Of a DNA stretch of 64,000 nt, positions 1 through 64,000 are shown piece after piece. Source of the stretch: Pseudodesulfovibrio tunisiensis (GTDB lineage Bacteria; Desulfobacterota; Desulfovibrionia; Desulfovibrionales; Desulfovibrionaceae); contig NZ_CP094380.1 in assembly GCF_022809775.1 (NCBI RefSeq), positions 2,765,501 through 2,829,500 on the forward strand, in the 5' to 3' direction. The translations under genes and the position numbers were made by a program. Under the pieces are notes generated by a model, which was not told the origin of the DNA, did no database searches, and saw only the letters and a program-made list of their open reading frames with translations. Positions within the stretch are counted from its first letter, which is position 1, and the number at the start of each line of letters is the position of its first letter.

Positions 1-1
1 C

Positions 2-379
2 ATGCAGTGCATGGACTGCCGCATGTTCTTCGATTCCGCGTCCATTTCGCTGGAAACCCTGCCTCCGCCGTGCCCGAACTGCGGCGGGCTGCTCAAGCCG
101 GATTTCGTGTTCTTTTCCGAGGCCATCCCCTTTGACGTGCACACCGAGGCCACCAGGCTGGCCAAAAAGGCGGACGTGTGCCTTGTGGTGGGCACGTGCG
201 GCGAGGTCATGCCTGCGGGACGCATCCCCCGGGTTGCCGCCAATGCCGGGGCCACGGTCATCGAGATCAACGTGCAGGAAACCGGGTACACGCGCGGCAC
301 CACCGACATCTTTCTTCAGGGCAAGGCCGGGACCATGCTGCCCATGCTCGTGGAAGAGGTGGTCGGACGGCACGCCTGA
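2..379 (+). CDS. Sirtuin (Sir2-family NAD-dependent protein deacylase), C-terminal part
   Basis: This is the C-terminal 125 residues of a Sir2-family NAD-dependent deacylase, cut by the left window edge; the ATG at 2 is probably internal. Visible are zinc-ribbon cysteines (CMDCR and, about 25 residues later, CPNCGG), the family stretch KPDFVFFSEAIP, and the NAD-binding GT-G and INVQET segments of the Rossmann fold. The catalytic HG motif would lie upstream. Sirtuins remove acyl groups from protein lysines using NAD. An intrinsic terminator follows. The family call is firm; substrate specificity cannot be judged. Confidence 0.88.
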   Translation: MQCMDCRMFFDSASISLETLPPPCPNCGGLLKPDFVFFSEAIPFDVHTEATRLAKKADVCLVVGTCGEVMPAGRIPRVAANAGATVIEINVQETGYTRGTTDIFLQGKAGTMLPMLVEEVVGRHA

Positions 380-402
380 CGCGTCTGCTTGGAACGCAAA
401 AG

Positions 403-440
403 AAAAGCCGCCTGCCGTGGATGTACGACAGGCGGCTTTT
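403..440. terminator. Bidirectional intrinsic terminator between sirtuin and response regulator
   Basis: Two arms, AAAAGCCGCCTG and its near-exact complement, surround a short loop, with A and T tracts on the outer sides. The site lies between two convergent genes and can end both transcripts. Confidence 0.75.
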
Positions 441-456
441 CGTGGTTGCGAGGCGG

Positions 457-1122
457 TCAGATGGTCCAGGTGTCCAGATCGATCAGGCCGAGCCGGGCCG
501 CGTAGCGGATGAGTTCGAACGTGGATTGCAGCCCGAGCTTGCGCATCAGGTTGGAACGATGGTTTTCCACGGTCTTGGGACTGATGAACAGGGCCCCGGC
601 AATCTCCTTGGTGGACATGCCTTCGGCCAGCATGCGCATGATCTCCTGCTCCCGGGGCGTGAGGCTGGAATAGGTGTCCTCGGGCGAGGCCTCGGGATTC
701 TGTCTGTTCTGAAGGAGTTTGAATACCACCTCCTGAGACAGGGCGTTGTCCAGAAAGAGTTCGTTGGCCGCGACCGTGTCCAGCCCGCGCAGGAGCTGGG
801 ATGCGGCGGATTCCTTGACCATGTAGCCGGAAGCACCGGACCGGAACGCCTCCACGATGTAGTCGGCCTCGGAGTGCATGCTGATGATGATGAATCTTCC
901 TGCCGGAAGCACGTCCCTGAGTTCCCGGATCATCTGGATGCCGTTTTTGCCGGGCATGGAAATGTCCACCAGCACGATGTCCGGCCTGTGTTCCCGGGCC
1001 TGGGCCACTCCCTCTCTGCCGTTGCCTGCCTCGGCCACCACGCGGTAGCGCGGGTCGCGGCTGATGATGGTCTTGAGACCCTCCCGGAACAGGGGGTGGT
1101 CATCCACGATCATGATATCCAT
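457..1122 (-). CDS. NarL/FixJ-family response regulator (REC + LuxR HTH)
   Basis: A 221-residue two-component response regulator. The receiver domain covers about residues 1-120, with the acidic pair D7-D8 and phospho-acceptor D53 in LVDISMPG. A LuxR-type helix-turn-helix (LTPREQEIMRML...STKEIA) covers about 150-215. It should bind DNA as a phosphorylation-controlled dimer. The start codon is one base past the stop of the sensor kinase at 1124-3586, and a GGAGG-type ribosome site lies in the end of that gene, so the two form a translationally coupled pair. Target genes are not evident. Confidence 0.93.
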   Translation of the reverse strand: MDIMIVDDHPLFREGLKTIISRDPRYRVVAEAGNGREGVAQAREHRPDIVLVDISMPGKNGIQMIRELRDVLPAGRFIIISMHSEADYIVEAFRSGASGYMVKESAASQLLRGLDTVAANELFLDNALSQEVVFKLLQNRQNPEASPEDTYSSLTPREQEIMRMLAEGMSTKEIAGALFISPKTVENHRSNLMRKLGLQSTFELIRYAARLGLIDLDTWTI

Positions 1123-1123
1123 G

Positions 1124-3586
1124 TCAGGGCTGCCTCCTCGGATGTTCGTACGGAATTCGGAATGCGATCTTGGTGCCCGCGCCCTGCCGGGAGCGGATGT
1201 TCATGGTGCCGCCCAGCAGTCGGGCGCGTTCTTCCATGCTCTTGAGGCCCATGTGGTGTTCCTCGGCCGCGTCAGCCATGCGTTGCTTCACGTCGAATCC
1301 CCGGCCGTCATCCTCCACCCGGATCAGAATGTCCGGATGGCTGCCCAGCACGCGCACCTTGACCCGGTTCGCGTCCGAGTGCTTGACCGCATTGTTCAGG
1401 GATTCCTGTATCATCCTGAATACATTGATCTCCGTGTCGGAATCCAATCTGATCTTGTCAACCCCGGCAGCGGAAAAGTCAACCCGCAGGCCGTACTTTT
1501 CCTCCACGTCGTTGCAATGCCGGGAAATCGCCCGGGACAGGCCGAGCTGGTCCAGGGACGGGGGGCGCAGGCCATAGGCAATGTGGCGCACCGAGGAAAC
1601 CGACTGGCGCATCACGTTTGCAATGGCCGCTCCGCGCTGCCGAACCTCATCGGGAATGTCGTCGTACCCGTCGAACAGGGTGGCCATGCCGATGACCATG
1701 GAGGACAGGTCCTGCGCCACGTTGTCGTGCAGGTCGCGGGAAATGCGCTGGCGTTCGTTTTCCTGAATGCGCAGGAGCTGCTGGGTCAGGGAAAGAATCT
1801 GGGCTTCGGCCTGCCTGCGTTCCGCAATCTCGTCGCGCAGATGGGCGTTGGCCGCGTCCAGCTCGGCAGTGCGGTCGCACACGCGCTGCTCGGTTTCGGC
1901 GTGGGCGCGTCGGAGTTCCTCTTCCAGCTCCTTGTGTTCGGTCACGTCCGTCACGATCTTGAGCAGGGCCGGGCGGTCTTCCCAGACAATGGGCTTGACC
2001 GACAGGTGCACCCATTTCCGGGACTGGTCGCGGGTCTGGATGCGGAACGGGCCGAGCGGTCCCTGCTTTCTGCCCTGCAGGGTGAGGTGCGCCTGTTCCG
2101 TTGCGGTTTCCCGGTCGTCCGGATGCAGGAATCTGCCCGGCAGCAGTTCGAGCTGCTCGCTGGGGCTGTACCCCAGCATGGAGTGCAGGGCTTCGTTCAC
2201 GAACTTGGCCTCGCTGTCCTGAATGACCATCACGCCTTCCCGCGCGTTTTCCACGAGTACGCGGTAGCGTTCCTCGGAATACTTGAGGGCGAGTTCGGCC
2301 CGTTTGCGCGGGGTCATGTCCTGCAGCGAGACGATCACGCGGCTGAGCTTGTCCCGATACTGCGGGGGCACGGAAAAATGGACCATGACCCAGATGGTTT
2401 CCCCGGCAAGGGTGCGGTGGGTGATTTCTCCGCAATAGGCTGTGCCGCCCGAGGCGAGGAGGATCATTTCCTCGCGGAAGGTGTCCATGGATTCCTCGGT
2501 GAACACCTTGTCCAGATTGCCCAGAAGCTCGTCCTTGGTATCGGCCCTGAGCATGTCCAGAGTGGCCCGGTTCACGTCCACGACCTTGACCAGAGGGCCG
2601 CAGGTGGCCAGTTCGTCGGGATTCTCGGTGAAGAACTTGCGGAAATCGGTGACGCCCCGGGCCCGGAGTGTATCGAAATGGGTTTTCAGGCCGGAAAGGT
2701 CCTCCTCCCACAGGGAGATGGGGCAGTCCTCGAACAGGGAACGGAACCGGGCTTCACTTTCCTGAAGCGCCTCCTCGTGTTCCTTGCGTTCGGTCACGTC
2801 CGTGATGATGCCTTCCGCAGCAATGGGAATGCCGTGGAGATCGTGCTCCAGAGCCACGCGCTGGTTGATCCAGCGGGTGGACCCGTCCCTGTGTCGGACC
2901 GGGGATTCATAGGAGGGGCGCACCTTGCCCTGTTGCAGTTCGGCCCACCATTTCATGAGCGTGGGCCGCCATTTTCTCGGGGTGATGGTCAGGAGCATGG
3001 CATCCGTGGTCTGGAACCTTTCCCGGGGGTATCCGGTCATGGTTTCCACGGTCCGGGAAACGAAGTCGTACCGTCCGTCCGAAAAGCGCACCCGGAACAG
3101 ACAGTCGCTGGCATTGGCCGTGAGAAAGTTCAGGTGGCGTTCGGTCTGGGCAAGGGCGTTGCGCAGCCGCATGGCTGCGGACGCATCGCGCATGACCGAA
3201 ACCACGTGCGTTGTGGCCCCGGAATCATCCGTGACCGGGTCGAATCTGGCCCAGACCGCAAAGGGGCGGCCCTCCTTGTCCCGCAGGCGGTACTCGCCTT
3301 CCCAGTAGCCGCCCTCCAGTACGCGCGGCCGGATTTCGTCCATGTACAGGCGGTAGGTCTCCACGGGCAGGACCGTGTTCACGGCCATGGCCTGAAATTC
3401 CTCGGGACCGTAGCCGTAGATGTCGGAATAGGCCTGATTCACGATGATCGGCTTCAGGTCCAGATTGCGGATGGCCATGGGAATGCCCGCAGCCATGAAC
3501 GTGCCCCGGAACGCGTCCGGGATGCGCTGCAAAAGGTCTTCGGCCCTGTCCGGTTCCGGGCTGTCTTTGTGTCGGGTGTGTGTCAT
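1124..3586 (-). CDS. Multi-PAS sensor histidine kinase (HisKA_3, NarX/DegS type)
   Basis: An 820-residue kinase with no clear membrane segment, so probably cytoplasmic. Four PAS/PAC modules can be followed at about 20-135, 145-270, 280-430 and 440-560, each ending in a 'D(V/M)T..K' linker. Then come a coiled coil, a HisKA_3 dimerisation domain (SRDLHDNVAQDL, phospho-His H620) and an HATPase domain ending near residue 815 (N box ESLNNAVKHS, DDGRGFD). HisKA_3 kinases pair with NarL-type regulators, matching the adjoining gene. The sensed signal is unknown; PAS domains commonly bind haem, flavin or small ligands. Confidence 0.93.
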   Translation of the reverse strand: MTHTRHKDSPEPDRAEDLLQRIPDAFRGTFMAAGIPMAIRNLDLKPIIVNQAYSDIYGYGPEEFQAMAVNTVLPVETYRLYMDEIRPRVLEGGYWEGEYRLRDKEGRPFAVWARFDPVTDDSGATTHVVSVMRDASAAMRLRNALAQTERHLNFLTANASDCLFRVRFSDGRYDFVSRTVETMTGYPRERFQTTDAMLLTITPRKWRPTLMKWWAELQQGKVRPSYESPVRHRDGSTRWINQRVALEHDLHGIPIAAEGIITDVTERKEHEEALQESEARFRSLFEDCPISLWEEDLSGLKTHFDTLRARGVTDFRKFFTENPDELATCGPLVKVVDVNRATLDMLRADTKDELLGNLDKVFTEESMDTFREEMILLASGGTAYCGEITHRTLAGETIWVMVHFSVPPQYRDKLSRVIVSLQDMTPRKRAELALKYSEERYRVLVENAREGVMVIQDSEAKFVNEALHSMLGYSPSEQLELLPGRFLHPDDRETATEQAHLTLQGRKQGPLGPFRIQTRDQSRKWVHLSVKPIVWEDRPALLKIVTDVTEHKELEEELRRAHAETEQRVCDRTAELDAANAHLRDEIAERRQAEAQILSLTQQLLRIQENERQRISRDLHDNVAQDLSSMVIGMATLFDGYDDIPDEVRQRGAAIANVMRQSVSSVRHIAYGLRPPSLDQLGLSRAISRHCNDVEEKYGLRVDFSAAGVDKIRLDSDTEINVFRMIQESLNNAVKHSDANRVKVRVLGSHPDILIRVEDDGRGFDVKQRMADAAEEHHMGLKSMEERARLLGGTMNIRSRQGAGTKIAFRIPYEHPRRQP

Positions 3587-3766
3587 GCGGTGGTGCGTGC
3601 TCGGGTCAAATGTCCGCGATCGGGAGAAGGGGATGTACTCTTGACCCGGTCTGGGGAAAAGTTACCCGATTGCGCGCGGAAAGAAAAGCGGGGTTGGCAT
3701 GTTTTCCCATCTCCTTGCCGGGGTGGGCGTATTGACCGGAATGCGGCGTTCGCCTATCCTGTTTCA

Positions 3767-4570
3767 ATGCGGAATCGTCCCGTTTTCGGGGTCCTGTTCT
3801 TTCTGCTGTGCGTGGCGGCGTTCTTTGCCCCGGGCCTTTCGTGGGCCCGGGATGATCTGGTGGTGGGCTTTTTCGCATTCGAGCCCCACGCCATGCGCGG
3901 CGAGTCCGGCGAACCTGCCGGTGCCGCCGTGGAATACCTGTCGAAGCACATTGCCCCGCACATGGACGCCTCGGTGCTGATTCAGGGGCCGATTCCGTTT
4001 TCCCGGCTCATGTTCCGGTTCGAGGAAGGGTGGTACGATGCCGTGCTGCTGCTGGCCAGAACCCGGGAGCGACAGGGCCGGTTCGTTTATCCGCCCGAAC
4101 CGTTCGGATTCATGCGGCCCGCCCTGCTGGTGCGGTCCGGCGCGCTGACCGGCGGGCTCACCCGCCCGGAACAGGTGGACGGGATGCGCATCGGGTTCGT
4201 GCAGGGCGCGTGGATCGTTCCGTTTCTGCGTCGCAGCAAGGCCCGTTTCGATCTGATTGCCGGAGGATACGCCACGGAAAAGAACCTGCGCAAGTTTGTT
4301 CAGGGCAGGGTGGATGCCGTGTTCTCGCCGGACAGGGCATCCATTGTCTACGGGGCCGGGAAGGCGGAAGTGGAACGGTTTCGCGTGGTGGATGTGCCCG
4401 GGGAAAAGGTCGGACTCTTTACCGTGTTTCATCCCGATGTGCCGGATGCGGTCGTACGCGATTATGCCCGCGCTCTGGAGCGTGCACGGAGCCAGGTCGA
4501 CTACGAGACCGTGCTTGACGGCTACCTCGAACCCTCCGAATCCTCGGGGCCGGATTCCAGCCAGCCGTAG
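3767..4570 (+). CDS. Periplasmic solute-binding protein, family 3-like, orphan
   Basis: A 267-residue protein with a signal peptide (hydrophobic core FGVLFFLLCVAAFFAPGLSWA) and a bacterial extracellular solute-binding fold (family 3 type). The reading frame stays open far upstream, but that stretch is antisense to the kinase; the ATG at 3767 places the signal peptide at the N-terminus. No ABC permease or ATPase genes adjoin it. It is divergent from the PAS kinase gene and could feed a sensor rather than a transporter (inference). Its 3' end overlaps a small convergent lipoprotein gene. Confidence 0.78.
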   Translation: MRNRPVFGVLFFLLCVAAFFAPGLSWARDDLVVGFFAFEPHAMRGESGEPAGAAVEYLSKHIAPHMDASVLIQGPIPFSRLMFRFEEGWYDAVLLLARTRERQGRFVYPPEPFGFMRPALLVRSGALTGGLTRPEQVDGMRIGFVQGAWIVPFLRRSKARFDLIAGGYATEKNLRKFVQGRVDAVFSPDRASIVYGAGKAEVERFRVVDVPGEKVGLFTVFHPDVPDAVVRDYARALERARSQVDYETVLDGYLEPSESSGPDSSQP

Positions 4571-4677
4571 CACTCGGCCAGCAGGTCCGCATTCGGGCTG
4601 GTGCCCTGCCGGATGCGTTGACAGGCGAGCACGGCCAGAAGGGCCGGAATCGCGATCAGGACGAGAAAACGGCTCAT
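4522..4677 (-). CDS. Small putative lipoprotein, 51 residues
   Basis: A short gene on the minus strand. It starts MSRFLVLIAIPALLAVLAC, a hydrophobic leader ending in a lipobox with lipidation cysteine C19, then about 30 polar residues (ADLLAECYGWLES...) and a TAG stop. A strong ribosome site (GGAGGT, 8 bases before the ATG) decides the start. The 3' end overlaps the convergent binding-protein gene by 49 bases. No family is recognised. It may be an envelope lipoprotein, and a further cysteine at about residue 37 could form a disulfide. The case rests on leader plus ribosome site. Confidence 0.6.
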   Translation of the reverse strand: MSRFLVLIAIPALLAVLACQRIRQGTSPNADLLAECYGWLESGPEDSEGSR

Positions 4678-4759
4678 GCTTCCATACCTCCGGGTACAGA
4701 AGACATGAGCCGTGTTGCAGCAATACGGCGATGCCGTGGCGTTTGCGTGAAATCCGGGA

Positions 4760-5398
4760 CTACTTCCCTTCCACGATCAGGTTCGGCAGTTCGTCCACGT
4801 CGTCCGGGCGCACCGGAAAATGTTCGGTGATGATCTCGCCGCATCGGGCCACGGCTTCGCACAGGGCTTCGCCGGGCCGGTCCTCGCGGATGCCGCGCGT
4901 GACCATGTCCGCCACTTCCTTCCACTCGGCCGGATCGACCTTTTCATTGATGCCCCGGTCCGCCAGTACCCAGACCTTGCGTTCGAACACGGACACGTAG
5001 ATCAGAATGCCGGTCTCGTCGCGCGTGCGGAACAGGCCGTGCCGGAAAAAGGTGGTGATGGCCGCCTCCTCGACCTCCTCGTCCATCTCGCGCCGGGCTA
5101 TCAGCGGCCGCTTGAGCATGGGCAGCAGGGAGAGCAGATAGTAGGAGAGCGCATACGCGCCAAGAAACAGGCCGAGGAAGAACCACATGTCCTCATGGTC
5201 GAAAAGCAGGGTCCCGAGCACGCCGCACAGGGTGCCCATGAGCAGTGCGCCCAGAGCCGAGGCCCGGGGATAGTCGTAGCTGTTCCCGGCAATGACCGGG
5301 ACGATCTCTCCGGCCGTGCGCGTCTCGACCTCCTGCACGCACTGGACGAGCCTGCGTTGTTCCTCGGTTGTCAGAAATGTTTGTGCCAGGTCTTTCAT
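4760..5398 (-). CDS. TPM-domain membrane protein
   Basis: A 212-residue protein of the TPM/TLP18.3-Psb32-MOLO-1 family, the third gene of the lemA operon. An N-terminal cytoplasmic stretch (TTEEQRRLVQCVQEVE) is followed by two close membrane segments at about 50-95, then the TPM-type fold (ETGILIYVSVFERKVWVLADRGIN). A GTG-free alternative start 12 bases upstream overlaps the stop of the preceding gene (TAATG); the ATG at 5398 has GGGAGG just in front and is preferred. LemA and TPM proteins co-occur widely in membrane or envelope stress loci, but their biochemical role is poorly defined. Confidence 0.8.
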   Translation of the reverse strand: MKDLAQTFLTTEEQRRLVQCVQEVETRTAGEIVPVIAGNSYDYPRASALGALLMGTLCGVLGTLLFDHEDMWFFLGLFLGAYALSYYLLSLLPMLKRPLIARREMDEEVEEAAITTFFRHGLFRTRDETGILIYVSVFERKVWVLADRGINEKVDPAEWKEVADMVTRGIREDRPGEALCEAVARCGEIITEHFPVRPDDVDELPNLIVEGK

Positions 5399-5409
5399 GC
5401 CGCCTCCCA

Positions 5410-6180
5410 TTACCAGTCTCCCGAGGCTCCGCCGCCGCCGAAGCCGCCGCCACCGCCTGAAAATCCGCCGAAACCGCCGTCTCCGAAACCGCCGCCCGAG
5501 CCGTGTCCGCGCCCGCCGCCCAGCATGGAGGACAGGAAGAGCAGGCCGAGCAGACCGCTGCTCCCGCCGCGCCTGCGTCCGCCGAACATCTGGGAAAACA
5601 CGATGAATGCCAGAGGTAGCAGAATCAGGGGCAGGGCGCCGCCGGATTTCTTCTTGCGAACCGTCTGGGCCGTGCCCTTGAACTCCCCGCGCACGGCCAT
5701 GCCGATGGCCTGCACGCCCACCAGGAATCCGCCGTCAAAGTCTCCGGTCTTGAACCGGGGCTTGACCGCGAGGTCCAGAATGCGCCCGGCCAGGACGTCC
5801 GTGAGCACGCCCTCCAGACCGTAGCCCACCTCGATGCGCATCTTGCGATCATCCCGACTGGCCAGAAAGAGCACGCCGTTGTCCTTGTCCTTCCGGCCGA
5901 GCTTCCATGCCTCGACAACGCGGATGGAAAAGCTTTCCAGATTGTCGCCTTCGAGTGAGGGAACCGTCAGAACGACCACCTGAGTGGAGTCGGACGCTTC
6001 CAGCTCCGCGAGCTGGCGTTCGAGCTGCTGCCGGGCCTGGGGCGAGATCATGTTCGCATGATCATTGACGCGCCCGCTCAGGGGCGGCACGTCCAGAGCG
6101 CTGGCTTGCGTTGCGCCCAGAAGCAGGATGGCGGCCAGCAGAACGGCCGGTGCCGCCACCATGGTGTGTTTTTGCTGCAT
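5410..6180 (-). CDS. TPM-domain protein, YgcG-like, with glycine-rich tail
   Basis: A 256-residue exported membrane protein: signal peptide (about residues 1-28), TPM domain (about 30-160; LSGRVNDHANMISPQ, NGVLFLASRDDRKMRIEVGYGLEG), a membrane segment near 190, and a C-terminal tail made almost only of Gly, Ser and Phe ending GGASGDW. This layout is typical of YgcG proteins encoded beside lemA. The gene lies 104 bases after lemA and its stop overlaps the alternative start of the next TPM gene, so the three act as an operon. Confidence 0.88.
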   Translation of the reverse strand: MQQKHTMVAAPAVLLAAILLLGATQASALDVPPLSGRVNDHANMISPQARQQLERQLAELEASDSTQVVVLTVPSLEGDNLESFSIRVVEAWKLGRKDKDNGVLFLASRDDRKMRIEVGYGLEGVLTDVLAGRILDLAVKPRFKTGDFDGGFLVGVQAIGMAVRGEFKGTAQTVRKKKSGGALPLILLPLAFIVFSQMFGGRRRGGSSGLLGLLFLSSMLGGGRGHGSGGGFGDGGFGGFSGGGGGFGGGGASGDW

Positions 6181-6284
6181 GGGTTCCCCCGGCGGCCCGT
6201 CCCGCCCGAAGGCGGGGAGCCGCGCAAAAAGGTTGGCGCAGGTCTCGGGACAGGCGTGAAGGCCGTGTCCCGGATTCCGGACGG

Positions 6285-6887
6285 CTAGCTCTTGCTGCCG
6301 CCGAAATCGACCTTGGGCGCGGTCTTGGCTCCCTCGTCAGCCTGATAGAATTCCTTGCGCTCCAGATTGAGAGCAATGGAATTGGTCAGGGAGTTGGGGA
6401 ATTTGCGGATGGAGAAATTGAACTTCTTCACGGCTTCGTTGTATCGGGTGCGCGCCACGGTGATCCGGTTTTCCGTGCCTTCCAACTGGTGCTGAAGCCC
6501 CAGAAAGTTCTGGTTGGCCTTGATGGCGGGATAGCGTTCCACAACGACCATGAGTCGGGACAGGGCCGAGGACAGGCCGCTCTGGGCCTGCTGGAATTTG
6601 GCCAGCGCCTGCTTGTCCGAGAGCATGTCCGGGGAGATTCTTGTCTGGTTGGCCTTGGCCCGGGCCTCGGTCACGGCCGTGAGCGTGTCCTTTTCATGGG
6701 CGGCCGCAGCCTTGACCGTTTCCACCAGATTCGGGATCAGATCGGCGCGGCGCTGGAGCGCGGCTTCCAGATTGCCCCATGCGGCGAAAACTTCCTCTTC
6801 GTTCTGCTGCATGGCGTTGTAGCCGCAGCCCGAGAGCATGACGGCCATGCCCAGAGCGAGCACGGCGGAAAGAATGCGTTTGATCAT
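6285..6887 (-). CDS. lemA: LemA family lipoprotein
   Basis: A 200-residue LemA protein. The leader carries a lipobox with lipidation cysteine C21 (MLSGC), followed by the family signature ([23 protein letters not shown]) and a long antiparallel helical bundle with NFSIRKFPN near the C-terminus. It is the first gene of the lemA-TPM-TPM operon reading leftward. LemA proteins are membrane-anchored coiled-coil proteins of uncertain function, often paired with TPM proteins as here. Confidence 0.95.
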
Positions 6888-6969
6888 TGGATTCTCGATA
6901 AAAGGGTTACGGGTTGCAAGGTATGCAAACCAATAATGACCCCGCCGGGCAAGTCAAGGGAAATCGCGG

Positions 6970-7431
6970 CTACTTTTTGGCGGCGGCTTTTGCTTTGCCG
7001 GCAGGCCGTTTTCTGCGTTTGCCCGCAGCCAGAAGCCGGCGCAGTTCCGCGGCTGCCGCCACCGGATCGTTCTCGTGAAGCAGAAAGCGTTCCTGCGTGG
7101 TCTGGAAATGCCAGCCCGCAGGCTTCTTCAGCAGCTTTGCGCCCCGGGATTCCAGATAGGTCAGGGCTTCGGTCTCGTCGGCCACGTCCTGCATGCGGGC
7201 CAGCACGGCCTGCTGCGTGCGCATGTGGCGCAGGCGGTGGGCGATTTCATAGGCCGAGCGGATGATGTCGTCGGATTGAATGTCCGTGGATTTCTTTCGG
7301 CCGGAAAGGTGCCGTTGCAGTTCGTTGAGATCCTGTTTCAGTTCCTTGACTTCGAACAGGGCGGCTTCCCTTGCGGTGTCTATGCTGTCGGTGAGGTCCT
7401 TGTAGATGGCGCGGAGTTTCCTGTTGGCCAT
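6970..7431 (-). CDS. Hypothetical coiled-coil protein with lysine-rich tail
   Basis: A 153-residue protein not matched to a named family. Residues 1-45 are a charged helix (TDSIDTAREAALFEVKELKQDLNELQ) likely to form a coiled coil, and residues 60-125 are mixed helix. The last 20 residues are Lys/Ala/Arg-rich (KRRKRPAGKAKAAAKK), which suggests nucleic-acid or polyanion binding (inference). Start ATG has AAGGTG in front. It is monocistronic or leads into the lemA operon 82 bases downstream. Confidence 0.7.
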   Translation of the reverse strand: MANRKLRAIYKDLTDSIDTAREAALFEVKELKQDLNELQRHLSGRKKSTDIQSDDIIRSAYEIAHRLRHMRTQQAVLARMQDVADETEALTYLESRGAKLLKKPAGWHFQTTQERFLLHENDPVAAAAELRRLLAAGKRRKRPAGKAKAAAKK

Positions 7432-7512
7432 GTCACCTTCTTTGGGCTAGCGGTTCGTCTCCGTAATGCGATGATTTCCTATAGGATACCCATATTTCGT
7501 GGCCGAGTGCAA

Positions 7513-7543
7513 CCATGCGCGGGAAACGGTTTTCCGCGCATGG
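7513..7543. other. Intergenic hairpin between two minus-strand genes
   Basis: An inverted repeat with arms CCATGCGCGG and its complement around a short loop. There is no T tract on either side, so it may be a rho-dependent or processed 3' end for the yigZ-like gene upstream on the minus strand. Confidence 0.35.
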
Positions 7544-7550
7544 CCGGGAA

Positions 7551-8162
7551 TCAGACCGGCTCGGCGGTTCCTCTGCCGTCCGTGAGCTCGGTCAGGGCAA
7601 GCCGGAAGCCGTCTGCGCGTTCCTCGGGCAGGGACAGGAGAAATTCCGCGTCCGTGCCGTAGGTCTCCTCCAGAACCTCGGCCTCATGGTCCGGGAGCAG
7701 GAGCTTGAACCGGGTGACCGCATTGTAGGGCATGGATGCGAGCAGGGTGACGGTCTCCACCTTTTCGCGCGTGGGCAGGGTTTCCAGAACCGCCTGCACC
7801 ATGCCGGAATAGGCGCGTACCAGTCCGCCCGTGCCGAGTTTTGTACCGCCGAAATATCGGGTGACCACCACCGCGATTTCGCCCACGTCCGAATGCAGGA
7901 GCGTGTTGAGCATGGGCCTGCCTGCCGTGCCGTGTGGTTCGCCGTCGTCGCTCATGCCCACGCTGGCCGTGTCGCCCGGAGCCCCGGCTGCAAACGCCCA
8001 GCAATTGTGGGTGGCATCCGGAAATTCCGCCTTGATCGCGTTGATGAACGCCCTGGCTTCGTCCGCGCTCGGGGCATGGGTCGCGGTTGCCAGAAAACGG
8101 CTGCGCTTGATGGTTTGCTCGACCCGGTGGGACCGGGCCGGAATCAGGTATCTGTCCGCCAT
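7551..8162 (-). CDS. IMPACT/YigZ family protein
   Basis: A 203-residue YigZ (UPF0029) protein. The N-terminal domain carries the signature KAEFPDATHNCWAF...SDDGEPHGTAGRPML and VTRYFGGTKLGTGGLVRAYS (about residues 45-130), followed by a DUF1949-type C-terminal domain. The frame is open 62 codons further upstream, but that would overlap the preceding gene, so the ATG at 8162 (MADRYLIPA) is chosen; the usual family length is about 200. IMPACT proteins are linked to translation control; the bacterial role is unclear. Confidence 0.9.
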   Translation of the reverse strand: MADRYLIPARSHRVEQTIKRSRFLATATHAPSADEARAFINAIKAEFPDATHNCWAFAAGAPGDTASVGMSDDGEPHGTAGRPMLNTLLHSDVGEIAVVVTRYFGGTKLGTGGLVRAYSGMVQAVLETLPTREKVETVTLLASMPYNAVTRFKLLLPDHEAEVLEETYGTDAEFLLSLPEERADGFRLALTELTDGRGTAEPV

Positions 8163-8193
8163 GTCCGGGTTGTAAAGGGGCGTGCCGACAAGG

Positions 8194-9099
8194 TCAATGC
8201 GAGGGGCAGGGCAAGTGGCGAAGCGTTCGTCCGGGGCGGTCGGTCCGGTTGCCGCCGCACAGGTCGGGGACGCCGTAGCGGAGGCAGATGCCGCGGAATT
8301 CCTCGGAGTGCATGAGTGCGGTACAGGTGTCCCATATCCGTTCCGCAAGCCCGGGATGGCGTTCCGTGAATCTTCTGGAGAAAAGCAGGTAGTAGGGTTT
8401 GGTTTCGAGCGGGATTGGGAGTTTGACGATGTTGCCGAATTCCTCGGGATTGGCCCGGATCAGCGGATCGGTCATGGTTTCCAGATCGGCATAGGCCCCG
8501 ATGCGTCCCTGAGCCAGACGCTGAAGGTTCTTCATCTGGCTGGTCAGGGGAGCGGTGTGCACTCCCAGTTTTTCGAGGTCCGACTGGATGGAATAGCCCA
8601 GCGTGATGCCCACCGGGCCGTCGAGGCCGGACAGGGTGACGCCGTTCCATTGCACATGGGAATCCTTGCGCACATAGAGGGCATAGACCTGCTCGAACAG
8701 GCTGCGGCTCGGGTCCGGCCTGTCGTTCTTCATGGGATAGGCGCCCCATATCGAGCGGGATTCCTTGTAGCTGGCGTGGAAGATGCCGTCCACTTCACCG
8801 CTGTCCGCAAGCATGAGGCAGCGTTTCCACGGCATGCGCCGGTAGTGGATTTCAAGGCCGAGGCGTTCTGCCGCGAGATTGATCAGCTCCAGAGTCATGC
8901 CGGGGGTTCTGGCAGGCACGGTCAGCCCCGAGCCGAGGAAGCGCGGAGGATTGGTCTTGTCCTCGTACGCGAGTCGGATCAAGGTCCTTTTCCCCTTGCG
9001 CTCGGCATCGTCAGCCTCGGCTTCGGCAGGACTGCATGAGGTCATGCAGAACGTCAGGGCCGTGAATACAAGCGGAAGAAGGGCGAACTTTCGTTTCAT
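8194..9099 (-). CDS. Lipoprotein solute-binding protein, family 3-like, orphan
   Basis: A 301-residue lipoprotein. The leader ends in CMTSC with C22 as the lipidation site, then a solute-binding fold resembling family 3 (GMTLELINLAAERLGLEIHYRRMPWKRCL, GYSIQSDLEKLG). No transporter genes flank it. It overlaps the upstream extension of the yigZ-like frame but not its chosen start (31 bases apart). Together with the gene at 3767 it suggests expansion of stand-alone binding proteins. Ligand unknown; an amino acid is usual for the family. Confidence 0.78.
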   Translation of the reverse strand: MKRKFALLPLVFTALTFCMTSCSPAEAEADDAERKGKRTLIRLAYEDKTNPPRFLGSGLTVPARTPGMTLELINLAAERLGLEIHYRRMPWKRCLMLADSGEVDGIFHASYKESRSIWGAYPMKNDRPDPSRSLFEQVYALYVRKDSHVQWNGVTLSGLDGPVGITLGYSIQSDLEKLGVHTAPLTSQMKNLQRLAQGRIGAYADLETMTDPLIRANPEEFGNIVKLPIPLETKPYYLLFSRRFTERHPGLAERIWDTCTALMHSEEFRGICLRYGVPDLCGGNRTDRPGRTLRHLPCPSH

Positions 9100-9160
9100 G
9101 TGCCGCCCAATATGGCATTTTGAATACTATGGCAAGGCGAAGAATTTTTTTTGAGGAAGA

Positions 9161-9193
9161 AAAAAACGGCCCGCAGGTCAGGCCTGCGGGCCG
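9161..9193 (-). terminator. Intrinsic terminator of the PaaK-like gene
   Basis: Hairpin with arms CGGCCCGCAGG and CCTGCGGGCCG around TCAGG-type loop bases. On the minus strand it is followed by a run of seven T. It lies just after the stop of the ligase gene. Confidence 0.85.
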
Positions 9194-9219
9194 CGAATGG
9201 TTTGGTGGAGGCGTCCGGG

Positions 9220-10485
9220 CTAGTCCCAGGTACGCTTGTCCTCGATGGGACGAATCTGCGGGGGCAGGGTGCCGGGGGCCAGCACCTTGAGCACCGGGCG
9301 GAGCTTGATCTTCTCGCGGAAGAGGTGGAGCAGTTCATCTTCCTGATTGAACTGGCCCGCCTCGATGGACAGGACCATCTCGTCGATGCCGCCGGGGTTG
9401 GTGACCTCGATCTGCCAGCGCTTGACGTCCTCGAAATGGGCCATGACCTGTTCCACCTGATGGGGGTACACGAACATGCCCTTGATGCGGGCCGTGGTGT
9501 CCACGCGGCCCACGATGCCGCCCAGACGCGGGCTGGTGCGGCCGCACTGGCAGGGGCGGGAATCCAGATAGCCCAGATCGCCGGTGGCCAGACGGATGAG
9601 CGGATAGGTCTTGTTGAAGGCCGTGACCACGATTTCGCCGACCTCGCCCTCCTTGAGGGGAATGCCGGTGTCCGGGTGGCAGATTTCCACGTACGCGCGG
9701 TTGGACAGGTGCAGGCCGTCCTTGTGAAAGCATTCGTAGCCGATGCAGCCCACGTCCGCAGTGCCGTAGCCCTGACGCATGATGCAGTCGAACTTCTTTT
9801 CCAGAGTGGAACGCATCTTTTCCGAGAACTTCTCGCCCGTGACGAACGCCACTTCCAGAAACAGGTCCTTGCGCAGGGACAGGCCCATTTCCTCGGCCTT
9901 CTGGGCCAGATGCATCAGGTAGCTGGGCGTGCCGACATAGCCGGTGACGCGCAGCTTCTGCATGATGTCGAGCTGGCTGTTCGTGTTGCCCGGACCGGCC
10001 GGGATCACGGCGCAGGACAGGTTGCGCAGGGGCTCTTCGAACATCAGTCCGGCCGGGGCCAGATGATAGTTGAAGGTGATCTGCGACAGGTCGCCGGAAC
10101 GGAAGCCTGCGGCGTAGAAGCCTTCGGTCCATCCCCAGTAGTCCTCCACGCGGTCCTCGGGGTCGAAGATCGGGCCGGGAGACAGGAACACGCGATTGAG
10201 CTCGCCGAGGTCCTTGGTCAGCAGGCCGCCCAGACGCGGGCCCATGGACTGGAGGAAGATGAGTTCCTTCTTCTTGATGATGGGGATGTGCTTGATGTCG
10301 TTCAGGCACTTGAACTTGTCCACGTTGAACTGGGCGCGGTCGAAGCGCTTCTTCACGTCCTCGGAATAGCGGTATGCGTAGCTGAGGAGTTCCTTGAGCT
10401 GAAGCAGGCTGTATTGCCTGCGCTCGGACTCGTCCAGCACCTCGCGGCGGGAATAGATTCCCTCAGTACGGTCTTTTCTGGTCAT
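9220..10485 (-). CDS. Phenylacetate-CoA ligase-like AMP-forming enzyme (PaaK family)
   Basis: A 421-residue member of the adenylate-forming superfamily, PaaK branch: activation of an aryl or other carboxylate with ATP and transfer to CoA. Seen are the GYGTADVG core, a conserved ATGDLGY segment (residue about 305), zinc-like CQCGRTSPRLGGIVGRVD, and the C-terminal PaaK subdomain (KGMFVYPHQVEQVM). The canonical N-terminal Ser/Thr/Gly-rich ATP loop is weak (TNSQLDIMQ region), as in many paralogues of sulfate reducers. It is a single gene with its own promoter and terminator. The substrate cannot be inferred. Confidence 0.85.
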   Translation of the reverse strand: MTRKDRTEGIYSRREVLDESERRQYSLLQLKELLSYAYRYSEDVKKRFDRAQFNVDKFKCLNDIKHIPIIKKKELIFLQSMGPRLGGLLTKDLGELNRVFLSPGPIFDPEDRVEDYWGWTEGFYAAGFRSGDLSQITFNYHLAPAGLMFEEPLRNLSCAVIPAGPGNTNSQLDIMQKLRVTGYVGTPSYLMHLAQKAEEMGLSLRKDLFLEVAFVTGEKFSEKMRSTLEKKFDCIMRQGYGTADVGCIGYECFHKDGLHLSNRAYVEICHPDTGIPLKEGEVGEIVVTAFNKTYPLIRLATGDLGYLDSRPCQCGRTSPRLGGIVGRVDTTARIKGMFVYPHQVEQVMAHFEDVKRWQIEVTNPGGIDEMVLSIEAGQFNQEDELLHLFREKIKLRPVLKVLAPGTLPPQIRPIEDKRTWD

Positions 10486-10532
10486 ATTTGCACTCCTGAT
10501 TGCGGATATTGTTGCTCACAAAGTGGGTCGGC

Positions 10533-10560
10533 ATCATACCAACTGTGAACAATTTTGCAA
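10533..10560 (-). promoter_or_regulatory. Likely sigma-70 promoter of the PaaK-like gene
   Basis: Read on the minus strand: TTGCAA, a 16-base spacer, then TATGAT, about 48 bases before the start codon. The surrounding intergenic DNA is clearly AT-richer than the genes. Confidence 0.45.
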
Positions 10561-10635
10561 CAAAAAAATGATTTTACCATATAAAACAACATGTTAAGCA
10601 GTAAAAGCACGAGGAGTACCCAGTCAAATTTCTTG

Positions 10636-10664
10636 TTGACACATGGCGGCTCTGTGTATATTTG
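10636..10664 (+). promoter_or_regulatory. Promoter of the tRNA cluster
   Basis: A consensus TTGACA at 10636-10641 is followed 15-17 bases later by TATATT/TATTTG, ending about 16 bases before tRNA-Lys. A strong promoter is expected for a stable-RNA operon. Confidence 0.6.
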
Positions 10665-10679
10665 TACATGCCTTCGAAC

Positions 10680-10755
10680 GGGTCGTTAACTCAGTTGGTA
10701 GAGTATCTGCCTTTTAAGCAGAGAGTCACTGGTTCGAGCCCAGTACGACCCACCA
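10680..10755 (+). tRNA. tRNA-Lys (anticodon TTT)
   Basis: A 76-base cloverleaf. The acceptor stem GGGTCGT pairs with ACGACCC, the anticodon loop is CTTTTAA (TTT at its centre), the T arm contains GGTTCGAGCC, and the CCA end is encoded. First of three tRNAs behind one promoter. Confidence 0.95.
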
Positions 10756-10758
10756 AGT

Positions 10759-10834
10759 GTCCCCATCGTCTAGTGGTCCAGGACTCCGGCCTCTCACGCC
10801 GGCAACAGGGGTTCAAACCCCCTTGGGGACGCCA
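10759..10834 (+). tRNA. tRNA-Glu (anticodon CTC)
   Basis: A 76-base cloverleaf. The acceptor stem GTCCCCA pairs with TGGGGAC, the anticodon loop is CTCTCAC (CTC), the T loop GGTTCAAACC is normal, and CCA is encoded. It starts four bases after tRNA-Lys. Confidence 0.94.
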
Positions 10835-10887
10835 CGAATTTCCGGGGCGGTCTTGCGCAACGGCGCGACCGCCTCTTTCATACCCAG

Positions 10888-10965
10888 GTCCCCATCGTCT
10901 AGCCTGGTCCAGGACGTCGGCCTTTCACGCCGTTAACAGGGGTTCAAATCCCCTTGGGGACGCCA
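10888..10965 (+). tRNA. tRNA-Glu (anticodon TTC)
   Basis: A 78-base tRNA nearly identical to the preceding tRNA-Glu. The anticodon loop is CTTTCAC (TTC) and the D loop is two bases longer (AGCCTGGT instead of AGTGGT). CCA is encoded. The pair reads both glutamate codons. Confidence 0.94.
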
Positions 10966-10971
10966 GAATGC

Positions 10972-11002
10972 AAAAAGCCTTTCGCGAAGCGGAAGGCTTT
11001 TC
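10972..11002 (+). terminator. Terminator of the tRNA cluster
   Basis: Arms AAAGCCTTTCGC and GCGGAAGGCTTT around GAA, followed by a short T run, seven bases after the last tRNA. Confidence 0.75.
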
Positions 11003-11110
11003 TGCGTTTGAGGGAGAGACTCGGGGCGCTCAGTCGGCGACGAATTGCTTCACCCGGCACAGCTCGTCAGGCTGGCGCCCGTCCCTCATCTTTCCCCAAA
11101 AAAAACAAAA

Positions 11111-11819
11111 GGGGCTGTACCAGATAACTAGCCCATATGCTTCTTAACCCACTGTCTCAACTGTTTAAGTTGGCTTCGCGGATTGCTGTTGTTAAAACGC
11201 CACTCGCATTCCTTCAAAAAGAGATGGAAATGCTTGGTCGGAATGCCGTTGAATTTTCTCATGTGACGCTTGGCCTGGTTCCAAAAGTTCTCAATCCCAT
11301 TGATGTGATTCTGGCTGTCGGCGAACAGCTTGGAATGGTTGATCCTGAAGTGCTTGAACTCGGACACATCAAGGACATTGTAGCCGTACCAGCAATCTGA
11401 GTAAACGACGCTGTCGGGCTGAATCTTCTCTTGGATAATCGGCATCAACGTTTTGCCCTTGGCGTCGGGAATCACCTGTGTGTATACCTTCCCGCCTCTT
11501 TTAAGAATTCCGAACACCGGCACTTTCCCTGCGGCCCCACGACCACGTTTGCCCTTTCGTCTGCCGCCGAAATAGCTTTCATCAACTTCAAATTCGCCGA
11601 AAGCCATTCCTTCGCTGGACTCTTCTTCGGCTATAATTTCACGAAGCCGGTGAAAATAGTACGCAGCCGTTTTGAAGTTCACACCGACCAGATCAGCGGC
11701 ACATCGTGCTGTTGTCCCAGCTACAAAATGCTCAATCAAACGGAGCTGCTTCTTGCGATCTAAACGGCTCTTTCGCATTGCCATACCGATACCCCAACGG
11801 AGTTATCTGGTACAGCCCC
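11111..11819 (-). mobile_element. IS1595-family insertion sequence, complete, 709 bp
   Basis: The element has perfect 19-bp terminal inverted repeats (GGGGCTGTACCAGATAACT at 11111 and its complement ending at 11819). It is flanked on both sides by the 8-bp direct repeat AAACAAAA (11103-11110 and 11820-11827), the target duplication length expected for IS1595-type elements. It contains one transposase gene and no passenger. It sits in the T tract of the pncB terminator. Intact ends and duplication point to a recent, possibly active insertion. Confidence 0.93.
11128..11784 (-). CDS. IS1595-family (ISXO2-like) transposase
   Basis: A 218-residue transposase filling the IS. The N-terminal zone (residues 1-60) is a helix-turn-helix-like segment (TTARCAADLVGVNFKTAAYYFHRL). 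The ISXO2-like DDE domain starts with EVDESYFGG (first catalytic Asp), continues with VVYSDCWYGY (second Asp) and HINGIENFWNQAK (third acidic residue, Glu), followed by RHMRKFNGIP. The frame is complete from ATG to stop, and the stop lies inside the left inverted-repeat region. Its AT content is higher than its neighbours', consistent with horizontal arrival. Confidence 0.93.
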   Translation of the reverse strand: MAMRKSRLDRKKQLRLIEHFVAGTTARCAADLVGVNFKTAAYYFHRLREIIAEEESSEGMAFGEFEVDESYFGGRRKGKRGRGAAGKVPVFGILKRGGKVYTQVIPDAKGKTLMPIIQEKIQPDSVVYSDCWYGYNVLDVSEFKHFRINHSKLFADSQNHINGIENFWNQAKRHMRKFNGIPTKHFHLFLKECEWRFNNSNPRSQLKQLRQWVKKHMG

Positions 11820-11825
11820 AAACAA

Positions 11826-11855
11826 AAAAGGCCGGAACGTTCGTCCCGGCCTTTT
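11826..11855 (-). terminator. pncB terminator, T tract interrupted by the IS
   Basis: Arms AAAAGGCCGG and CCGGCCTTTT around a 10-base loop, just after the pncB stop. On the minus strand it is followed by TTTTTTGTTT, which is also the IS target duplication: the insertion cut the T tract a few bases past the hairpin. Confidence 0.8.
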
Positions 11856-11862
11856 CGTTTGA

Positions 11863-13209
11863 CTACTTTTCGTCTTTTTTTCGAAACGCTTCCAGCCGGT
11901 CGAGCAGGCCTGCGCTGATTTCCACGGGGTAGGCGGCGGGGGCCAGCTCGCGGATTTCCTCGGGCAGGGTGCGAAGCTCGGCGTGTGCGGTCTCCCGGGA
12001 TTCCGCGATGGTCGGAGCCGGAGCGATGCGTTCCCCGTTCTTCATCACGGTATGCAGCAGGGGAATGCCGGGCAGGGATTCCTCCTTGCCCGCAATCACG
12101 TCGCGTACTGCGTGGCCGTGTTCCATGACGCGGAATATCTGCTTGGGACCGGGCAGGGATATCTTGTTGGTCGACAACTTGATGCAGTCCTGTCCGTCCA
12201 GTGACGTGAGCTTGTAGGTCATGTCCAGACTGGGGGCGTCCGCAGACACGCCCATGAGCGTGCCCACGCCGAAACCGTCAATGGCCGCGCCCTGTTCGAG
12301 CAGCTCGCGGATGCGGTATTCGTCCAGATTGCCGCTGGCAAAGATCGAGACATGGGACAGGCCGGCCTGATCCAGTTTGGCGCGAGCCGCCTTGGACAGC
12401 TCGGCCAGATCGCCGGAATCGAGGCGGATGGCCTTGACGCGGAACGCTTCGCCCAGCTCTTCGGCAAGGCGGATCACGTTGTCCACCCCGGTCAGGGTGT
12501 CGTAGGTGTCCACGAGCAGGGTCGTTTCCGGATACATGGATGCAAATGTCCGAAATGCCTCAAGTTCGGTTGCATGCGACTGCACATAGCTGTGCGCCAT
12601 GGTGCCGGTCACGGGCAGGTGGAACTCGGCCCCGGCCCGCACGTTGCTCGTGGAGGCGATGCCCGCGATGTGGCAGGCCCGGGCGACCCGGGTCGTGGCA
12701 CGCTCTCCGCCATGCATGCGGCGCAGACCGAAATCCGCGACATGCTTTTCCCGGGCTGCCGAGGCAATGCGCGAGGCCTTGGACGCGGCCAGAGTCTGGG
12801 CGTGCACGATGTTGAGCACCGCGGTTTCGGCCAGTTGCACCACGGCAAGGGGCCCTTCGATCTCAAGGATGGGTTCGCCTCCGAACAGGGGCGTGCCTTC
12901 GGGCACGGCGCGAACCGAGCCGGTGAAGCGCACGGTTTTCAGCCAGTCGAGAAAATCCTCGGAGAACAGGCGCAGGGAGCGCAGATAGGCCCGGGCTGCC
13001 GAAGAAAAGGCAAAGTGTTCCAGATAGTCGAGCACGTCGTCCAGACCGCAGGCCACAATGTAGTTGCGGCATTCGGGCAGGGATCGGCAGGCGAGGCTGA
13101 AGACGGCATTTCCCTGCTTGCCTTCGCGCCAATAGGCCTGAGCCATGGTCAATTCGTACAGGTCGGTGAGCAGGGCCGGGCACGGTCCGGCCCTGAAGCT
13201 GGATTTCAT
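11863..13209 (-). CDS. pncB: Nicotinate phosphoribosyltransferase
   Basis: A 448-residue enzyme making nicotinate mononucleotide from nicotinate and PRPP (Preiss-Handler NAD salvage). It has the N-terminal TDLYELTMAQAYW signature, the central GTMAHSYVQ and LVDTYDTLTG stretches, and the phosphate-binding IRLDSGDL and FGVGT segments. Length and order fit the family. The ATG directly follows the pncA stop (TAGATG), so nicotinamidase and this enzyme are coupled: nicotinamide to nicotinate to NaMN. Confidence 0.95.
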   Translation of the reverse strand: MKSSFRAGPCPALLTDLYELTMAQAYWREGKQGNAVFSLACRSLPECRNYIVACGLDDVLDYLEHFAFSSAARAYLRSLRLFSEDFLDWLKTVRFTGSVRAVPEGTPLFGGEPILEIEGPLAVVQLAETAVLNIVHAQTLAASKASRIASAAREKHVADFGLRRMHGGERATTRVARACHIAGIASTSNVRAGAEFHLPVTGTMAHSYVQSHATELEAFRTFASMYPETTLLVDTYDTLTGVDNVIRLAEELGEAFRVKAIRLDSGDLAELSKAARAKLDQAGLSHVSIFASGNLDEYRIRELLEQGAAIDGFGVGTLMGVSADAPSLDMTYKLTSLDGQDCIKLSTNKISLPGPKQIFRVMEHGHAVRDVIAGKEESLPGIPLLHTVMKNGERIAPAPTIAESRETAHAELRTLPEEIRELAPAAYPVEISAGLLDRLEAFRKKDEK

Positions 13210-13779
13210 CTATTCCTCCATGATTGCTCCGGCGCGTTGCATTTCCAGGACGGCTTGTCTGCCGCCTTCGGGAGTCACCGGGCGAGTCGCTTTCAGTATT
13301 ACGTGAACCTCGAATCCGAGGCTGACAGCGTCCAATACCGTTTCCTTCACGCATACGTCCAGCGCCAATCCACCCACAAACAGCCTTTGGACGTTGTCTC
13401 GTGCCAGCAGGGCCGCAAATCCGGTCTCGTGAAAGGCGGAATACTGGTCCATGTCGAACCGGGTGCCCTTGATCACCACATCCGCGTCCGGCGGCGGTGT
13501 CAGGTCCGGGTGGAAACGGGCGCCCGGGCTGTCGTGCACGGCATGGGACGGCCACGGCCCGCCCTGTTCCCGGAAGCTGGGATGCCGTTCGGGATGGGAG
13601 TCCCGGCTCAGATAGACCGGCACCCCGGCCTTTTGCGCGGCCCGAAACCAGCGGTTCATGACCGGCACGACTTCGTGTCCGTCCTTTATGGGCAGTTCCC
13701 CGCCCGGGCAGAAGCAGTTCTGGATGTCCACGGCCAGCACCCCGTCGCCGGGGCCGAGCATGGTTTCAGGTTCGGACAT
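13210..13779 (-). CDS. pncA: Nicotinamidase (isochorismatase-like)
   Basis: A 189-residue nicotinamidase that deamidates nicotinamide to nicotinate. The catalytic triad is visible as D18 (VLAVDIQNCF), K104 (VVIKGTRFD) and C143 (GLALDVCVKET). Metal-binding residues lie in SRDSHPERHPSF. It is the first gene of the pncA-pncB salvage operon, immediately before pncB. Confidence 0.95.
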   Translation of the reverse strand: MSEPETMLGPGDGVLAVDIQNCFCPGGELPIKDGHEVVPVMNRWFRAAQKAGVPVYLSRDSHPERHPSFREQGGPWPSHAVHDSPGARFHPDLTPPPDADVVIKGTRFDMDQYSAFHETGFAALLARDNVQRLFVGGLALDVCVKETVLDAVSLGFEVHVILKATRPVTPEGGRQAVLEMQRAGAIMEE

Positions 13780-13959
13780 GGTGCCTCCATGGTCGGCGTT
13801 TGTCTGTTGTGGTCATGGTGCCCGGTTTCGGAGCCGGGCGGGCATTATTTTTTCATCGGGTCGGTTCCGCAATTATCATATCGCGCGATGATCGGAGTCG
13901 TATGCTTCGGGTATGGGGAGAACGCGCCTCATCTTCAGACCACATCCGGGGAGGACGAA

Positions 13960-16812
13960 GTGCGCGCCTTGCAACTGGCTGTTTTCATACTGTTTGTAGC
14001 CGTTTCGGCTCTGCCTCGATTCGGGTTCGCCCAAAGCGGCGATTCCGGTTCCGACCCGGGTGCGCCGCTGATCGCGGCCATTCCCCGGGATTTTCCGCCA
14101 CAGTTCATGCTCGATGAGCAGAGAAAGCCCGGCGGATTCGCCATTGAAATCATGGATCATGTCGCGGCCATGGCCGGGGTTCGGATCGAATATCGCGTGT
14201 ACCCCACCTGGAAGGGGGTGCTTGCGGCCATGCGCAGCGGCGAGGCCGATCTCGTGCCGAACGTGGGCATCACGGAGCGCCGTGCGAAATACATGGGCTT
14301 CACCCTGCCTGTGGAGACCTTTCCGGTGCGTCTGTTCGTCCGCACGAACTATCAGGACATACGGACTCCGGGCGACCTTGCCGGACGGACCGTTGGCGTC
14401 ATTTCCAACAACATAGGCTACGCCCTGCTCAGGGATGCGCCGGACGTGACGCTGGATATCGCGCGTGATCCTCCGGACCTGCTGTTCAAGCTGCTGGCCG
14501 GGCACGTGGACGCCATCGTGTACCCCGAGCCCGTTGTCTGGCATCTGGCCCGGTCCATGAAGGTGGATCACCAGATTCGTTCCGTGGGCATGCCCCTGAA
14601 GGAGATCAAGCGAGGCATCGGCGTGGCGCTGGACAATCCCGAACTGCTGGCCCGGCTGGATGAGGCCGTGCATGTCTTTGTGGGGTCCGCGCCGTACAAG
14701 GCCATTTACGTGAAGTGGTACGGCAGGCCCGAACCCTACTGGAATCGTACTCGCGTGGCCGGATTGACCGCGGGCACGGCCATCATCGTGCTCTTTCTTG
14801 CCGGAATATGGCGGCATCTGGCTCTGCGGCGGGCCAACACCGAACTGCGTCGCAACATGCTGGAACGGGAGCGCGCCGAAACCGCACTGGCTGGCAGCGA
14901 GGCCAAGTACCGAACTCTGGTGGAGAATCTGAACGAGGGCATCTGGCGCATGGACCGGGACGGATTCACCCAGTACGTGAATTGGCGCATGGCCGCGATG
15001 CTTGGGTACGAAGTCGGGGAAATGGAAGGGCGACACATGTTCCATTTCATGGACCAGCAGGCGCAGGATTCGTTTCGCCGGAATCGCGGAGAGGACAACG
15101 GGGCAGGAGAGGAAGGAAGGGAGTACGAACTGCTTGCCAGGGGCGGGGAACGCATCTTTGCGCACATGGCGTTCAGCCCGGTGCATGACGAGGCCGGGGA
15201 GGTCGTGGGCGAGGTTGCCTCGGTAACGGACATCACGCCGCGCAAGCTGGCCTTCGAGGCGCTGGAGCGAAGCGAAAGGGTGCTGGCGCAGGCGCAGGCC
15301 GTGGCCCGGCTCGGAAGCTGGGAATGGGATTTCGTGGAAGGACGACTGACGTGGTCGGATGAGATATACCGCATCTTCGGGTTGGAACCGGGCGAAATTT
15401 CCCCGTCCTATGCGACCTTTCTGGACATCGTGCACCCGGATGACAGGGACAGGGTGGGCGAGGCCGTGAACGAGGTCATCGGTTCGGGGGGCGTGTACTC
15501 GCTGGATCACCGCATCGTGCTCCGCGACGGGGCCGTTCACGTGGTGCATGAGCAGGGCAACGTGCATTTCGACGGGAGCGGCAGGCCCGTCAGGATGCTG
15601 GGCATTGTGCAGGACGTGACCGAGCGCAAGCAGGCCGAGGAAAAGCTGCGCAAGGCCAAGGAGGTGGCCGAGGCCGCCAGCCGGGTCAAGAGCGAATTCC
15701 TGGCCAACATGAGCCATGAAATCCGGACGCCGCTCAACGGCGTCATGGGCATGCTGCAACTGCTCCGGGATTCCTCGCTGGAACCGGATCAGAGTGAGCT
15801 GACCGACATCGCCATCACGTCCGGGCGGCATCTGGTGACCCTGCTTTCCGACATTCTGGACATCTCCAGCATAGAGGCCGGGGCCATGCATGCTGATTTC
15901 CAGCCCTATTCCCTGCACGAAGTGGTGCAGTGCGTCATTGACGTCTTTGGCGAAAAGGCCGGGGATAAGGGGCTGGATTTCCGGTTTCAGGTGGACCCGA
16001 CAGTGCCCAGACTGCTCATGGGCGACGGGGGCCGGGTGCGGCAGGTGTTGTTCAACCTGATCGGCAATGCCGTGAAATTCACGGAACAGGGCGCGGTGAC
16101 CGTGGAGGCAAGCCTGCTCGGTCTGGACGCCGGTCAGCCCCTGCGTCTGCTGTTCGTGGTCCGGGATTCGGGCATCGGCATTCCCGAGGACAAGCTGGAC
16201 GAGGTCTTTCTGCCGTTTCGGCAGGCTGATGGCTCCCATACCCGCAAGTTCGGCGGAACCGGGCTGGGCCTGTCCATTGTCCGGCGGCTGGTGTCGCTCA
16301 TGGGCGGGACCATCTCCCTTGAAAGCAGTCCGGGCATGGGCACGTCCGTGTACGTGACCGTGGCCACGGGCATTCCTCGGCAACTGGTGGAGGAAATGTC
16401 GGGAAACACGGCATGGTCGGCCAATGGCAAGCCCGGCTATCGCATTCTGCTGGCCGAGGACGATCCAGTGAACCGCATTGCCATGGTGCGTTTTCTGGAA
16501 AAGCTGGGGCATCGCCCCACGGCCGTGAACAACGGGGGCGAGGCTCTGGCAGCCATGGAGGGCGGCGAGTTCGACTGTGTGCTCATGGACATCCAGATGC
16601 CGGGTATGAACGGGCTTGAGGCAACCCGGGCCCTGCGAAATGCCGAGCGGTTCGGGGACAAGGCCACCGTGCCCGTGGTGGCGCTGACCGCCCATGCCCT
16701 GAGCGGGGACAGGGAGCGTTGTCTGGACGCGGGTATGAACGACTATATTGCCAAGCCCGTGGATTTCGAGGAGCTGTCCGGCGTGATCAACCGCAACGTG
16801 TTGCGGACCTGA
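13960..16812 (+). CDS. Hybrid sensor histidine kinase with periplasmic binding-protein domain
   Basis: A 950-residue membrane sensor started here at GTG 13960, where GGGGAGG lies 6 bases upstream and the product begins with a signal peptide ([20 protein letters not shown]); an in-frame ATG exists at 13888. Domains: solute-binding family 3 (about 30-265), one membrane helix (about 268-290), PAS (about 320-430), PAS (about 445-560), HisKA with H586 in [12 protein letters not shown], HATPase ([19 protein letters not shown]), and a receiver with D877 in LMDIQMPG. It probably reads an amino-acid-like ligand in the periplasm. No HPt or partner regulator adjoins it. Confidence 0.9.
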
Positions 16813-16850
16813 TGCGTTTGGGCCAACACGCGGACCGGCGTGTGCAAACA

Positions 16851-16894
16851 GGGCCGTCCGTTCGCGCAAGGGGGATAGCGCGAGCGGACGGCCC
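16851..16894. terminator. Long hairpin between convergent genes
   Basis: Arms GGGCCGTCCG-T-TCGCGC and GCGCGA-G-CGGACGGCCC pair over about 16 bp. The following T tract is poor (TTCGTGTTT). Likely a shared terminator for the hybrid kinase and the DUF2959 gene. Confidence 0.6.
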
Positions 16895-16915
16895 TTCGTG
16901 TTTGGAAAAAGGCTG

Positions 16916-17560
16916 CTACTGGTCCAGAGTCCTGATGAACGCGTCGGCCTCGGCAATGGATTTCTCCATTTCACGCACCAGCACGTCCACGTCCCCGCGA
17001 ATGGCGGAGAGTTCGCCTTCCAGAGCCGCGATGGCCTTGGCGTTGAGGTTGTGCTTCAGGTACAGGACCTGATCCTTGAACGCGGCCAGCACCGGGTCCA
17101 TCCTGGACGAGGCGCGCTTCATGGCCCGGAGCAGGCGGTTGTAGCGATTCTGCGTCTCGGCCAGCTTGGCCTGGCTGGAGCGGCGCAGCTTGGCGCTCGA
17201 ATACTGGGTGATTTCATCCTGCCATTCGTCGAACAGCGCCTCGGCCACGTCCTCCACGGATTCGATGCGGTCCCGCACCTTCTGGGCCCGGGCTTCGCTT
17301 GCCTCGTATTCGTCGTTCAGGGTCTCGTATTTTTCCTCAAGGGTGCCGCCGTTGAAGTTGACCACGGACTTGAACATGTCCAGAGCGGACGCGAACTGTT
17401 CCTTGGCGTCCTGCTGGGCGTCGCGCGCATCCACCACGCGGTCGGCCATGATCTCGCGCTTTTCATAGCCCATCTTTTCCATGGTGGCGTAGTAGGCTTT
17501 TCCGCATCCGGCGGCCATGAGCGCGACCGCGACAAAGGCGAACAGGACAATCCGTTTCAT
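16916..17560 (-). CDS. DUF2959-type lipoprotein
   Basis: A 214-residue lipoprotein with lipobox cysteine C19 (LMAAGC) followed by a nearly continuous helical, coiled-coil body (KVRDRIESVEDVAEALFDEWQDEI, KLAETQNRYNRLLRAMKRA), which fits the DUF2959 family. The frame is open 70 codons upstream, but AAGGAG before the ATG at 17560 and the leader decide the start. Function unknown; probably an envelope-facing structural or regulatory protein. Convergent with the hybrid kinase and divergent from the SHMT-like gene. Confidence 0.82.
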   Translation of the reverse strand: MKRIVLFAFVAVALMAAGCGKAYYATMEKMGYEKREIMADRVVDARDAQQDAKEQFASALDMFKSVVNFNGGTLEEKYETLNDEYEASEARAQKVRDRIESVEDVAEALFDEWQDEITQYSSAKLRRSSQAKLAETQNRYNRLLRAMKRASSRMDPVLAAFKDQVLYLKHNLNAKAIAALEGELSAIRGDVDVLVREMEKSIAEADAFIRTLDQ

Positions 17561-17756
17561 TGCAGCTCCTTGGAACGAGGTTTTGATTTCCCGGGAATCT
17601 AGCTCGGATGGCGGGGCGAGTAAAGCCCGGGCAAAAGCCCTTGACAGGTGAACCGGGCGGAGATAGCCGGGATAGTATCCGGTTCCTGTTTTTTGCGGTC
17701 GGTGCGGATGTTTCGCGTCCGGCCGGGATGTCTTTCCGTCCTCGCAAGGAGGTGTC

Positions 17757-19025
17757 ATGCGTTCCCACAACTGCGTGCTGCTTCGGCACTATGATCCCAG
17801 GGTCCACAAGCTGTTGCGCAGCGAAGAACGCCGCCAGCGCGACGGCATCGAGCTGATTCCGTCGGAAAACCATGCCTGGCCCGAGGTGCTGTGCGCTCTG
17901 GGCAGCGTGCTGTCCAACATCTGTTCCGACGGGTATCTGGGCCGGGGCGAATTTCGCGATCGCCGGAATGCCGAGGCGCTGGAGGAACTGGCCCGGGATC
18001 GCGCGTGCCGCCTGTTCGGATGCGGGCATGCTGCGGTGGGGTCCCTGTTCGGTCCGGCTCTGGTGCAGGCCGTGCTTCTGGGGCTGGTCAAGCCCGGGTC
18101 AGGCATACTGGCCATGGCCCCGCACGGCGTGTTGGCCGGGCATGAAAGTCCGGCCTCCCGGCTTGGACGCGTGTTCGAGTTCGTGCACTATGCGCCTGAT
18201 CCTGCGGACGGCTCCATCGATCATGACGAGGTACGGCGACTGGCGCGCAAGCATCGACCCGGCCTGATCCTGTGTCATGATTCCGCGTATCCGCGCGACC
18301 CGGACTATGCGGCCTTCAGGGCCATTGCGGACGAGGTGGAGGCATTGACCCTTGCGGACGTGTCCCATTGCGCCGGACTCATTGCCGGAAAGGTCATGGC
18401 CAATCCGTTCGACCACGGCATCGACGTGATGGTGACTTCGGCGCATGAATCCCTGCGCGGTCCCCGGGGCGGCATCGTGCTCTGCACCTCGGAACTGGCC
18501 CGGACCGTGGACGAGTCGCTGGCCCCGGAAGGCCGGGACGTGCGGCACATGAATGCGGTGGCAGGCATGGCCATTGCCCTGAAAAAGGCGTTGGACGGCG
18601 GTTTCGAGGAATACGCCCGGGACGTGGTCGCCAATGCCCGGGCTCTGGAAGCCGTATTGCGCGAGGCCGGGATTCCCCTGCTTTTCGGCGGCACGGACTG
18701 CCACATGCTGGTGCCGGATGTCCGGACCGGGGTGGGGCTGGACGGCAGGAGTGCGGAGGAGCTGCTGGACAAGGTCTGCATTTCCGTCGGCAGGCAGCCG
18801 CTTGCGGGCGATGCGGACCCGCACGACAGCCCGGGCGGAATCCGGCTGGGCACGTTCGCGGTCACGACCCGGGGCATGGTCCCGGAGCATATGGAGCGCA
18901 TCGCGGACTGGATGCTGGATGTGCTGCGTCATGCCGAGGACCCGGAAAAGCGGTATGCGATCCGGGCCGAGGTCGAGGCTTTCTGTCGTGAGTTTCCGGT
19001 CCCCGGCGTGGAGGAGGAGCCGTAG
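17757..19025 (+). CDS. Serine hydroxymethyltransferase-like protein lacking the PLP lysine
   Basis: A 422-residue fold-type I homologue of GlyA. Family motifs remain: IELIPSEN near 35, SAYPRDPDY, the PLP-ring aspartate and histidine in ADVSHCAGLIAG, and the substrate-carboxylate arginine in GIRLGTFAVTTRG. The Schiff-base lysine motif (normally THKTLRGPRGG) reads SAHESLRGPRGG, with glutamate at residue 231 (codon GAA at 18447). The YYGG tyrosine loop and the SGSQAN phosphate motif are also altered (LGRGEFRDR; GSLFGPALVQ). It therefore should not form the normal aldimine; a regulatory, binding or different catalytic role is likely. RBS AAGGAGG precedes the ATG. Confidence 0.85.
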   Translation: MRSHNCVLLRHYDPRVHKLLRSEERRQRDGIELIPSENHAWPEVLCALGSVLSNICSDGYLGRGEFRDRRNAEALEELARDRACRLFGCGHAAVGSLFGPALVQAVLLGLVKPGSGILAMAPHGVLAGHESPASRLGRVFEFVHYAPDPADGSIDHDEVRRLARKHRPGLILCHDSAYPRDPDYAAFRAIADEVEALTLADVSHCAGLIAGKVMANPFDHGIDVMVTSAHESLRGPRGGIVLCTSELARTVDESLAPEGRDVRHMNAVAGMAIALKKALDGGFEEYARDVVANARALEAVLREAGIPLLFGGTDCHMLVPDVRTGVGLDGRSAEELLDKVCISVGRQPLAGDADPHDSPGGIRLGTFAVTTRGMVPEHMERIADWMLDVLRHAEDPEKRYAIRAEVEAFCREFPVPGVEEEP

Positions 19026-19050
19026 TCCGCAGCGAACGGATTTTCCGTCG

Positions 19051-19084
19051 AAAAAAAACGGCCCTTTCCGATCGGAAAGGGCCG
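19051..19084 (-). terminator. Terminator of mltD (possibly bidirectional)
   Basis: Arms ACGGCCCTTTCCG and CGGAAAGGGCCGT; on the minus strand it is followed by eight T, directly after the mltD stop. The plus-strand side has a shorter TTT. Confidence 0.82.
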
Positions 19085-19110
19085 TTTCTGCATGTCGGTC
19101 GGGAACCGGA

Positions 19111-20712
19111 TCAGCGCACGTAGACCTTGAGGCGCTGCCCGGCATAGATGGTACCCCGGGAATTCAGGGCGTTCCACCGTCTGAGTTCGCTGACGGTGAC
19201 GCCGAACTTGCGTGCGATGCCGATCAGGGTATCGCCGCGCCGGACCTTGTACTTGACCAGATTGCTCTTGACCTTCTGGGCTTCCTTGGCCGCGGTGCGC
19301 GTGGCCTTGCCCGACTGGTTCGGGATGTAGAGCTTCTGGCCGATCTTCAGACGGCTGGAGCGCAGTCCGTTGGAACGCTTGAGCGTGTTCACGGATACGC
19401 CGGACGCCCGGGAGATGGACCACAGGGTGTCGCCCTTGTGCACCACGTAGTTGCCGCGTTTCACGGCCAGAGCGCGACGCTGGGACGATGCCGAGGCGAT
19501 CGAGGTCCGGGAGCCGCGGCCCGGAATCATCACGTGCTGGCCCGGACGCAGGGTGTTGGACCGGGTGTTGTTCACCTTCTTGAGCACGCTGATGGGCACG
19601 CCGTAGCGACGGGCGATGCGCCACCAGGAATCCCCGGAGCGCACGCGGTAGCGAACGTATCCGGCATAGGGCCGGGAGCCCGGGTCCGCCAGATAGGCCA
19701 TCATCCTGTCGGCCTTGTCCACGGGCAGATAGGCCGTGGTCTTCCAGTGCGGCGGGCTGACCTGACGGCGAAAGGCCGGGTTCAGCTCGTGGAATTCGCG
19801 CCAGGACATGTCGCCCGCGCCAGCCAGAGCCAGCAGGTCGGTGCCGCCCGGCACTTCCACGGGCACGATTTCCACTTCCCGGTCCCAGCTCACCGGGTCG
19901 AAGCCCAGTGTGTCGAGATTCTGGAAAATCTTGGAAATCGCAATGAACTTGGGAACGTAGTTCTTGGTTTCCGCCTTGAGGCGAATCCGGCGGGACAGCT
20001 TGCGGTTCTTCTCGGAAAGCTCGAAGAAGTCGTTGCACTTGGCGTGCTTGAGCGCACGGGAAATCTTGCCTTCACCCGCATTGTACGCGGCAAGGGCCAG
20101 ATACCAGTCTCCGAACCTGTCATGCAGGTCCCTGAGATGGCGCGCTGCCGCGTCGGTCGCCTTGTACGGGTCGCGGCGTTCGTCGATCCACCAGTCGCTG
20201 CGCAGGTCGTAGAGCTTGCCCGTGCCGCGCATGAACTGCCACATGCCCCCGGCTCCGGCCCAGGAATACGCCTTGACGTTGTATCCGGACTCGGCAAAGG
20301 GCAGCAGGACCAGATCCTGCGGCAGGCCGTATTTGGTGAAAACCTTGCGCACATAGGGCAGGTAGGGCTCGGACCGTTCCAGCCAGCGGGCGAACGTCTT
20401 GCGGGCCTTGTGCGTATAAAAGGAAAAGTACTTCTGTACTGCCTTGTTTTCGTGGGGTTCCAGGTCGAAGAGCAGGCCGAAGCGCGCATTGAGCACGGCC
20501 TGTTCCGTCGTGGTCAGGTCTTCGACGCTTTCCGCCGGGGGCTCCTCGGCCACTTCCGGTTCAAGGGCTTCGGCGTCCACAGGCACGGATGCCTCGGATT
20601 CCGGGGCCGGATCAACCGGTTGTTTCGGGGTGCACGCGCCCGAAAAGCCAGCCAGGAGCAGGGCCAGAGTCAGGATGCGCAGCCATTTGAGAGATTCCAA
20701 ACGTACCTCCAT
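19111..20712 (-). CDS. mltD: Membrane-bound lytic murein transglycosylase D-like, three LysM repeats
   Basis: A 533-residue lipoprotein (lipobox cysteine C27, SGAC). The soluble-lytic-transglycosylase domain at about 115-260 carries catalytic Glu in ESGYNVKAYSWAGAGGMWQF and the NAGEG motif. Three LysM peptidoglycan-binding repeats follow at about 350-400, 415-460 and 480-530 (VRSGDSWWRIA, VHKGDTLWSIS, VRRGDTLIGIA). It cleaves glycan strands to anhydro-muropeptides in cell-wall turnover. Size and LysM number fit MltD. Single gene, divergent from rlmB. Confidence 0.93.
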   Translation of the reverse strand: MEVRLESLKWLRILTLALLLAGFSGACTPKQPVDPAPESEASVPVDAEALEPEVAEEPPAESVEDLTTTEQAVLNARFGLLFDLEPHENKAVQKYFSFYTHKARKTFARWLERSEPYLPYVRKVFTKYGLPQDLVLLPFAESGYNVKAYSWAGAGGMWQFMRGTGKLYDLRSDWWIDERRDPYKATDAAARHLRDLHDRFGDWYLALAAYNAGEGKISRALKHAKCNDFFELSEKNRKLSRRIRLKAETKNYVPKFIAISKIFQNLDTLGFDPVSWDREVEIVPVEVPGGTDLLALAGAGDMSWREFHELNPAFRRQVSPPHWKTTAYLPVDKADRMMAYLADPGSRPYAGYVRYRVRSGDSWWRIARRYGVPISVLKKVNNTRSNTLRPGQHVMIPGRGSRTSIASASSQRRALAVKRGNYVVHKGDTLWSISRASGVSVNTLKRSNGLRSSRLKIGQKLYIPNQSGKATRTAAKEAQKVKSNLVKYKVRRGDTLIGIARKFGVTVSELRRWNALNSRGTIYAGQRLKVYVR

Positions 20713-20823
20713 TCCCGTTCGCCCTAACAGATTTCCTGGGCAGTGGGAAGTCTAGACAATGTCTTGATCAGGTCTGTGATGAAAAACAGCTATCCCACCT
20801 TTTGCCGGATTGCAATAGCGGCG

Positions 20824-20838
20824 CAACTAGTCTAGTTG
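20824..20838. promoter_or_regulatory. 15-bp palindrome in the mltD-rlmB divergent region
   Basis: CAACTAG-T-CTAGTTG lies 57 bases before the rlmB start in the 182-base divergent gap. It could be an operator. No regulator is known and the evidence is symmetry alone. Confidence 0.25.
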
Positions 20839-20894
20839 TCGGGCCATGCGGGGTGGAATGATCCGTCGCGCAAAGCATACGGACGAAAACAAGC

Positions 20895-21659
20895 ATGCAG
20901 GGCAACGACAGGCAGGCCGGTGACGGCAAGCTGTACATAGTGGGCAACAAGCCGGTTCTGGAACTGCTCGAAGGTGATTCGGGCAGGGTGGATTTCGTGT
21001 ATTTCCGCAAGGGTAGACACGACAGGCACCTTGAGGAAATCATTGCGCTGTGCCGGGAGCGGAAAGTGCCTTTCAAGGCGGTTCCGGTCAAGGATCTGGA
21101 CCGCATGTACCGGGGCAATCATCAGGGCGTTGCCGCCCGATGTGCGGCTCTGGAATACACGCCATTGGAAAAACTGATCGACATGGTGCACAGTGCCCCT
21201 GTCCCGCTGATCGTGGCGCTCGATCAGGTGCAGGACCCGGGCAATGTGGGCGCTTTGGCGCGTACGGTCTTCGCCCTTGGCGGCGCGGGCATCATCGTCT
21301 GCCGTCACCATGGCGCATATCTCGGCACCGGTGCGGTGCGCTCCAGCGCCGGAGCCATCAACCAGCTGCCCGTGGCCAAGGCCGGGAACATGGCGCAGGC
21401 CGTGCAGCAGTGCGCGGACAGCGGCCTGACCATCTACTGCGCCCAGAAGAGCGACATTTCCGGCAATGCCTTCGAGACCGAGTTCAAGGCCCCGGCCGTG
21501 CTCGTGCTCGGCAACGAGGAAAAGGGCATCCGCCCGGGCGTGGCCAAGTACGGGGACTATGACATCGAGATTCCCTTTGCCCGGGATTTCGATTCCCTGA
21601 ACGTGGCGCAGGCCGGAGCCATTCTGGTTTCGGAATTTGCCCGCCAGACCGGGAAATAG
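20895..21659 (+). CDS. rlmB: 23S rRNA 2'-O-methyltransferase RlmB (SpoU family)
   Basis: A 254-residue TrmH/SpoU methyltransferase. An N-terminal substrate-binding domain (about 1-80, ending NHQGVAA) precedes the knotted SPOUT domain with motif 1 (QDPGNVGALARTVFALG), motif 2 (LVLGNEEKGIRPG) and motif 3 (IPFARDFDSLNVAQAGAI). RlmB methylates G2251 of 23S rRNA in the peptidyltransferase loop; SpoU paralogues with other rRNA or tRNA targets cannot be excluded. pldA follows 49 bases later in the same direction. Confidence 0.9.
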   Translation: MQGNDRQAGDGKLYIVGNKPVLELLEGDSGRVDFVYFRKGRHDRHLEEIIALCRERKVPFKAVPVKDLDRMYRGNHQGVAARCAALEYTPLEKLIDMVHSAPVPLIVALDQVQDPGNVGALARTVFALGGAGIIVCRHHGAYLGTGAVRSSAGAINQLPVAKAGNMAQAVQQCADSGLTIYCAQKSDISGNAFETEFKAPAVLVLGNEEKGIRPGVAKYGDYDIEIPFARDFDSLNVAQAGAILVSEFARQTGK

Positions 21660-21708
21660 TCGCGAACCGGATTCTTTCTTTTCACAATCGACCATTCGGA
21701 CGGAACGC

Positions 21709-22972
21709 ATGACCATCCATTTCGGGCCGCGAAGGGCCGTGCTGCTGGCTGTTCTCTTTCTGATTCTCTCCTGTGTCGAGGCTCGGGCCGCGTTTGTGGA
21801 AAGCGTGGCCTCGGTCCGGCCCGGCGTGACTGCCGGACGCATTGCCGACGTGGACCTGTTCGTGACCAACCCCACGGATGGGGCCTTGTCCACGCGCATT
21901 CCCCGGACCCTGAAGGGCGAACTGCGCTTCGGGCAGACCGTGCATTCCGTGAAGCTTGCGCTGGCAGGCGGGATCGTTGCCGGGGAGCGCACCCTTGCTC
22001 CGGGCGGATTCGTCAAGGTGCGGTACGAAATGGCCGTGCCTGCGGGCGTGTCCGGGCAGGCCGTGCTGGACCCCGGCGGTCTGGGCGCACATCCCGTGGT
22101 GCTGGCGGTCGGCGGTTCCGTGTCCGAAGCGGCTGCCCCGGCCGTGGAACCCGGGATGGAAGCAGTGCCCGTTCAGGAATCGTGGAGCGACCCGGAGCCC
22201 GTGGCCGAGGCAAGGCACAATCCCGGCGGAGACGCGCCCCTGAATGCGGTGACCCGAAATTTCTTCACGCACGAACCCATGTACTTCCTGTGTGGGGCCG
22301 GACCCGTCCGAAGCCAAGTTCCAGTTCAGCTTCAAGTACCGGTTCCTCAATCCCGAAGGCTCGTGGGCCACACGGAATCCGTGGCTGGCCCGGCTGTACT
22401 TGGGCTACACCCAGACCTCGTTCTGGGACTGGGAAGGGGATTCCAAGCCGTTCAAGGACAGTGCGTACAAGCCCGAGCTCTTCTATTACGACGAGGCCGT
22501 GGACATGGAACTGCCGTCCTGGCTTCAGCGGCTGGGCATTGCCGCGGGCTTCCAGCACGAATCCAACGGACAGGGCGGGGACAGGTCCCGGAGCCTGAAC
22601 ATCGTGTACGTGAGACCCACGTTCCAGTTCCCGGACATCGGGGACTGGTACTTTCTGGCTTCGCCCAAGATATGGACCTATGTGGGCGACATGAGCGACA
22701 ACCCGGACATGCACCGCTACCGGGGCTACATGGACCTGCGGCTTCAGGCCGGGCAGGAGGACGGGCTCGCACTGTCCACCAACCTGCGCAAGGGCACTGC
22801 CTGGGACAAGGGCTCGATTCAGGTGGACGCCACCTATCCGCTCTGGCGCAAGCTGGACGAGAACCTGAACCTGTACCTGCACGCCCAGTTCTTCACCGGA
22901 TACGGGGAGAGCCTGATCCGCTACGACCAGCGCGACACCCGCTGGCGCATCGGCTTCGCCCTCGTCAGATAG
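21709..22972 (+). pseudogene. pldA: Outer-membrane phospholipase A, frameshifted
   Basis: An outer-membrane phospholipase A (OMPLA) gene read in two frames. The first frame (21709 to about 22290) gives a signal peptide, a 150-residue N-terminal region not typical of E. coli PldA, and the start of the barrel (FFTHEPMYFL). The second (22292-22972) continues GPDPSEAKFQFSFKYRFL and holds the active-site segment HESNGQ (catalytic His and Ser) and a terminal barrel strand ending FALVR. One extra base at about 22291 (CTG-T-GTG) separates them; 1264 bases equal 421 codons plus one. The intact product would be 420 residues. Either a pseudogene or a sequence error. Confidence 0.8.
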
Positions 22973-22999
22973 CGGATCGGGGCGGCAGGGGGCCGGAAA

Positions 23000-23497
23000 C
23001 TATGCCTCGGCCGTGATCTCCCGGATGCGTCGTTCGATGCGGGCGATGATTTCGTCCACCCTGGCGCGCTGGACCGGGGCAACGGTTCCGGCGTGCTTGG
23101 CAATGGTCGCCTCGTCCATGCCTGAGGACATCCGGATCATGAATTCCTCGATTTCGCCGTCGTCCGGGAGCAGACCGCAGCCGCCGACCGCGCCGACCAG
23201 TTCGTTGTTTCGGATCACCGGAACCGTGATGCGCAGCATGCCGCCGTCGCATTCCTCGGCAAAGGCCGTCCTGCCCGAGGTCAGAAGGTGGGTGAACATC
23301 TGGCCCGAGGGCTGACAGATCGCTCCGAATGCCTGCCTGTCGTCGTGAATGGCCCGGCACAGGTCGTTGCCCCAACTGCTGCCGAACAGCCTTCTGCCTT
23401 CGGCGTCCATGATGTCCGCATTGAATCCGTAGGTGTCGCGAAGCTCCTGCTGCAAGGCCTTCCAGTCCTGCTCGGGAGCCAGATCAGTCATTTTCAT
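23000..23497 (-). CDS. Stand-alone PocR-type sensory domain protein
   Basis: A 165-residue protein made almost only of a PocR ligand-binding domain: Cys-rich GAICQPSGQ, EECDGGMLRITVPVI, and VGAVGGCGLLPDDGEIEEF. The C-terminal helix (VQRARVDEIIARIERRI) may dimerise. GGAGGAAG before the ATG at 23497 fixes the start; the frame is open further upstream. PocR domains normally head AraC regulators or kinases and are thought to bind small hydrocarbon or diol derivatives. As a lone domain it may act in trans on a regulator. No partner is adjacent. Confidence 0.82.
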   Translation of the reverse strand: MKMTDLAPEQDWKALQQELRDTYGFNADIMDAEGRRLFGSSWGNDLCRAIHDDRQAFGAICQPSGQMFTHLLTSGRTAFAEECDGGMLRITVPVIRNNELVGAVGGCGLLPDDGEIEEFMIRMSSGMDEATIAKHAGTVAPVQRARVDEIIARIERRIREITAEA

Positions 23498-23648
23498 ATG
23501 TGCTTCCTCCGAAAAAAGGGATGATGGCGAGCCGTTTTCCAATTCATACGACCGACGGAGGAAAAAGCAAGTCTCCCTGTTCCGGGCAGGGCGCCAAAGT
23601 CTTTTCAGGCTGCGGGAAAACGGATAACAGTGTGTGTCGGAGAGCTGC

Positions 23649-24527
23649 ATGGAAAAAAAGAATCTCGAAGCCCGCATCCGCGAATGGACGTTCGGGCCTG
23701 TCTGGAACCTGTTTCTGCTGACCACGGGATCATGGCTGATCGCGTTTTCGGTCAAGGCCGTGGCCCTGCCCAACAACCTGCTGACCGGCGGGATGTCCGG
23801 GCTGGCCCTGCTCATGCATTACGTGTTCACCGACGTGACCACCGGCGAATGGTTCTTTCTGCTCAATCTGCCCGTGTTCGCGCTGGGCTGGCTGTTCGTG
23901 AGCCGCAGGTTCTTCCTGTACAGCCTGTACGGCATGTTCGCGGTTTCCGCATTCATCGAGCTGATCGACGCCGCTCTGGTCTTTCCGGACCTGTGGCTGG
24001 CCGTGATCACGGCTGGCGGCATGCTCGGGGCGGGCGTGGGCATCACCCTGCGCAGCCTCGGGTCCACGGGCGGGGCCGACATTCTGGCCGTGATATTCAA
24101 GGAGCGGTTCAACCTCTCCATGGGCGCATTCGAATTCTGGTTCAACTTTCTGGTCTTTCTCGGCGCGTTCGCATGCATGGACCCGCACATGGTCCTGTAT
24201 TCGCTGGCCATGACCTTCATCATCTCCTTTGCCATCGAATACGTCATGTCCATGTTCAGCGAGCGCAAGATGGTCATCGTGATTTCCGAAAGGCCCAAGG
24301 ACATTCTGGACCGCATTCTCACCACGCTGGACCGGGGCGCGACCATTCTGCAGGGCAAGGGCGGATTCTCCGGCCATGACAAGGAAGTGATCCTGACCAT
24401 GGTCAGCTCCATTCAGCTCAAGCAGCTCGAGGAACTCGTCTACAATGCGGACCCGGATGCGTTCACCATCGTGGGCTCCGGGTTTCACGTGTTCGGCAGG
24501 GGATTCTCCTCAAGGAAGATCTACTGA
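23649..24527 (+). CDS. YitT family membrane protein (DUF161 + DUF2179)
   Basis: A 292-residue inner-membrane protein. Five to six membrane segments fill residues 15-190 (VKAVALPNNLLTGGMSGLALLMHY, GSTGGADILAVIFKERFN), followed by a C-terminal DUF2179 domain (VIVISERPKDILDRILTTLDRGATILQGKGGFSG). GGAG lies 6 bases before the ATG at 23649. Function of the family is unknown. It opens a tight operon: its stop overlaps the start of the SAM hydrolase gene by one base. Confidence 0.9.
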   Translation: MEKKNLEARIREWTFGPVWNLFLLTTGSWLIAFSVKAVALPNNLLTGGMSGLALLMHYVFTDVTTGEWFFLLNLPVFALGWLFVSRRFFLYSLYGMFAVSAFIELIDAALVFPDLWLAVITAGGMLGAGVGITLRSLGSTGGADILAVIFKERFNLSMGAFEFWFNFLVFLGAFACMDPHMVLYSLAMTFIISFAIEYVMSMFSERKMVIVISERPKDILDRILTTLDRGATILQGKGGFSGHDKEVILTMVSSIQLKQLEELVYNADPDAFTIVGSGFHVFGRGFSSRKIY

Positions 24528-25339
24528 TGTTTGCATCCGAAAGAAAACAGGGGCGCGTGATTGCGCTGATCTCGGATTTCGGGCTGGCCGATCCCTATGT
24601 GGGCCAGATGAAGGGCGTGCTGACCCGGCTGGCGTCATCCTGCCAGGTGGTGGACATCTGCCATGAGGTCGAGTCCTTCAACATTGCCCAGGCCGCCTTT
24701 TTTCTGGCGGCTTCCGCGCCATATTTTCCCGGGGACGCCGTCTTTCTGTCCGTGGTCGATCCGGGCGTGGGCACGGATCGCCGCATCGTGGCCCTGACTC
24801 GGGACAGGCAGGTGTTTCTGGCACCGGACAACGGCCTGCTCGGTCTGCTGCTGGAGCGCGAACAGGGGTTTCGCGCATTCGACATGACCCGGGCGCGCCA
24901 TGCCCGCACCGAGGTCTCGGACACCTTTCACGGCAGGGACGTGTTTGCGCCGCTGGCCGCATGGCTCGCCATGGGCGGCAATCCCGCGGAACTGGGCACG
25001 GAGATTCCCACGGATTCCCTTGTGCGGCCGGACTGGATCAGGCCGAACATCGGCCCGGGATTCGCCCATGCCCGCATCCTGCACGTGGATCGGTTCGGCA
25101 ACTGCGTGCTCAATATTCCGCCCGGTCCGCTGGATCATGTGCGCAACCTGCTGTTCGAAACGTCGGAAACCGTTGACCTGCGGCAGGTCCGCACCTATGG
25201 AGAACTAAGACCCGGCGATCCCGGCCTGCTGGCAGGCAGTCAGGGCTTTCTGGAACTATCCGTGAACCTCAGGTCCGCGGCCAAGCGATTCGGCCTGCGG
25301 TCCGGGGACGCGATCACCTTTGTCTGGGAGCAGCAATGA
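24527..25339 (+). CDS. SAM hydroxide adenosyltransferase (SAM hydrolase, DUF62)
   Basis: A 270-residue member of the family that converts S-adenosylmethionine and water to adenosine and methionine; related enzymes use chloride or fluoride. Characteristic are LISDFGLADPYVGQMKG at the N-terminus, VVDPGVGTDRRIVAL, LAPDNGLLGLLL and DTFHGRDVFAPLAAWLA, then a C-terminal beta domain (HVDRFGNCVLNI). It overlaps yitT by one base and cobS by four (ATGA). The family is often found near cobalamin or cobalt genes, as here; the physiological reason is unknown. Confidence 0.92.
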   Translation: MFASERKQGRVIALISDFGLADPYVGQMKGVLTRLASSCQVVDICHEVESFNIAQAAFFLAASAPYFPGDAVFLSVVDPGVGTDRRIVALTRDRQVFLAPDNGLLGLLLEREQGFRAFDMTRARHARTEVSDTFHGRDVFAPLAAWLAMGGNPAELGTEIPTDSLVRPDWIRPNIGPGFAHARILHVDRFGNCVLNIPPGPLDHVRNLLFETSETVDLRQVRTYGELRPGDPGLLAGSQGFLELSVNLRSAAKRFGLRSGDAITFVWEQQ

Positions 25340-26073
25340 ATCCGTTTCGCAGCTATGTGAATGCCTTGAGTTTCATGACTCGTCTGGTTCCAGCCCGTAC
25401 CATTCCGGACGAGGACTTCCGGCGTGGCATGGCCTGCATGCCGTTCGTGGGACTGACTCTGGGATTGGTGCTGGTCGTGCCCATTGCCCTTGGCCTGTTC
25501 CGTTCCCACACCTGGGTGCAGGCATGGCTGCTCATGCTCGGCAACGTCTATCTCACGCGTGGCCTGCACATGGACGGCCTGTCCGACGTGTTCGACGGCG
25601 TGACCGCACACACTTCGCCCGAGCGCTTCTGGTCCGTGGTCAAGGACAGCCGCAGCGGCGCGTTCGGCGTACTTTCCATGGTCATGGCCAGCCTCGGTCT
25701 GGTGGTGCTGTATCATTCTCTTCTGGATGTCGGTGCATACTGGGCCATTGCCTGGGCGTTCGTGGCCGGGCGCACTGCCTGCGTGGGACTGGGATACATG
25801 GCCCGGCACCTGGCCCGGCCCGGTCTGGGCAAGCTGCACATGGACGGCGCAACTCTGTCCGTGGCCCTGATTTCCGGCCTGATCACCCTGGTTCTCGGCG
25901 CGTTCATGGCCGGTCCGCTGGGCGCGCTGGCAGGCATGTTCCTGTCCGCCGTGGCCGTGGTGCCCCTGTATCGGCTGGCCGAGAGAGTCGAAGGCGTGAA
26001 CGGGGATTTCCTCGGTTGCGCCATCGTGCTGGGAGAATGCTGCGCCTGTCTCGGCTGTCTGCTTTTCGTCTGA
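25336..26073 (+). CDS. cobS: Adenosylcobinamide-GDP ribazoletransferase
   Basis: A 245-residue integral membrane enzyme that joins adenosylcobinamide-GDP to alpha-ribazole, the last nucleotide-loop step of cobalamin assembly. The active-site acidic cluster is visible as GLHMDGLSDVFDGV, and DSRSGAFGVLSMV is typical. Six or so hydrophobic helices follow. Start ATG overlaps the previous stop. No other cobalamin gene is in the window, so this gene is detached from a main cob cluster. Confidence 0.93.
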   Translation: MNPFRSYVNALSFMTRLVPARTIPDEDFRRGMACMPFVGLTLGLVLVVPIALGLFRSHTWVQAWLLMLGNVYLTRGLHMDGLSDVFDGVTAHTSPERFWSVVKDSRSGAFGVLSMVMASLGLVVLYHSLLDVGAYWAIAWAFVAGRTACVGLGYMARHLARPGLGKLHMDGATLSVALISGLITLVLGAFMAGPLGALAGMFLSAVAVVPLYRLAERVEGVNGDFLGCAIVLGECCACLGCLLFV

Positions 26074-26094
26074 TCCTTCGGAGGTCTCTTCCCC

Positions 26095-26709
26095 GTGAAA
26101 CTCGCTGTCACCGCCTCGTCCTCAACCTCTCTTGCCGCGCTTTGGACCCCCCTGATCCCGGAACTGCTGGATCGGGGGCATGAAGTGCATACCCTGGCCC
26201 CGCCCATGCTCGATCCGCAGGCGCAGGACCCGGCCGCGCATCTGGAAGCCCTTGGCTCGGAACATCATCTTTTCCCGCTCAGGCAGGGCGGGCTCAATCC
26301 CCTTGCCGATTTCACGGCCCTGTTCCACCTCAAGGAAATCTACGGCCGCATTCGTCCGGACTGCGTCATCTCCTCGGGCATCAAGCCCGTGACCTACGGT
26401 TCGCTTGGTGCGCGTCTCGCCCATGTCCGGCGCGTGGCCTCCATCGTCACCGACCTTGGCTCGACTTTGAACCGCTCCGGCGGATTCCGGGGCCGCATCC
26501 GGTTCAATGTGGCCAAGGGCATGTATCGGGCCGGGCTGCGCTCCTGCGATCGCGTGATCTTCCGTTCCGGGGATGATCGGAACGTCTTTGATCAGCTCAA
26601 GGTTGTTCCGGATCATGCTCGGGTTGCGCTCATGCCCGGATTCGATCCGCTCATGGAGACCTTCAGCACGGCGGACATGGTCGAGGAACTGCTGGAATTC
26701 CTGAATTGA
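26095..26709 (+). CDS. Short glycosyltransferase-like protein, N-terminal GT-B domain only
   Basis: A 204-residue protein matching the N-terminal acceptor domain of GT-B glycosyltransferases (GT4-like): LAALWTPLIPELLDRGHEVHTLAPP, CVISSGIKPVTYGSLGARLA and LRSCDRVIFRSGDDRNVF, ending near the hinge (MPGFDP). The C-terminal nucleotide-sugar domain with EX7E motif is absent; a proper stop follows after about 20 residues, and no remainder is seen downstream. It follows cobS by 21 bases, so it is likely co-transcribed. Whether it is active, needs a partner, or is a remnant is open. Confidence 0.6.
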   Translation: MKLAVTASSSTSLAALWTPLIPELLDRGHEVHTLAPPMLDPQAQDPAAHLEALGSEHHLFPLRQGGLNPLADFTALFHLKEIYGRIRPDCVISSGIKPVTYGSLGARLAHVRRVASIVTDLGSTLNRSGGFRGRIRFNVAKGMYRAGLRSCDRVIFRSGDDRNVFDQLKVVPDHARVALMPGFDPLMETFSTADMVEELLEFLN

Positions 26710-26782
26710 TCGCGGGTTGCGGCGTTGACATCCTCTCCGGGTTGCCTGATACAGGAAAGGAAAGGCAACAAGGAGGACGATC

Positions 26783-27205
26783 ATGAATATCAAGAAGATC
26801 CTGCTTCCGGTTGACGGCTCCAGCCATTCCGACGCTGCCGCGCACATGGCCATCGACATCGCCGCATCCTTCAATGCTTCCGTGGTCATCCTGTATGTCC
26901 GTCGCCGGGTTCCGGCCGGGCTGGGTGAACCCAATGCCACGGAATATCACGATTTTCTGAACAAGAGCGCTGCTGACGTGCTTGCCCCGTACAAGACTCT
27001 GCTCACTGAGGCGGAGATCGACCATCAGGACATGGTCGTGGGCGGCAACGTGGCCGAGGTCATCGGCGATGTTGCCCGGGCCGAACAGTGCGACGTGATC
27101 GTGATCGGCTCCAAGGGCAAGTCCGAACTCGAAGGACTCGTGCTCGGGTCCGTTACCCACAAGGTCCTGAACACCACGCGCTGCCCGGTCCTTGTGGTCA
27201 AGTGA
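26783..27205 (+). CDS. Universal stress protein (UspA family)
   Basis: A 140-residue UspA-type protein: KKILLPVDGSSHSDAAAHMA at the start, and the ATP-binding loop VIGSKGKSELEGLVLGSVTHKVL...CPVLVVK at the end (G-2x-G-9x-G(S/T)). Such proteins bind ATP as dimers and are induced in stress. AAGGAGG precedes the ATG. The stop codon's final base is the first base of repeat-element copy 1. Confidence 0.93.
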   Translation: MNIKKILLPVDGSSHSDAAAHMAIDIAASFNASVVILYVRRRVPAGLGEPNATEYHDFLNKSAADVLAPYKTLLTEAEIDHQDMVVGGNVAEVIGDVARAEQCDVIVIGSKGKSELEGLVLGSVTHKVLNTTRCPVLVVK

Positions 27206-27570
27206 TGCCTTCGGCGACCAGAGAACCCTTTGAAAAGGGGTTCTCTGGACTCTCCCAAACTTTCTGGTTCTACGCCGCCTGTGGAGGATGAGGAAATTTG
27301 TCCGGCTCGTATGGCGGCGTAGGGCGATGCGGAAAAGCGGACGATTGCGCTATCGAGAAATCAGAACTCAGGGGAAACAGGCAAAGGGAAAAGAAGTTTT
27401 TTTTGAAGCCAGCCACCCCGTCTTGAGAATTCGAAGAGGCCGGATGCATGTCCCGACAGGGCATGTATCCGGCCTCTTCGAATTCTCAAGACAGAATGGG
27501 GATCCAAGGGGCCTTGCTCCTTGGCGGGTCCGGGCAGAGCCCGGCCCCCCGGGAGGGTCGCCGAAGGCAT
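27205..27570 (+). repeat. Hairpin repeat element, copy 1 (366 bp), between convergent genes
   Basis: Full-length copy of a dispersed element. The ends are inverted repeats ATGCCTTCGGCGACC (27205-27219) and its exact complement (27556-27570). Inside, in order: hairpin A (27218-27248, arms CCAGAGAACCC), hairpin B (27270-27322, arms CTACGCCGCC/GGCGGCGTAG), the motif GGGGAAACAGGCAAAG, hairpin C (27421-27491; 30-bp arms, loop TCCCGACAGGG), then GGGGATCCAAGGGGCC and GC-rich hairpins CCAAGG/CCTTGG and CCGGGC/GCCCGG. It exactly fills the gap between the usp stop and the helicase stop (27576). No conserved protein is encoded. Confidence 0.9.
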
Positions 27571-27575
27571 TCCCC

Positions 27576-30440
27576 CTACCAGTCCACGGGCACCTTGACC
27601 TTTTGTCCGGCCTTGTTGGTGAAGAGCACATGCCCGTGTTCCCGTCCGTACAGATACACGTCGCGGGTGACGGCCACGTCCTGTCGGCAGTATTCGGTGA
27701 TGAGATCAAGCCGACCCTGCTTCCACCATGCAAGGGCCTGAAGCCCGTCTGCGGACTTGCCCACGTTCAGGGTGGCCTGGGCGATGTTGTCGAGCTTGAC
27801 CCGGTATCCGAGCCGGTTCTTCACCTCGATGAGCAGATCAAGACTCGGCAGTTCTCGAAATTTGAAGGGATGCAGACCGGCCAGCACTGCGTAGTCGAAC
27901 TTGACGTGATTGAATCCGATGACCAGATCGAACTTTTGCAGATGCGCGACCAGCTCGTCGAGTTGCTCCTGTTCGTAATCCGCCATTTTCTTGGTTTCGG
28001 AATCATACACGCAGGCAATGGACACGCCCATGCGATCCGCGCGATTCCAGCCGCCCACATCCTGGGCCGAGTACCGGGTTTCGATGTCGATGACGCCATA
28101 GCGTTCGGGTTCGGGCCGGGTGGGAATGAGTCCGGGCAGTTGCACGTCGATCTCCCTTGGTTTGACGGATGCCGGGTCGCCCGCGCGAATGGCCTCCAGC
28201 ACGAACTGGGCCGCGCGCTTGTCGATGGGCCGATTGCCGGACCCGCACTTGGGTGAATGCACGCAGGACGGGCACCCCAGATCGCAGGGGCATTCCGTGA
28301 TGGTTCTGAGCGTGGTCTCCAATACCTCTTCGGCCTTGCGAAAGGCCTGACGGGTCAGGCCCGCGCCGCCGGGCATGCCGTCGTAGATGAACACGGCCGC
28401 ACCCTGCACCTGTTCGTGCATGGGCGTGGAAATGCCGCCGAGGTCGTTGCGGTCGGTCATGACCAGCAGAGGCAGCATGCCGATGGCCGCGTGTTCGAAC
28501 GCGTGGATGCCGCCCATGAAATGCAGGAATTCCTCTTCGCACCGCTGGCGCACGGCATGAGGAATCTCGAACCACATGCCTTCGGTTTCAAATACCAGCG
28601 GTTCCAGATCAAGGGGCATGATGCCCAGCAATTTGCCCCCGCGCACGGACCGCTTTTCATAGCCTGTGATGCGTTCGGTCACGCGCAGCCTGCCGAAATA
28701 GACCGCAGTGCCGAAGCAGGGGCCCGAATCCAGCACTTCGAGAATCTCCGTGTCCTTGGACCCGCGCGGCTTGGTGTAATAGCCCACACGCTTCTTCTCG
28801 GCCTTCACGGTCAGTGTGCCGGGGTCCATGTGCGTGATCACGTAGGTCTGGCCGCGATGCAGATACACGGCTCCGGGATGCGCTTCGCGATAGGCGCGAT
28901 GATTGTCTATGGTGCCGATGAGTGCGGGCTTTTCCGGGTTGCCGGTGCAGTCCTGAATGTGCATGGATTTGCCAGCGCCGCGCAGGTCCACGTCCCGGTG
29001 CGGCCGCTTGCGATGGGAGACCACATCGCCGTCTTCCACCTCGAACAGGTCGCCGGACGCGACCAGTTCACGCACGCGCTCCCCGATTTCCGGCTCGCGC
29101 AGAAAGGATTCCCCGGGCCGCAGGGAGAGTTCCGCGGCAGCGCAGATCAGATGTCGGTCCATGACCACGGGGTTGTGCGGATTGAGCATGGCGGACTCGG
29201 GCGGGCGGGAAAAGAAATCCTCGGGATGACGCATGAAATACTGGTCCAGTGCATCCTCGCCAGCCACGAGTGCCACAGCGGATTCCCGGAGAGCGCGACC
29301 GACCCGGCCTCCGCGCTGCAAAGTGGCCATGACCGTGCCCGGGTAGCCCACCATGATGCACACGTCGAGCCCGCCGATGTCGATGCCCAGTTCGAGCGCG
29401 GACGTGGAGATCACGGCCAGCAGCTCGCCGGAAGCCATGCGCGATTCGATCTCGCGCCGTTCCTCGGGCAGAAATCCGGCCCGGTATGCGGAAATGCGGG
29501 ATTTGTATTTTCCGGATTTTTCCGTGGCCCAGAGCGCGATGAGTTCCGTGAGCTTGCGCGACTGGCAGTAGACGATGGTGCGCAGGTTTCGAGCGAGGGC
29601 GGAACGCAGGAGCTGGATCGCGGCGTTGGCCGGCCCCGCGTCCGGGTTCAGAAAGATCATGTGCCGTCCACCCTGCGCAGCCCCGGATTCGAGGATCGGA
29701 TGCACGTCCAGCCCGGTGAGCATGCGGCACAGTTCCACGGGATTGCCGATGGTGGCGGAACAGAAGATGAAGGTGGGCCGAGCTCCGTAGTATTCGCACA
29801 GCCGCAGCAGACGGCGGAAGACCATGGCCATGTGCGAGCCCATAACGCCCCGGTAGGTGTGCACCTCGTCGACCACGATGTGGGTCAGCCCGGAGAGGAA
29901 CGAGGCCCATGACGCATGATGCGGCAGCATGGACAGATGCACCATTTCCGGATTGCTCAGGATGACGTTGGGCGGATCGTTGCGGATTTTCCCGCGTTTG
30001 TACTGGGTGGTGTCCCCGTCATAGATGGCGGCCGTGGGTCTGTGCTCCCCGGGCATGAGTCCGGCCAGTTCGTTGAACGCGCGCAGCTGGTCCTGCGCCA
30101 GCGCCTTGAGCGGAAACAGGTAGAGGGCGTGCGCCTCGGGATCGCCCAGACAATGTTCCATGATCGGCAGATTGTAGCAGAAGGTCTTGCCGCTGGCCGT
30201 GGGCGTGGCCACCACAACGTGATGCCCGGCCCGGACATGATCCGCGGCCTCGGCCTGATGCGCGTACAAAGTCTCGATGCCCAGCATGTCCAGAGCCTGT
30301 CGCACAGGCGCGGCAAAGGGACGGCGCGGCTCGGCAAACCTGGCCTCCTTTCCGGGCAGCTCCCGATGATCCGCCACCTGCGGAGCCATGCTCTCGGACT
30401 GGAGCAGGGAAGAAACGTAATCGCTGACTGAGGATTCCAC
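27576..30440 (-). CDS. DEAD/DEAH helicase (DUF1998) fused to DEDD exonuclease, MrfA-MrfB-like
   Basis: About 954 residues. The superfamily 2 helicase core has VVATPTASGKT (Walker A), DEVHTY (Walker B) and FCSATIGNP, plus a helicase C domain with GYPGTVMATLQRGGRVGRA. A DUF1998-type zone follows with four cysteines (CPCDLGCPSCVHSPKCGSGN). The last 180 residues are an RNase H-like exonuclease: VIDIET (Exo I), GFNHVKFD (Exo II) and YCRQDV (Exo III). The helicase resembles B. subtilis YprA/MrfA and the tail resembles YprB/MrfB, which act together in mitomycin-lesion repair. The frame is open to an ATG at 30524, but that lies in a repeat fragment; GTG at 30440 is chosen tentatively. Confidence 0.87.
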   Translation of the reverse strand: MESSVSDYVSSLLQSESMAPQVADHRELPGKEARFAEPRRPFAAPVRQALDMLGIETLYAHQAEAADHVRAGHHVVVATPTASGKTFCYNLPIMEHCLGDPEAHALYLFPLKALAQDQLRAFNELAGLMPGEHRPTAAIYDGDTTQYKRGKIRNDPPNVILSNPEMVHLSMLPHHASWASFLSGLTHIVVDEVHTYRGVMGSHMAMVFRRLLRLCEYYGARPTFIFCSATIGNPVELCRMLTGLDVHPILESGAAQGGRHMIFLNPDAGPANAAIQLLRSALARNLRTIVYCQSRKLTELIALWATEKSGKYKSRISAYRAGFLPEERREIESRMASGELLAVISTSALELGIDIGGLDVCIMVGYPGTVMATLQRGGRVGRALRESAVALVAGEDALDQYFMRHPEDFFSRPPESAMLNPHNPVVMDRHLICAAAELSLRPGESFLREPEIGERVRELVASGDLFEVEDGDVVSHRKRPHRDVDLRGAGKSMHIQDCTGNPEKPALIGTIDNHRAYREAHPGAVYLHRGQTYVITHMDPGTLTVKAEKKRVGYYTKPRGSKDTEILEVLDSGPCFGTAVYFGRLRVTERITGYEKRSVRGGKLLGIMPLDLEPLVFETEGMWFEIPHAVRQRCEEEFLHFMGGIHAFEHAAIGMLPLLVMTDRNDLGGISTPMHEQVQGAAVFIYDGMPGGAGLTRQAFRKAEEVLETTLRTITECPCDLGCPSCVHSPKCGSGNRPIDKRAAQFVLEAIRAGDPASVKPREIDVQLPGLIPTRPEPERYGVIDIETRYSAQDVGGWNRADRMGVSIACVYDSETKKMADYEQEQLDELVAHLQKFDLVIGFNHVKFDYAVLAGLHPFKFRELPSLDLLIEVKNRLGYRVKLDNIAQATLNVGKSADGLQALAWWKQGRLDLITEYCRQDVAVTRDVYLYGREHGHVLFTNKAGQKVKVPVDW

Positions 30441-30484
30441 GAGGCCCGGATGGTAGTACGGAGGATGCCCACAGGGCAAGCTCT

Positions 30485-30567
30485 GCTTTCCTCGGCCAAC
30501 TACGCCGCCAGCAAGTTCCCTCATCCCTTGTTGGCGGCGTAGACTTAAAAAGTTTTGAAGAATCCAA
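30485..30567 (-). repeat. Fragment of the hairpin repeat element (hairpin B region)
   Basis: Contains hairpin B alone: CTACGCCGCCAGCAAG (30500-30515) and its complement (30527-30542; 15 of 16 Watson-Crick plus one G-T). On the minus strand the flanks read GGATTCTTCAAAACTTT before it and GGGATGAGGGAACTTG in the loop, matching GGACTCTCCCAAACTTT and GAGGATGAGGAAATTTG of copy 1. The terminal repeats and hairpin C are missing. Unlike the full copies it lies upstream of a gene. Confidence 0.75.
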
Positions 30568-30602
30568 AGAAGTTTTCACGACAAATCCGCAGGACAGCGA
30601 AT

Positions 30603-30788
30603 TTGGACGCTGATTTTGCCACGTCCGAAGACCTTTCAGTCCGGGCCGAAGCAAAGGTGGGGGAGCTGGTCGCCGGAAGCCAGATTCCGCTTGCTTTCGC
30701 GGGAATCTCTCTGCACACTTGTGCCCGTGCCGTGGTGGATCGAGTCCTTGCGGCCAAATCGGATGAAGGTGAAAACGCATGGCCATGA
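30603..30788 (+). CDS. Possible small protein coupled to the DUF4911 gene
   Basis: An open frame whose last 60 or so residues look coding (SVRAEAKVGELVAGSQIPLAF, CARAVVDRVLAA). Its TGA overlaps the ATG at 30785 of the next gene (ATGA), which argues for translational coupling. No ATG start exists: TTG at 30603 with AGGA nearby is the best choice, and a TTG at 30555 falls in the repeat fragment. No family is recognised. The evidence is the overlap and plausible composition only. Confidence 0.35.
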   Translation: MDADFATSEDLSVRAEAKVGELVAGSQIPLAFAGISLHTCARAVVDRVLAAKSDEGENAWP

Positions 30789-31066
30789 AATCCCGAAGAA
30801 AGTACCGCAAGCGGCCCTTGCCGCCCGCGCCGGACGAATCGCGGCGGATGTATGTCCGCATCAATCCGTCGAAAGTCGCGCTTTTCCGCTTTCTGCTGGA
30901 GGGGTGTGACAATCTCGGGATGTTTACTGTGGTGAATCGGTTCAAGGGAACCCTGCTGCTTCGCTATTCTCCGCATCAGGAACGGGAGATGCGCGCGTTT
31001 CTGGGGGGCATTCGCGAGCTCGTCCCCATGCAGCATCTGGGGCGCCCTCCTTTTCGCCCGGAATAA
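30785..31066 (+). CDS. DUF4911-type small protein
   Basis: A 93-residue protein. After a basic N-terminus (MKSRRKYRKRPLPP) comes the domain MYVRINPSKVALFRFLLEG...FTVVNRFKGTLLLRYSPHQEREMRAFLGGI, which fits the DUF4911 family found mainly in sulfate reducers; this assignment is from memory of the motif. An alternative ATG is two codons upstream (30779). Function unknown; the alpha/beta pattern resembles small ligand- or RNA-binding folds. A terminator-like hairpin follows at 31159. Confidence 0.7.
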   Translation: MKSRRKYRKRPLPPAPDESRRMYVRINPSKVALFRFLLEGCDNLGMFTVVNRFKGTLLLRYSPHQEREMRAFLGGIRELVPMQHLGRPPFRPE

Positions 31067-31158
31067 ACGGATTTTCGTCTCCTCTCTGCGCAATGCGACT
31101 TCATGTTGCCTGATCCGCGCGATTTCAGCCAGTTTCGTAATTATCGCTATATTTTCCG

Positions 31159-31197
31159 GAAAAAACCGCTTTTTCGTGCAAAAAAACGGTTTTTTTC
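31159..31197 (+). terminator. A/T-rich intrinsic terminator after the DUF4911 gene
   Basis: AAAAAACCG and CGGTTTTTT arms with an inner TTTTT/AAAAA pairing around loop CGTGC, followed by T residues. The motif TTTTTCGTGCAA is repeated twice here. The whole stretch 31067-31290 is markedly AT-rich and holds no other recognised feature. Confidence 0.6.
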
Positions 31198-31291
31198 GTG
31201 CAATTTTTCGCAAAAACAATTTCAGGCACATCCTGTGCAAAGAATCCGGGTATCCACGGGGGGTATGCAATCCAATCAAGGAGGATTCAAG

Positions 31292-31909
31292 ATGGAACTC
31301 GTTTTTACAGCACACGGCCGGTCCTGCGACCTGGCGCTGCATCCCATATCCACGAAGACCGCCGAAAAGATCGCCAAGTATGGTTCCGAAGTCTATTCCA
31401 TGAAGCCGCTGAACTGGTGGCGCAAGGGCAACACGGCCACTTGGGGTATGAAGATAGACGACGAATGCCATATCGATATCACTGTGGACGGCAAGCCTGT
31501 TGAGGTGGATTACGATCAGATCACGACCGATCCCCTCAAGATTCGCCGCAGAATGTATCTGGACAGCAAGGCCAAGTTCCTGTGCGTGCTCGGCTTTGAC
31601 AATGAAATATGCCGCTTCTCCTGGAAGTGGGACAATGTCAGTTCGTTCGATCCCTCGAAGTTCGATTTCATGGTGCACCAATGGGACCGCATCATGGGCG
31701 AGCCCAACTATTTCATTCTGGACGAGGTGCGCTACGACGGTCAGTTTGCCAATCGGCACGACTGGTGTGACGCAAGCGGATTCTCCCTGGTGGCTCCCAG
31801 GGTCATCGACCTCCAGCAGGTCCGCCGCGAACTGGCTCAGGGACAGCCCGAACACGAAGGGCAGCCTTTTCCTTCCCCCCAGATCACCCCGGATACAGTC
31901 CAGGTCTGA
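31292..31909 (+). CDS. Hypothetical protein, 205 residues
   Basis: A soluble protein of unknown family. No signal peptide or membrane segment is seen. It is rich in Trp, Asp and aromatic residues (PLNWWRKGNTATWGMKIDDECHIDI, FSWKWDNVSSF, FDFMVHQWDRIMG), suggesting a compact mostly beta fold, with a disordered Gln/Pro-rich tail from about 180. AAGGAGG 8 bases before the ATG at 31292 decides the start; the frame is open 63 codons upstream through AT-rich non-coding DNA. Single gene, convergent with nhaB. No function can be proposed. Confidence 0.72.
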   Translation: MELVFTAHGRSCDLALHPISTKTAEKIAKYGSEVYSMKPLNWWRKGNTATWGMKIDDECHIDITVDGKPVEVDYDQITTDPLKIRRRMYLDSKAKFLCVLGFDNEICRFSWKWDNVSSFDPSKFDFMVHQWDRIMGEPNYFILDEVRYDGQFANRHDWCDASGFSLVAPRVIDLQQVRRELAQGQPEHEGQPFPSPQITPDTVQV

Positions 31910-31962
31910 TTTGGACCCCGCACACGCCGATCCCGGGACCCCCCGCACACCCCGGGAAAAAA

Positions 31963-31990
31963 GAACCCCCGCGCCTCGGCGCGGGGGTTC
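31963..31990. terminator. Intrinsic terminator between convergent genes (nhaB side)
   Basis: GAACCCCCGCGC-CTCG-GCGCGGGGGTTC, a perfect 12-bp stem, with a run of A on the left that becomes the T tract for nhaB on the minus strand. Confidence 0.82.
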
Positions 31991-32013
31991 CGGCTCTTGC
32001 ATGTCGTGCGGGA

Positions 32014-33666
32014 TTAGCCTCCGAAGAAGGCCAGAATGGAATCCATGTACCAGGTCGCGGCCAGACCGGCCAGAGACATGGTGATGGTGTACGGCAGGGC
32101 CAGAACAACCATGCGGCCGTAGGACAGCCGGATGACCGGAGCCAGCGCCGAGGTGAGCAGGAACAGGAACGCGGCCTGACCGTTCGGCGTGGCCACGCTC
32201 GGGATGTTCGTGCCCGTGTTGATGGCCACGGCCAGTTTGTCGAACTGGGTCATGAGCGCTGCCGCCTGATCCGCTGCGGCCTGCGGCAGGGTCGCCAGCA
32301 CGTCGGCGCGCATGCGATTCGGATCGGTGAGCAGGTCCATGAGCTGTTCGCCGGTCATGCCGATGCCCGGAATTGCGCCCAGCATCTGCACGAAGTGCAT
32401 CTTGGTCTCCGAAACGTACACGGTCGCCACGAACACGTTGTCCGAGATCATGGAGAGAATGCCGTTCGCGCTGTAGTAGGCGGCAAGTTGCACCTGTCCT
32501 TCCAGACTCAGCACGAAATTGATGACCGGCTTGAACAGATGCAGGTCGTGGATCATGGCCACAATGGCAAAGAAGACCACGAGCAGCGCGGTAAAGGGCA
32601 GGGCTTCTTCAAACGCCTTGCCGAGCTGGTGTTCCTCGATGTAGCCGTTCGACGCGGTCAGCAGCACGATGACGGACAGGCCGATCAGGCCCACGGCCGC
32701 AAGGTGAAAGCCCAGCGCCAGAACCAGCCAGATGCCGATCAGTGCCTGGGCAATGATCTTCGCCTTGCCGGCCTGACCACGTTTGGCTTCCATTTCCGTG
32801 GCGGTTTCCAGCAGATGGGAACGGATGTTGCCCGGCATTTCCACGCCATAACCGAACAGCTTGAACTTCTCCACGACCATGCAGGTCAGCAGACCTGTGG
32901 CAAGCACGGGCATGGAAATCGGGGCTACGCGAATGAAGAAATCCACGAAATGCCAGCCCATTTCCGAGCCGATCAGCAGATTCTGCGGTTCGCCCACGAT
33001 GGTGCACACACCGCCAAGGGCCGTGCCCACGGCGCCGTGCATCATCAGGTTGCGCAGAAAGGCCCGGAATTGCATCAGGTCTGCGCGGTCCTTGTCCTTG
33101 GCCACGTTCGTGTCGCTGCACAGGTCGTGCGAACAGGTCATGGTCTTGCCGGACGCGAATCGGTGGTAGACATTGTAGAACCCGTAGGCCACGGCAATGA
33201 TCACCGCAGTCACGGTCAATGCGTCCAGAAACGCGGACAGCAGTGCGCCCGCAAAGCTGAACAGCAGGGAAATGACGATCTTGGATCGGACCTTCACCAG
33301 AATGCGGGTAAAGGTGAACTGAAGGAAGTCCTTCATGAAGTAGATGCCCGCCACCATGAAGATGAGCAGCAGGATGACCTCGAAGTTGTTCAGGGCTTCG
33401 TGGTAGACGGTTTCGGGCTTGGTCATGCCCAGCGCCACGGCCTCGAGGGCCAGAAGACCGCCTGCAGGCAGCGGATAGCACTTGAGCGCCATGGCCAGTG
33501 TGAAGATGAACTCTCCGATCACCACCCAGCCGGTGATGAACGGGCCTACCGTGTAGAGCAGAATGGGGTTGAGGACCAGAAAACCGAGAATGGCCTTTTT
33601 GTACCATCCCGGGGCATTTCCGAGGAAATTGCCACCCATGGCCTGGATAATAGACGTCTGTGCCAA
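32014..33666 (-). CDS. nhaB: Na+/H+ antiporter NhaB
   Basis: A 550-residue inner-membrane antiporter that expels Na+ in exchange for protons. The N-terminus ([25 protein letters not shown]), [49 protein letters not shown] and [16 protein letters not shown] are family signatures of NhaB; about twelve membrane segments are visible. The length is slightly above the E. coli protein. It is a single gene with a 284-base upstream gap to the TetR gene, in which no clear regulatory motif was identified apart from the TetR operator at its far side. Confidence 0.94.
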
Positions 33667-33915
33667 TTGTAAACTCCTTTTCTCGCGTACAGCAGTGCCG
33701 TATCGTACTTACCCGGTTTGAAGGAATTCGTCCAGATAATCAGGAGTAGCGCGGCCTTTCGTTGTATAGAACATTGCAACATCCTGAATTGTTAGTAAAA
33801 CAGTCAAGTTTTTTGCCTTCTCGGCACGACTTTTTCCGGCGGACCTTGATCAGTGGGAATTCCATTTCGTACCCATTGGAATATTGAAAAAAGAAGCGGG
33901 AAATCGCAAAAGCGG

Positions 33916-33942
33916 TTGACAGTGACTAATCGAGTGATTAGT
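33916..33942 (+). promoter_or_regulatory. tetR promoter with overlapping palindromic operator
   Basis: TTGACA at 33916-33921 is followed by ACTAATC-GAGT-GATTAGT (33925-33942), a perfect 7-bp inverted repeat filling the spacer and -10 region, 9 bases before the tetR start. A related site stands before the efflux genes. The position suggests autorepression. Confidence 0.65.
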
Positions 33943-33950
33943 TGCCCTGT

Positions 33951-34532
33951 ATGACCAAGCGCGAACAGATTTTCAAGGCTGCGGCCAAACTCTTTGCCGA
34001 AAACTCCTACGACACTGTGGGGATTCGTGAGATCGCGGCCGAGGCTGGCGTGAACAGCGCAATGATTTCCTACTATTTTGGCAGCAAGACCGGCCTGCTT
34101 CGGGAAATCTTCGCCAAGTTCGCGGACGAGGTGAATTCGGTTCTGGACAGCTCCATTTCCAATGCCCGGGACCTGTACGACCTGTGCGACAATTCCGTGC
34201 ACCTCTGGCTGGACAATGCCAGACAGAATCGGGACATCTATCTGGTGGGACTGCGGGAACTGAACCGGGACAAGCCCGAACTGGCCGACCTGCGCAAGGA
34301 TCTGGACGAGTACGGATGGATGCGGTTTTCCTCGTTTCTGGACCGCATCGGCATGGCCAAGGAAAAGGCGGCATCATTTCGACACATCACCTTCACCATC
34401 ATCGTGGGCATGATCTTTTCCGACTATCTGCTCGGCGGCGGCGCAAACATCGATGATCCGCAGAAAGCCGAACACTATGCCGAAGCCATAAGCGGCATCG
34501 CCAAAAACGGCATTCCCCAGTTCATGGCATAA
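33951..34532 (+). CDS. TetR-family transcriptional regulator
   Basis: A 193-residue TetR-type repressor. The N-terminal helix-turn-helix (about 1-50: TKREQIFKAAAKLFAENSYDTVGIREIAAEAGVNSAMISYYFGSKTGL) is canonical, and the C-terminal ligand domain is divergent. The ATG at 33951 is chosen over an in-frame codon nine bases upstream inside the operator. It lies 59 bases before the RND operon; both promoters carry CTAATC-N4-GATT palindromes, so it most likely represses itself and the pump until a substrate binds. Confidence 0.92.
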   Translation: MTKREQIFKAAAKLFAENSYDTVGIREIAAEAGVNSAMISYYFGSKTGLLREIFAKFADEVNSVLDSSISNARDLYDLCDNSVHLWLDNARQNRDIYLVGLRELNRDKPELADLRKDLDEYGWMRFSSFLDRIGMAKEKAASFRHITFTIIVGMIFSDYLLGGGANIDDPQKAEHYAEAISGIAKNGIPQFMA

Positions 34533-34538
34533 TTTTTT

Positions 34539-34569
34539 TTGACCTGAAATCTAATCAACTGATTGATTA
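34539..34569 (+). promoter_or_regulatory. Efflux operon promoter and TetR-type operator
   Basis: TTGACC (34539-34544) precedes CTAATCAACTGATTGATTA (34551-34569), which shares CTAATC-N4-GATT with the tetR operator and includes the inverted repeat TAATCA/TGATTA. It lies 23 bases before the adaptor gene and again covers the spacer and -10 zone. Confidence 0.6.
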
Positions 34570-34591
34570 ACGTGATGAAAGGAAACAGAAT

Positions 34592-35704
34592 ATGAACAGG
34601 AAAGCATTGTTTTTCTGCTTGGTTGTCGCCCTTCTGCTTGCCGGGTGCAAGGAAGAGGTGAAAAAGGCCGACCCCATTCGCCCGGTTCGCGTCTTCACGG
34701 TGTCCGGTCAGTCCGGTCCGGAGCAGCGGACATTCCCGGGCAAGGTCAGGGCGACCCGGGAAGTGGCTCTGGCCTTTCGCGTGGCCGGGCAGATCGAAAA
34801 GTTCGACGTGCGCGAAGGCGATTTCGTGAAAAAGGGGCAGATTCTCGCCATGCTGGACCAGCGGGACTATCAGGCTGCCGTTGCCGATCTGGAGGCCAAG
34901 CTTCAGGGACTGCGTTCCGTGCTCAACGAGGCGAAACTCAACTACGAGCGCAACAAGGCCCTGCTCGAATCCGACACCATTGCACAGGCTGCATTCGATG
35001 CGGCCCAAAGCACGTTCGAGACCAGCCGGGCCAATGTGCGTTCTCTGGAACAGGAATTGCGCCGCGCTCGCCTGAATCTCCAGTATACCAGTCTGGAAGC
35101 GCCCTACAGTGGTACCATCGCCGTGAAATACGTGGACAACCACGAATACGTGCAGGCCAAGGAGGCCATTGTCCAGCTCGAAGACATCGCGTCGCTCGAC
35201 ATCGAAATCGACGTGCCCGAAGCGGTCTGGATTCGCGCGTTTTCCGGCGAAGGAACCGGATTCGTGAATGCCGAGGCTCGGTTCGAATCCTATCCCGGTC
35301 AGGCGTTTCCCCTGAAAATCAAGGAGTTTCAGACCAAGGCCAATCCCGAGACCCAGACCTATCAGGTGACCCTGTCCATGGCCAATCCCGAGACGCTGTC
35401 CATTCATCCGGGCATGACCGCTCAGGTGTCGGGCGATCTGCCCGGTGCAGACGGTGCGCATCTCGTGTCCATTCCGGTTTCCTCGGTTCAGGGCGAACCC
35501 GGGGACGGAATGTATGTCTGGGTGCTGGGAGCGGACAACACGGTCACTCGCCGCAAGGTCAACGTCGGCCGCATTGTCAGGGATGAATTTCTGGTGGATC
35601 AGGGCGTGAAGCCCGGCGACACCATCGTGTCCTGCGGGGTGAGCTATCTGTCCGAAGGCCAGAAGGTGAAGGTGCTCAAGGGTCGCATCGGAGGCAGGGG
35701 ATGA
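34592..35704 (+). CDS. RND efflux periplasmic adaptor (membrane fusion lipoprotein)
   Basis: A 370-residue membrane-fusion protein anchored by lipid at C19 (LLAGC). A biotinyl-lipoyl-like domain (VAGQIEKFDVREGDFVKKGQILAMLD) surrounds a helical hairpin (about 95-150), followed by beta-barrel and membrane-proximal domains (NPETLSIHPGMTAQV). It links the inner-membrane pump to an outer-membrane channel. Its stop overlaps the pump gene start (ATGA). No TolC-type channel gene is nearby, so one must be supplied elsewhere. Confidence 0.93.
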   Translation: MNRKALFFCLVVALLLAGCKEEVKKADPIRPVRVFTVSGQSGPEQRTFPGKVRATREVALAFRVAGQIEKFDVREGDFVKKGQILAMLDQRDYQAAVADLEAKLQGLRSVLNEAKLNYERNKALLESDTIAQAAFDAAQSTFETSRANVRSLEQELRRARLNLQYTSLEAPYSGTIAVKYVDNHEYVQAKEAIVQLEDIASLDIEIDVPEAVWIRAFSGEGTGFVNAEARFESYPGQAFPLKIKEFQTKANPETQTYQVTLSMANPETLSIHPGMTAQVSGDLPGADGAHLVSIPVSSVQGEPGDGMYVWVLGADNTVTRRKVNVGRIVRDEFLVDQGVKPGDTIVSCGVSYLSEGQKVKVLKGRIGGRG

Positions 35705-38700
35705 ACCTCGCGGAATTTTCCATTCGCAAGAGAACCGTTTCCATTGTTCTGACCCTGACCCTGCTTGTCGGCGGAGCCGTGTCCTTTCTGGACATGTCCC
35801 GGCTCGAGGACCCGGAATTCACGATCAAGAAGGCACTGGTCATCACCAACTATCCCGGGGCAACGCCCGCCGAGGTGGCGGACGAGGTCACGGATGTCGT
35901 GGAAAGCGCGGCCCAGCAGCTGGGCCAGCTCAAACGCGTCACGTCCCAGAACAACCCGGGCCAGTCCATCGTGACCGTGGAGATACAGGACTCCTTTGAC
36001 AAGAAGACCCTGCCACAGGTCTGGGACGAACTGCGGCGCAAGGTGGGCGATGCACAGGCCCAGCTTCCTCCCGGAGCCGGGCCGTCCCTTGTGGTGGATG
36101 ATTTCAGCGACGTGTACGGCATTCTGCTCGCCGTGACCGGGGAGGGCTATTCCCAGCGCGATCTTCAGGACTTTGCCGTGTTTCTGCGCAAGGAACTGCT
36201 TCTTGTGGACAACGTGGCCAAGGTCACGCTCTGGGGCAAGCAGCAGGAAACCGTGTTCGTTGAAATTTCCCGGGCGCGCATGAGTCAGCTCGGCCTGTCT
36301 CTGGATACCGTGTTCACGACCCTTTCCGACCGTAATTTAGTGGTTCCCGCCGGCAAGGTCCGCGTGGGCAGGGAATACATAGAGATATCCCCGACCGGGG
36401 AAATCGCGTCCGTGGAGAGTCTGGGGGACCTGCTCATCAACGACACGGCCACGGGAAAGGTGGTGCCTCTGCGCGACATTGCGCACATCACGCGCGGCTA
36501 TGCCGATCCGCCCTCACAGGTCATGCATTACAACGGCAAACCAGCCGTGGCTTTGGGCATTTCCGTGGTCTCCGGCGGCAACGTGGTCGATCTGGGCAAG
36601 GCTGTTGACGCGCGTCTGGCCGAACTCAGGGCCGCGACCCCGTTGGGCATGGATATCAACCGGGTCTACAACCAGCCCCAGCGCGTGGAGCAGGCCGTGG
36701 ACTCCTTCGTCCTCAATCTGGTCGAGGCCGTGGTCATCGTCATCGTGGTCCTGCTTTTGTTCATGGGCATGCAGAGCGGCCTGCTCATCGGGGTCATCCT
36801 GCTTGTCACCATCTGCGGTTCGTTCATCTTCATCCAGATGGCGGGCGTGGCCCTGGAACGCATTTCCCTCGGCGCGCTCATCATTGCGCTGGGCATGCTC
36901 GTGGACAATGCCATCGTGGTGGTGGAAGGCATCCTTATCCGCTACCAGCAGGGCGAGGATCGCCTTCATGCCGCGGTCGGCGTGGTGGATCAGAACAAAT
37001 GGCCTCTGCTCGGCGCAACCATCATCGCGATCATGGCCTTTGCCGGCATCGGTCTGAGTCAGGACAGTGTGGGCGAATTCTGTCGTTCCCTGTTCATCGT
37101 GCTCTTCATCTCCCTGATGATGAGCTGGATCACGGCCATGACCGTCACGCCCATGCTTTGCGAAATGTTTCTGCATCCCAAGGCCACGCAGGGTGACGAT
37201 CCCTATGCGGGCAGGCTGTATCAGAGCTACAGGAAATTCCTGACCTTCTGCCTGCATCACCGCGTGCCCACCATGTGCGTGCTCGGCGTGATGCTCGTGG
37301 CTGCGATCTTCGGGTTCGGATTCGTGAAACAGAGCTTTTTCCCGGATTCCACCCAGCCGCGCTTTTTCATGCATTACTGGATGCCGCAGGGCACGGATAT
37401 CCGCGCCACGGTCCAGGATCTTGGCGAGATCGAGCAGAAGATTCTCAAGGACGACCGGGTCAAGTCCGTGACCATGTTTTCGGGTCAGGGCGCGCCGCGC
37501 TTCATCCTGACCTATCCTCCGGAGAATCCCAACACCTCCTACGGCATGCTGCTGATCGAGGTGAAGGACTATGAGCAGATCGACGCGATTCTGGCGGACT
37601 ACAAGTTGCGCGTGGCCGACGAATATCCGGACGCGGAGCCCAAGTTCAAGAAGTTCAAGCTCGGTCCGGGCCGCGACGCATCCATCGAGGTGCGGTTCAG
37701 CGGACCGGACACCCTCGTGCTCCGCGACCTTTCACGTCAGGCCCAGCAGATCATGCTCGACACGGGCAATGCGGAATCCGTGCGTGACGACTGGCGGCAG
37801 CCGGTCAAGATTGTCAAGCCCGTGATCTCGGATGCGCAGGCCAAGCGCGCCGGAGTGACCCGGCCCGATCTGGCCAAGGCGCTGGAAATGAACTTTTCCG
37901 GCTCCCGCGTGGGCGTATACCGCGAGGGGGACAAGCTGCTGCCCATCGTGGTCCGTCCGCCCGAGGGTGAACGCCTTTCCGTGGAGGAAATCGGCAACGT
38001 GCAGGTGTTCAGTCCGGTGGCCGGACGCATGATGCCGCTGGAGGAAGTGGTGTCCGGGTTCGAGACCGTGACCGATTATGGCCTGCTGCGCACCCGCAAC
38101 CGCATGCTCACCGTCACGGCCTGCTGCGAACCGATAACCGGGTTGCCGTCCGAGATGCACAACCGCATCCGGGCCGATATCGAGGCCATCGAGCTGCCCG
38201 CAGGCTACACCATGGAATGGGGCGGGGAATACGAGGACTCGCGCGACGCCAAGGAAACCCTTGCCGCCAGCCTCGGCCTGCCCTTCTTCATCATGATTCT
38301 GGCCACGGTCATGCTCTTCAACGGACTGCGGCTGCCACTCATCATCTGGCTGACCGTGCCGCTGGCCGTAATCGGCGTGACGCTCGGTCTGCTCGTCACG
38401 GGGCAACCCTTCGGATTCATGGCCCTGCTCGGCTTCCTCAGCCTGTCCGGCATGCTGATCAAGAACTCGGTGGTGCTGCTGGATCAGATCAAGCTGGAAC
38501 TCGCTGCGGGCAAGCCCCCGTATCAGGCTGTCGTGGATTCGGCCATCAGCCGCATCCGGCCCGTGACCATGGCCGCGGCAACCACGATTCTGGGCATGAT
38601 CCCGCTGGTGGCGGACGCCTTCTTCTCGGCCATGGCCGTCACCATCATGTCCGGGCTGGCCTTTGCCACAGTCCTCACCCTCATCGTGGTGCCCGTGCTC

Positions 38701-38736
38701 TACGTCATGTTCCACAAGGTCCGGAACCCGAACTGA
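35701..38736 (+). CDS. RND efflux pump permease (AcrB/MdtC-like)
   Basis: A 1011-residue proton-driven exporter. It has the typical N-terminus (NLAEFSIRKRTVSIVLTLTLLVGG), twelve membrane helices in two repeats, the proton-relay motif GALIIALGMLVDNAIVVVEG with the paired acidic residues in helix 4, and the second-half equivalent (LLGFLSLSGMLIKNSVVLLD). Length and loop structure fit the HAE1-like RND branch. Together with the adaptor and TetR gene it forms a regulated drug or toxic-compound efflux unit; the substrate is unknown. Element copy 2 begins 13 bases past the stop. Confidence 0.94.
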   Translation: MNLAEFSIRKRTVSIVLTLTLLVGGAVSFLDMSRLEDPEFTIKKALVITNYPGATPAEVADEVTDVVESAAQQLGQLKRVTSQNNPGQSIVTVEIQDSFDKKTLPQVWDELRRKVGDAQAQLPPGAGPSLVVDDFSDVYGILLAVTGEGYSQRDLQDFAVFLRKELLLVDNVAKVTLWGKQQETVFVEISRARMSQLGLSLDTVFTTLSDRNLVVPAGKVRVGREYIEISPTGEIASVESLGDLLINDTATGKVVPLRDIAHITRGYADPPSQVMHYNGKPAVALGISVVSGGNVVDLGKAVDARLAELRAATPLGMDINRVYNQPQRVEQAVDSFVLNLVEAVVIVIVVLLLFMGMQSGLLIGVILLVTICGSFIFIQMAGVALERISLGALIIALGMLVDNAIVVVEGILIRYQQGEDRLHAAVGVVDQNKWPLLGATIIAIMAFAGIGLSQDSVGEFCRSLFIVLFISLMMSWITAMTVTPMLCEMFLHPKATQGDDPYAGRLYQSYRKFLTFCLHHRVPTMCVLGVMLVAAIFGFGFVKQSFFPDSTQPRFFMHYWMPQGTDIRATVQDLGEIEQKILKDDRVKSVTMFSGQGAPRFILTYPPENPNTSYGMLLIEVKDYEQIDAILADYKLRVADEYPDAEPKFKKFKLGPGRDASIEVRFSGPDTLVLRDLSRQAQQIMLDTGNAESVRDDWRQPVKIVKPVISDAQAKRAGVTRPDLAKALEMNFSGSRVGVYREGDKLLPIVVRPPEGERLSVEEIGNVQVFSPVAGRMMPLEEVVSGFETVTDYGLLRTRNRMLTVTACCEPITGLPSEMHNRIRADIEAIELPAGYTMEWGGEYEDSRDAKETLAASLGLPFFIMILATVMLFNGLRLPLIIWLTVPLAVIGVTLGLLVTGQPFGFMALLGFLSLSGMLIKNSVVLLDQIKLELAAGKPPYQAVVDSAISRIRPVTMAAATTILGMIPLVADAFFSAMAVTIMSGLAFATVLTLIVVPVLYVMFHKVRNPN

Positions 38737-38749
38737 AAAGAGGAGTGAT

Positions 38750-39112
38750 TGCCTTCGGCGACCAGAGAACCCTTTGAAAAGGGTTCTCTGGACTCTCCCA
38801 AACTTTCTGGTTCTACGCCGCCTGTGGAGGATGAGGGAACTTGTCCATCTCGTATGGCGGCGTAGGGCGATGCGGAAAAGCGGGCGATTGCGCTATCGAG
38901 GAAAAGGACTCAGGGGAAACAGGCAAAAGAAGAAGAAGCAAGTTTTTCTGAAGCTACCCCGTCTTGAGAATTCGAAGAGGCCGGATGCATGTCCCGACAG
39001 GGCATGTATCCGGCCTCTTCGAATTCTCAAGACAGGATGGGGATCCAAGGGGCTTTGCTCCTTGGCGGGTCCGGGCAGAGCCCGGCCCCCCGGGGGGGGC
39101 CGCCGGAGGCAT
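38750..39112 (+). repeat. Hairpin repeat element, copy 2 (363 bp), between convergent genes
   Basis: Same order as copy 1: left end TGCCTTCGGCGACC, hairpin A (arms CCAGAGAACCC), hairpin B (CTACGCCGCC/GGCGGCGTAG), GGGGAAACAGGCAAAAG, hairpin C (38962-39032, arms identical to copy 1), GGGGATCCAAGGGGCTTTG, CCGGGC/GCCCGG hairpin, and right end GGCCGCCGGAGGCA (39098-39111). The right end differs from copy 1 at three positions and so pairs less well with the left end. It spans the gap from the RND stop to the amidase stop at 39115. Confidence 0.9.
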
Positions 39113-39114
39113 TG

Positions 39115-40863
39115 CTATTTCATGGCATACCGTTCGATTTTGCCTTTGTAGGCAATCACTCCCTGAACGATGCCGCGGGCGAGATAGGTCAGGTACTTGT
39201 CGGACCTGAGCCGTTTGGCTTCGGTGCGGTTGGTGAGGTAGCCGAGCTCCACGAGCACCGAGGGCATGCGTGCGCCCATGAGCACGTAGAACGGGGCTTC
39301 GCGGGTGCCCATGTTCTTGACCTGCCATTTGCGGCGCACGTAGGACACGGTCTGTTTCTGCACGTCGCTGGCCAGATCCTGACTTTCCTTGATCTTGGAG
39401 TTCACCATCAGATCGGTGAGGATGAATTGGAGATCGCTGATGCTGCGCGGATCAACTGCGTTTTCCCGCGCCGCGATGCGCACGGCCGCATTGGTCTTGG
39501 CAAGGTTCAGGCTGTAGGTTTCCAGACCATGCACCCGCTTGTTGCGGTTGGCGTTGCAGTGCACGGACAGAAACATGTCCGCCTTCTTGGCATTGGCCAG
39601 AGCGGTACGCTGTTCCAAGGGGATGAAGGTATCCGTGGAACGCGTGTACAGAACGTGGAATCCCTTTTCCTCAAGCATCCTGCCGAGGAGCTTGACGAAC
39701 TTGAGGTTCACGTCCTTTTCGCGCAGGCCGTTTGCCACGGCGCCGGGGTCCTTTCCTCCGTGTCCGGCATCCAGCATGATGGTGCGGACGGTCAGACCGA
39801 GCTGTTCCAGCAGGTCTCCGGCCATGCGCTTGCTGCCCTTGGGCGGGCGGTAATCCTTTTTCGGGGTGATGCCGGTCCTGGCCTGAGCCGGGACAGGGGT
39901 CTCGTCTCCGTTGGAATACACATCGACCACGATGCGAAACGGGTTGTCCAGAGGAAAGACCTTGTATTCGCGCAGGGCGTGGAAATCCAGAACCACGCGG
40001 GTGGTGGACTTGTCGAACTGGCCGGCGCGAATCTGCTTGAGCAGGCCGTCCGCCACCGTGGTGCTGGCCGGAACGTCGTGCCCGAGCCGGGAGTTTTCCA
40101 GATCGATGTAGAGCCTGTGGGGCCGATTGTGCTTGGGAGACGGGGCAAGAAGCTGGTAGCGGTACTTGGAGCGTCCGTCGAGTTCCAGAACCACGCGGGT
40201 GTAGTCGTCGCTGGACTTGAACCGCACCTGATCCAGATGGGCCTGACCGGACGGGTCCGGAGCCCGGTATGTCGTCTTTTTGGGTGTCGGCTTTTGCCTG
40301 GGCTTCTGGGATGCCTTGGCCGCGGCCACTGCGGACTTGTATCCGCCGAGCTGGGACAGCAGGGTCCTGGAGCGGGAATACATGTCCGCCCGCGGATACT
40401 GGGTGATGATTTTGGCAAGGTCCTGCCGTGCGCCCTTGCGGTCGTTCAACCGCTTGTAGCGGATCACGGCCCGGCGGTAGAGGCAGTCGTCGGCCCAGCC
40501 ATGGCGCGGAAACCGGGCGACAACCCTTCCGAAATAGTCCTCGGCCCGGTTGAAATCGGATTTCCTGCCGCTCTGGACGCCGAGTTCTTCGTGTACCCGA
40601 CCGAGATAGTAGAGGGACTTGGGCGCAAAGGAGCCGTCCGGGTCGGCCTTGAGCGCCCGGGAAAACCATTTTTCCACCTTGAGCCAGTTCGAACGGTATT
40701 TTTTCTTGGTACGCGTTTTCTTGAGCGCGTGAAATTCCTGATAGCCCTTGGTGAAGCAGTACTTGGCGGACTCGGCGTGAGCCGAGACCCCGGAGATGAA
40801 GATCACCAGGCAGAGAAGCAGGGCGCCGAGGCCCGCAGGATGGAAAGTCCGGGTGTGTTTCAT
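39115..40863 (-). CDS. N-acetylmuramoyl-L-alanine amidase (AmiC-like, Amidase_3) with AMIN domain
   Basis: A 582-residue exported amidase that removes stem peptides from peptidoglycan, for example in daughter-cell separation. Signal peptide (to about 30, VSAHA), a tetratricopeptide-like helical region (about 35-160: SLYYLGRVHEELG, FPRHGWADDCLYRRAV), a basic linker, an AMIN domain (about 190-310) and the zinc amidase domain (about 345-575) with MLDAGHGGKDPGA (His), the ELQF-type Glu region and SVHCNANRN (His). The frame is open 26 codons upstream; the ATG at 40863 begins the signal peptide. Confidence 0.93.
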   Translation of the reverse strand: MKHTRTFHPAGLGALLLCLVIFISGVSAHAESAKYCFTKGYQEFHALKKTRTKKKYRSNWLKVEKWFSRALKADPDGSFAPKSLYYLGRVHEELGVQSGRKSDFNRAEDYFGRVVARFPRHGWADDCLYRRAVIRYKRLNDRKGARQDLAKIITQYPRADMYSRSRTLLSQLGGYKSAVAAAKASQKPRQKPTPKKTTYRAPDPSGQAHLDQVRFKSSDDYTRVVLELDGRSKYRYQLLAPSPKHNRPHRLYIDLENSRLGHDVPASTTVADGLLKQIRAGQFDKSTTRVVLDFHALREYKVFPLDNPFRIVVDVYSNGDETPVPAQARTGITPKKDYRPPKGSKRMAGDLLEQLGLTVRTIMLDAGHGGKDPGAVANGLREKDVNLKFVKLLGRMLEEKGFHVLYTRSTDTFIPLEQRTALANAKKADMFLSVHCNANRNKRVHGLETYSLNLAKTNAAVRIAARENAVDPRSISDLQFILTDLMVNSKIKESQDLASDVQKQTVSYVRRKWQVKNMGTREAPFYVLMGARMPSVLVELGYLTNRTEAKRLRSDKYLTYLARGIVQGVIAYKGKIERYAMK

Positions 40864-41146
40864 GGCTGGACGCGGGTTGCGGTCCGGTATCCGATCGAGC
40901 CCGGATCGATCCGGGCCTTCCTGTTGACAGTATTGGCGCATTCTCGGGAAAAATCTAAAAAAAGTCCAGAACAGAATCGAAGCCCTGTGGAAAAAGGTGC
41001 GGCGAGTCCGAATTGCCGTTGTTCGACTTTTCGCCTGATCGGGCAGGGACGGACAGTGTTCCGGGCTTTACTATCCGGGCCGGAGTCATTACAGGAAGCA
41101 TGGTATCGCAGCGCGTGGTCCGCGCGGCCCAATCAAGGAGATTTCT

Positions 41147-42904
41147 TTGCCCCAGGAAAAATTGCACAAATTCAGCAATCGGCATCTGCTGTTTCGATGC
41201 CTCGGGTATTTCTGGCCCTATAAATTCCGTATGCTTCTGGCCTTTGTGGCCGGACTGATCGTGTCCCCGGCCTCGGCTCTGACCCTGTGGATCGGCAAGC
41301 ATGTCATTGACAATGTGCTGGTCAAGCAGGACGTGTCCATGCTCAAGCTGTGCGTGCTGGGCGTTGTGGTCCTGTACAGCGTGGAGGGCGTGTTCCGGTT
41401 TTTGCAGACCTATGTCATGAACACGACCAGCCTGTTCGTGCTCAATGATCTGCGGCTCGACATGTACAAGAAGATCGTGCGGCTGCCTTCCAGATATTTC
41501 GAAAGAAGTCAGGTGGGCATGCTCATGTCCCGCGTGCTCAACGACGTGTCCATGCTGCGCATGAGCGCGCCGTCCGTGATCATGCTGGTGCGCGAGACCT
41601 TGCAGACCTTCTTTCTTGTCGGATACGCGGTGTACACCGATCCGGTTCTGGCCGGATGGTCCGTGGTCATCCTGCCGGTCACCATCTGGCCCGTGGTCTA
41701 CTTCGGTCGACGCATGCGCAAGCTGGGCAGGCGCGGTCAGTCCCAGATCGCGGACGTGAACGTGCGTATGCAGGAGAGCTTCAACGGCATTCGCGTGATC
41801 AAGGCGTTTGCCAATGAATGCAAGGAGCAGGGCCGGTTCCGCAAAAACATCTGGACCCTGACCCGCACCCTGGTCAAGCAGGTGCTGGCCAGCGAGCTTT
41901 CCTCGCGGATCATGGAATTCATCACCGCCGTGGGCGGCGCTGCCGTGCTGTACGCGGGCGGCATGTACGTGATCAATGGCAACATGACTCCGGGCGAGCT
42001 GGTCACGTTCATCGGGTCCCTGGCATTGATCTATCAGCCCATCAAGAAGATCAGCTCCTACAACATCACGTTGCAGCAGGCTCTGGCCGGAGCCGAGCGC
42101 GTGTTCGACATCTTCGACAATCCCGACATCCGGGAGGAGGATCAGGGCGATGTGGTGCTGGAGCCGGAGTTCCACGAACTGGCCGTGAAGAACGTCAGCT
42201 TTACCTATCAGAGCGCGGATCGTCCGGCTCTGGACGGTATCGACCTGACCATCCGGGCCGGGGAACGCGTGGCCGTGGTCGGGCCTTCCGGCTCGGGCAA
42301 GACCACGCTGGTGAATCTGGTGCCCCGGTTCTATGATCCGGACAAGGGCGGCATCTTCCTGAACGGCCGCGACGTGCGGGAGTACACGCTGGACAGCCTG
42401 CGTCTGAACATGGGCATCGTGTCTCAGGAAAGTTTTCTGTTCAACGACACCATCCGCAACAATCTGGCCTATGCGCCCGGCGAATTCTCGCAGGAGCAGA
42501 TCGAAAACGCGGCCCGTGCCGCCTTTGCGCATGATTTCATCATGGAGCAGCCCCATGGCTACGACACGGTCATCGGCGAGCGCGGGGCCATGCTTTCGGG
42601 CGGGCAGAAGCAGCGGCTGACCATTGCCCGCGCCCTGCTCAAGAATCCGCCTCTGCTCATTCTGGACGAGGCCACCAGTGCGCTGGACACCGAATCCGAA
42701 CGCATCGTGCAGAAGGCGCTGGACAATCTGATGCAGGACCGCACCAGCATTGTCATTGCTCACCGGCTGTCCACCATTCTGAACGCGGATTCCATCGTGG
42801 TCATGCAGCATGGCAGGATCGTGGATCAGGGCAGGCATGAGGAACTGCTCGAACGGTGCGACCTGTACGCCAAGCTGTATCGCATGCAGTTCGGAGAGGA
42901 GTAG
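41147..42904 (+). CDS. msbA: Lipid A export ABC transporter MsbA-like, TTG start
   Basis: A 585-residue half-transporter: six-helix membrane domain (about 20-310) fused to a nucleotide-binding domain with GPSGSGKTT (Walker A), the signature LSGGQKQRLTIARALL, LLILDEATSALD (Walker B) and the H-loop IVIAHRLSTI. MsbA flips lipid A-core across the inner membrane. The start is TTG, supported by AAGGAG 6 bases upstream. An epimerase gene follows 11 bases after the stop, possibly for envelope sugar work. A general multidrug exporter role cannot be excluded. Confidence 0.88.
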   Translation: MPQEKLHKFSNRHLLFRCLGYFWPYKFRMLLAFVAGLIVSPASALTLWIGKHVIDNVLVKQDVSMLKLCVLGVVVLYSVEGVFRFLQTYVMNTTSLFVLNDLRLDMYKKIVRLPSRYFERSQVGMLMSRVLNDVSMLRMSAPSVIMLVRETLQTFFLVGYAVYTDPVLAGWSVVILPVTIWPVVYFGRRMRKLGRRGQSQIADVNVRMQESFNGIRVIKAFANECKEQGRFRKNIWTLTRTLVKQVLASELSSRIMEFITAVGGAAVLYAGGMYVINGNMTPGELVTFIGSLALIYQPIKKISSYNITLQQALAGAERVFDIFDNPDIREEDQGDVVLEPEFHELAVKNVSFTYQSADRPALDGIDLTIRAGERVAVVGPSGSGKTTLVNLVPRFYDPDKGGIFLNGRDVREYTLDSLRLNMGIVSQESFLFNDTIRNNLAYAPGEFSQEQIENAARAAFAHDFIMEQPHGYDTVIGERGAMLSGGQKQRLTIARALLKNPPLLILDEATSALDTESERIVQKALDNLMQDRTSIVIAHRLSTILNADSIVVMQHGRIVDQGRHEELLERCDLYAKLYRMQFGEE

Positions 42905-42915
42905 GCCGAGCCGTC

Positions 42916-43851
42916 ATGACAGCCGTTCCCGCCGTGAAGACCATTCTGATTACCGGGGCCAGCGGATACGTGGGCGCCGCCCTGACGCAGGCTCTGGCCG
43001 GGGCCGAGTGCCGGCTGGTGCTGGCCTCGCGTTCGGGAAAGGCGTGGCAGCCGCACGAAGCCAGGGCGGACATCCGTCAGATCAGGAGTGATTTCCATGG
43101 CTCCGGTGCATGGTTCTCGGCTGCGGGAGTTCCGGATGCCGTGGTGCACCTTGCTGCAAACACGGATGCCACGCACAGTTTTGCCTGCCGCGAGGAACTG
43201 GAGCAGTGCAACTTCGGCTACACCCGTTGCATGGCGGATTTGTGCGTGAAGGCCGGAGTGCCCCTGCTGCACCTTTCGTCCACATCCGTCTACGGTTCGT
43301 GCAAGACCGAGGTGCGCGAGGAGGATGAAGCCGAGATTCATCCCCAGAGCCCCTATGCCGAATGCAAGAGGGGCGAGGAACTTTTTCTGGCTCGTCGGGC
43401 GGAACGGGACGGATTGCGGTTCGCGGTGCTGCGGCTGGGAACCATCTTCGGGGTCTCTCCGGTCATGCGCTACCACACCGCGGTGCACAAGTTCTGCCAG
43501 CAGGCCGTGCGCGGCGAACCCGTGACGATCTGGTCTTCGGCCATGCATCAGCGCAGGCCGTACGCCTACATCGGGGATGCGGTCCGGGCCATCCGGGTGA
43601 TTCTGGCACAGGACGCCTTTGACGGACGCATCTACAATGTGGCGACCGCGACGCATTCCGTGGACGATGTGCTGGGAGCCATCCGTCGCGTCGTGCCCAT
43701 GCTGGATGTCCGGCTCGTGGACCATCTCATCATGAACGACTACAGCTTCGGCGTGAATTGCGACAGGATTCGGGAACTCGGCTATCGACCGGAAGGGGAT
43801 CTGACTTCGGAAGTGGCCGGAATCGTGGCTGACATTCGGCGCAGGAGCTGA
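42916..43851 (+). CDS. NAD-dependent epimerase/dehydratase (extended SDR)
   Basis: A 311-residue extended short-chain dehydrogenase. NAD-binding ILITGASGYVGAALTQAL at the start, active-site Ser/Thr in LLHLSSTSVYG, and the YxxxK pair in SPYAECKRG, with LRLGTIFG typical of nucleotide-sugar epimerases and dehydratases. It follows msbA closely, so a role in lipopolysaccharide or surface-sugar metabolism is plausible (inference). The frame extends 20 codons into msbA; the ATG at 42916 avoids that overlap. Confidence 0.85.
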   Translation: MTAVPAVKTILITGASGYVGAALTQALAGAECRLVLASRSGKAWQPHEARADIRQIRSDFHGSGAWFSAAGVPDAVVHLAANTDATHSFACREELEQCNFGYTRCMADLCVKAGVPLLHLSSTSVYGSCKTEVREEDEAEIHPQSPYAECKRGEELFLARRAERDGLRFAVLRLGTIFGVSPVMRYHTAVHKFCQQAVRGEPVTIWSSAMHQRRPYAYIGDAVRAIRVILAQDAFDGRIYNVATATHSVDDVLGAIRRVVPMLDVRLVDHLIMNDYSFGVNCDRIRELGYRPEGDLTSEVAGIVADIRRRS

Positions 43852-43949
43852 GCCGTTCGGCCTCCTCTTGACTTTTCCCCCGGCCGGGTGTCCCCTGTAG
43901 CTGGAAAAGATTTCTGAACGTCAAACGTATCCGCATGACCGGAGGCAAC

Positions 43950-44660
43950 ATGGAACGCAAATATTCCTTTCACATCACTCTTGCCGGACTGTTTCTGGCC
44001 GCAGGCATGGTCGCGGGCTGTCTGGTTCTGGGCAATGCGCTCGTGGATTTCAAGGCGCAGGACCGGTACGTCACGGTCAAGGGACTGGCCGAGCGCGAAG
44101 TCCCGGCCGATCTGGCCATGTGGCCCATCAGCTTCAGCGCCGGGGCCAACACCCTGCCCGAGCTGGACCAGCGCATCAAGGAATCCCAGAAGGCCGTGAT
44201 CGCGTTTCTCGGGCAACAGGGGCTTGGCGACGCGGAAATCCTGACCTCGGCGCCGCGCATCACGGACAATCAGGCCAACATGCCCAATCAGCGGCCTCCC
44301 CAGCGGTACACGGCCCAGGCCCTGCTTACGGTGCGGTCCGGGGATATCGCCAAGATCAAGAAGGCCATGTCCGTTGCCGGTGATCTGGTGTCGCGCGGAG
44401 TCATGCTGGTGCAGAACTGGGAATACCGGCCGACATTCGCCTTTACCAAGCTCAACGACATCAAGCCCGACATGATTGCAGAGGCCACGCGCAACGCGCG
44501 GCAGGCCGCCAAGCAGTTTGCCCAGGATTCCGGCTCCAGTGTCGGGTCCATCCGCAGGGCCAGTCAGGGCTATTTCAGCCTTCAGGATCGGGATCAGTTC
44601 ACTCCGGAAGTGAAGAAGGTCAGGGTGGTCACCACCATCGACTATTTTCTGGAAGACTAG
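43950..44660 (+). CDS. SIMPL-domain (DUF541) exported protein
   Basis: A 236-residue protein with one N-terminal membrane/signal segment (HITLAGLFLAAGMVAGCLVLG) and a SIMPL domain: YVTVKGLAEREVPADLAMWPISF, the typical 'VIAFLGQQGL..AEILTSAPRI' and VRVVTTIDYFLE end. GGAGG four bases before the ATG at 43950 sets the start. Proteins of this family are periplasmic or outer-membrane associated, often linked to oxidative or envelope stress; the role is unknown. A terminator follows. Confidence 0.87.
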   Translation: MERKYSFHITLAGLFLAAGMVAGCLVLGNALVDFKAQDRYVTVKGLAEREVPADLAMWPISFSAGANTLPELDQRIKESQKAVIAFLGQQGLGDAEILTSAPRITDNQANMPNQRPPQRYTAQALLTVRSGDIAKIKKAMSVAGDLVSRGVMLVQNWEYRPTFAFTKLNDIKPDMIAEATRNARQAAKQFAQDSGSSVGSIRRASQGYFSLQDRDQFTPEVKKVRVVTTIDYFLED

Positions 44661-44685
44661 TTTTTTCCTGAATTCGAGGAGTTGC

Positions 44686-44715
44686 GGGCCGTTCCGAAAG
44701 GGACGGCCCTTTTTT
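44686..44715 (+). terminator. Intrinsic terminator after the SIMPL gene
   Basis: GGGCCGTTCC-GAAA-GGGACGGCCC followed by six T. One G-T pair in an otherwise perfect stem with a GNRA-type loop. Confidence 0.9.
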
Positions 44716-44747
44716 CGTGCAAAAAGGGAAGCCGCAGGGTCCGTTTT

Positions 44748-44758
44748 TTTGACTCAAA
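44748..44758. promoter_or_regulatory. Palindrome TTTGACTCAAA upstream of hcp
   Basis: An 11-bp symmetric site (TTTGA-C-TCAAA) 80 bases before the hcp start in an AT-rich gap. In sulfate reducers hcp is commonly under a CRP/FNR-type regulator (HcpR), but this site was not matched to its consensus. Confidence 0.3.
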
Positions 44759-44837
44759 TCATGTTCCATTGTTTTTGCAGGCTGTAATTCTGGACGCATT
44801 GAACCGAAACAAACCGTGAAACAGAGGAGCGGAAATC

Positions 44838-46445
44838 ATGTTTTGCTACCAGTGCGAACAGACGGCAAAGGGCGGATGCACCAGAATCGGCGTGTGCGGG
44901 AAAAAGGCGGACGTGGCCGCGTTGCAGGATTTGCTGATCCATTTCTGCAAGGGGCTTTCTGCGGTTGCCGTGGAGGCGCGCAAGGCCGGGTTGGATACGG
45001 ACAAGACCGATGTCTTCGTGTGCGAGGCCGTGTTTTCCACCCTGACCAACGTGAATTTCGATCCCGAGCGGTTCGAGCCGCTGGTGCGTCAGGCCGTGGC
45101 CCTGCGCGAGGAACTCAAGGGCGGGCTGGCCGCAAAGGGCGTGACCCCGGACTGGCCCGAGGCCGCCACCCTGATTCCCGAGGCCGACATGGTGGCGCAG
45201 GGGGAGCGCTTCAGCCCGGAAAACGATCCCGAGCCGAACGCGGACCTGCGCTCCCTCAAGCATACCCTGATCTACGGTCTCAAGGGCGTTGCCGCCTATG
45301 CGGATCATGCCCGGATTCTGGGTCAGTCCGATCCGGCCCTGTATGCCTCCATCGAGGAACTGCTTGCCGCCACCCTGTCCACGGACCTGACTCTGGAACA
45401 GTGCGTGGAGGCTGCGTTGGAGTGCGGCCGGGCCAACCTTCGGGCCATGGAGCTGCTGGACGCGGCCAATACCGGCACGTTCGGCCATCCCGTACCCACG
45501 GAAGTTCCGCTGGGTGCCAGAGCCGGAAAGGCCATTCTCGTGTCGGGGCACGATCTCAAGGATCTGGCCATGCTGCTGGAACAGACCGCGGGCAAGGACA
45601 TCAGCATTTACACCCACGGCGAGATGCTGCCCTGTCACGGCTATCCGGAGCTGAAGAAGCATCCGCATTTCCACGGGCATTACGGCACGGCGTGGCAGAA
45701 TCAGCAGAAGGAGTTCGCCGAGTTCCCGGGGGCGATTCTCATGACCACGAACTGCATCCAGAAGCCCGGCTCCTACATGGACAACATTTTCACCACCGGA
45801 CTTGTTGGCTGGCCCGGAGCTGCGCACGTGGGCAAGGATTTCGCTCCGGTGATTGAAAAGGCTCTGAAAATGGACGGGTTCCCTGCGGATACGGACAAGG
45901 GCTCGGTCATGGTCGGCTTCGGTCATGACGCGGTCATGTCCGTGGCCGGGACCGTGATCGACGCGGTCAAGGCCGGGGACATCCGCCATTTCTTTCTGGT
46001 GGCTGGCTGCGACGGTGCCAAGCCCGGTCGCAACTACTACACCGAATTCGTGGAAAAGGTGCCCGAGGATTGCGTTGTCCTGACCCTTGCCTGCGGCAAG
46101 TTCCGGTTCTTCGACAAGAAGCTCGGAGACATAGGCGGCATTCCGCGTCTGCTGGACGTGGGACAGTGCAATGACGCCTATTCCGCAGTGAGGATTGCTC
46201 AGGCCCTTGCCGAGGCCTTCGACTGCGGCGTGAACGATCTGCCCCTGTCCCTTGTCCTGTCCTGGTACGAGCAGAAGGCCGTGGCCATCCTGCTCAGCCT
46301 GCTGGCGCTGGGCATCAGGGACATTCGCCTCGGTCCCACGCTTCCGGCGTTCATCACCCCGAACGTGCTGGAGTTCCTGGTGGCGAACTACGACATCAAG
46401 CCCATTTCCACGCCGGATCAGGACCTCAAGGCCATTCTGGGATAA
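44838..46445 (+). CDS. hcp: Hybrid cluster protein / hydroxylamine reductase
   Basis: A 535-residue class I hybrid-cluster protein. The N-terminal CYQCEQTAKGGCTRIGVCG holds the close-spaced cysteines binding the [4Fe-4S] cluster as in Desulfovibrio enzymes. Hybrid-cluster ligands are seen further on (TTNCIQKPGS, LVAGCDGAKPGRNYY, LTLACGKFRF, LDVGQCNDAYSA). It is a cytoplasmic enzyme linked to nitric oxide and hydroxylamine reduction in nitrosative stress. It is alone here: no hcr-like reductase or ferredoxin gene follows, and a strong terminator lies 23 bases past the stop. Confidence 0.97.
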   Translation: MFCYQCEQTAKGGCTRIGVCGKKADVAALQDLLIHFCKGLSAVAVEARKAGLDTDKTDVFVCEAVFSTLTNVNFDPERFEPLVRQAVALREELKGGLAAKGVTPDWPEAATLIPEADMVAQGERFSPENDPEPNADLRSLKHTLIYGLKGVAAYADHARILGQSDPALYASIEELLAATLSTDLTLEQCVEAALECGRANLRAMELLDAANTGTFGHPVPTEVPLGARAGKAILVSGHDLKDLAMLLEQTAGKDISIYTHGEMLPCHGYPELKKHPHFHGHYGTAWQNQQKEFAEFPGAILMTTNCIQKPGSYMDNIFTTGLVGWPGAAHVGKDFAPVIEKALKMDGFPADTDKGSVMVGFGHDAVMSVAGTVIDAVKAGDIRHFFLVAGCDGAKPGRNYYTEFVEKVPEDCVVLTLACGKFRFFDKKLGDIGGIPRLLDVGQCNDAYSAVRIAQALAEAFDCGVNDLPLSLVLSWYEQKAVAILLSLLALGIRDIRLGPTLPAFITPNVLEFLVANYDIKPISTPDQDLKAILG

Positions 46446-46467
46446 TACGGGCCCATCGGATTCATTG

Positions 46468-46500
46468 CGGGCGGACCGGGTTGCGGTCCGCCCGTTTTTT
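46468..46500 (+). terminator. hcp terminator
   Basis: CGGGCGGACC and GGTCCGCCCG arms around GGGTTGC, followed by six T. Confidence 0.92.
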
Positions 46501-46604
46501 CTGCGGAATTGTCATCGGGGCGATGCGGAACAGGGAAACCGGCTGCTTGATAAACGCGTGGCTTCCGATTACAGTCCTTGCGTACCGATCAACCCCGGCA
46601 CGCC

Positions 46605-49600
46605 ATGAAAAACAACGCCCGCATTCTTTTCGCGTTCTGCCTTGCCGTGTTCCTGCTCTGCCCGGGAACCGGGACTGCCCGTGCCGAACAGGGCAAGCGC
46701 AAGCAGATTCTGCTGCTCAATTCCTATCATCAGAACTTCCACTGGACCGAAGAACTGCTTCGGGCCGTGACCGATGTGCTGCGGCCCAAGGAAACGGGCA
46801 TCCTGCTGCATGTGGAGAACATGGACACCAAGCGCGTGCTGTTCGGCGAACGGTACATGCGCCAGTTGGCCGAGGTGTTCGCCCACAAGTACCGGGACAC
46901 GCCTCTGGATCTGATTCTGGCCACGGACAACAATGCCTTCGAGTTCCTGCGCCGCTATCACGCCACCCTGTTTCCCGGGGTGCCCGTGGTGTTCTGCGGG
47001 GTGAACTTCTTCAAGCCGGAACAACTGGACGGATATCCCCTGTTCACGGGCGTGACCGAGGAATTCGACGCCCGGGGAACTCTGGAAATGGCTCTGCGCC
47101 TGCATCCCAATACCAGACGTGTCTTCGTGGTCAACGACTACACCCCGTCGGGCCGGGCATGGGCCGACAACATCCGGGAGCAGCTTCGGGATTTTCCTCC
47201 GGGCGTGGATATCCAGTACAACGGGAATCTGACCACGGACGATCTGCTGAAACAGGTCCGCAACCTGCCGCCCGGGTCCATCGTGCTGCTGGGCATCTTC
47301 TTTCGGGACAGGGACGGCCGTTTTCTGGACGTGGGCGAGGCTGCCGAGGCCCTTTCCTCGTACAGTCGCTTTCCGGTCTACGGCCTGCTGGATTACGATC
47401 TGAATCACGGCATCATCGGGGGCATGCTGGCCAGCAACTATGCTCAGGGCCAGACCATGGCCCAGATGGCCCTGCACGTGCTTTCCGGCAGAAATCCGCG
47501 CAACATTCCGGTAATCCGGTCCACCTGGACCCAACCCATGTTCGATTATGCCATGCTGCGGCATTTCAACATCAGCATTGCGCGGCTGCCCGAGGACAGT
47601 GAAATCATCAATCGGCCCCGCACCCTGTATTCCGAATATCGGGACGAGATTCTGACCGTGCTGGTGCTGGGCGGCATCCAGACCGCGATCATCGTGTTTC
47701 TGGTCGTGACCATGAATCGTCGGCGGGAGCTGGAACGCGACCTGCGCCGGGCGCATCAGGATCTGGAACTGCGGGTCGAGGAGCGCACCCGCGAGTTCAT
47801 GGAATCCGAGGCCATGCTCAGGACCGTGTTCAACGCGTCCCACGACGCCCTGATTCTGCACTCCGTCTCCGGGCAGATTCTGGAAGTCAACGACCGGATG
47901 CTCAAGATGTACGGCGTGTCCGAGATCGAGGCCTCGGAGCTTTCCCTTGCCCGTGACTATTCCAGCCGGGAAAATCCCCTGTACCGTCTTTCCTCGATCT
48001 GGCGTTCCGTGATCAATGGCCGGGCGCAGGCCGTGGAGTGGAAGGCGCGGCGCCCCCACGACGGACACGAGTTCGACGTGGAAATGCACATGAACCGCAT
48101 CACCTACAAGGGGACCCCCGCGATTCTGGCCAACGTGCGCGACATCACGGTGCGCAAGGAGACCGAAACGCGCATCCGCCAGTCCCTGTCCAAGTTCGAG
48201 GCCATTCTGGAGAACAGTCTGGTGGGCATTGCCATGACGCGCAACAGGGTCATTTCCACGATCAACAAGCGGGGCGCGGAAATATTCGGATACGCGTCCG
48301 GGGAGCTTGCGGGCAGCGACCTGTTCATCCTGCTCAATTCCACGGACGACATGGACATGTTCATGCGCGCGTCGCGGGATGCGCTGGAAACCTCGGGCGA
48401 GTTCTATACCGAACAGACCTTCCGGGCCAAGGGTGGCCGGGAAATCTGGTGCCGCATGTATGCCAAGGCCATTGACCCCGCCGAACTGGGCAAGGGCGTG
48501 ATCTGGGCGTGGGACAACGTGACCGAACAGCGCCTGTCCCAGGAGGAACTGCTGCGCGCCCGGGAGGATGCGGTTGCTGCGAACCGGGCCAAGAGCGAGT
48601 TCCTGGCCTCCATGAGCCATGAGATCAGGACGCCCATGAATGCCATCGTGGGCATGACCGACATCCTGCTCCAGACCCGGCTTTCCGGGGAGCAGAAGGA
48701 CTATCTCAGGACGGTCAAGGATTCGGCCGAGCATCTTCTGGAAATCATCAACGACATTCTGGACCTCTCAAAGATCGAGGCGCGCAAGCTGGAACTGGAC
48801 AAGGTGGACTTCGACCTGCCGTTCCACCTGCGCAACACGCTCAAGGGCATGGAGGTGCAGGCACATCAGAAGGGGCTGGCCCTTGATCTGGCCATTGACG
48901 CGGACGTGCCCAAATGCGTGAACGGCGACCCGGTTTCCCTGCGTCAGGTCGTGGTCAATCTGGTGGGCAACGCCATCAAGTTCACCCGCCGGGGCAACGT
49001 GCGCATTCGCGTGTCCCGCGCAGCGGACGAGGCCCGGCCAAAGGACGATCCGCGCGATCAGGGCATCTTCGTGAGCGTGCGCGACACGGGCATCGGCATC
49101 CCCGAGGAGTTTCTGGAATCCATTTTCCAGAGCTTCAGCCAGACCACCCGCGCCTTTGGCGGCACCGGGCTGGGGCTGGCCATCTCCCGCAAGCTGATCC
49201 GGCTCATGGGCGGCGATGTCAGCGTCCAGAGCAAGGTCGGGACCGGAAGCACGTTTTCCTTCACGGTCTGGTTTACCGAGGGGCATACCTGCCCTGCGCC
49301 GGAACCCGCGCCCGAACCCGCGCCCAGACCCGTGAATCTGGGCAGGCCCGTACGCATCCTGCTGGCCGAGGACAACGAGGTGAACGTCATGGTCACCACC
49401 CTGCGGCTGGAGGAGCTTGGTTACGAATACGATGTTGCGTCCACCGGACTGGAAGTGCTGGCCCTGCTCAAGGAGGCCCATTACGATCTGGTGCTCATGG
49501 ATGTGGAAATGCCCGTGCTGGACGGCATCGCCGCAACCAAGGCCGTGCGCTCGGCAAAGAGCGGCGGGCCGATCCGCAATCCGAACATTCCCATTGTCGG

Positions 49601-49895
49601 GGTCACGGCCCATGCCCTCAAGGAATTCCGGGACAGGTGCCTCAAGGCGGGCATGAACGCATACGTGGCCAAGCCCGTGGATTTTATCGAGCTGACCGGG
49701 ATCATCAATCGGCTGGTCGGGGATGTGGCTGGGGCAACGGATGAACCGCCGACTGCAACCGGGGAGCGGGATGCGGTTGCTGCGGATCCGGTCCGGAAAG
49801 TGGCTGCGGAGTCCGGGGAGGGGGGCGGAGGCGGCGTCCGGCCCCACTGCTGCGGATTCCTCTTCCTCGCGCAACGATGTGGTGTGGGAGCCTGA
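46605..49895 (+). CDS. Hybrid sensor histidine kinase with ABC-type substrate-binding sensor; C-terminus frameshifted
   Basis: A 1096-residue frame. Signal peptide, then a periplasmic ABC-substrate-binding-like domain (about 30-330: ILLLNSYHQNFHWTEELLRAV, ILATDNNAFEFL), one membrane helix (about 350-372), two PAS modules (about 405-530, 535-655), HisKA with H672 ([12 protein letters not shown]), HATPase (NLVGNAIKFT, GTGLGLAIS) and a receiver with D966 (LMDVEMPVLDG). From about 49820 the frame leaves the expected HPt domain, and the last 25 residues (HCCGFLFLAQRCGVGA) look non-native. One extra G in a six-G run (49820-49825) explains this; 46605-50214 is 1203 codons plus one base. The ATG at 46605 starts the leader. 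Confidence 0.88.
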   Translation: MKNNARILFAFCLAVFLLCPGTGTARAEQGKRKQILLLNSYHQNFHWTEELLRAVTDVLRPKETGILLHVENMDTKRVLFGERYMRQLAEVFAHKYRDTPLDLILATDNNAFEFLRRYHATLFPGVPVVFCGVNFFKPEQLDGYPLFTGVTEEFDARGTLEMALRLHPNTRRVFVVNDYTPSGRAWADNIREQLRDFPPGVDIQYNGNLTTDDLLKQVRNLPPGSIVLLGIFFRDRDGRFLDVGEAAEALSSYSRFPVYGLLDYDLNHGIIGGMLASNYAQGQTMAQMALHVLSGRNPRNIPVIRSTWTQPMFDYAMLRHFNISIARLPEDSEIINRPRTLYSEYRDEILTVLVLGGIQTAIIVFLVVTMNRRRELERDLRRAHQDLELRVEERTREFMESEAMLRTVFNASHDALILHSVSGQILEVNDRMLKMYGVSEIEASELSLARDYSSRENPLYRLSSIWRSVINGRAQAVEWKARRPHDGHEFDVEMHMNRITYKGTPAILANVRDITVRKETETRIRQSLSKFEAILENSLVGIAMTRNRVISTINKRGAEIFGYASGELAGSDLFILLNSTDDMDMFMRASRDALETSGEFYTEQTFRAKGGREIWCRMYAKAIDPAELGKGVIWAWDNVTEQRLSQEELLRAREDAVAANRAKSEFLASMSHEIRTPMNAIVGMTDILLQTRLSGEQKDYLRTVKDSAEHLLEIINDILDLSKIEARKLELDKVDFDLPFHLRNTLKGMEVQAHQKGLALDLAIDADVPKCVNGDPVSLRQVVVNLVGNAIKFTRRGNVRIRVSRAADEARPKDDPRDQGIFVSVRDTGIGIPEEFLESIFQSFSQTTRAFGGTGLGLAISRKLIRLMGGDVSVQSKVGTGSTFSFTVWFTEGHTCPAPEPAPEPAPRPVNLGRPVRILLAEDNEVNVMVTTLRLEELGYEYDVASTGLEVLALLKEAHYDLVLMDVEMPVLDGIAATKAVRSAKSGGPIRNPNIPIVGVTAHALKEFRDRCLKAGMNAYVAKPVDFIELTGIINRLVGDVAGATDEPPTATGERDAVAADPVRKVAAESGEGGGGGVRPHCCGFLFLAQRCGVGA

Positions 49896-50214
49896 GCAGG
49901 CCATGCAGGACGTGGGCGTGGACGCCGCCACGTTTCAGGGATTTCTGGAAACCGCGCGTCGCGAGCTGGACCTCATGACCGGGGAGCTGGAACAGGCCGT
50001 TGGCGGAGAGGAACGGGAGCAGGCCGCGCGCATTGCCCGGACATTGGGCAGCGTATGCACGTCCGTGGGCGCGCACAGGGCTGCGGCCCGGGCCCGGGAA
50101 CTTGCCGTGGCCTGTGGCATGGACAAGGGCGTGCGCACCGCGCATGCCGCGTTTGTCCGGGAACGGGATCATCTCGTCATGCTCATGGATCAGCGGTTCG
50201 GGCGATCCTCCTGA
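49826..50214 (+). pseudogene. Out-of-frame HPt-like tail of the hybrid kinase, phospho-histidine missing
   Basis: This is the continuation of the preceding kinase in the +1 frame. After a low-complexity linker (ADSSSSRNDVVWEPEQA) it gives a four-helix HPt-like domain: FLETARRELDLMTGELEQAV, RIARTLGSVCTSVGAHRAAA, RERDHLVMLMDQ. Aligned with the usual AHxLKGxxxxxG motif, the phosphorylatable His is Arg and the Lys is Gly. So the domain is both frameshifted and degenerate. Translated separately it has no obvious start signal. Confidence 0.6.
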
Positions 50215-50290
50215 TTGTCGGTGTTTTCCTGCCTTGTTTTCCCGTGCATCCGCATTGCCATGATCACTGCGTCCCGGTATCCTGCCGGGC

Positions 50291-51049
50291 ATGAAACACG
50301 TTGGCGTGGACGGATGCCGCGCCGGATGGCTTGCCGTCCGGGTCGAAGGCGGACAGGGAAGGGCACTCTGGTCCGGGGGCGATGTCTACCCGGACTTCGG
50401 TTCCCTCTGGCTTGCCCATGCCGATGCAGCCTCCATCTGGGTGGACATCCCCATCGGCCTTCCCGGCCCCGATCTTCCTGCGCGCGATGCGGACCGGCTG
50501 GCCCGCAAGCTGCTCGGCAAAAGAAGCTCCAGCATCTTTTCACCAATGTCCAGACTTTGTCTGGACTGTACGTCGTGGGCCGAGGCGAACAAGAAAAATC
50601 GGCAAGTTGTCGGTAAGGGTTTTTCCAAGCAATCATGGATGATTGCACCGAAGATAAAGGATGTCGATTCCTTTCTTGCCCTGCATCCGGAAGCGCGTGC
50701 AAACGTGCTGGAGTCGCATCCGGAGCTTTGCTTTGCTCTGGCTGTCGGCGCACCTCTTCTTCACTCGAAAAAGCATGCTTCCGGCGTGGAGGAGCGGCTC
50801 GACATCCTCGAATTCCTGATCCCCGGGGCACGAGATTTTCATGCTGATGTGCGTCGGGATTGTCTGGTCAGGGAAGTGGCGCATGACGACATCCCGGATG
50901 CCATGATTCTGGCAGTCGCCGCGTTTCTGGCCGGAAACGACCCGGCCGGCCTGCCCGAGCCGCCGCAACAGGATGACGCCGGGTTGTCCATGGCCATTCG
51001 CATGCCTCGTGCATGGCTTTTCTTGAAAAAACAACGGAGCGATCCATGA
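50291..51049 (+). CDS. DUF429 protein (predicted RNase H-like fold)
   Basis: A 252-residue protein with the DUF429 pattern: VGVDGCRAGWLAVRVE at the start, VDIPIGLPGP, a metal-site type ESHPELCFA, and DDIPDAMILAVAA near the end, consistent with an RNase H-like acidic core. Function unknown; a nuclease role has been suggested for the family. Its central part (SSSIFSPMSRLCLDC...NKKNRQVVGKGFSKQSW) is more AT-rich than the rest. The stop overlaps the ChaN-like gene start (ATGA). Confidence 0.88.
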   Translation: MKHVGVDGCRAGWLAVRVEGGQGRALWSGGDVYPDFGSLWLAHADAASIWVDIPIGLPGPDLPARDADRLARKLLGKRSSSIFSPMSRLCLDCTSWAEANKKNRQVVGKGFSKQSWMIAPKIKDVDSFLALHPEARANVLESHPELCFALAVGAPLLHSKKHASGVEERLDILEFLIPGARDFHADVRRDCLVREVAHDDIPDAMILAVAAFLAGNDPAGLPEPPQQDDAGLSMAIRMPRAWLFLKKQRSDP

Positions 51050-52227
51050 ATGACCGCAAAGAATGTTGCGGAACCCTCCGGCCTTTGCTGCCGGTGCTGA
51101 TTCTGTCCCTTTCCCTGCTGGCCTCGGCCTGCGTCAGGACCGTTGCACCGCCGCCTCTGGACGTGACGTTCCTGCCACAGCGGGGCGACTTCATCTCCAG
51201 GGACGGTGAGCGTCTTGCGATCACGGAAATGGTGAAGATGGCCAATGATGCCGAGTATATCCTTGTCGGTGAAGGGCACCGGAACATCGGGGACCACAAG
51301 GTTCAGCAAGCCCTTCTCGCAGCGTTTTCCGATTCGGGAAAACCGATTTCCCTTGGTCTGGAAATGGTGGCCGTGGACATGCGGCACATTCTGGACGATT
51401 TTGGCAAGGGACAGGTGGAAGTTGCGGCGCTGGAAGAGGAACTGCAATGGAAAACAAGGTGGGGGTATCCCTTTCCCCTGTTCTCGCCCCTGTTCGAAAT
51501 CGCCCGGCGAAACAGCGTTCCGGTGGCAGGACTGAACGTGCCACCATCCGTGACCCGAAAGATCGGGCGGGAAGGGCTGGGCCGCCTGACCGATGAGGAA
51601 CGAACCTTTCTGCCCGAGCAGATCGTGATGCCGTCCATGGACCAGATACCCATGCTCGACAAGGTGTTCGAGCAGCACGGGGAGCCGGGCGAGGACGATC
51701 CGGCCCGGCGCGACCGATTTCTGCTGGCCCAGTCCGTGTGGGATTCCAAGATGGCGGAACAGGCCGTGAATCTGCACAGACGCTATGACTGGCCCGTGCT
51801 CGTGATTGCCGGGGCCGGGCATGTGGAACATGGCTGGGGCATTGCCCGGCGCATCCGGCGGTTCGATCCCGGGGCGCGCATTCTGACGGTCATGCCGTGG
51901 CGTGGCGGCGAGTTCGATTCGGCCGAGGCGGACGTGTTCTTCCACAGCCCGGATACCTATGTGTCACGCATGGGCATGACCATTTCCTCCACCGGACGCG
52001 GTGGCCTGCTCGTGGAGGCCGTGACGCGCGACTCCCGTGCGGACAAGGCCGGAATCCGGCCCGGCGACGTGTTGGAACAGGCCGGAACCGTGCGGCTCGA
52101 TCAACTCATGGATCTGCATCGCGCAGGCGCCGAGGCCCATGAACGGAACCGGGAACTCGTGTTCCAAATCCGTCGCGGCTGCGACGCCGTTGTCGTGAAT
52201 GTCGGAAAACTCGGGGAAAAGAAGTAG
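51046..52227 (+). CDS. ChaN-family lipoprotein with C-terminal PDZ domain
   Basis: A 393-residue lipoprotein: leader with lipobox cysteine C29 (LASAC), ChaN/DUF399 domain (about 45-285: AEYILVGEGHRNIGDHKVQQALL, LGLEMVAVDMRHILDDF, VLVIAGAGHVEHGWGIARRI), then a PDZ-like domain (about 300-385: GGLLVEAVTRDSRADKAGIRPGDVLEQAG). ChaN of Campylobacter binds haem and is tied to iron uptake. GGAG before the ATG at 51046 decides the start, and the gene is coupled to DUF429 upstream. Element copy 3 follows six bases after the stop. Confidence 0.9.
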   Translation: MNDRKECCGTLRPLLPVLILSLSLLASACVRTVAPPPLDVTFLPQRGDFISRDGERLAITEMVKMANDAEYILVGEGHRNIGDHKVQQALLAAFSDSGKPISLGLEMVAVDMRHILDDFGKGQVEVAALEEELQWKTRWGYPFPLFSPLFEIARRNSVPVAGLNVPPSVTRKIGREGLGRLTDEERTFLPEQIVMPSMDQIPMLDKVFEQHGEPGEDDPARRDRFLLAQSVWDSKMAEQAVNLHRRYDWPVLVIAGAGHVEHGWGIARRIRRFDPGARILTVMPWRGGEFDSAEADVFFHSPDTYVSRMGMTISSTGRGGLLVEAVTRDSRADKAGIRPGDVLEQAGTVRLDQLMDLHRAGAEAHERNRELVFQIRRGCDAVVVNVGKLGEKK

Positions 52228-52232
52228 CGGGC

Positions 52233-52521
52233 TGCCGCCAACGGCTCAGGAATCCTTTGCGTCTGACCGTACTGGGACTTCCCGCTGTCTTGCGAAACAG
52301 TCCGTTTTGCCCTGTCGATGAACGTGATTCAGGGGACACGGGCAAGGAGAAGAACGTTTTTTCGTGTCTCCCCGTTTCCGGAATTGGAAGAGGCCGGCGG
52401 CATGTCCCGACAGGGCATGCCGCCGGCCTCTTCCAATTCCGGAAACAGATGGGGATCCAAGGGGCCTTGCTCCTTGGCGGGTCCGGGCAGAGCCCGGCCC
52501 CCCGGGAGGGTCGCCGAAGGC
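52233..52521 (+). repeat. Hairpin repeat element, copy 3 (289 bp, internally reduced)
   Basis: The right half is intact: GGGGACACGGGCAAGGAG, hairpin C (52374-52446; perfect 31-bp arms with a sequence different from copies 1 and 2 but the same loop TCCCGACAGGG), GGGGATCCAAGGGGCC, CCGGGC/GCCCGG hairpin, and right end GGTCGCCGAAGGCC (52509-52522). The left end TGCCGCCAACGGCTC matches the TIR consensus at 12 of 15 positions. Hairpins A and B are missing. It lies between the stops of convergent ChaN-like (52227) and znuA (52523) genes. Confidence 0.82.
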
Positions 52522-52522
52522 C

Positions 52523-53405
52523 TTACTGTCCGAACGAGCTGCGAAAGGCTTCAGCCACGTTTCGCAGGTTGTCGGCCCAGTCGTGGGCCATGGGGTCGGC
52601 CTTGATCACGTTGCCGTGGATGGCGTCGGCAATGATGCGCGCTGATTTCTCCGAGAACTGGGGCTGGACGAAGATGACGCGGATGCTGTTTGCCCGGGCG
52701 TAGTCCACGAGCTCGGCCAGTCCGCGGCGGGCGGGGCGCCTTGCCTTCCTTTTCCACGGGAATCTGGTTCAGGTGGAATTCCCGGGCAAAGTAGCCCCAT
52801 GCCGGATGATAGACCATGAAGGGCGCGCCTTCGGGCACCTTGGCGAACAGATGGCGCAGGTCCGAGTCGAGCAGGTCCACTTCCTGAAGAAAGGTTTCGT
52901 AGTTGGCCTCGTAGGCCTTGCGATTGGCCGGGTCGGTCTTGGCAAGGGCAAGGTGGATGGTGCGCGCGATGTTTCGGACAAGGGCGGGCGAGGTCCAGAT
53001 GTGCGGGTCGAGGCTGGCATGCCCGTGCCCGGATTCGGCCTTGTGTTCGTGCCCGTGCCTGTGCGCGGCCATGGGCATTTTGGTGATGCCCATGTCGGCC
53101 TGAACCACGGCGAGATCGGGATTGGCGGCCTTGAATCGGGGCAGCCACACGTTTTCGAATCCCACGCCGATGGCCACGTAGAGCCGGGCCTTGGCAATGG
53201 CAGTCATCTGGCTGGGCTTGGGCTCGTAGCTGTGGGGCTCGTCCCCGGGACCGACCATGACGGACACGTCCACCATGTCGCCACCGATGCGCTGAACGAA
53301 ATACTGGACGGGTTCAATGCCCGTGACCACGGGCAGGGGCTGGGCCGGGGCAAGGGCCGGAAGCAGGATCAGGCACAGCGCGGTCAGCAATGCAAAACGT
53401 TTCAT
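52523..53405 (-). pseudogene. znuA: Zinc ABC transporter substrate-binding protein, frameshifted
   Basis: A ZnuA-type (cluster A-I) metal-binding protein. Signal peptide (LLPALAPAQP), zinc-site histidine in GPGDEPHSYEPKPSQ, a His-rich loop (AAHRHGHEHKAESGHGH), DPHIWTSP and VYHPAWGYFAREF are in the first frame. The end (DYARANSIRVIFVQPQFSEKSA, GNVIKADPMAHDW) is in another. One extra base within the GC-rich stretch 52721-52739 separates them; 883 bases equal 294 codons plus one. Intact length would be 293 residues. No znuB or znuC follows. GGAGGG precedes the ATG. Confidence 0.85.
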
Positions 53406-53531
53406 GGGGAATCCCTCCAAGGAATGAAAACATTTTTATGTGACCAATTCGCGGGCCGGTGTCAACGTCGGCGGATTCCCGGCGGTCCGGTCCCGCCGGA
53501 GCGGGACCGGACCTCGAGGTGTGCGGCCTGA

Positions 53532-53987
53532 TCAGGGTCGTCTTCGGAACAGGCCGAGGCCGAGAAAGAGGTTGGCAAGAAGGCTCAGACCGAACACGGC
53601 CTTGATCCAGAGGGGAACGTCGCCCGTGTCACCCTGCGGGCGCGAGGCATGTCCTGCGTTGTCCACAGGAAAGGCAAAGGCCAGCCTGTGGCCCATGCCG
53701 CCGTTGACAACGGCGCGCCATTCCCCGGGCCGATCCGGCTGGAAGAAGAATCTGCCTTCCTGATCCGTCAGGCCGGAGGCATAGGACTCGGGCTCGTCGG
53801 GAGCGAATATTTCGGTTTCGCAGAAGCACATGGCCTCGCCCGTGGTAAACGCCGCACGGAATCCGATCGCGGCGGTGCCGTCCACGAGGTGGTAGTTCAT
53901 GCCGTGCGCCAGAGCGGCTGTGGTCAGTGTCAGGACAAGGACCGCCGTCCCGAGCGGAACGGCGGCGAATTTCATGATCCGGAACAT
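53532..53987 (-). CDS. NikL-like exported metal-uptake accessory protein
   Basis: A 151-residue protein with a signal peptide ending ...AALAHG, so the mature N-terminus carries a conserved His-Gly. The body is a single beta-sandwich (GEAMCFCETEIFAPDEPESYASGLTDQEGRFFFQPDRPGEW, GMGHRLAFAFPV) with a C-terminal membrane helix (WIKAVFGLSLLANLFLGLGLF). This is the layout of NikL-type accessory subunits of nickel uptake systems. It starts directly after the DUF4198 stop (TAGATG). Metal identity is inferred, not shown. Confidence 0.7.
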   Translation of the reverse strand: MFRIMKFAAVPLGTAVLVLTLTTAALAHGMNYHLVDGTAAIGFRAAFTTGEAMCFCETEIFAPDEPESYASGLTDQEGRFFFQPDRPGEWRAVVNGGMGHRLAFAFPVDNAGHASRPQGDTGDVPLWIKAVFGLSLLANLFLGLGLFRRRP

Positions 53988-54758
53988 CTACTTCACCTCG
54001 AATGCCAGAACCGCGCGCATGACGTGGGAGTCGTACTCCTCGGTGGGCTGGTCCAGCACGTGCTGCACGCGCACCATCCATACGCCGGGAGCCGTGATCT
54101 TCAGCCTGGCCCGGCCTTCGCCGTAGGGCTCGGTGAAGTAGGCAAAGGTGTTGGGCGTGAGGGTGAACCCGTCATAGGTGGCGACCATGGATTCCGGGAC
54201 AAAGGGCCTGCCCTGATACAGGAAGGTGAATTCGATCTCGTCACCGGGCTTTGCCTGCGTCGGATCGGTCACGGGCACGATTTCCAGAGCATGGCCCACA
54301 ACGGTCCCGTATGCGTTGTCCGGCTTGCCCACGGTCATCAGGGTCTTGCAGAATTTTTCGTATTTGCCGCTGTGGATCACGCCTTTCAGGCCTTTTTTCG
54401 AAGCCTGCTTCCAGCCGCGCTTCGTCTGGGTCCAGATCACGCCCTTGCGGTGTCCGGCAAGGATCGCGGTGCCTTCATGCAGCGGCTCGACGCGGCCGTC
54501 CAGCGTCATGAGCACTTCGTTCGGAGTCAGGGACAGGGCGGTCTTCTTTCCGGCCAGCAGCATCTCGACTTCGACCTGCGCCGGAGGTTCCATTTCCTCG
54601 CTGATCATGAATACGTGTGCGGAAACCACGCTGAACGGAACAATGGCCCCTTTCTGTGCGGTACATTGCACGGGCTTGAGAAGGAATTCGTGTGCCGAGG
54701 CCGGACCGCAGAGCAGGGCCAGAGCGAACATCAGGGTGAAGACGATGCGTTTTTTCAT
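53988..54758 (-). CDS. DUF4198 periplasmic metal-uptake protein (NikK-like)
   Basis: A 256-residue exported protein. The signal peptide ends SAHEFLLKP, placing a conserved His at the mature N-terminus, and the DUF4198 pattern runs on (IVPFSVVSAHVFM, GHALEIVPVTDPTQAKPGDEIEFTFLYQGRPFV, YFTEPYGEGRARLKITAPGVWMVRV). DUF4198 proteins occur with nickel/cobalt ECF transporters. Here it heads a two-gene operon with the NikL-like protein, next to znuA, but no permease is present in the window. Confidence 0.82.
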   Translation of the reverse strand: MKKRIVFTLMFALALLCGPASAHEFLLKPVQCTAQKGAIVPFSVVSAHVFMISEEMEPPAQVEVEMLLAGKKTALSLTPNEVLMTLDGRVEPLHEGTAILAGHRKGVIWTQTKRGWKQASKKGLKGVIHSGKYEKFCKTLMTVGKPDNAYGTVVGHALEIVPVTDPTQAKPGDEIEFTFLYQGRPFVPESMVATYDGFTLTPNTFAYFTEPYGEGRARLKITAPGVWMVRVQHVLDQPTEEYDSHVMRAVLAFEVK

Positions 54759-54898
54759 GGAACACTCCGTTTTGTGGTTGAAAGGGTGTTTGTTGTTACG
54801 AATTTAAAAAACGTATGTCAACAAAGACACGAAAGGATGATAGTTCAAATTATTCGGAGAGCTGGACTGGGAAGGGCAAAGGCCGTAAAGGCTTGGGC

Positions 54899-55942
54899 AT
54901 GAACGGTTTCGAGACGATTGACCCCGAGCTTGTGGCGCAATTGGCCCGGCCCCTGAAAATCCGGGGCAGGCAGGTGGCAAACCGGCTGTGGCTCGCGCCC
55001 ATGGCCGGTTTGGGACATGTGGCGTTTCGCGAGGTGCTGGACGGATACGGCGGGTGCGGCCTGCTGTTCACGGAGATGTGCACGGCCCGGGGCCTGCCCA
55101 CGGAAAAGCCGTCGCGGTCGAGCGTGTTCCGCTGGCGCGAGGAGGAACTGCCTCGGCTGGTGTGCCAGCTCATGGGCGGCGATCCTCGGGAAATGGCCGA
55201 GGCGGCGAAACGCGTGGAGCGGGAAGGATTCTTCGGGGTGGACGTGAACATGGGGTGCTCGGTGTCCGGCGTGGTCAAGCGCCATGCCGGGGCCGACCTG
55301 CTCCGCCATCCGGACCGGGCCGAAGCCGTGGTCCGGGCCATTCGCGAGGCCGTGGACATTCCGATGTTCGTCAAGTTCCGCACGGGCTGGGACAGCGATC
55401 CCTCGGGCGCGGTGGCTCTGGCCCGGCGCTTTCAGGAAATCGGGGTCGACTGTCTGGTGTTTCATCCCCGGGTCGCCCCGGACAGGCGGACCCGGCCGCC
55501 CGAGCTGGAACACATCCGGCTGGTGCGCGAGGCCGTGGACATCCCGGTGATCGGCAACGGCAACGTGTGTCTGCCCGATGACTGTGCCCGGATGCTGGAG
55601 GCCACGGGCTGTCACGGCGTGTCCATAGGCCGCATGGCCGTTGCCCGGCCGTGGCTGTTCGCCGAGTGGACCGGACTCGGCGTGCCGGAATCGGACAATC
55701 CCTATCTGGACCTGGGCCTGCGCGTGTGCGACAGTCTGGAGCGACATTACGACCCGACCCGCGCCATCAAGCTGTATCGGAAGTTCCTGATCTACTACGC
55801 GGCCAATTTCGCCTATGGCCACAGCCTGCTGTCCCGGCTGGGCAAGGGAACCACCATGGGCGCGATGCGCGAGAATCTGTGCGAACTCGTGCGGCCGGAC
55901 ATGTCGATTTCCCGGCGGCCCAATGCGCTGCTGTTTTCCTGA
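54899..55942 (+). CDS. tRNA-dihydrouridine synthase family protein
   Basis: A 347-residue flavin TIM-barrel enzyme that reduces uridines in tRNA D-loops. LWLAPMAGLGHVAFREVL (FMN site) opens the barrel, LLFTEMCTARGL follows, and the active-site cysteine lies in VDVNMGCSVSGVVKRHAGADLL; the usual Pro after Cys is Ser. VFHPRVAPDRRTRPPELEHI and IGNGNVCLPDDC follow. The ATG at 54899 is used; a longer start at 54815 would add 28 low-similarity residues from AT-rich DNA. A cyclase-family gene begins 13 bases after the stop, so the two are likely co-transcribed. Confidence 0.9.
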   Translation: MNGFETIDPELVAQLARPLKIRGRQVANRLWLAPMAGLGHVAFREVLDGYGGCGLLFTEMCTARGLPTEKPSRSSVFRWREEELPRLVCQLMGGDPREMAEAAKRVEREGFFGVDVNMGCSVSGVVKRHAGADLLRHPDRAEAVVRAIREAVDIPMFVKFRTGWDSDPSGAVALARRFQEIGVDCLVFHPRVAPDRRTRPPELEHIRLVREAVDIPVIGNGNVCLPDDCARMLEATGCHGVSIGRMAVARPWLFAEWTGLGVPESDNPYLDLGLRVCDSLERHYDPTRAIKLYRKFLIYYAANFAYGHSLLSRLGKGTTMGAMRENLCELVRPDMSISRRPNALLFS

Positions 55943-55955
55943 AGGAGGAAGAGCC

Positions 55956-56591
55956 ATGCACGTGATCGATCTTTCCCACACCGTGGTCACGGACATGCCC
56001 GTGTATCCGGGTGATGACGGCGTTTCCGTGCAACGCGTCCGCGAAATCGGGCGGGACGGGTATTCCCTGACGAATCTGTCCATGAGCACCCATTCGGGAA
56101 CGCATGTGGACATTGCCGCGCACATGCATGCGGAGGCCCCGGCCATGGACTGGCTCGGCCCGGCAAACTTTGCGGGCTGGGGCGCGGTGCTGGACCTGAC
56201 GCACAGCCCGAACCGGTTCATCGATGCGGACGATTTCGCGCCTCTGGCCGGCATGGAAGGGCTGGACTTCATCCTCATCCGCACGGGCTGGGACGCGAAA
56301 TGGGGGGCGCCCGAGTATTTCCGGGACCACAAGTACCTGACGCCCACGGCCTGCCGGTATCTGGCCGGGCTGGACCTCAAGGGAATCGGCATGGACTTCC
56401 CCAGTCCGGACCCTTTGGACAGCCGGGATTTCGCGGCGCATCGACTGGTGCTTGGCGCCGGGCTGGTGGCCGTGGAAAATCTGGCCAATCTGGGCGAACT
56501 GCCGTCCGAGGGGTTCGTGTTCACGGCCCTGCCTCTGAAGATCGCCGGGGGAGACGGTTCCCCGGTGCGCGCCGCTGCCATCGTGTTCTGA
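55956..56591 (+). CDS. Cyclase-family metal-dependent hydrolase (kynurenine formamidase-like)
   Basis: A 211-residue member of the cyclase family: DLSHTVVTDMPVYPGD, the metal-binding motif STHSGTHVDIAAHMH (HxGTHxDxxxH), RTGWDAKWG, and GMDFPSPDPLD with terminal KIAGGDGSPVRAAAI. Such enzymes hydrolyse amides or lactone-like bonds with a divalent metal; kynurenine formamidase is the best-known example. GAAGGAGG before the ATG fixes the start. The substrate is not inferable from context. Confidence 0.88.
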   Translation: MHVIDLSHTVVTDMPVYPGDDGVSVQRVREIGRDGYSLTNLSMSTHSGTHVDIAAHMHAEAPAMDWLGPANFAGWGAVLDLTHSPNRFIDADDFAPLAGMEGLDFILIRTGWDAKWGAPEYFRDHKYLTPTACRYLAGLDLKGIGMDFPSPDPLDSRDFAAHRLVLGAGLVAVENLANLGELPSEGFVFTALPLKIAGGDGSPVRAAAIVF

Positions 56592-56680
56592 TTTTTCCGC
56601 TTGTCCTTGTCACGCCTTTCGCGAGCCTGTATAGTTCGCACAATCGAGCAAACCCCTGTTCAATCCGCAGCGGAGGCACC

Positions 56681-58090
56681 ATGGCCGGATCAGGCCCGCC
56701 CGAAGGCGAAATCGCACAGCCGTATCATTATCTGTCCAGCGACGAGGAACGCTTCGAATACGTGACCGAACGCATCCGCGACAAGCTGGCGGATTATGAC
56801 GGGTACGACTTCTCCATGGTTCAGGTTCGGGCCCTGAACATCTTTTTCGAGCTGAGTCAGGAGCTGCGCGGTCGGCAGATGTTCTATGCCGTGTGCATGA
56901 TGCTGCCCCGCATCCTGTTCGATCTGGACAGCGCCATCTACATTCTGGAGGACGAGGAGACCTTTTCCCTTGCCGGGACCTCGGGACCGTCCTCGGTCCA
57001 TCCGTCCACGCGCGGCTGGGACGAAGTCTTTCGCGAGCATCCGGTTCAGGCCGGGGACACGATGTTCATCCCCATTCCCTGCAATCCCGGGTACACGGAC
57101 CTGCTCCCCTTTGAACCTCCCCACAACATCATCGGCAATTTCCAGCTTTCGCCCTGCCGGGATCTGCCCGGCCATGTCCAACTGTTTCTGGAAAAATACG
57201 TGAACCGCATCGGGTTCCAGTTGCATCATCGCATCATTCGGGCCCGGAATCGGGAGCACATCACGTTCATCAAGAATCTGGTGCAGGACATCGGGCACAA
57301 CGTGATCGTGCCCAACATGTATTTCAAGCTGTATTTCAACCGATTGCAGCGCGGCATCAAGGACCTGCATCTTCAGGTGCAGGAAGTGCTGGCCCTGATG
57401 GCCGAGTGCGGCAGCGACGACTGCATCCGGACCGGGAACTCCCTGGCCCGGACAACGGCGGGCATCGAGGCCCAGTATCAGGAAATCTACCGCCATTACG
57501 AAGCCACGAGCATGTTTCTGGAGACCCTGCTCAGGCAGCGGCATTTCGAGGAAGGTCGGTATGTGCTGGAAAAGCATGCCTACAACCTGCGTACCCATGT
57601 GCTGGAGCCGCAGCTCGAACGCTATGCCCAGAGTTTCGAGGACCGGGGCATACAGGTGGGGTGTGCACTGGGCGGCCCGCCGGATCAGGTGGTGCGCGTG
57701 GTCATGGACCGGGGCCTGATTTCCCAGGTGGTGGCGAATTTCTTTTCCAATGCGGTCAAGTACACGGAGGAGGGCAACCTGCCGGATGGCTCCAGAGGCA
57801 AGCATCTTTCCTACGGCTGGAAGATCATCAAGGATTTCTTCGGCAAGGAGGTTCCCGCTGTCAAGGTGTGGGTCACCACCACGGGCGCACCCCTGAAGCT
57901 TGACGATCCCATGACCGTGTTCCAGCCCGGATTCCGCGCGGACAACGTGCAGCGCGAGGAAGGATCAGGCCGGGGACTCTATTTCGTACGGCAGGTGGTG
58001 GAACTGCATCACGGCAAGGTCGGATACAGCTACCGCAACGGGGCCAACGAATTCCATTTCATTCTTCCGCTTGTCCAGTTTGCGGAGTGA
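56681..58090 (+). CDS. Atypical sensor histidine kinase
   Basis: A 469-residue protein without membrane segments. The N-terminal half (about 25-190) is GAF-like (ALNIFFELSQELRG...LDSAIYILEDEETFSL). A long helical region follows with FIKNLVQDIGHNVIVPNMYFK as a possible H-box, then an HATPase domain (VVANFFSNAVKYTEEGN, GSGRGLYFVRQVVELHHGKVGY). The H-box is not canonical (no HE/HD next to the histidine). GGAGG precedes the ATG at 56681. No response regulator is adjacent; the stop lies 8 bases from the convergent permease gene. Confidence 0.75.
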   Translation: MAGSGPPEGEIAQPYHYLSSDEERFEYVTERIRDKLADYDGYDFSMVQVRALNIFFELSQELRGRQMFYAVCMMLPRILFDLDSAIYILEDEETFSLAGTSGPSSVHPSTRGWDEVFREHPVQAGDTMFIPIPCNPGYTDLLPFEPPHNIIGNFQLSPCRDLPGHVQLFLEKYVNRIGFQLHHRIIRARNREHITFIKNLVQDIGHNVIVPNMYFKLYFNRLQRGIKDLHLQVQEVLALMAECGSDDCIRTGNSLARTTAGIEAQYQEIYRHYEATSMFLETLLRQRHFEEGRYVLEKHAYNLRTHVLEPQLERYAQSFEDRGIQVGCALGGPPDQVVRVVMDRGLISQVVANFFSNAVKYTEEGNLPDGSRGKHLSYGWKIIKDFFGKEVPAVKVWVTTTGAPLKLDDPMTVFQPGFRADNVQREEGSGRGLYFVRQVVELHHGKVGYSYRNGANEFHFILPLVQFAE

Positions 58091-58097
58091 TCCGGAT

Positions 58098-59213
58098 TCA
58101 TTCCGTTGGTTTCGGCCTTGAACCCGCGCTGTCCAGCCAGCGTCGGTAGTAGGCCAGACACAGGCAGGTCATGGGCAGGGCCAGAATCAGGCCCAGAAAA
58201 CCCAGCAGCTTGCCCCACAGGGACAGGGAAAGCAGGATCATCCACGGGGAAAGGCCCATGCTCCTGCCCTGGATGCGCGGCACCAGAAATCCGTCCTGAA
58301 TCACCTGCACCGCAGCCATGACGCCCAGCGCCAGCCCCATTCCCAGCCAGACCGAATGGCCGGCCTCCAGCGCGTTCACGGCCCCGAGAAAGGCCACGGG
58401 CAGGATGCCGATGGTGGACAGGTAGGGCGCGATGTTGAGCAGGCCGATGCCCAGTCCCAGAACAATGCCCAGAGGCAGACCTATGAGCGCGAATCCCGTG
58501 GCCAGCAGGATTCCCGTCAGCATGGCGATGAGGAACTGGCTGCGGAAATAGCGGTTCATGGTGTCCAGAAATTCGTTTGCGAATTCCACGGTCGCATCGC
58601 GGTAGCGTTCCGGGAGATAGTCCTTCCACCCGCTTCGAATCCTGCCGAAATCCGCGAGCAGGAAGACCAGATAGAGCAGCACCACGAAGATCACCACCAG
58701 CCCCAGAACCACGTCCGCCGTGCCCGAAATCACGCCCCAGACTCCGGGCAGCACCTTTTTTGCCGTTGTCTCGGCCAGTTTGACGAATCCCTGATCCGAA
58801 AAGAATTCCTGCACTTCGGGCCGCTGAACCAGTTCGCGCAGCCATTCCCACAGGTCCGGGGGCAGGCTGGCCGCGGCCTTGCGGGCCAGCTCCGAATTGC
58901 CGACCAGTCCCTTGAGCAGGGCGCCCATGCGCGCGAACTCCCGGCCCATGACCGGAACCACCAGCCACAGGGTTGCTCCGAGGCCGCCCACGACGCCGAC
59001 CAGAGTCAGGCCCACGGCCGCGCCTCGGCTCTTCACCCCGCGCTGCACCAGCGAAACCAGCGGGTTGAGCATGTAGGCCAGCGCCAATGCCGCGGCAAAC
59101 GGCAGAAGCACGTCGGAAAGCTGCTGAAGCAGCCAGAGCAGACCGAGCACGAGCACGGCCCACAGAAAGATGCGGGCGACACGGTCAAGGGTGGAAGGCG
59201 TTTGCAAGGACAT
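58098..59213 (-). CDS. AI-2E family transporter (PerM/YdiK-like)
   Basis: A 371-residue inner-membrane protein with about eight membrane helices, starting MSLQTPSTLDRVARIFLWAVLVL; the frame is open 30 codons upstream but without sense. Typical are LPFAAALALAYMLNPLV near the N-terminus, a central amphipathic domain (about 150-250) and GLLNIAPYLSTIG, VIQDGFLVPRIQG and SLWGKLLGFLGLILALP. The family includes exporters of the AI-2 signal and sodium/proton antiporters; the substrate is unknown here. Confidence 0.9.
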   Translation of the reverse strand: MSLQTPSTLDRVARIFLWAVLVLGLLWLLQQLSDVLLPFAAALALAYMLNPLVSLVQRGVKSRGAAVGLTLVGVVGGLGATLWLVVPVMGREFARMGALLKGLVGNSELARKAAASLPPDLWEWLRELVQRPEVQEFFSDQGFVKLAETTAKKVLPGVWGVISGTADVVLGLVVIFVVLLYLVFLLADFGRIRSGWKDYLPERYRDATVEFANEFLDTMNRYFRSQFLIAMLTGILLATGFALIGLPLGIVLGLGIGLLNIAPYLSTIGILPVAFLGAVNALEAGHSVWLGMGLALGVMAAVQVIQDGFLVPRIQGRSMGLSPWMILLSLSLWGKLLGFLGLILALPMTCLCLAYYRRWLDSAGSRPKPTE

Positions 59214-59332
59214 GGCGTATCCCGGTTGTGATTGCGGACTCCGGCATTTTGTAGCAGGCGGGAACCGTTTTCTCAACCGGGATGACGGATCGACAGTTGC
59301 CATGCGCTGGTCACCGTGTCATGCAGGAACGC

Positions 59333-60484
59333 ATGATCAAGCCTTCCCTGCTCGAACTCTTTTTCCGTTTTTTTCGCCTCGGCCTGACCGCATTCGGCGG
59401 TCCGGCAATGATTCCCTACATCCGCAGGCTGGCCGTGGAGCGGCATGAGTGGCTCGACGAGGGCACCTTTCGGCTGGGCATGTCCGTGACCCAGCTCATT
59501 CCCGGGGCCACGGCCATGCAGATGGCTGCCTACGTGGGCCTGCGTGCTCGGGGAGGCGCGGGGGCGCTCGCCGCCTATTCCGGGTTCGCCCTGCCTGCGT
59601 TCCTGCTCATGCTCGGCCTGACCGTCCTCTATTTCTCGGCCCGTGATATCGTCTGGATCAGAAGTGGATTCGCAGGACTGCAACTCGTGGTCATTGCGCT
59701 GATCGGCAATGCCGCATTCAATTTTTCCCGCAAGTATCTGGATTCGGCCCGGGCATGGCTGCTTGCCGTGCTTGCCGGGGTATGGCTCGGATTCAAGGGT
59801 GACCCGGTGCTTGCTCTGGTCGTGGTGTGCACACTCGCCGTGTTCCTGTTTCGCCGGGATCAGGGCGGACCACCCCCATCGAACGTTTCGGGCGCAAGGG
59901 CCAATCTGCGCTGGGCCGTGATCTTTCTGGCCGGGCTGCTCGGCCTGCTTGCGATTCTGGCCGCGATCGATCCGAAGCTGCTCGGCCTGTCCGCGCTCAT
60001 GATGAAGATCGACAGCTTCGCGTTTGGCGGCGGGTATGTGTCCGTGCCCCTGATGCTGCATGAAGTCGTGGAGGCCCGGGCATGGATGTCCCAGTCCACG
60101 TTCATGGACGGCATTGCTCTGGGCCAGCTCACTCCCGGGCCCATCGTGATCACCGGAACCTTTGTGGGGTATGCCGTGGCCGGATTTCCCGGCGCGATTC
60201 TGGCCACGATTTCCGTGTTCGGGCCGTCGCTGGTGTTTCTGTGCGCGGTCACGCCGTTTGCGGACAGGCTGGCCGCATCGCCCGTGGCGCGCCGCGTGCT
60301 GCACGGCAGCCTCATCACCCTTGTGGGGCTCATGGCCGCCGTGACCGTCCGCTTTGCCATGGACGTGCATTGGGGAGTGCTGGAGGTGCTTTTCACGCTG
60401 GCTGCGCTCGCGGCCCTGCGCAAGGGCGTGGACATCCTCTGGGTGGTGTTGGCCTGTGCCGCGCTTTCCCCCCTGCTGTTTTGA
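59333..60484 (+). CDS. chrA: Chromate transporter family protein (ChrA-like)
   Basis: A 383-residue two-domain CHR-family protein. Each half carries the signature: LGLTAFGGPAMIPYIRR...MSVTQLIPGATAMQMAAYVG, and DSFAFGGGYVSVPLMLHEVV...IALGQLTPGPIVITGTFVGY, with about ten membrane helices. ChrA proteins can expel chromate, conferring resistance, but many are uncharacterised. The ATG at 59333 (AGGA just upstream) is preferred; ATG codons also occur at 59321 and 59282. Confidence 0.88.
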   Translation: MIKPSLLELFFRFFRLGLTAFGGPAMIPYIRRLAVERHEWLDEGTFRLGMSVTQLIPGATAMQMAAYVGLRARGGAGALAAYSGFALPAFLLMLGLTVLYFSARDIVWIRSGFAGLQLVVIALIGNAAFNFSRKYLDSARAWLLAVLAGVWLGFKGDPVLALVVVCTLAVFLFRRDQGGPPPSNVSGARANLRWAVIFLAGLLGLLAILAAIDPKLLGLSALMMKIDSFAFGGGYVSVPLMLHEVVEARAWMSQSTFMDGIALGQLTPGPIVITGTFVGYAVAGFPGAILATISVFGPSLVFLCAVTPFADRLAASPVARRVLHGSLITLVGLMAAVTVRFAMDVHWGVLEVLFTLAALAALRKGVDILWVVLACAALSPLLF

Positions 60485-60609
60485 TCGGCCAATCAACGTG
60501 CGAACGTTGACACTTGCGTTACAAGTTATCTACAAGTGAATTAAGTCATTAAAGGTTTTTTTCGTGAACAATGCCGCTGGCGGTTGGAGCCATCAACATC
60601 GGGGGTGCT

Positions 60610-63033
60610 ATGTCGTTGTTCTCTAGAATGTCGTTTCGCTACAAGCTTGTACTCGGCGCAGCGGGCATGGTCGCGGTGTCCATCGTCCTGCTGACCGGGG
60701 CCCTGCTCTGGCAGGTGCAGGCTTCACTGGAAACGCTCGGTCAGACATCCATGAAGGCATTTGCCGAGTCCATCTATTCCATGATGGAGATGCAGCACAA
60801 TCTGCTGGCGGACAAGGTCAGGACCGATCTCAATCTCATGGAGGAGGCCATTCAGGCCGAGGGCGCGCCCTGGCTCAATCTGGAGGATACGGTTTCCGTG
60901 ACTCTGGTGAACCAGATCACCAAGGAAAAGGAGTCCGCCACGATTCCTTCCCTGGAATTCGGCACCAGAAAGGTCTTCCAGAACTATGACCTCGTGGATT
61001 CGGTTCAGGCCAAGGTCGGCGGCACGGCCACCATTTTTCAGGTCCTGCCCGGAAAGCTCCTGCGCATCTCCACGAACGTGAAGAAGCTCGACGGCCAGCG
61101 CGCCGTGGGCACCTACATCCCGGATACAAGCCCGGTGTACAAGACCATCATGAAGGGCGAGACCTACTACGGCATCGCCTACGTGGTGAACGCCTGGTAC
61201 CAGACCGCGTACAAGCCGCTCAAGGACTGGAAGGGCAACATCGTGGGCGTGATCTACGTGGGCCGCAGAATTCTTACCCCGGAATTCCACAAGGCCGTGG
61301 AGGCCGCCAAGATCGGAGGCAAGGGGTACGGGTTCATCTACAACGACAAGAGCGTGTTCACGCTGCATCCCTCTCTGGAAGGCAGGAAGCTTTCCGAATA
61401 CCCGGCCTGGGAATTCTTCAAGGGCGTTACGCACGGCGTGGTCCGCTATGATTTTCAGGGCGAGGACAAGGCCGTTTTTCTCCGCTATTTCGAGCCGTGG
61501 GGCTGGTACTACGGCTTTTCCATGACTGCCCATGAAATGATGCACGGGGTGGATGTCAAGGTCATGACCACGGGTGGCATCATCGCCGCAGTTGCCGTGC
61601 TGGTCGCCAGTCTGGTGATCTTCATCATGATCAATCTGCTGGTTCGCCCGCTGCGGCAGCTTGTCGATTTCTCCAACGAGGCGGCAAAGGGAAATTACGA
61701 CGCCACCATCGACTATGCCGTGGACGACGGCATCGGCAAGACCATCCACGCGGTTCAGGACATGACCCGGGAGATGAAGATCAAGCTCGGCATGTCCCAG
61801 GGGTTGCTCATGGGCCTGACCCAGCCCTGCATCGTGGTTGATCTGGACGAACGCATCACCTTCATCAATCAGCAGGAACTCGATCTGCTTCAGATGGAGG
61901 GTGAGCCGTCCGATTTCATCGGCATGAAGATGAGCGAATTCCTGTACGGCGATGCCTCGCGAACCACGGGCCTGACCGAATGTCTGACATCGGGCGAAGC
62001 CTGCATCGGCGTTCCCAGTTCGGGCACCAGCCGCAAGGGGCGCGAATATCACGTGCTGGTGGATTCCGCTCCGCTCAAGGATCTGGACGGCAAGCTCATC
62101 GGCGCATTCACGATCCTGACCGAAACCACGGAGCTCAAGCAGAGCGAACAGCGTGCCATGCAGCAGCACGAAGCCATCGTGACCGTGGCCCGGGATTCCG
62201 AAACCATTGCCGAACAATTGTCCTCGGCTGCCGATGAACTCGCGGCACAGGTGGAACAGGCCGCTCGGGGCAGCGAGGTGCAGCGCGAACGTGTTGCCGA
62301 AACTGCCACGGCCATGGAGCAGATGAACGCCACGGTTCTGGAGGTGGCCCGCAATGCCTCGGATGCTGCGGAAAACGCGGATTCCATGCGCGAGATGGCC
62401 TCCGAAGGCGGATCATTGGTCGAGGAAGTCGTCTCTTCCATCCGGCAGGTCGAGGAGCGCTCGGAACAGCTCAAGGCCAGCATGGCCGATCTTGACCGGC
62501 AGGCCGACGGCATCGGTGCAATCATGCAGGTCATCGAGGATATCGCGGACCAGACCAATCTGCTTGCCCTGAATGCGGCCATCGAAGCGGCCCGGGCTGG
62601 CGAGGCCGGACGCGGATTCGCGGTCGTGGCCGACGAGGTCCGCAAGCTTGCGGAAAAGACCATGGACGCCACCAAGCAGGTCGGCAGCGCGGTCCACGAA
62701 ATCCAGAGCGGGGCGCGTCAGAACGTGCGCGCCACCGACGACGCCGTGGGCGCGGTCCAGAAGAGCACGGAACTCGCTATCAAGGCCGGACAGGCCATGC
62801 AGGAAATCCAGAACGTGGTGGATCAGTCCGCCCAGCAGGTCAGCTCCATCGCTACTGCGGCCGAGGAACAGTCCGCCACCAGCGACGAGGTCAATCGCGC
62901 TACCGACGAGATCAACATCATTTCCTCGGAAACCGCCACGGCCATGCACGAGTCCAGCAAGGCCATCGAAGACCTTGCCCGGCTTGCCAACGAACTCAAG
63001 GAACTCATCGGCAGAATGCAGACCGGAGATTGA
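60610..63033 (+). CDS. Methyl-accepting chemotaxis protein with Cache and PAS domains
   Basis: An 807-residue chemoreceptor: membrane helix (about 8-32), an extracellular Cache-type region (about 35-300; [45 protein letters not shown]), a second helix (about 310-335), HAMP (to about 390), a PAS domain (about 400-510: [21 protein letters not shown]) and the signalling domain with hairpin tip [38 protein letters not shown]. No CheB/R pentapeptide tether is present at the C-terminus. The ATG at 60610 puts the first helix at the N-terminus. Ligand unknown. Confidence 0.94.
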
Positions 63034-63052
63034 TCCGGCATATCGAAAAACG

Positions 63053-63086
63053 AAAAGCCGTCCTGCAAGCGCAGGGCGGCTTTTTT
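63053..63086 (+). terminator. Terminator of the chemoreceptor gene
   Basis: AAAAGCCGTCCTGC-AAGC-GCAGGGCGGCTTTTTT, 20 bases after the stop and immediately before repeat-element copy 4. Confidence 0.88.
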
Positions 63087-63088
63087 CG

Positions 63089-63443
63089 ATGCCTTCGGCG
63101 ACCATCCCGGGGGGCCGGGCGCCGCCCGGACCCGCCAAGGAGCAAGGCCCCTTGGATCCCCATTCCGTTCCGGGAATTTGAAGAGGCCGGATGCATGCCC
63201 TGTCGGGACATGCTTCCGGCCTCTTCAAATTTCCGAAACGGGTGGCTTCAAAAGAGAGAGACTTCTTTTTTCCCTTTGCCTGTTTCCCCGAGTCCTGTTC
63301 TTCGACAGGGCAAGTCAGGCCCTTCCGCGCTCAACTACGCCGCCGAACGGGCCTTGCAAGCTCCCTTGTCCTTGCAGGCGGCGTAGAACCGGAAAGTTCA
63401 GGATTCTTAAACCCTTTTCAAAGGGTTTGAGCCGCCGGAGGCC
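63089..63443 (-). repeat. Hairpin repeat element, copy 4 (355 bp), inverted orientation
   Basis: Read on the minus strand it follows the order of copies 1 and 2: end GCCTCCGGCGGC (63429-63443), hairpin A (AAACCCTTTGAAAAGGGTTT), hairpin B (CTACGCCGCC/GGCGGCGTAG), GGGGAAACAGGCAAAGGG, hairpin C (63165-63241; 33-bp arms with three mismatches or wobbles, loop TCCCGACAGGG), GGGGATCCAAGGGGCC, CCGGGC/GCCCGG, and end GGTCGCCGAAGGCAT (63089-63103). It fills the gap between the chemoreceptor terminator and the asparaginase stop (63448). Confidence 0.9.
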
Positions 63444-63447
63444 TGCC

Positions 63448-64000
63448 TCAATCCTCCTCGAAGAGTTCGCGGATGGCGTTCATGTCGCGAGTGAGTCCGA
63501 GGGCGCACATGAGTCGGACGCGCGCCTTGGGACCGCCGAGTCTGCCGCAGAGGATCACGCCCTTGTCCAGCAGGTCGGCCCCGCCGCCGGGGTAGCCGTA
63601 CACGGGCCAGACTCCGCCCTCGATGCAGCGGGTGGCGAGCACCACGGGAATGCCGTTCCGAATGCAGTCCTCAATGGCCGGGACAATGGCGGGCGGCACG
63701 TTTCCGGCACCGAAGCCCTCAATGACAAGTCCCTTGATTCCAAGGCTTCTTGCATGATCGATAAGTGATCGGTTCATCCCGGTGTAGCAGGTCAGCAGCA
63801 TGACGTCCGGCTCGATGGCAGCCGGGCTGATCTTGTGTCTGGGCCGTGCCGAGAGCGGGCAGCCTGCAAGCACGACCGAGGTGCCGGCCACATAGCCCAC
63901 GACGCCAGCCTCGCGAGACTCGAAGGCGCCCACGTTCAGGGAGTTGACCTTGACCGCTTCGCGCGCGGCGAACAGCCGGTCGGTCATGAGCACGCACGCT
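63448..64000 (-). CDS. L-asparaginase family protein, C-terminal part
   Basis: The last 184 or so residues of a type I/II asparaginase-glutaminase, continuing beyond the right window edge. Seen are NVGAFESREAGVVGYVAG, the strand-loop SLGIKGLVIEGFGAGNVPPAIVPAI, RCIEGGVWPVYGYPGGGADLLDKGVI and KARVRLMCALG near the end, all typical of the C-terminal domain. The N-terminal threonine nucleophiles lie outside the window. The enzyme hydrolyses L-asparagine to aspartate and ammonia. Confidence 0.9.
   Translation of the reverse strand, partial: ACVLMTDRLFAAREAVKVNSLNVGAFESREAGVVGYVAGTSVVLAGCPLSARPRHKISPAAIEPDVMLLTCYTGMNRSLIDHARSLGIKGLVIEGFGAGNVPPAIVPAIEDCIRNGIPVVLATRCIEGGVWPVYGYPGGGADLLDKGVILCGRLGGPKARVRLMCALGLTRDMNAIRELFEED

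Follow-up and report, generated by a model that had tools for sequence, protein, structure and literature searches.

The window analysed here is a stretch of 64,000 nucleotides (bases 2765501-2829500) from a genome that consists of a single 3.61-Mb contig. In it, a universal stress protein gene (26783..27205, + strand) converges on a DEAD-box helicase gene (27576..30524, - strand) with DEAD, MrfA Zn-binding, and RNase H-like domains, and between the two lies a composite element of 366 bp (copy 1, 27205..27570, +). The stop codon of the stress protein gene overlaps the left edge of the element, and that of the helicase gene is 5 bp past its right edge. The sequence-only reading described this stretch as bounded by an exact inverted repeat, and we find it so: the left end repeat is ATGCCTTCGGCGACC (27205..27219, +), and its exact complement forms the right end repeat (27556..27570, +). 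Between the ends, all on the + strand, lie the M1 hairpin, CCAGAGAACCC...GGGTTCTCTGG (27218..27248), the M2 hairpin, CTACGCCGCC...GGCGGCGTAG (27270..27322), whose loop is species-dependent, a weakly paired linker containing the M4 motif GGGGAAACAGGCAAAG (27371..27386), the long M5 hairpin with a CCC-GACA-GGG apex (27420..27492), and M6, which comprises two short hairpins, GGGGATCCAAGG and CCGGGC/GCCCGG (27498..27555). The same order of parts recurs, as had been claimed, in copy 2 (38750..39112, +), with an RND-type transporter gene on one side and an amidase gene converging from the other, and in copy 4 (63089..63443, -), which also lies between convergent genes and adjoins an intrinsic terminator; the ends of both are imperfect. 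The partial copy reported at 52233-52521 is present with slightly different limits (copy 3, 52233..52523, +); its left end and M1/M2 are decayed, M5-M6 are intact, and convergent genes lie on either side. That the element encodes no conserved protein also held: none of six ORFs of at least 120 aa overlapping copies 1 and 2, the copies examined, matched Pfam at E <= 0.01 (flanking genes apart).

The four copies known at the outset belong to a far larger family, with 60 copies catalogued in the 3.6-Mb genome by merging blastn candidates (40 scored of 98 at first look) with the places of a core motif (46 exact). We regard 60 as a floor, because patterns for the end repeat and for the M2 hairpin flagged 22 further loci, and those inspected add at least seven copies, full or partial, to the count (near 1424550, 1814126, 1854025, 1855004, 2336074, 2558384, and 2964745). 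The end repeat, GCCTYCGGCGRC, occurs at 111 places genome-wide, compared with two for the reversed pattern. An ordered set of parts had been proposed; the order does recur, but the parts are modular and those on the left vary in kind. The type of M1 differs among copies, an inverted M6-M5 pair is found at 3398433/3398781, and locus L328 carries a different composite, which by eye has the M1-M2 type reversed and resembles the composites of other species. Decayed copies are numerous among the 60. Left parts are often absent by BLAST, which might suggest 5'-truncation of the retroelement kind, yet at sequence level the left modules prove to be diverged or of another kind, and we set this explanation aside.

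Several other observations concern the repeats of this genome. Six of the 60 copies (L067, L037, L016, L059, L069, and L064) contain a block of about 75 bp, GATTCGGCCCG...GCGGATTTGTC, nested in the loop of the M1 hairpin or in its remnant, that is, a repeat within the loop of another repeat. Within the window, positions 30525-30778, between divergent genes, hold an apparent decayed and reversed M1 remnant that includes this nested block. At locus L322 (genome 1854025-1855315), two copies that look much alike are separated by about 1 kb and face the same way, which suggests local copying or conversion. A different repeat, of the ACGCGTATTCC...GCGAG type, is intergenic at L240 near 2480221, at L243 near 2854111, and at L084, and looks by eye like a repeat of Pseudodesulfovibrio pelocollis. 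Finally, a 550-codon frame on the minus strand of the window (32014-33666) has further copies in this genome at 80-81% identity, and its DNA also matches many genomes of the genus.

Matches to the element at E <= 0.001 were found in 32 of 36 genus genomes (our own included), and among the matches listed the full composite occurs in our genome only; elsewhere they are short and correspond to M1 (within query positions 1-92), the most recurrent part, or in two genomes to M6. Weaker core matches may have been missed, as scoring was limited to 19 candidates or fewer in each genome. The M2 hairpin recurs in three genus genomes (G001, G002, and G012) with species-specific loops. Of 90 Desulfovibrionaceae genomes, 37 have at least 20 hits to the end-repeat motif, with up to 387 per genome compared with eight for the reversed pattern; none of 60 genomes from other families of the order has as many as 20. 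The helicase gene beside copy 1 allows a comparison at one site. The proteins point to a Pseudodesulfovibrio relative: among the 80 loci kept for the helicase, records from that genus reach 79% identity in the best segment, and the best relatives listed are about 77% identical in the helicase gene. By blastn the composite was at the helicase 3' end in none of 20 relatives examined, and an end-motif-like hit lies within 600 bp of that end in four of the 20. This comparison covers a half-site, because beyond the far edge the relatives have another gene order. We found no name for the repeat in the literature searched, which took in few subscription journals and no supplements; the word Desulfovibrio is absent from the main texts of RepRanger and of a stem-loop survey (PMC12306157, PMC2267715).

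The RNA of the 366-bp element is predicted to fold at -216.4 kcal/mol, whereas 100 dinucleotide shuffles average -137.4 (sd 5.8; z -13.5), and the fold is very stable on both strands. Across 34 copies, 89.6% of cells are paired; shuffles reach 84.7%, and shifting the partners by one to three columns leaves no more than 56.1%. The structure tested is favoured over its slid versions, since one of the copies supplied the fold. Double-sided change is seen in 237 cells, compared with 91.5 in shuffles and at most 78 with a slid partner, although related sequences can exceed shuffles without any structure. M5 supplies the bulk of the signal: over its 34 consensus pairs 98.9% of cells are paired, and 24 of these pairs show double-sided change. 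The helices of the linker are weak (68-85% of cells paired). Among the mismatches in M5, G-U accounts for 37 cells in 10 columns, with up to 12 copies in one column, and A-C for seven cells in seven columns, all singletons (column test p 0.044, from few independent events). As G-U pairs, read on the + strand, outnumber A-C in M5, this favours its pairing as + strand RNA; the excess is not seen in the end stem (11 G-U and 13 A-C cells) or in M2 (one and three). An RNA-level constraint at transcript ends is plausible; the double-sided change could also come from correction of palindromes at the DNA level. In the Rfam search only three tRNAs in the window, and nothing from the element, exceeded the curated thresholds; microRNA hits, which sit on the long hairpins, were below threshold. 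The M6 of one copy (L074:3360-3442) spans the full Clostridiales-2 RNA model (RF02937) weakly, at 28.3 bits against a curated threshold of 58.6, and is thus not a member; we note the alignment as a lead for distant relatives.

The element sits mostly tail-to-tail at convergent gene junctions. Taking gene pairs from our own gene caller, with 40 evenly spaced 15-kb samples as background, 38 of the 60 copies lie at convergent junctions, compared with 78 of 482 adjacent pairs in the background (Fisher p 5e-14); 17 copies are between tandem genes, two between divergent genes, and three are without resolved gene context. The four copies of the window occupy four of its 11 convergent pairs. The element ends within 7 bp of the downstream stop codon in 26 of the 38 convergent copies, and the upstream stop codon lies within 13 bp of the element in 23. 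Around copy 1 (26700-27800) there are no intrinsic-terminator-like sites, defined as a GC-rich hairpin with a U-tract directly after it. Over all 38 convergent copies our own script places a T-run terminator inside the element in 11 and between the element and the downstream gene in 10. Terminators outside the element occur at 15 of 38 junctions; among convergent pairs that lack an element the figure is 41 of 73 (p 0.11). Counting those inside or outside gives 23 of 38 against the same 41 of 73 (p 0.69); the remaining 15 junctions with an element have no T-run terminator at all. Replacement of the native terminator by the element is therefore a guess that we do not retain, because junctions with the element are not clearly short of ordinary terminators. 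As background, Desulfovibrio desulfuricans is among the few non-Firmicutes predicted to be rich in intrinsic terminators (PMC1852404), and clusters of hairpins without U-tracts have been argued to terminate transcription (PMC8355165).

The copies are also unevenly distributed along the chromosome. In the 40 samples the GC skew switches sign at about 2.41 Mb, taken as the origin, and at about 0.82 Mb, taken as the terminus; genes with a DnaA domain are at 2.57 Mb and 0.21 Mb. Counted outward from the origin in steps of 0.3 Mb, the copies number 19, 14, 12, 13, 1, and 1; the origin half holds 45 of the 60, and the terminus is avoided, with two of the 60 in 0-1.28 Mb. Convergent pairs are equally common there (37 per 300 kb, compared with 41 elsewhere), and of those sampled none of 37 carries an element, against five of 41 elsewhere (p 0.056). 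The greatest similarity is among origin-proximal copies (mean identity against origin distance, rho -0.60, 36 copies). Pairwise identity declines with the distance between copies (rho -0.41, permutation p 0.0005), and a small trend remains after per-copy effects are removed (rho -0.17, p 0.0015). The trend is absent outside 2.3-2.86 Mb (rho -0.005, p 0.45) and weak inside (rho -0.13, p 0.13); we have rejected isolation by distance on these grounds and read the trend mainly as a young origin-proximal group. In three other species, a non-random choice of single-contig genomes with many hits whose origins are skew estimates from 20 samples each, the origin half contains 25 of 36, 35 of 53, and 28 of 44 end-repeat loci (p 0.03, 0.03, and 0.10), or 88 of 133 when pooled (p 2e-4).

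We suggest, with about even confidence, that the element is a non-autonomous composite palindromic intergenic repeat of BIME/MITE-like kind that acts as a two-way transcript-end hairpin cassette. Two inverted REP-like ends, each GCCTYCGGCGRC with a hairpin, would bracket a species-specific chain of hairpins. The whole unit would have been copied into many tail-to-tail junctions of this lineage, which we infer because of its copy number and its restriction to the species. Both facing genes would probably transcribe the element as their own 3' end, and on either side the cluster of RNA hairpins could stop RNA polymerase, protect the 3' end, or both. The copy number, the convergent excess, the nearby stop codons, the conserved pairing, the G-U excess in M5, and the restriction of the composite to one species speak for this reading. 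Against it stand the copies at tandem and divergent junctions, the lack of terminator-like sites around copy 1, and the missing G-U excess in the end stem and M2.

The strongest competitor, to which we give rather less than an even chance, is a selfish or neutral repeat without host function, for which a tail-to-tail junction is the least harmful place of insertion and whose pairing is kept for copying or by DNA-level correction. A 'least worst' location has been proposed in this sense for the repeats of Pseudomonas fluorescens (PMC2718517), and the species-restricted composite, the patchy distribution in the family, the many decayed copies, and the similar frequency of ordinary terminators at junctions with and without the element all agree with it. 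The mismatches in M5 look biased to an RNA strand and count against neutrality, but not strongly. An independently transcribed small regulatory RNA would account for the very stable fold on both strands, but we consider such an RNA most improbable: its sites are fixed at 3' ends, no promoter-like site lies in 26700-27800 around copy 1, and no part of the element rises above an Rfam threshold. A site of chromosome organisation, with the copies flagging the half nearest the origin to a protein that binds or condenses DNA, is very unlikely. The near-empty terminus region and the origin bias here and in the three other species speak for it; against it, the cores differ between species, the conserved end motif is short, and a strand bias relative to replication was not seen (35 vs 25, p 0.25). 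Moreover, the strain-specific genes of P. fluorescens gather towards the terminus and its repeat-free regions consist mostly of strain-specific genes (PMC2718517); therefore, gene turnover near the terminus could alone yield the origin bias.

A further alternative concerns the mode of movement and is compatible with either the transcript-end or the neutral reading: the element may be a MITE or a RAYT-mobilised REPIN whose ends are, or were, recognised in trans by a Y1 or other transposase, now possibly lost. We think this unlikely. It would explain the inverted ends, the regular spacing of inward end-repeat pairs (352-367 bp in 24 of the 32 listed), and the amplification of the composite in one lineage. 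Mapping of copy number, flanks, and any helper transposase, which the sequence-only reading had put forward, yielded the 60 copies and their convergent flanks, but not a Y1/RAYT transposase: Y1_Tnp (PF01797) has no match in this genome in a search that was positive in five of 14 control genomes, which argues against RAYT/REPIN mobilisation. The domain is present in 17 of the 36 genus genomes, and several (G001, G004, G012, G014, and G032) are rich in end repeats without it; in the 14 genus genomes covered by both searches, end-repeat and Y1 counts are not positively related (rho -0.42, p 0.13). No target-site duplication was detected in 44 copies with both flanks, the direct flank matches being not above those on re-pairing (k=2, nine vs 12.7 expected; k=3, one vs 0.3; k=4, none of 44). 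Among 100 listed of the 111 end repeats, no inward pair is spaced 580-6573 bp apart, so that no parent element with these ends was seen; the only inward pairs spaced more widely than 580 bp measure 6.6 and 7.2 kb, and each shares one end with a catalogued copy. We have thus set aside a classical MITE. Carriage by phages or plasmids was also discarded, as blastn with an E cutoff of 1e-5 matched none of 72,556 plasmid or 50,697 phage records.

Returning to the hairpin cassette, a broader version can be entertained, although it is distinctly unlikely: a Desulfovibrionaceae-wide class of transcript-end cassettes with conserved ends and fast-changing cores, which would need no transposase of its own and would spread through copying or conversion templated by hairpins, most strongly near the origin. 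Were this true, each species would rewrite its tail-to-tail gene ends with its own cassette, mostly around the origin. If the cassette reading of the present element is correct, a bacterial family has, where facing genes end, a modular repeat that is strongly tied to origin distance; it would offer a tractable system for the multiplication of palindromic repeats in a genome without a Y1/RAYT transposase, and one for asking whether U-tract-free hairpin clusters end transcripts in sulfate reducers. The element would in addition be a sequence to mask or model when 3' ends are annotated in these genomes.

Three classes had been offered for the element, a miniature mobile element, a REP/BIME-like family, and a regulatory RNA. 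The BIME-like assignment fits best, given ends that are REP-like and inverted, hairpins that are modular, placement at tail-to-tail junctions, and cores that differ by species. The results do not support a classical MITE, as no target duplication was detected and no parent was seen among the end repeats listed, nor do they support a free regulatory RNA, given the promoter and Rfam results. With MITEs the element shares its short, non-coding, dispersed copies and terminal inverted repeats, and it differs in having neither a target-site duplication nor an autonomous partner that we could find. It resembles the uptake-sequence terminators of Neisseria and Pasteurellaceae, in which uptake-sequence hairpins serve as terminators, in being a repeated hairpin-forming sequence enriched tail-to-tail (PMC1852404). 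Uptake signals generally number 1000 or more, unlike the end repeat with its 111 places, which is not itself the terminator stem, and we have rejected a DNA-uptake signal because the copy number is too low. Like REPs, BIMEs, and REPINs, the element is extragenic and palindromic, with inverted pairs, convergent 3' ends, and complementary changes (PMC3733652, PMC2817692, PMC3116915); unlike them, its unit is about 360 bp rather than 20-40 bp, and its genome has no Y1/RAYT gene. The GTAG tag of REPs is not at the element ends (GCCTYCGGCGRC), occurring only as closing pairs of the M2 stem, and the CGTC tag is absent from the end consensus. Inverted M1/M6 ends surround a core and palindromic units alternate, as in a BIME, a likeness seen in the arrangement of the units. 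The R-family of P. fluorescens is described as intergenic repeats of 50-352 bp with hairpins, in strain-specific families, five of which have two inverted repeats around a core, with a tail-repeat-tail bias and large repeat-free regions (PMC2718517). Our element is like these in its intergenic position, inverted repeats around a core, hairpins, and tail-to-tail bias, as far as these are described; it differs in its several ordered hairpins, in an end repeat that is family-wide, and in a repeat-poor region centred on the terminus. Since such placement is already described for the Pseudomonas repeats and for REPs, which adjoin the 3' ends of convergent ORFs (PMC3733652), the element belongs to a known kind, and it looks like a new family of this sort of bacterial intergenic repeat.
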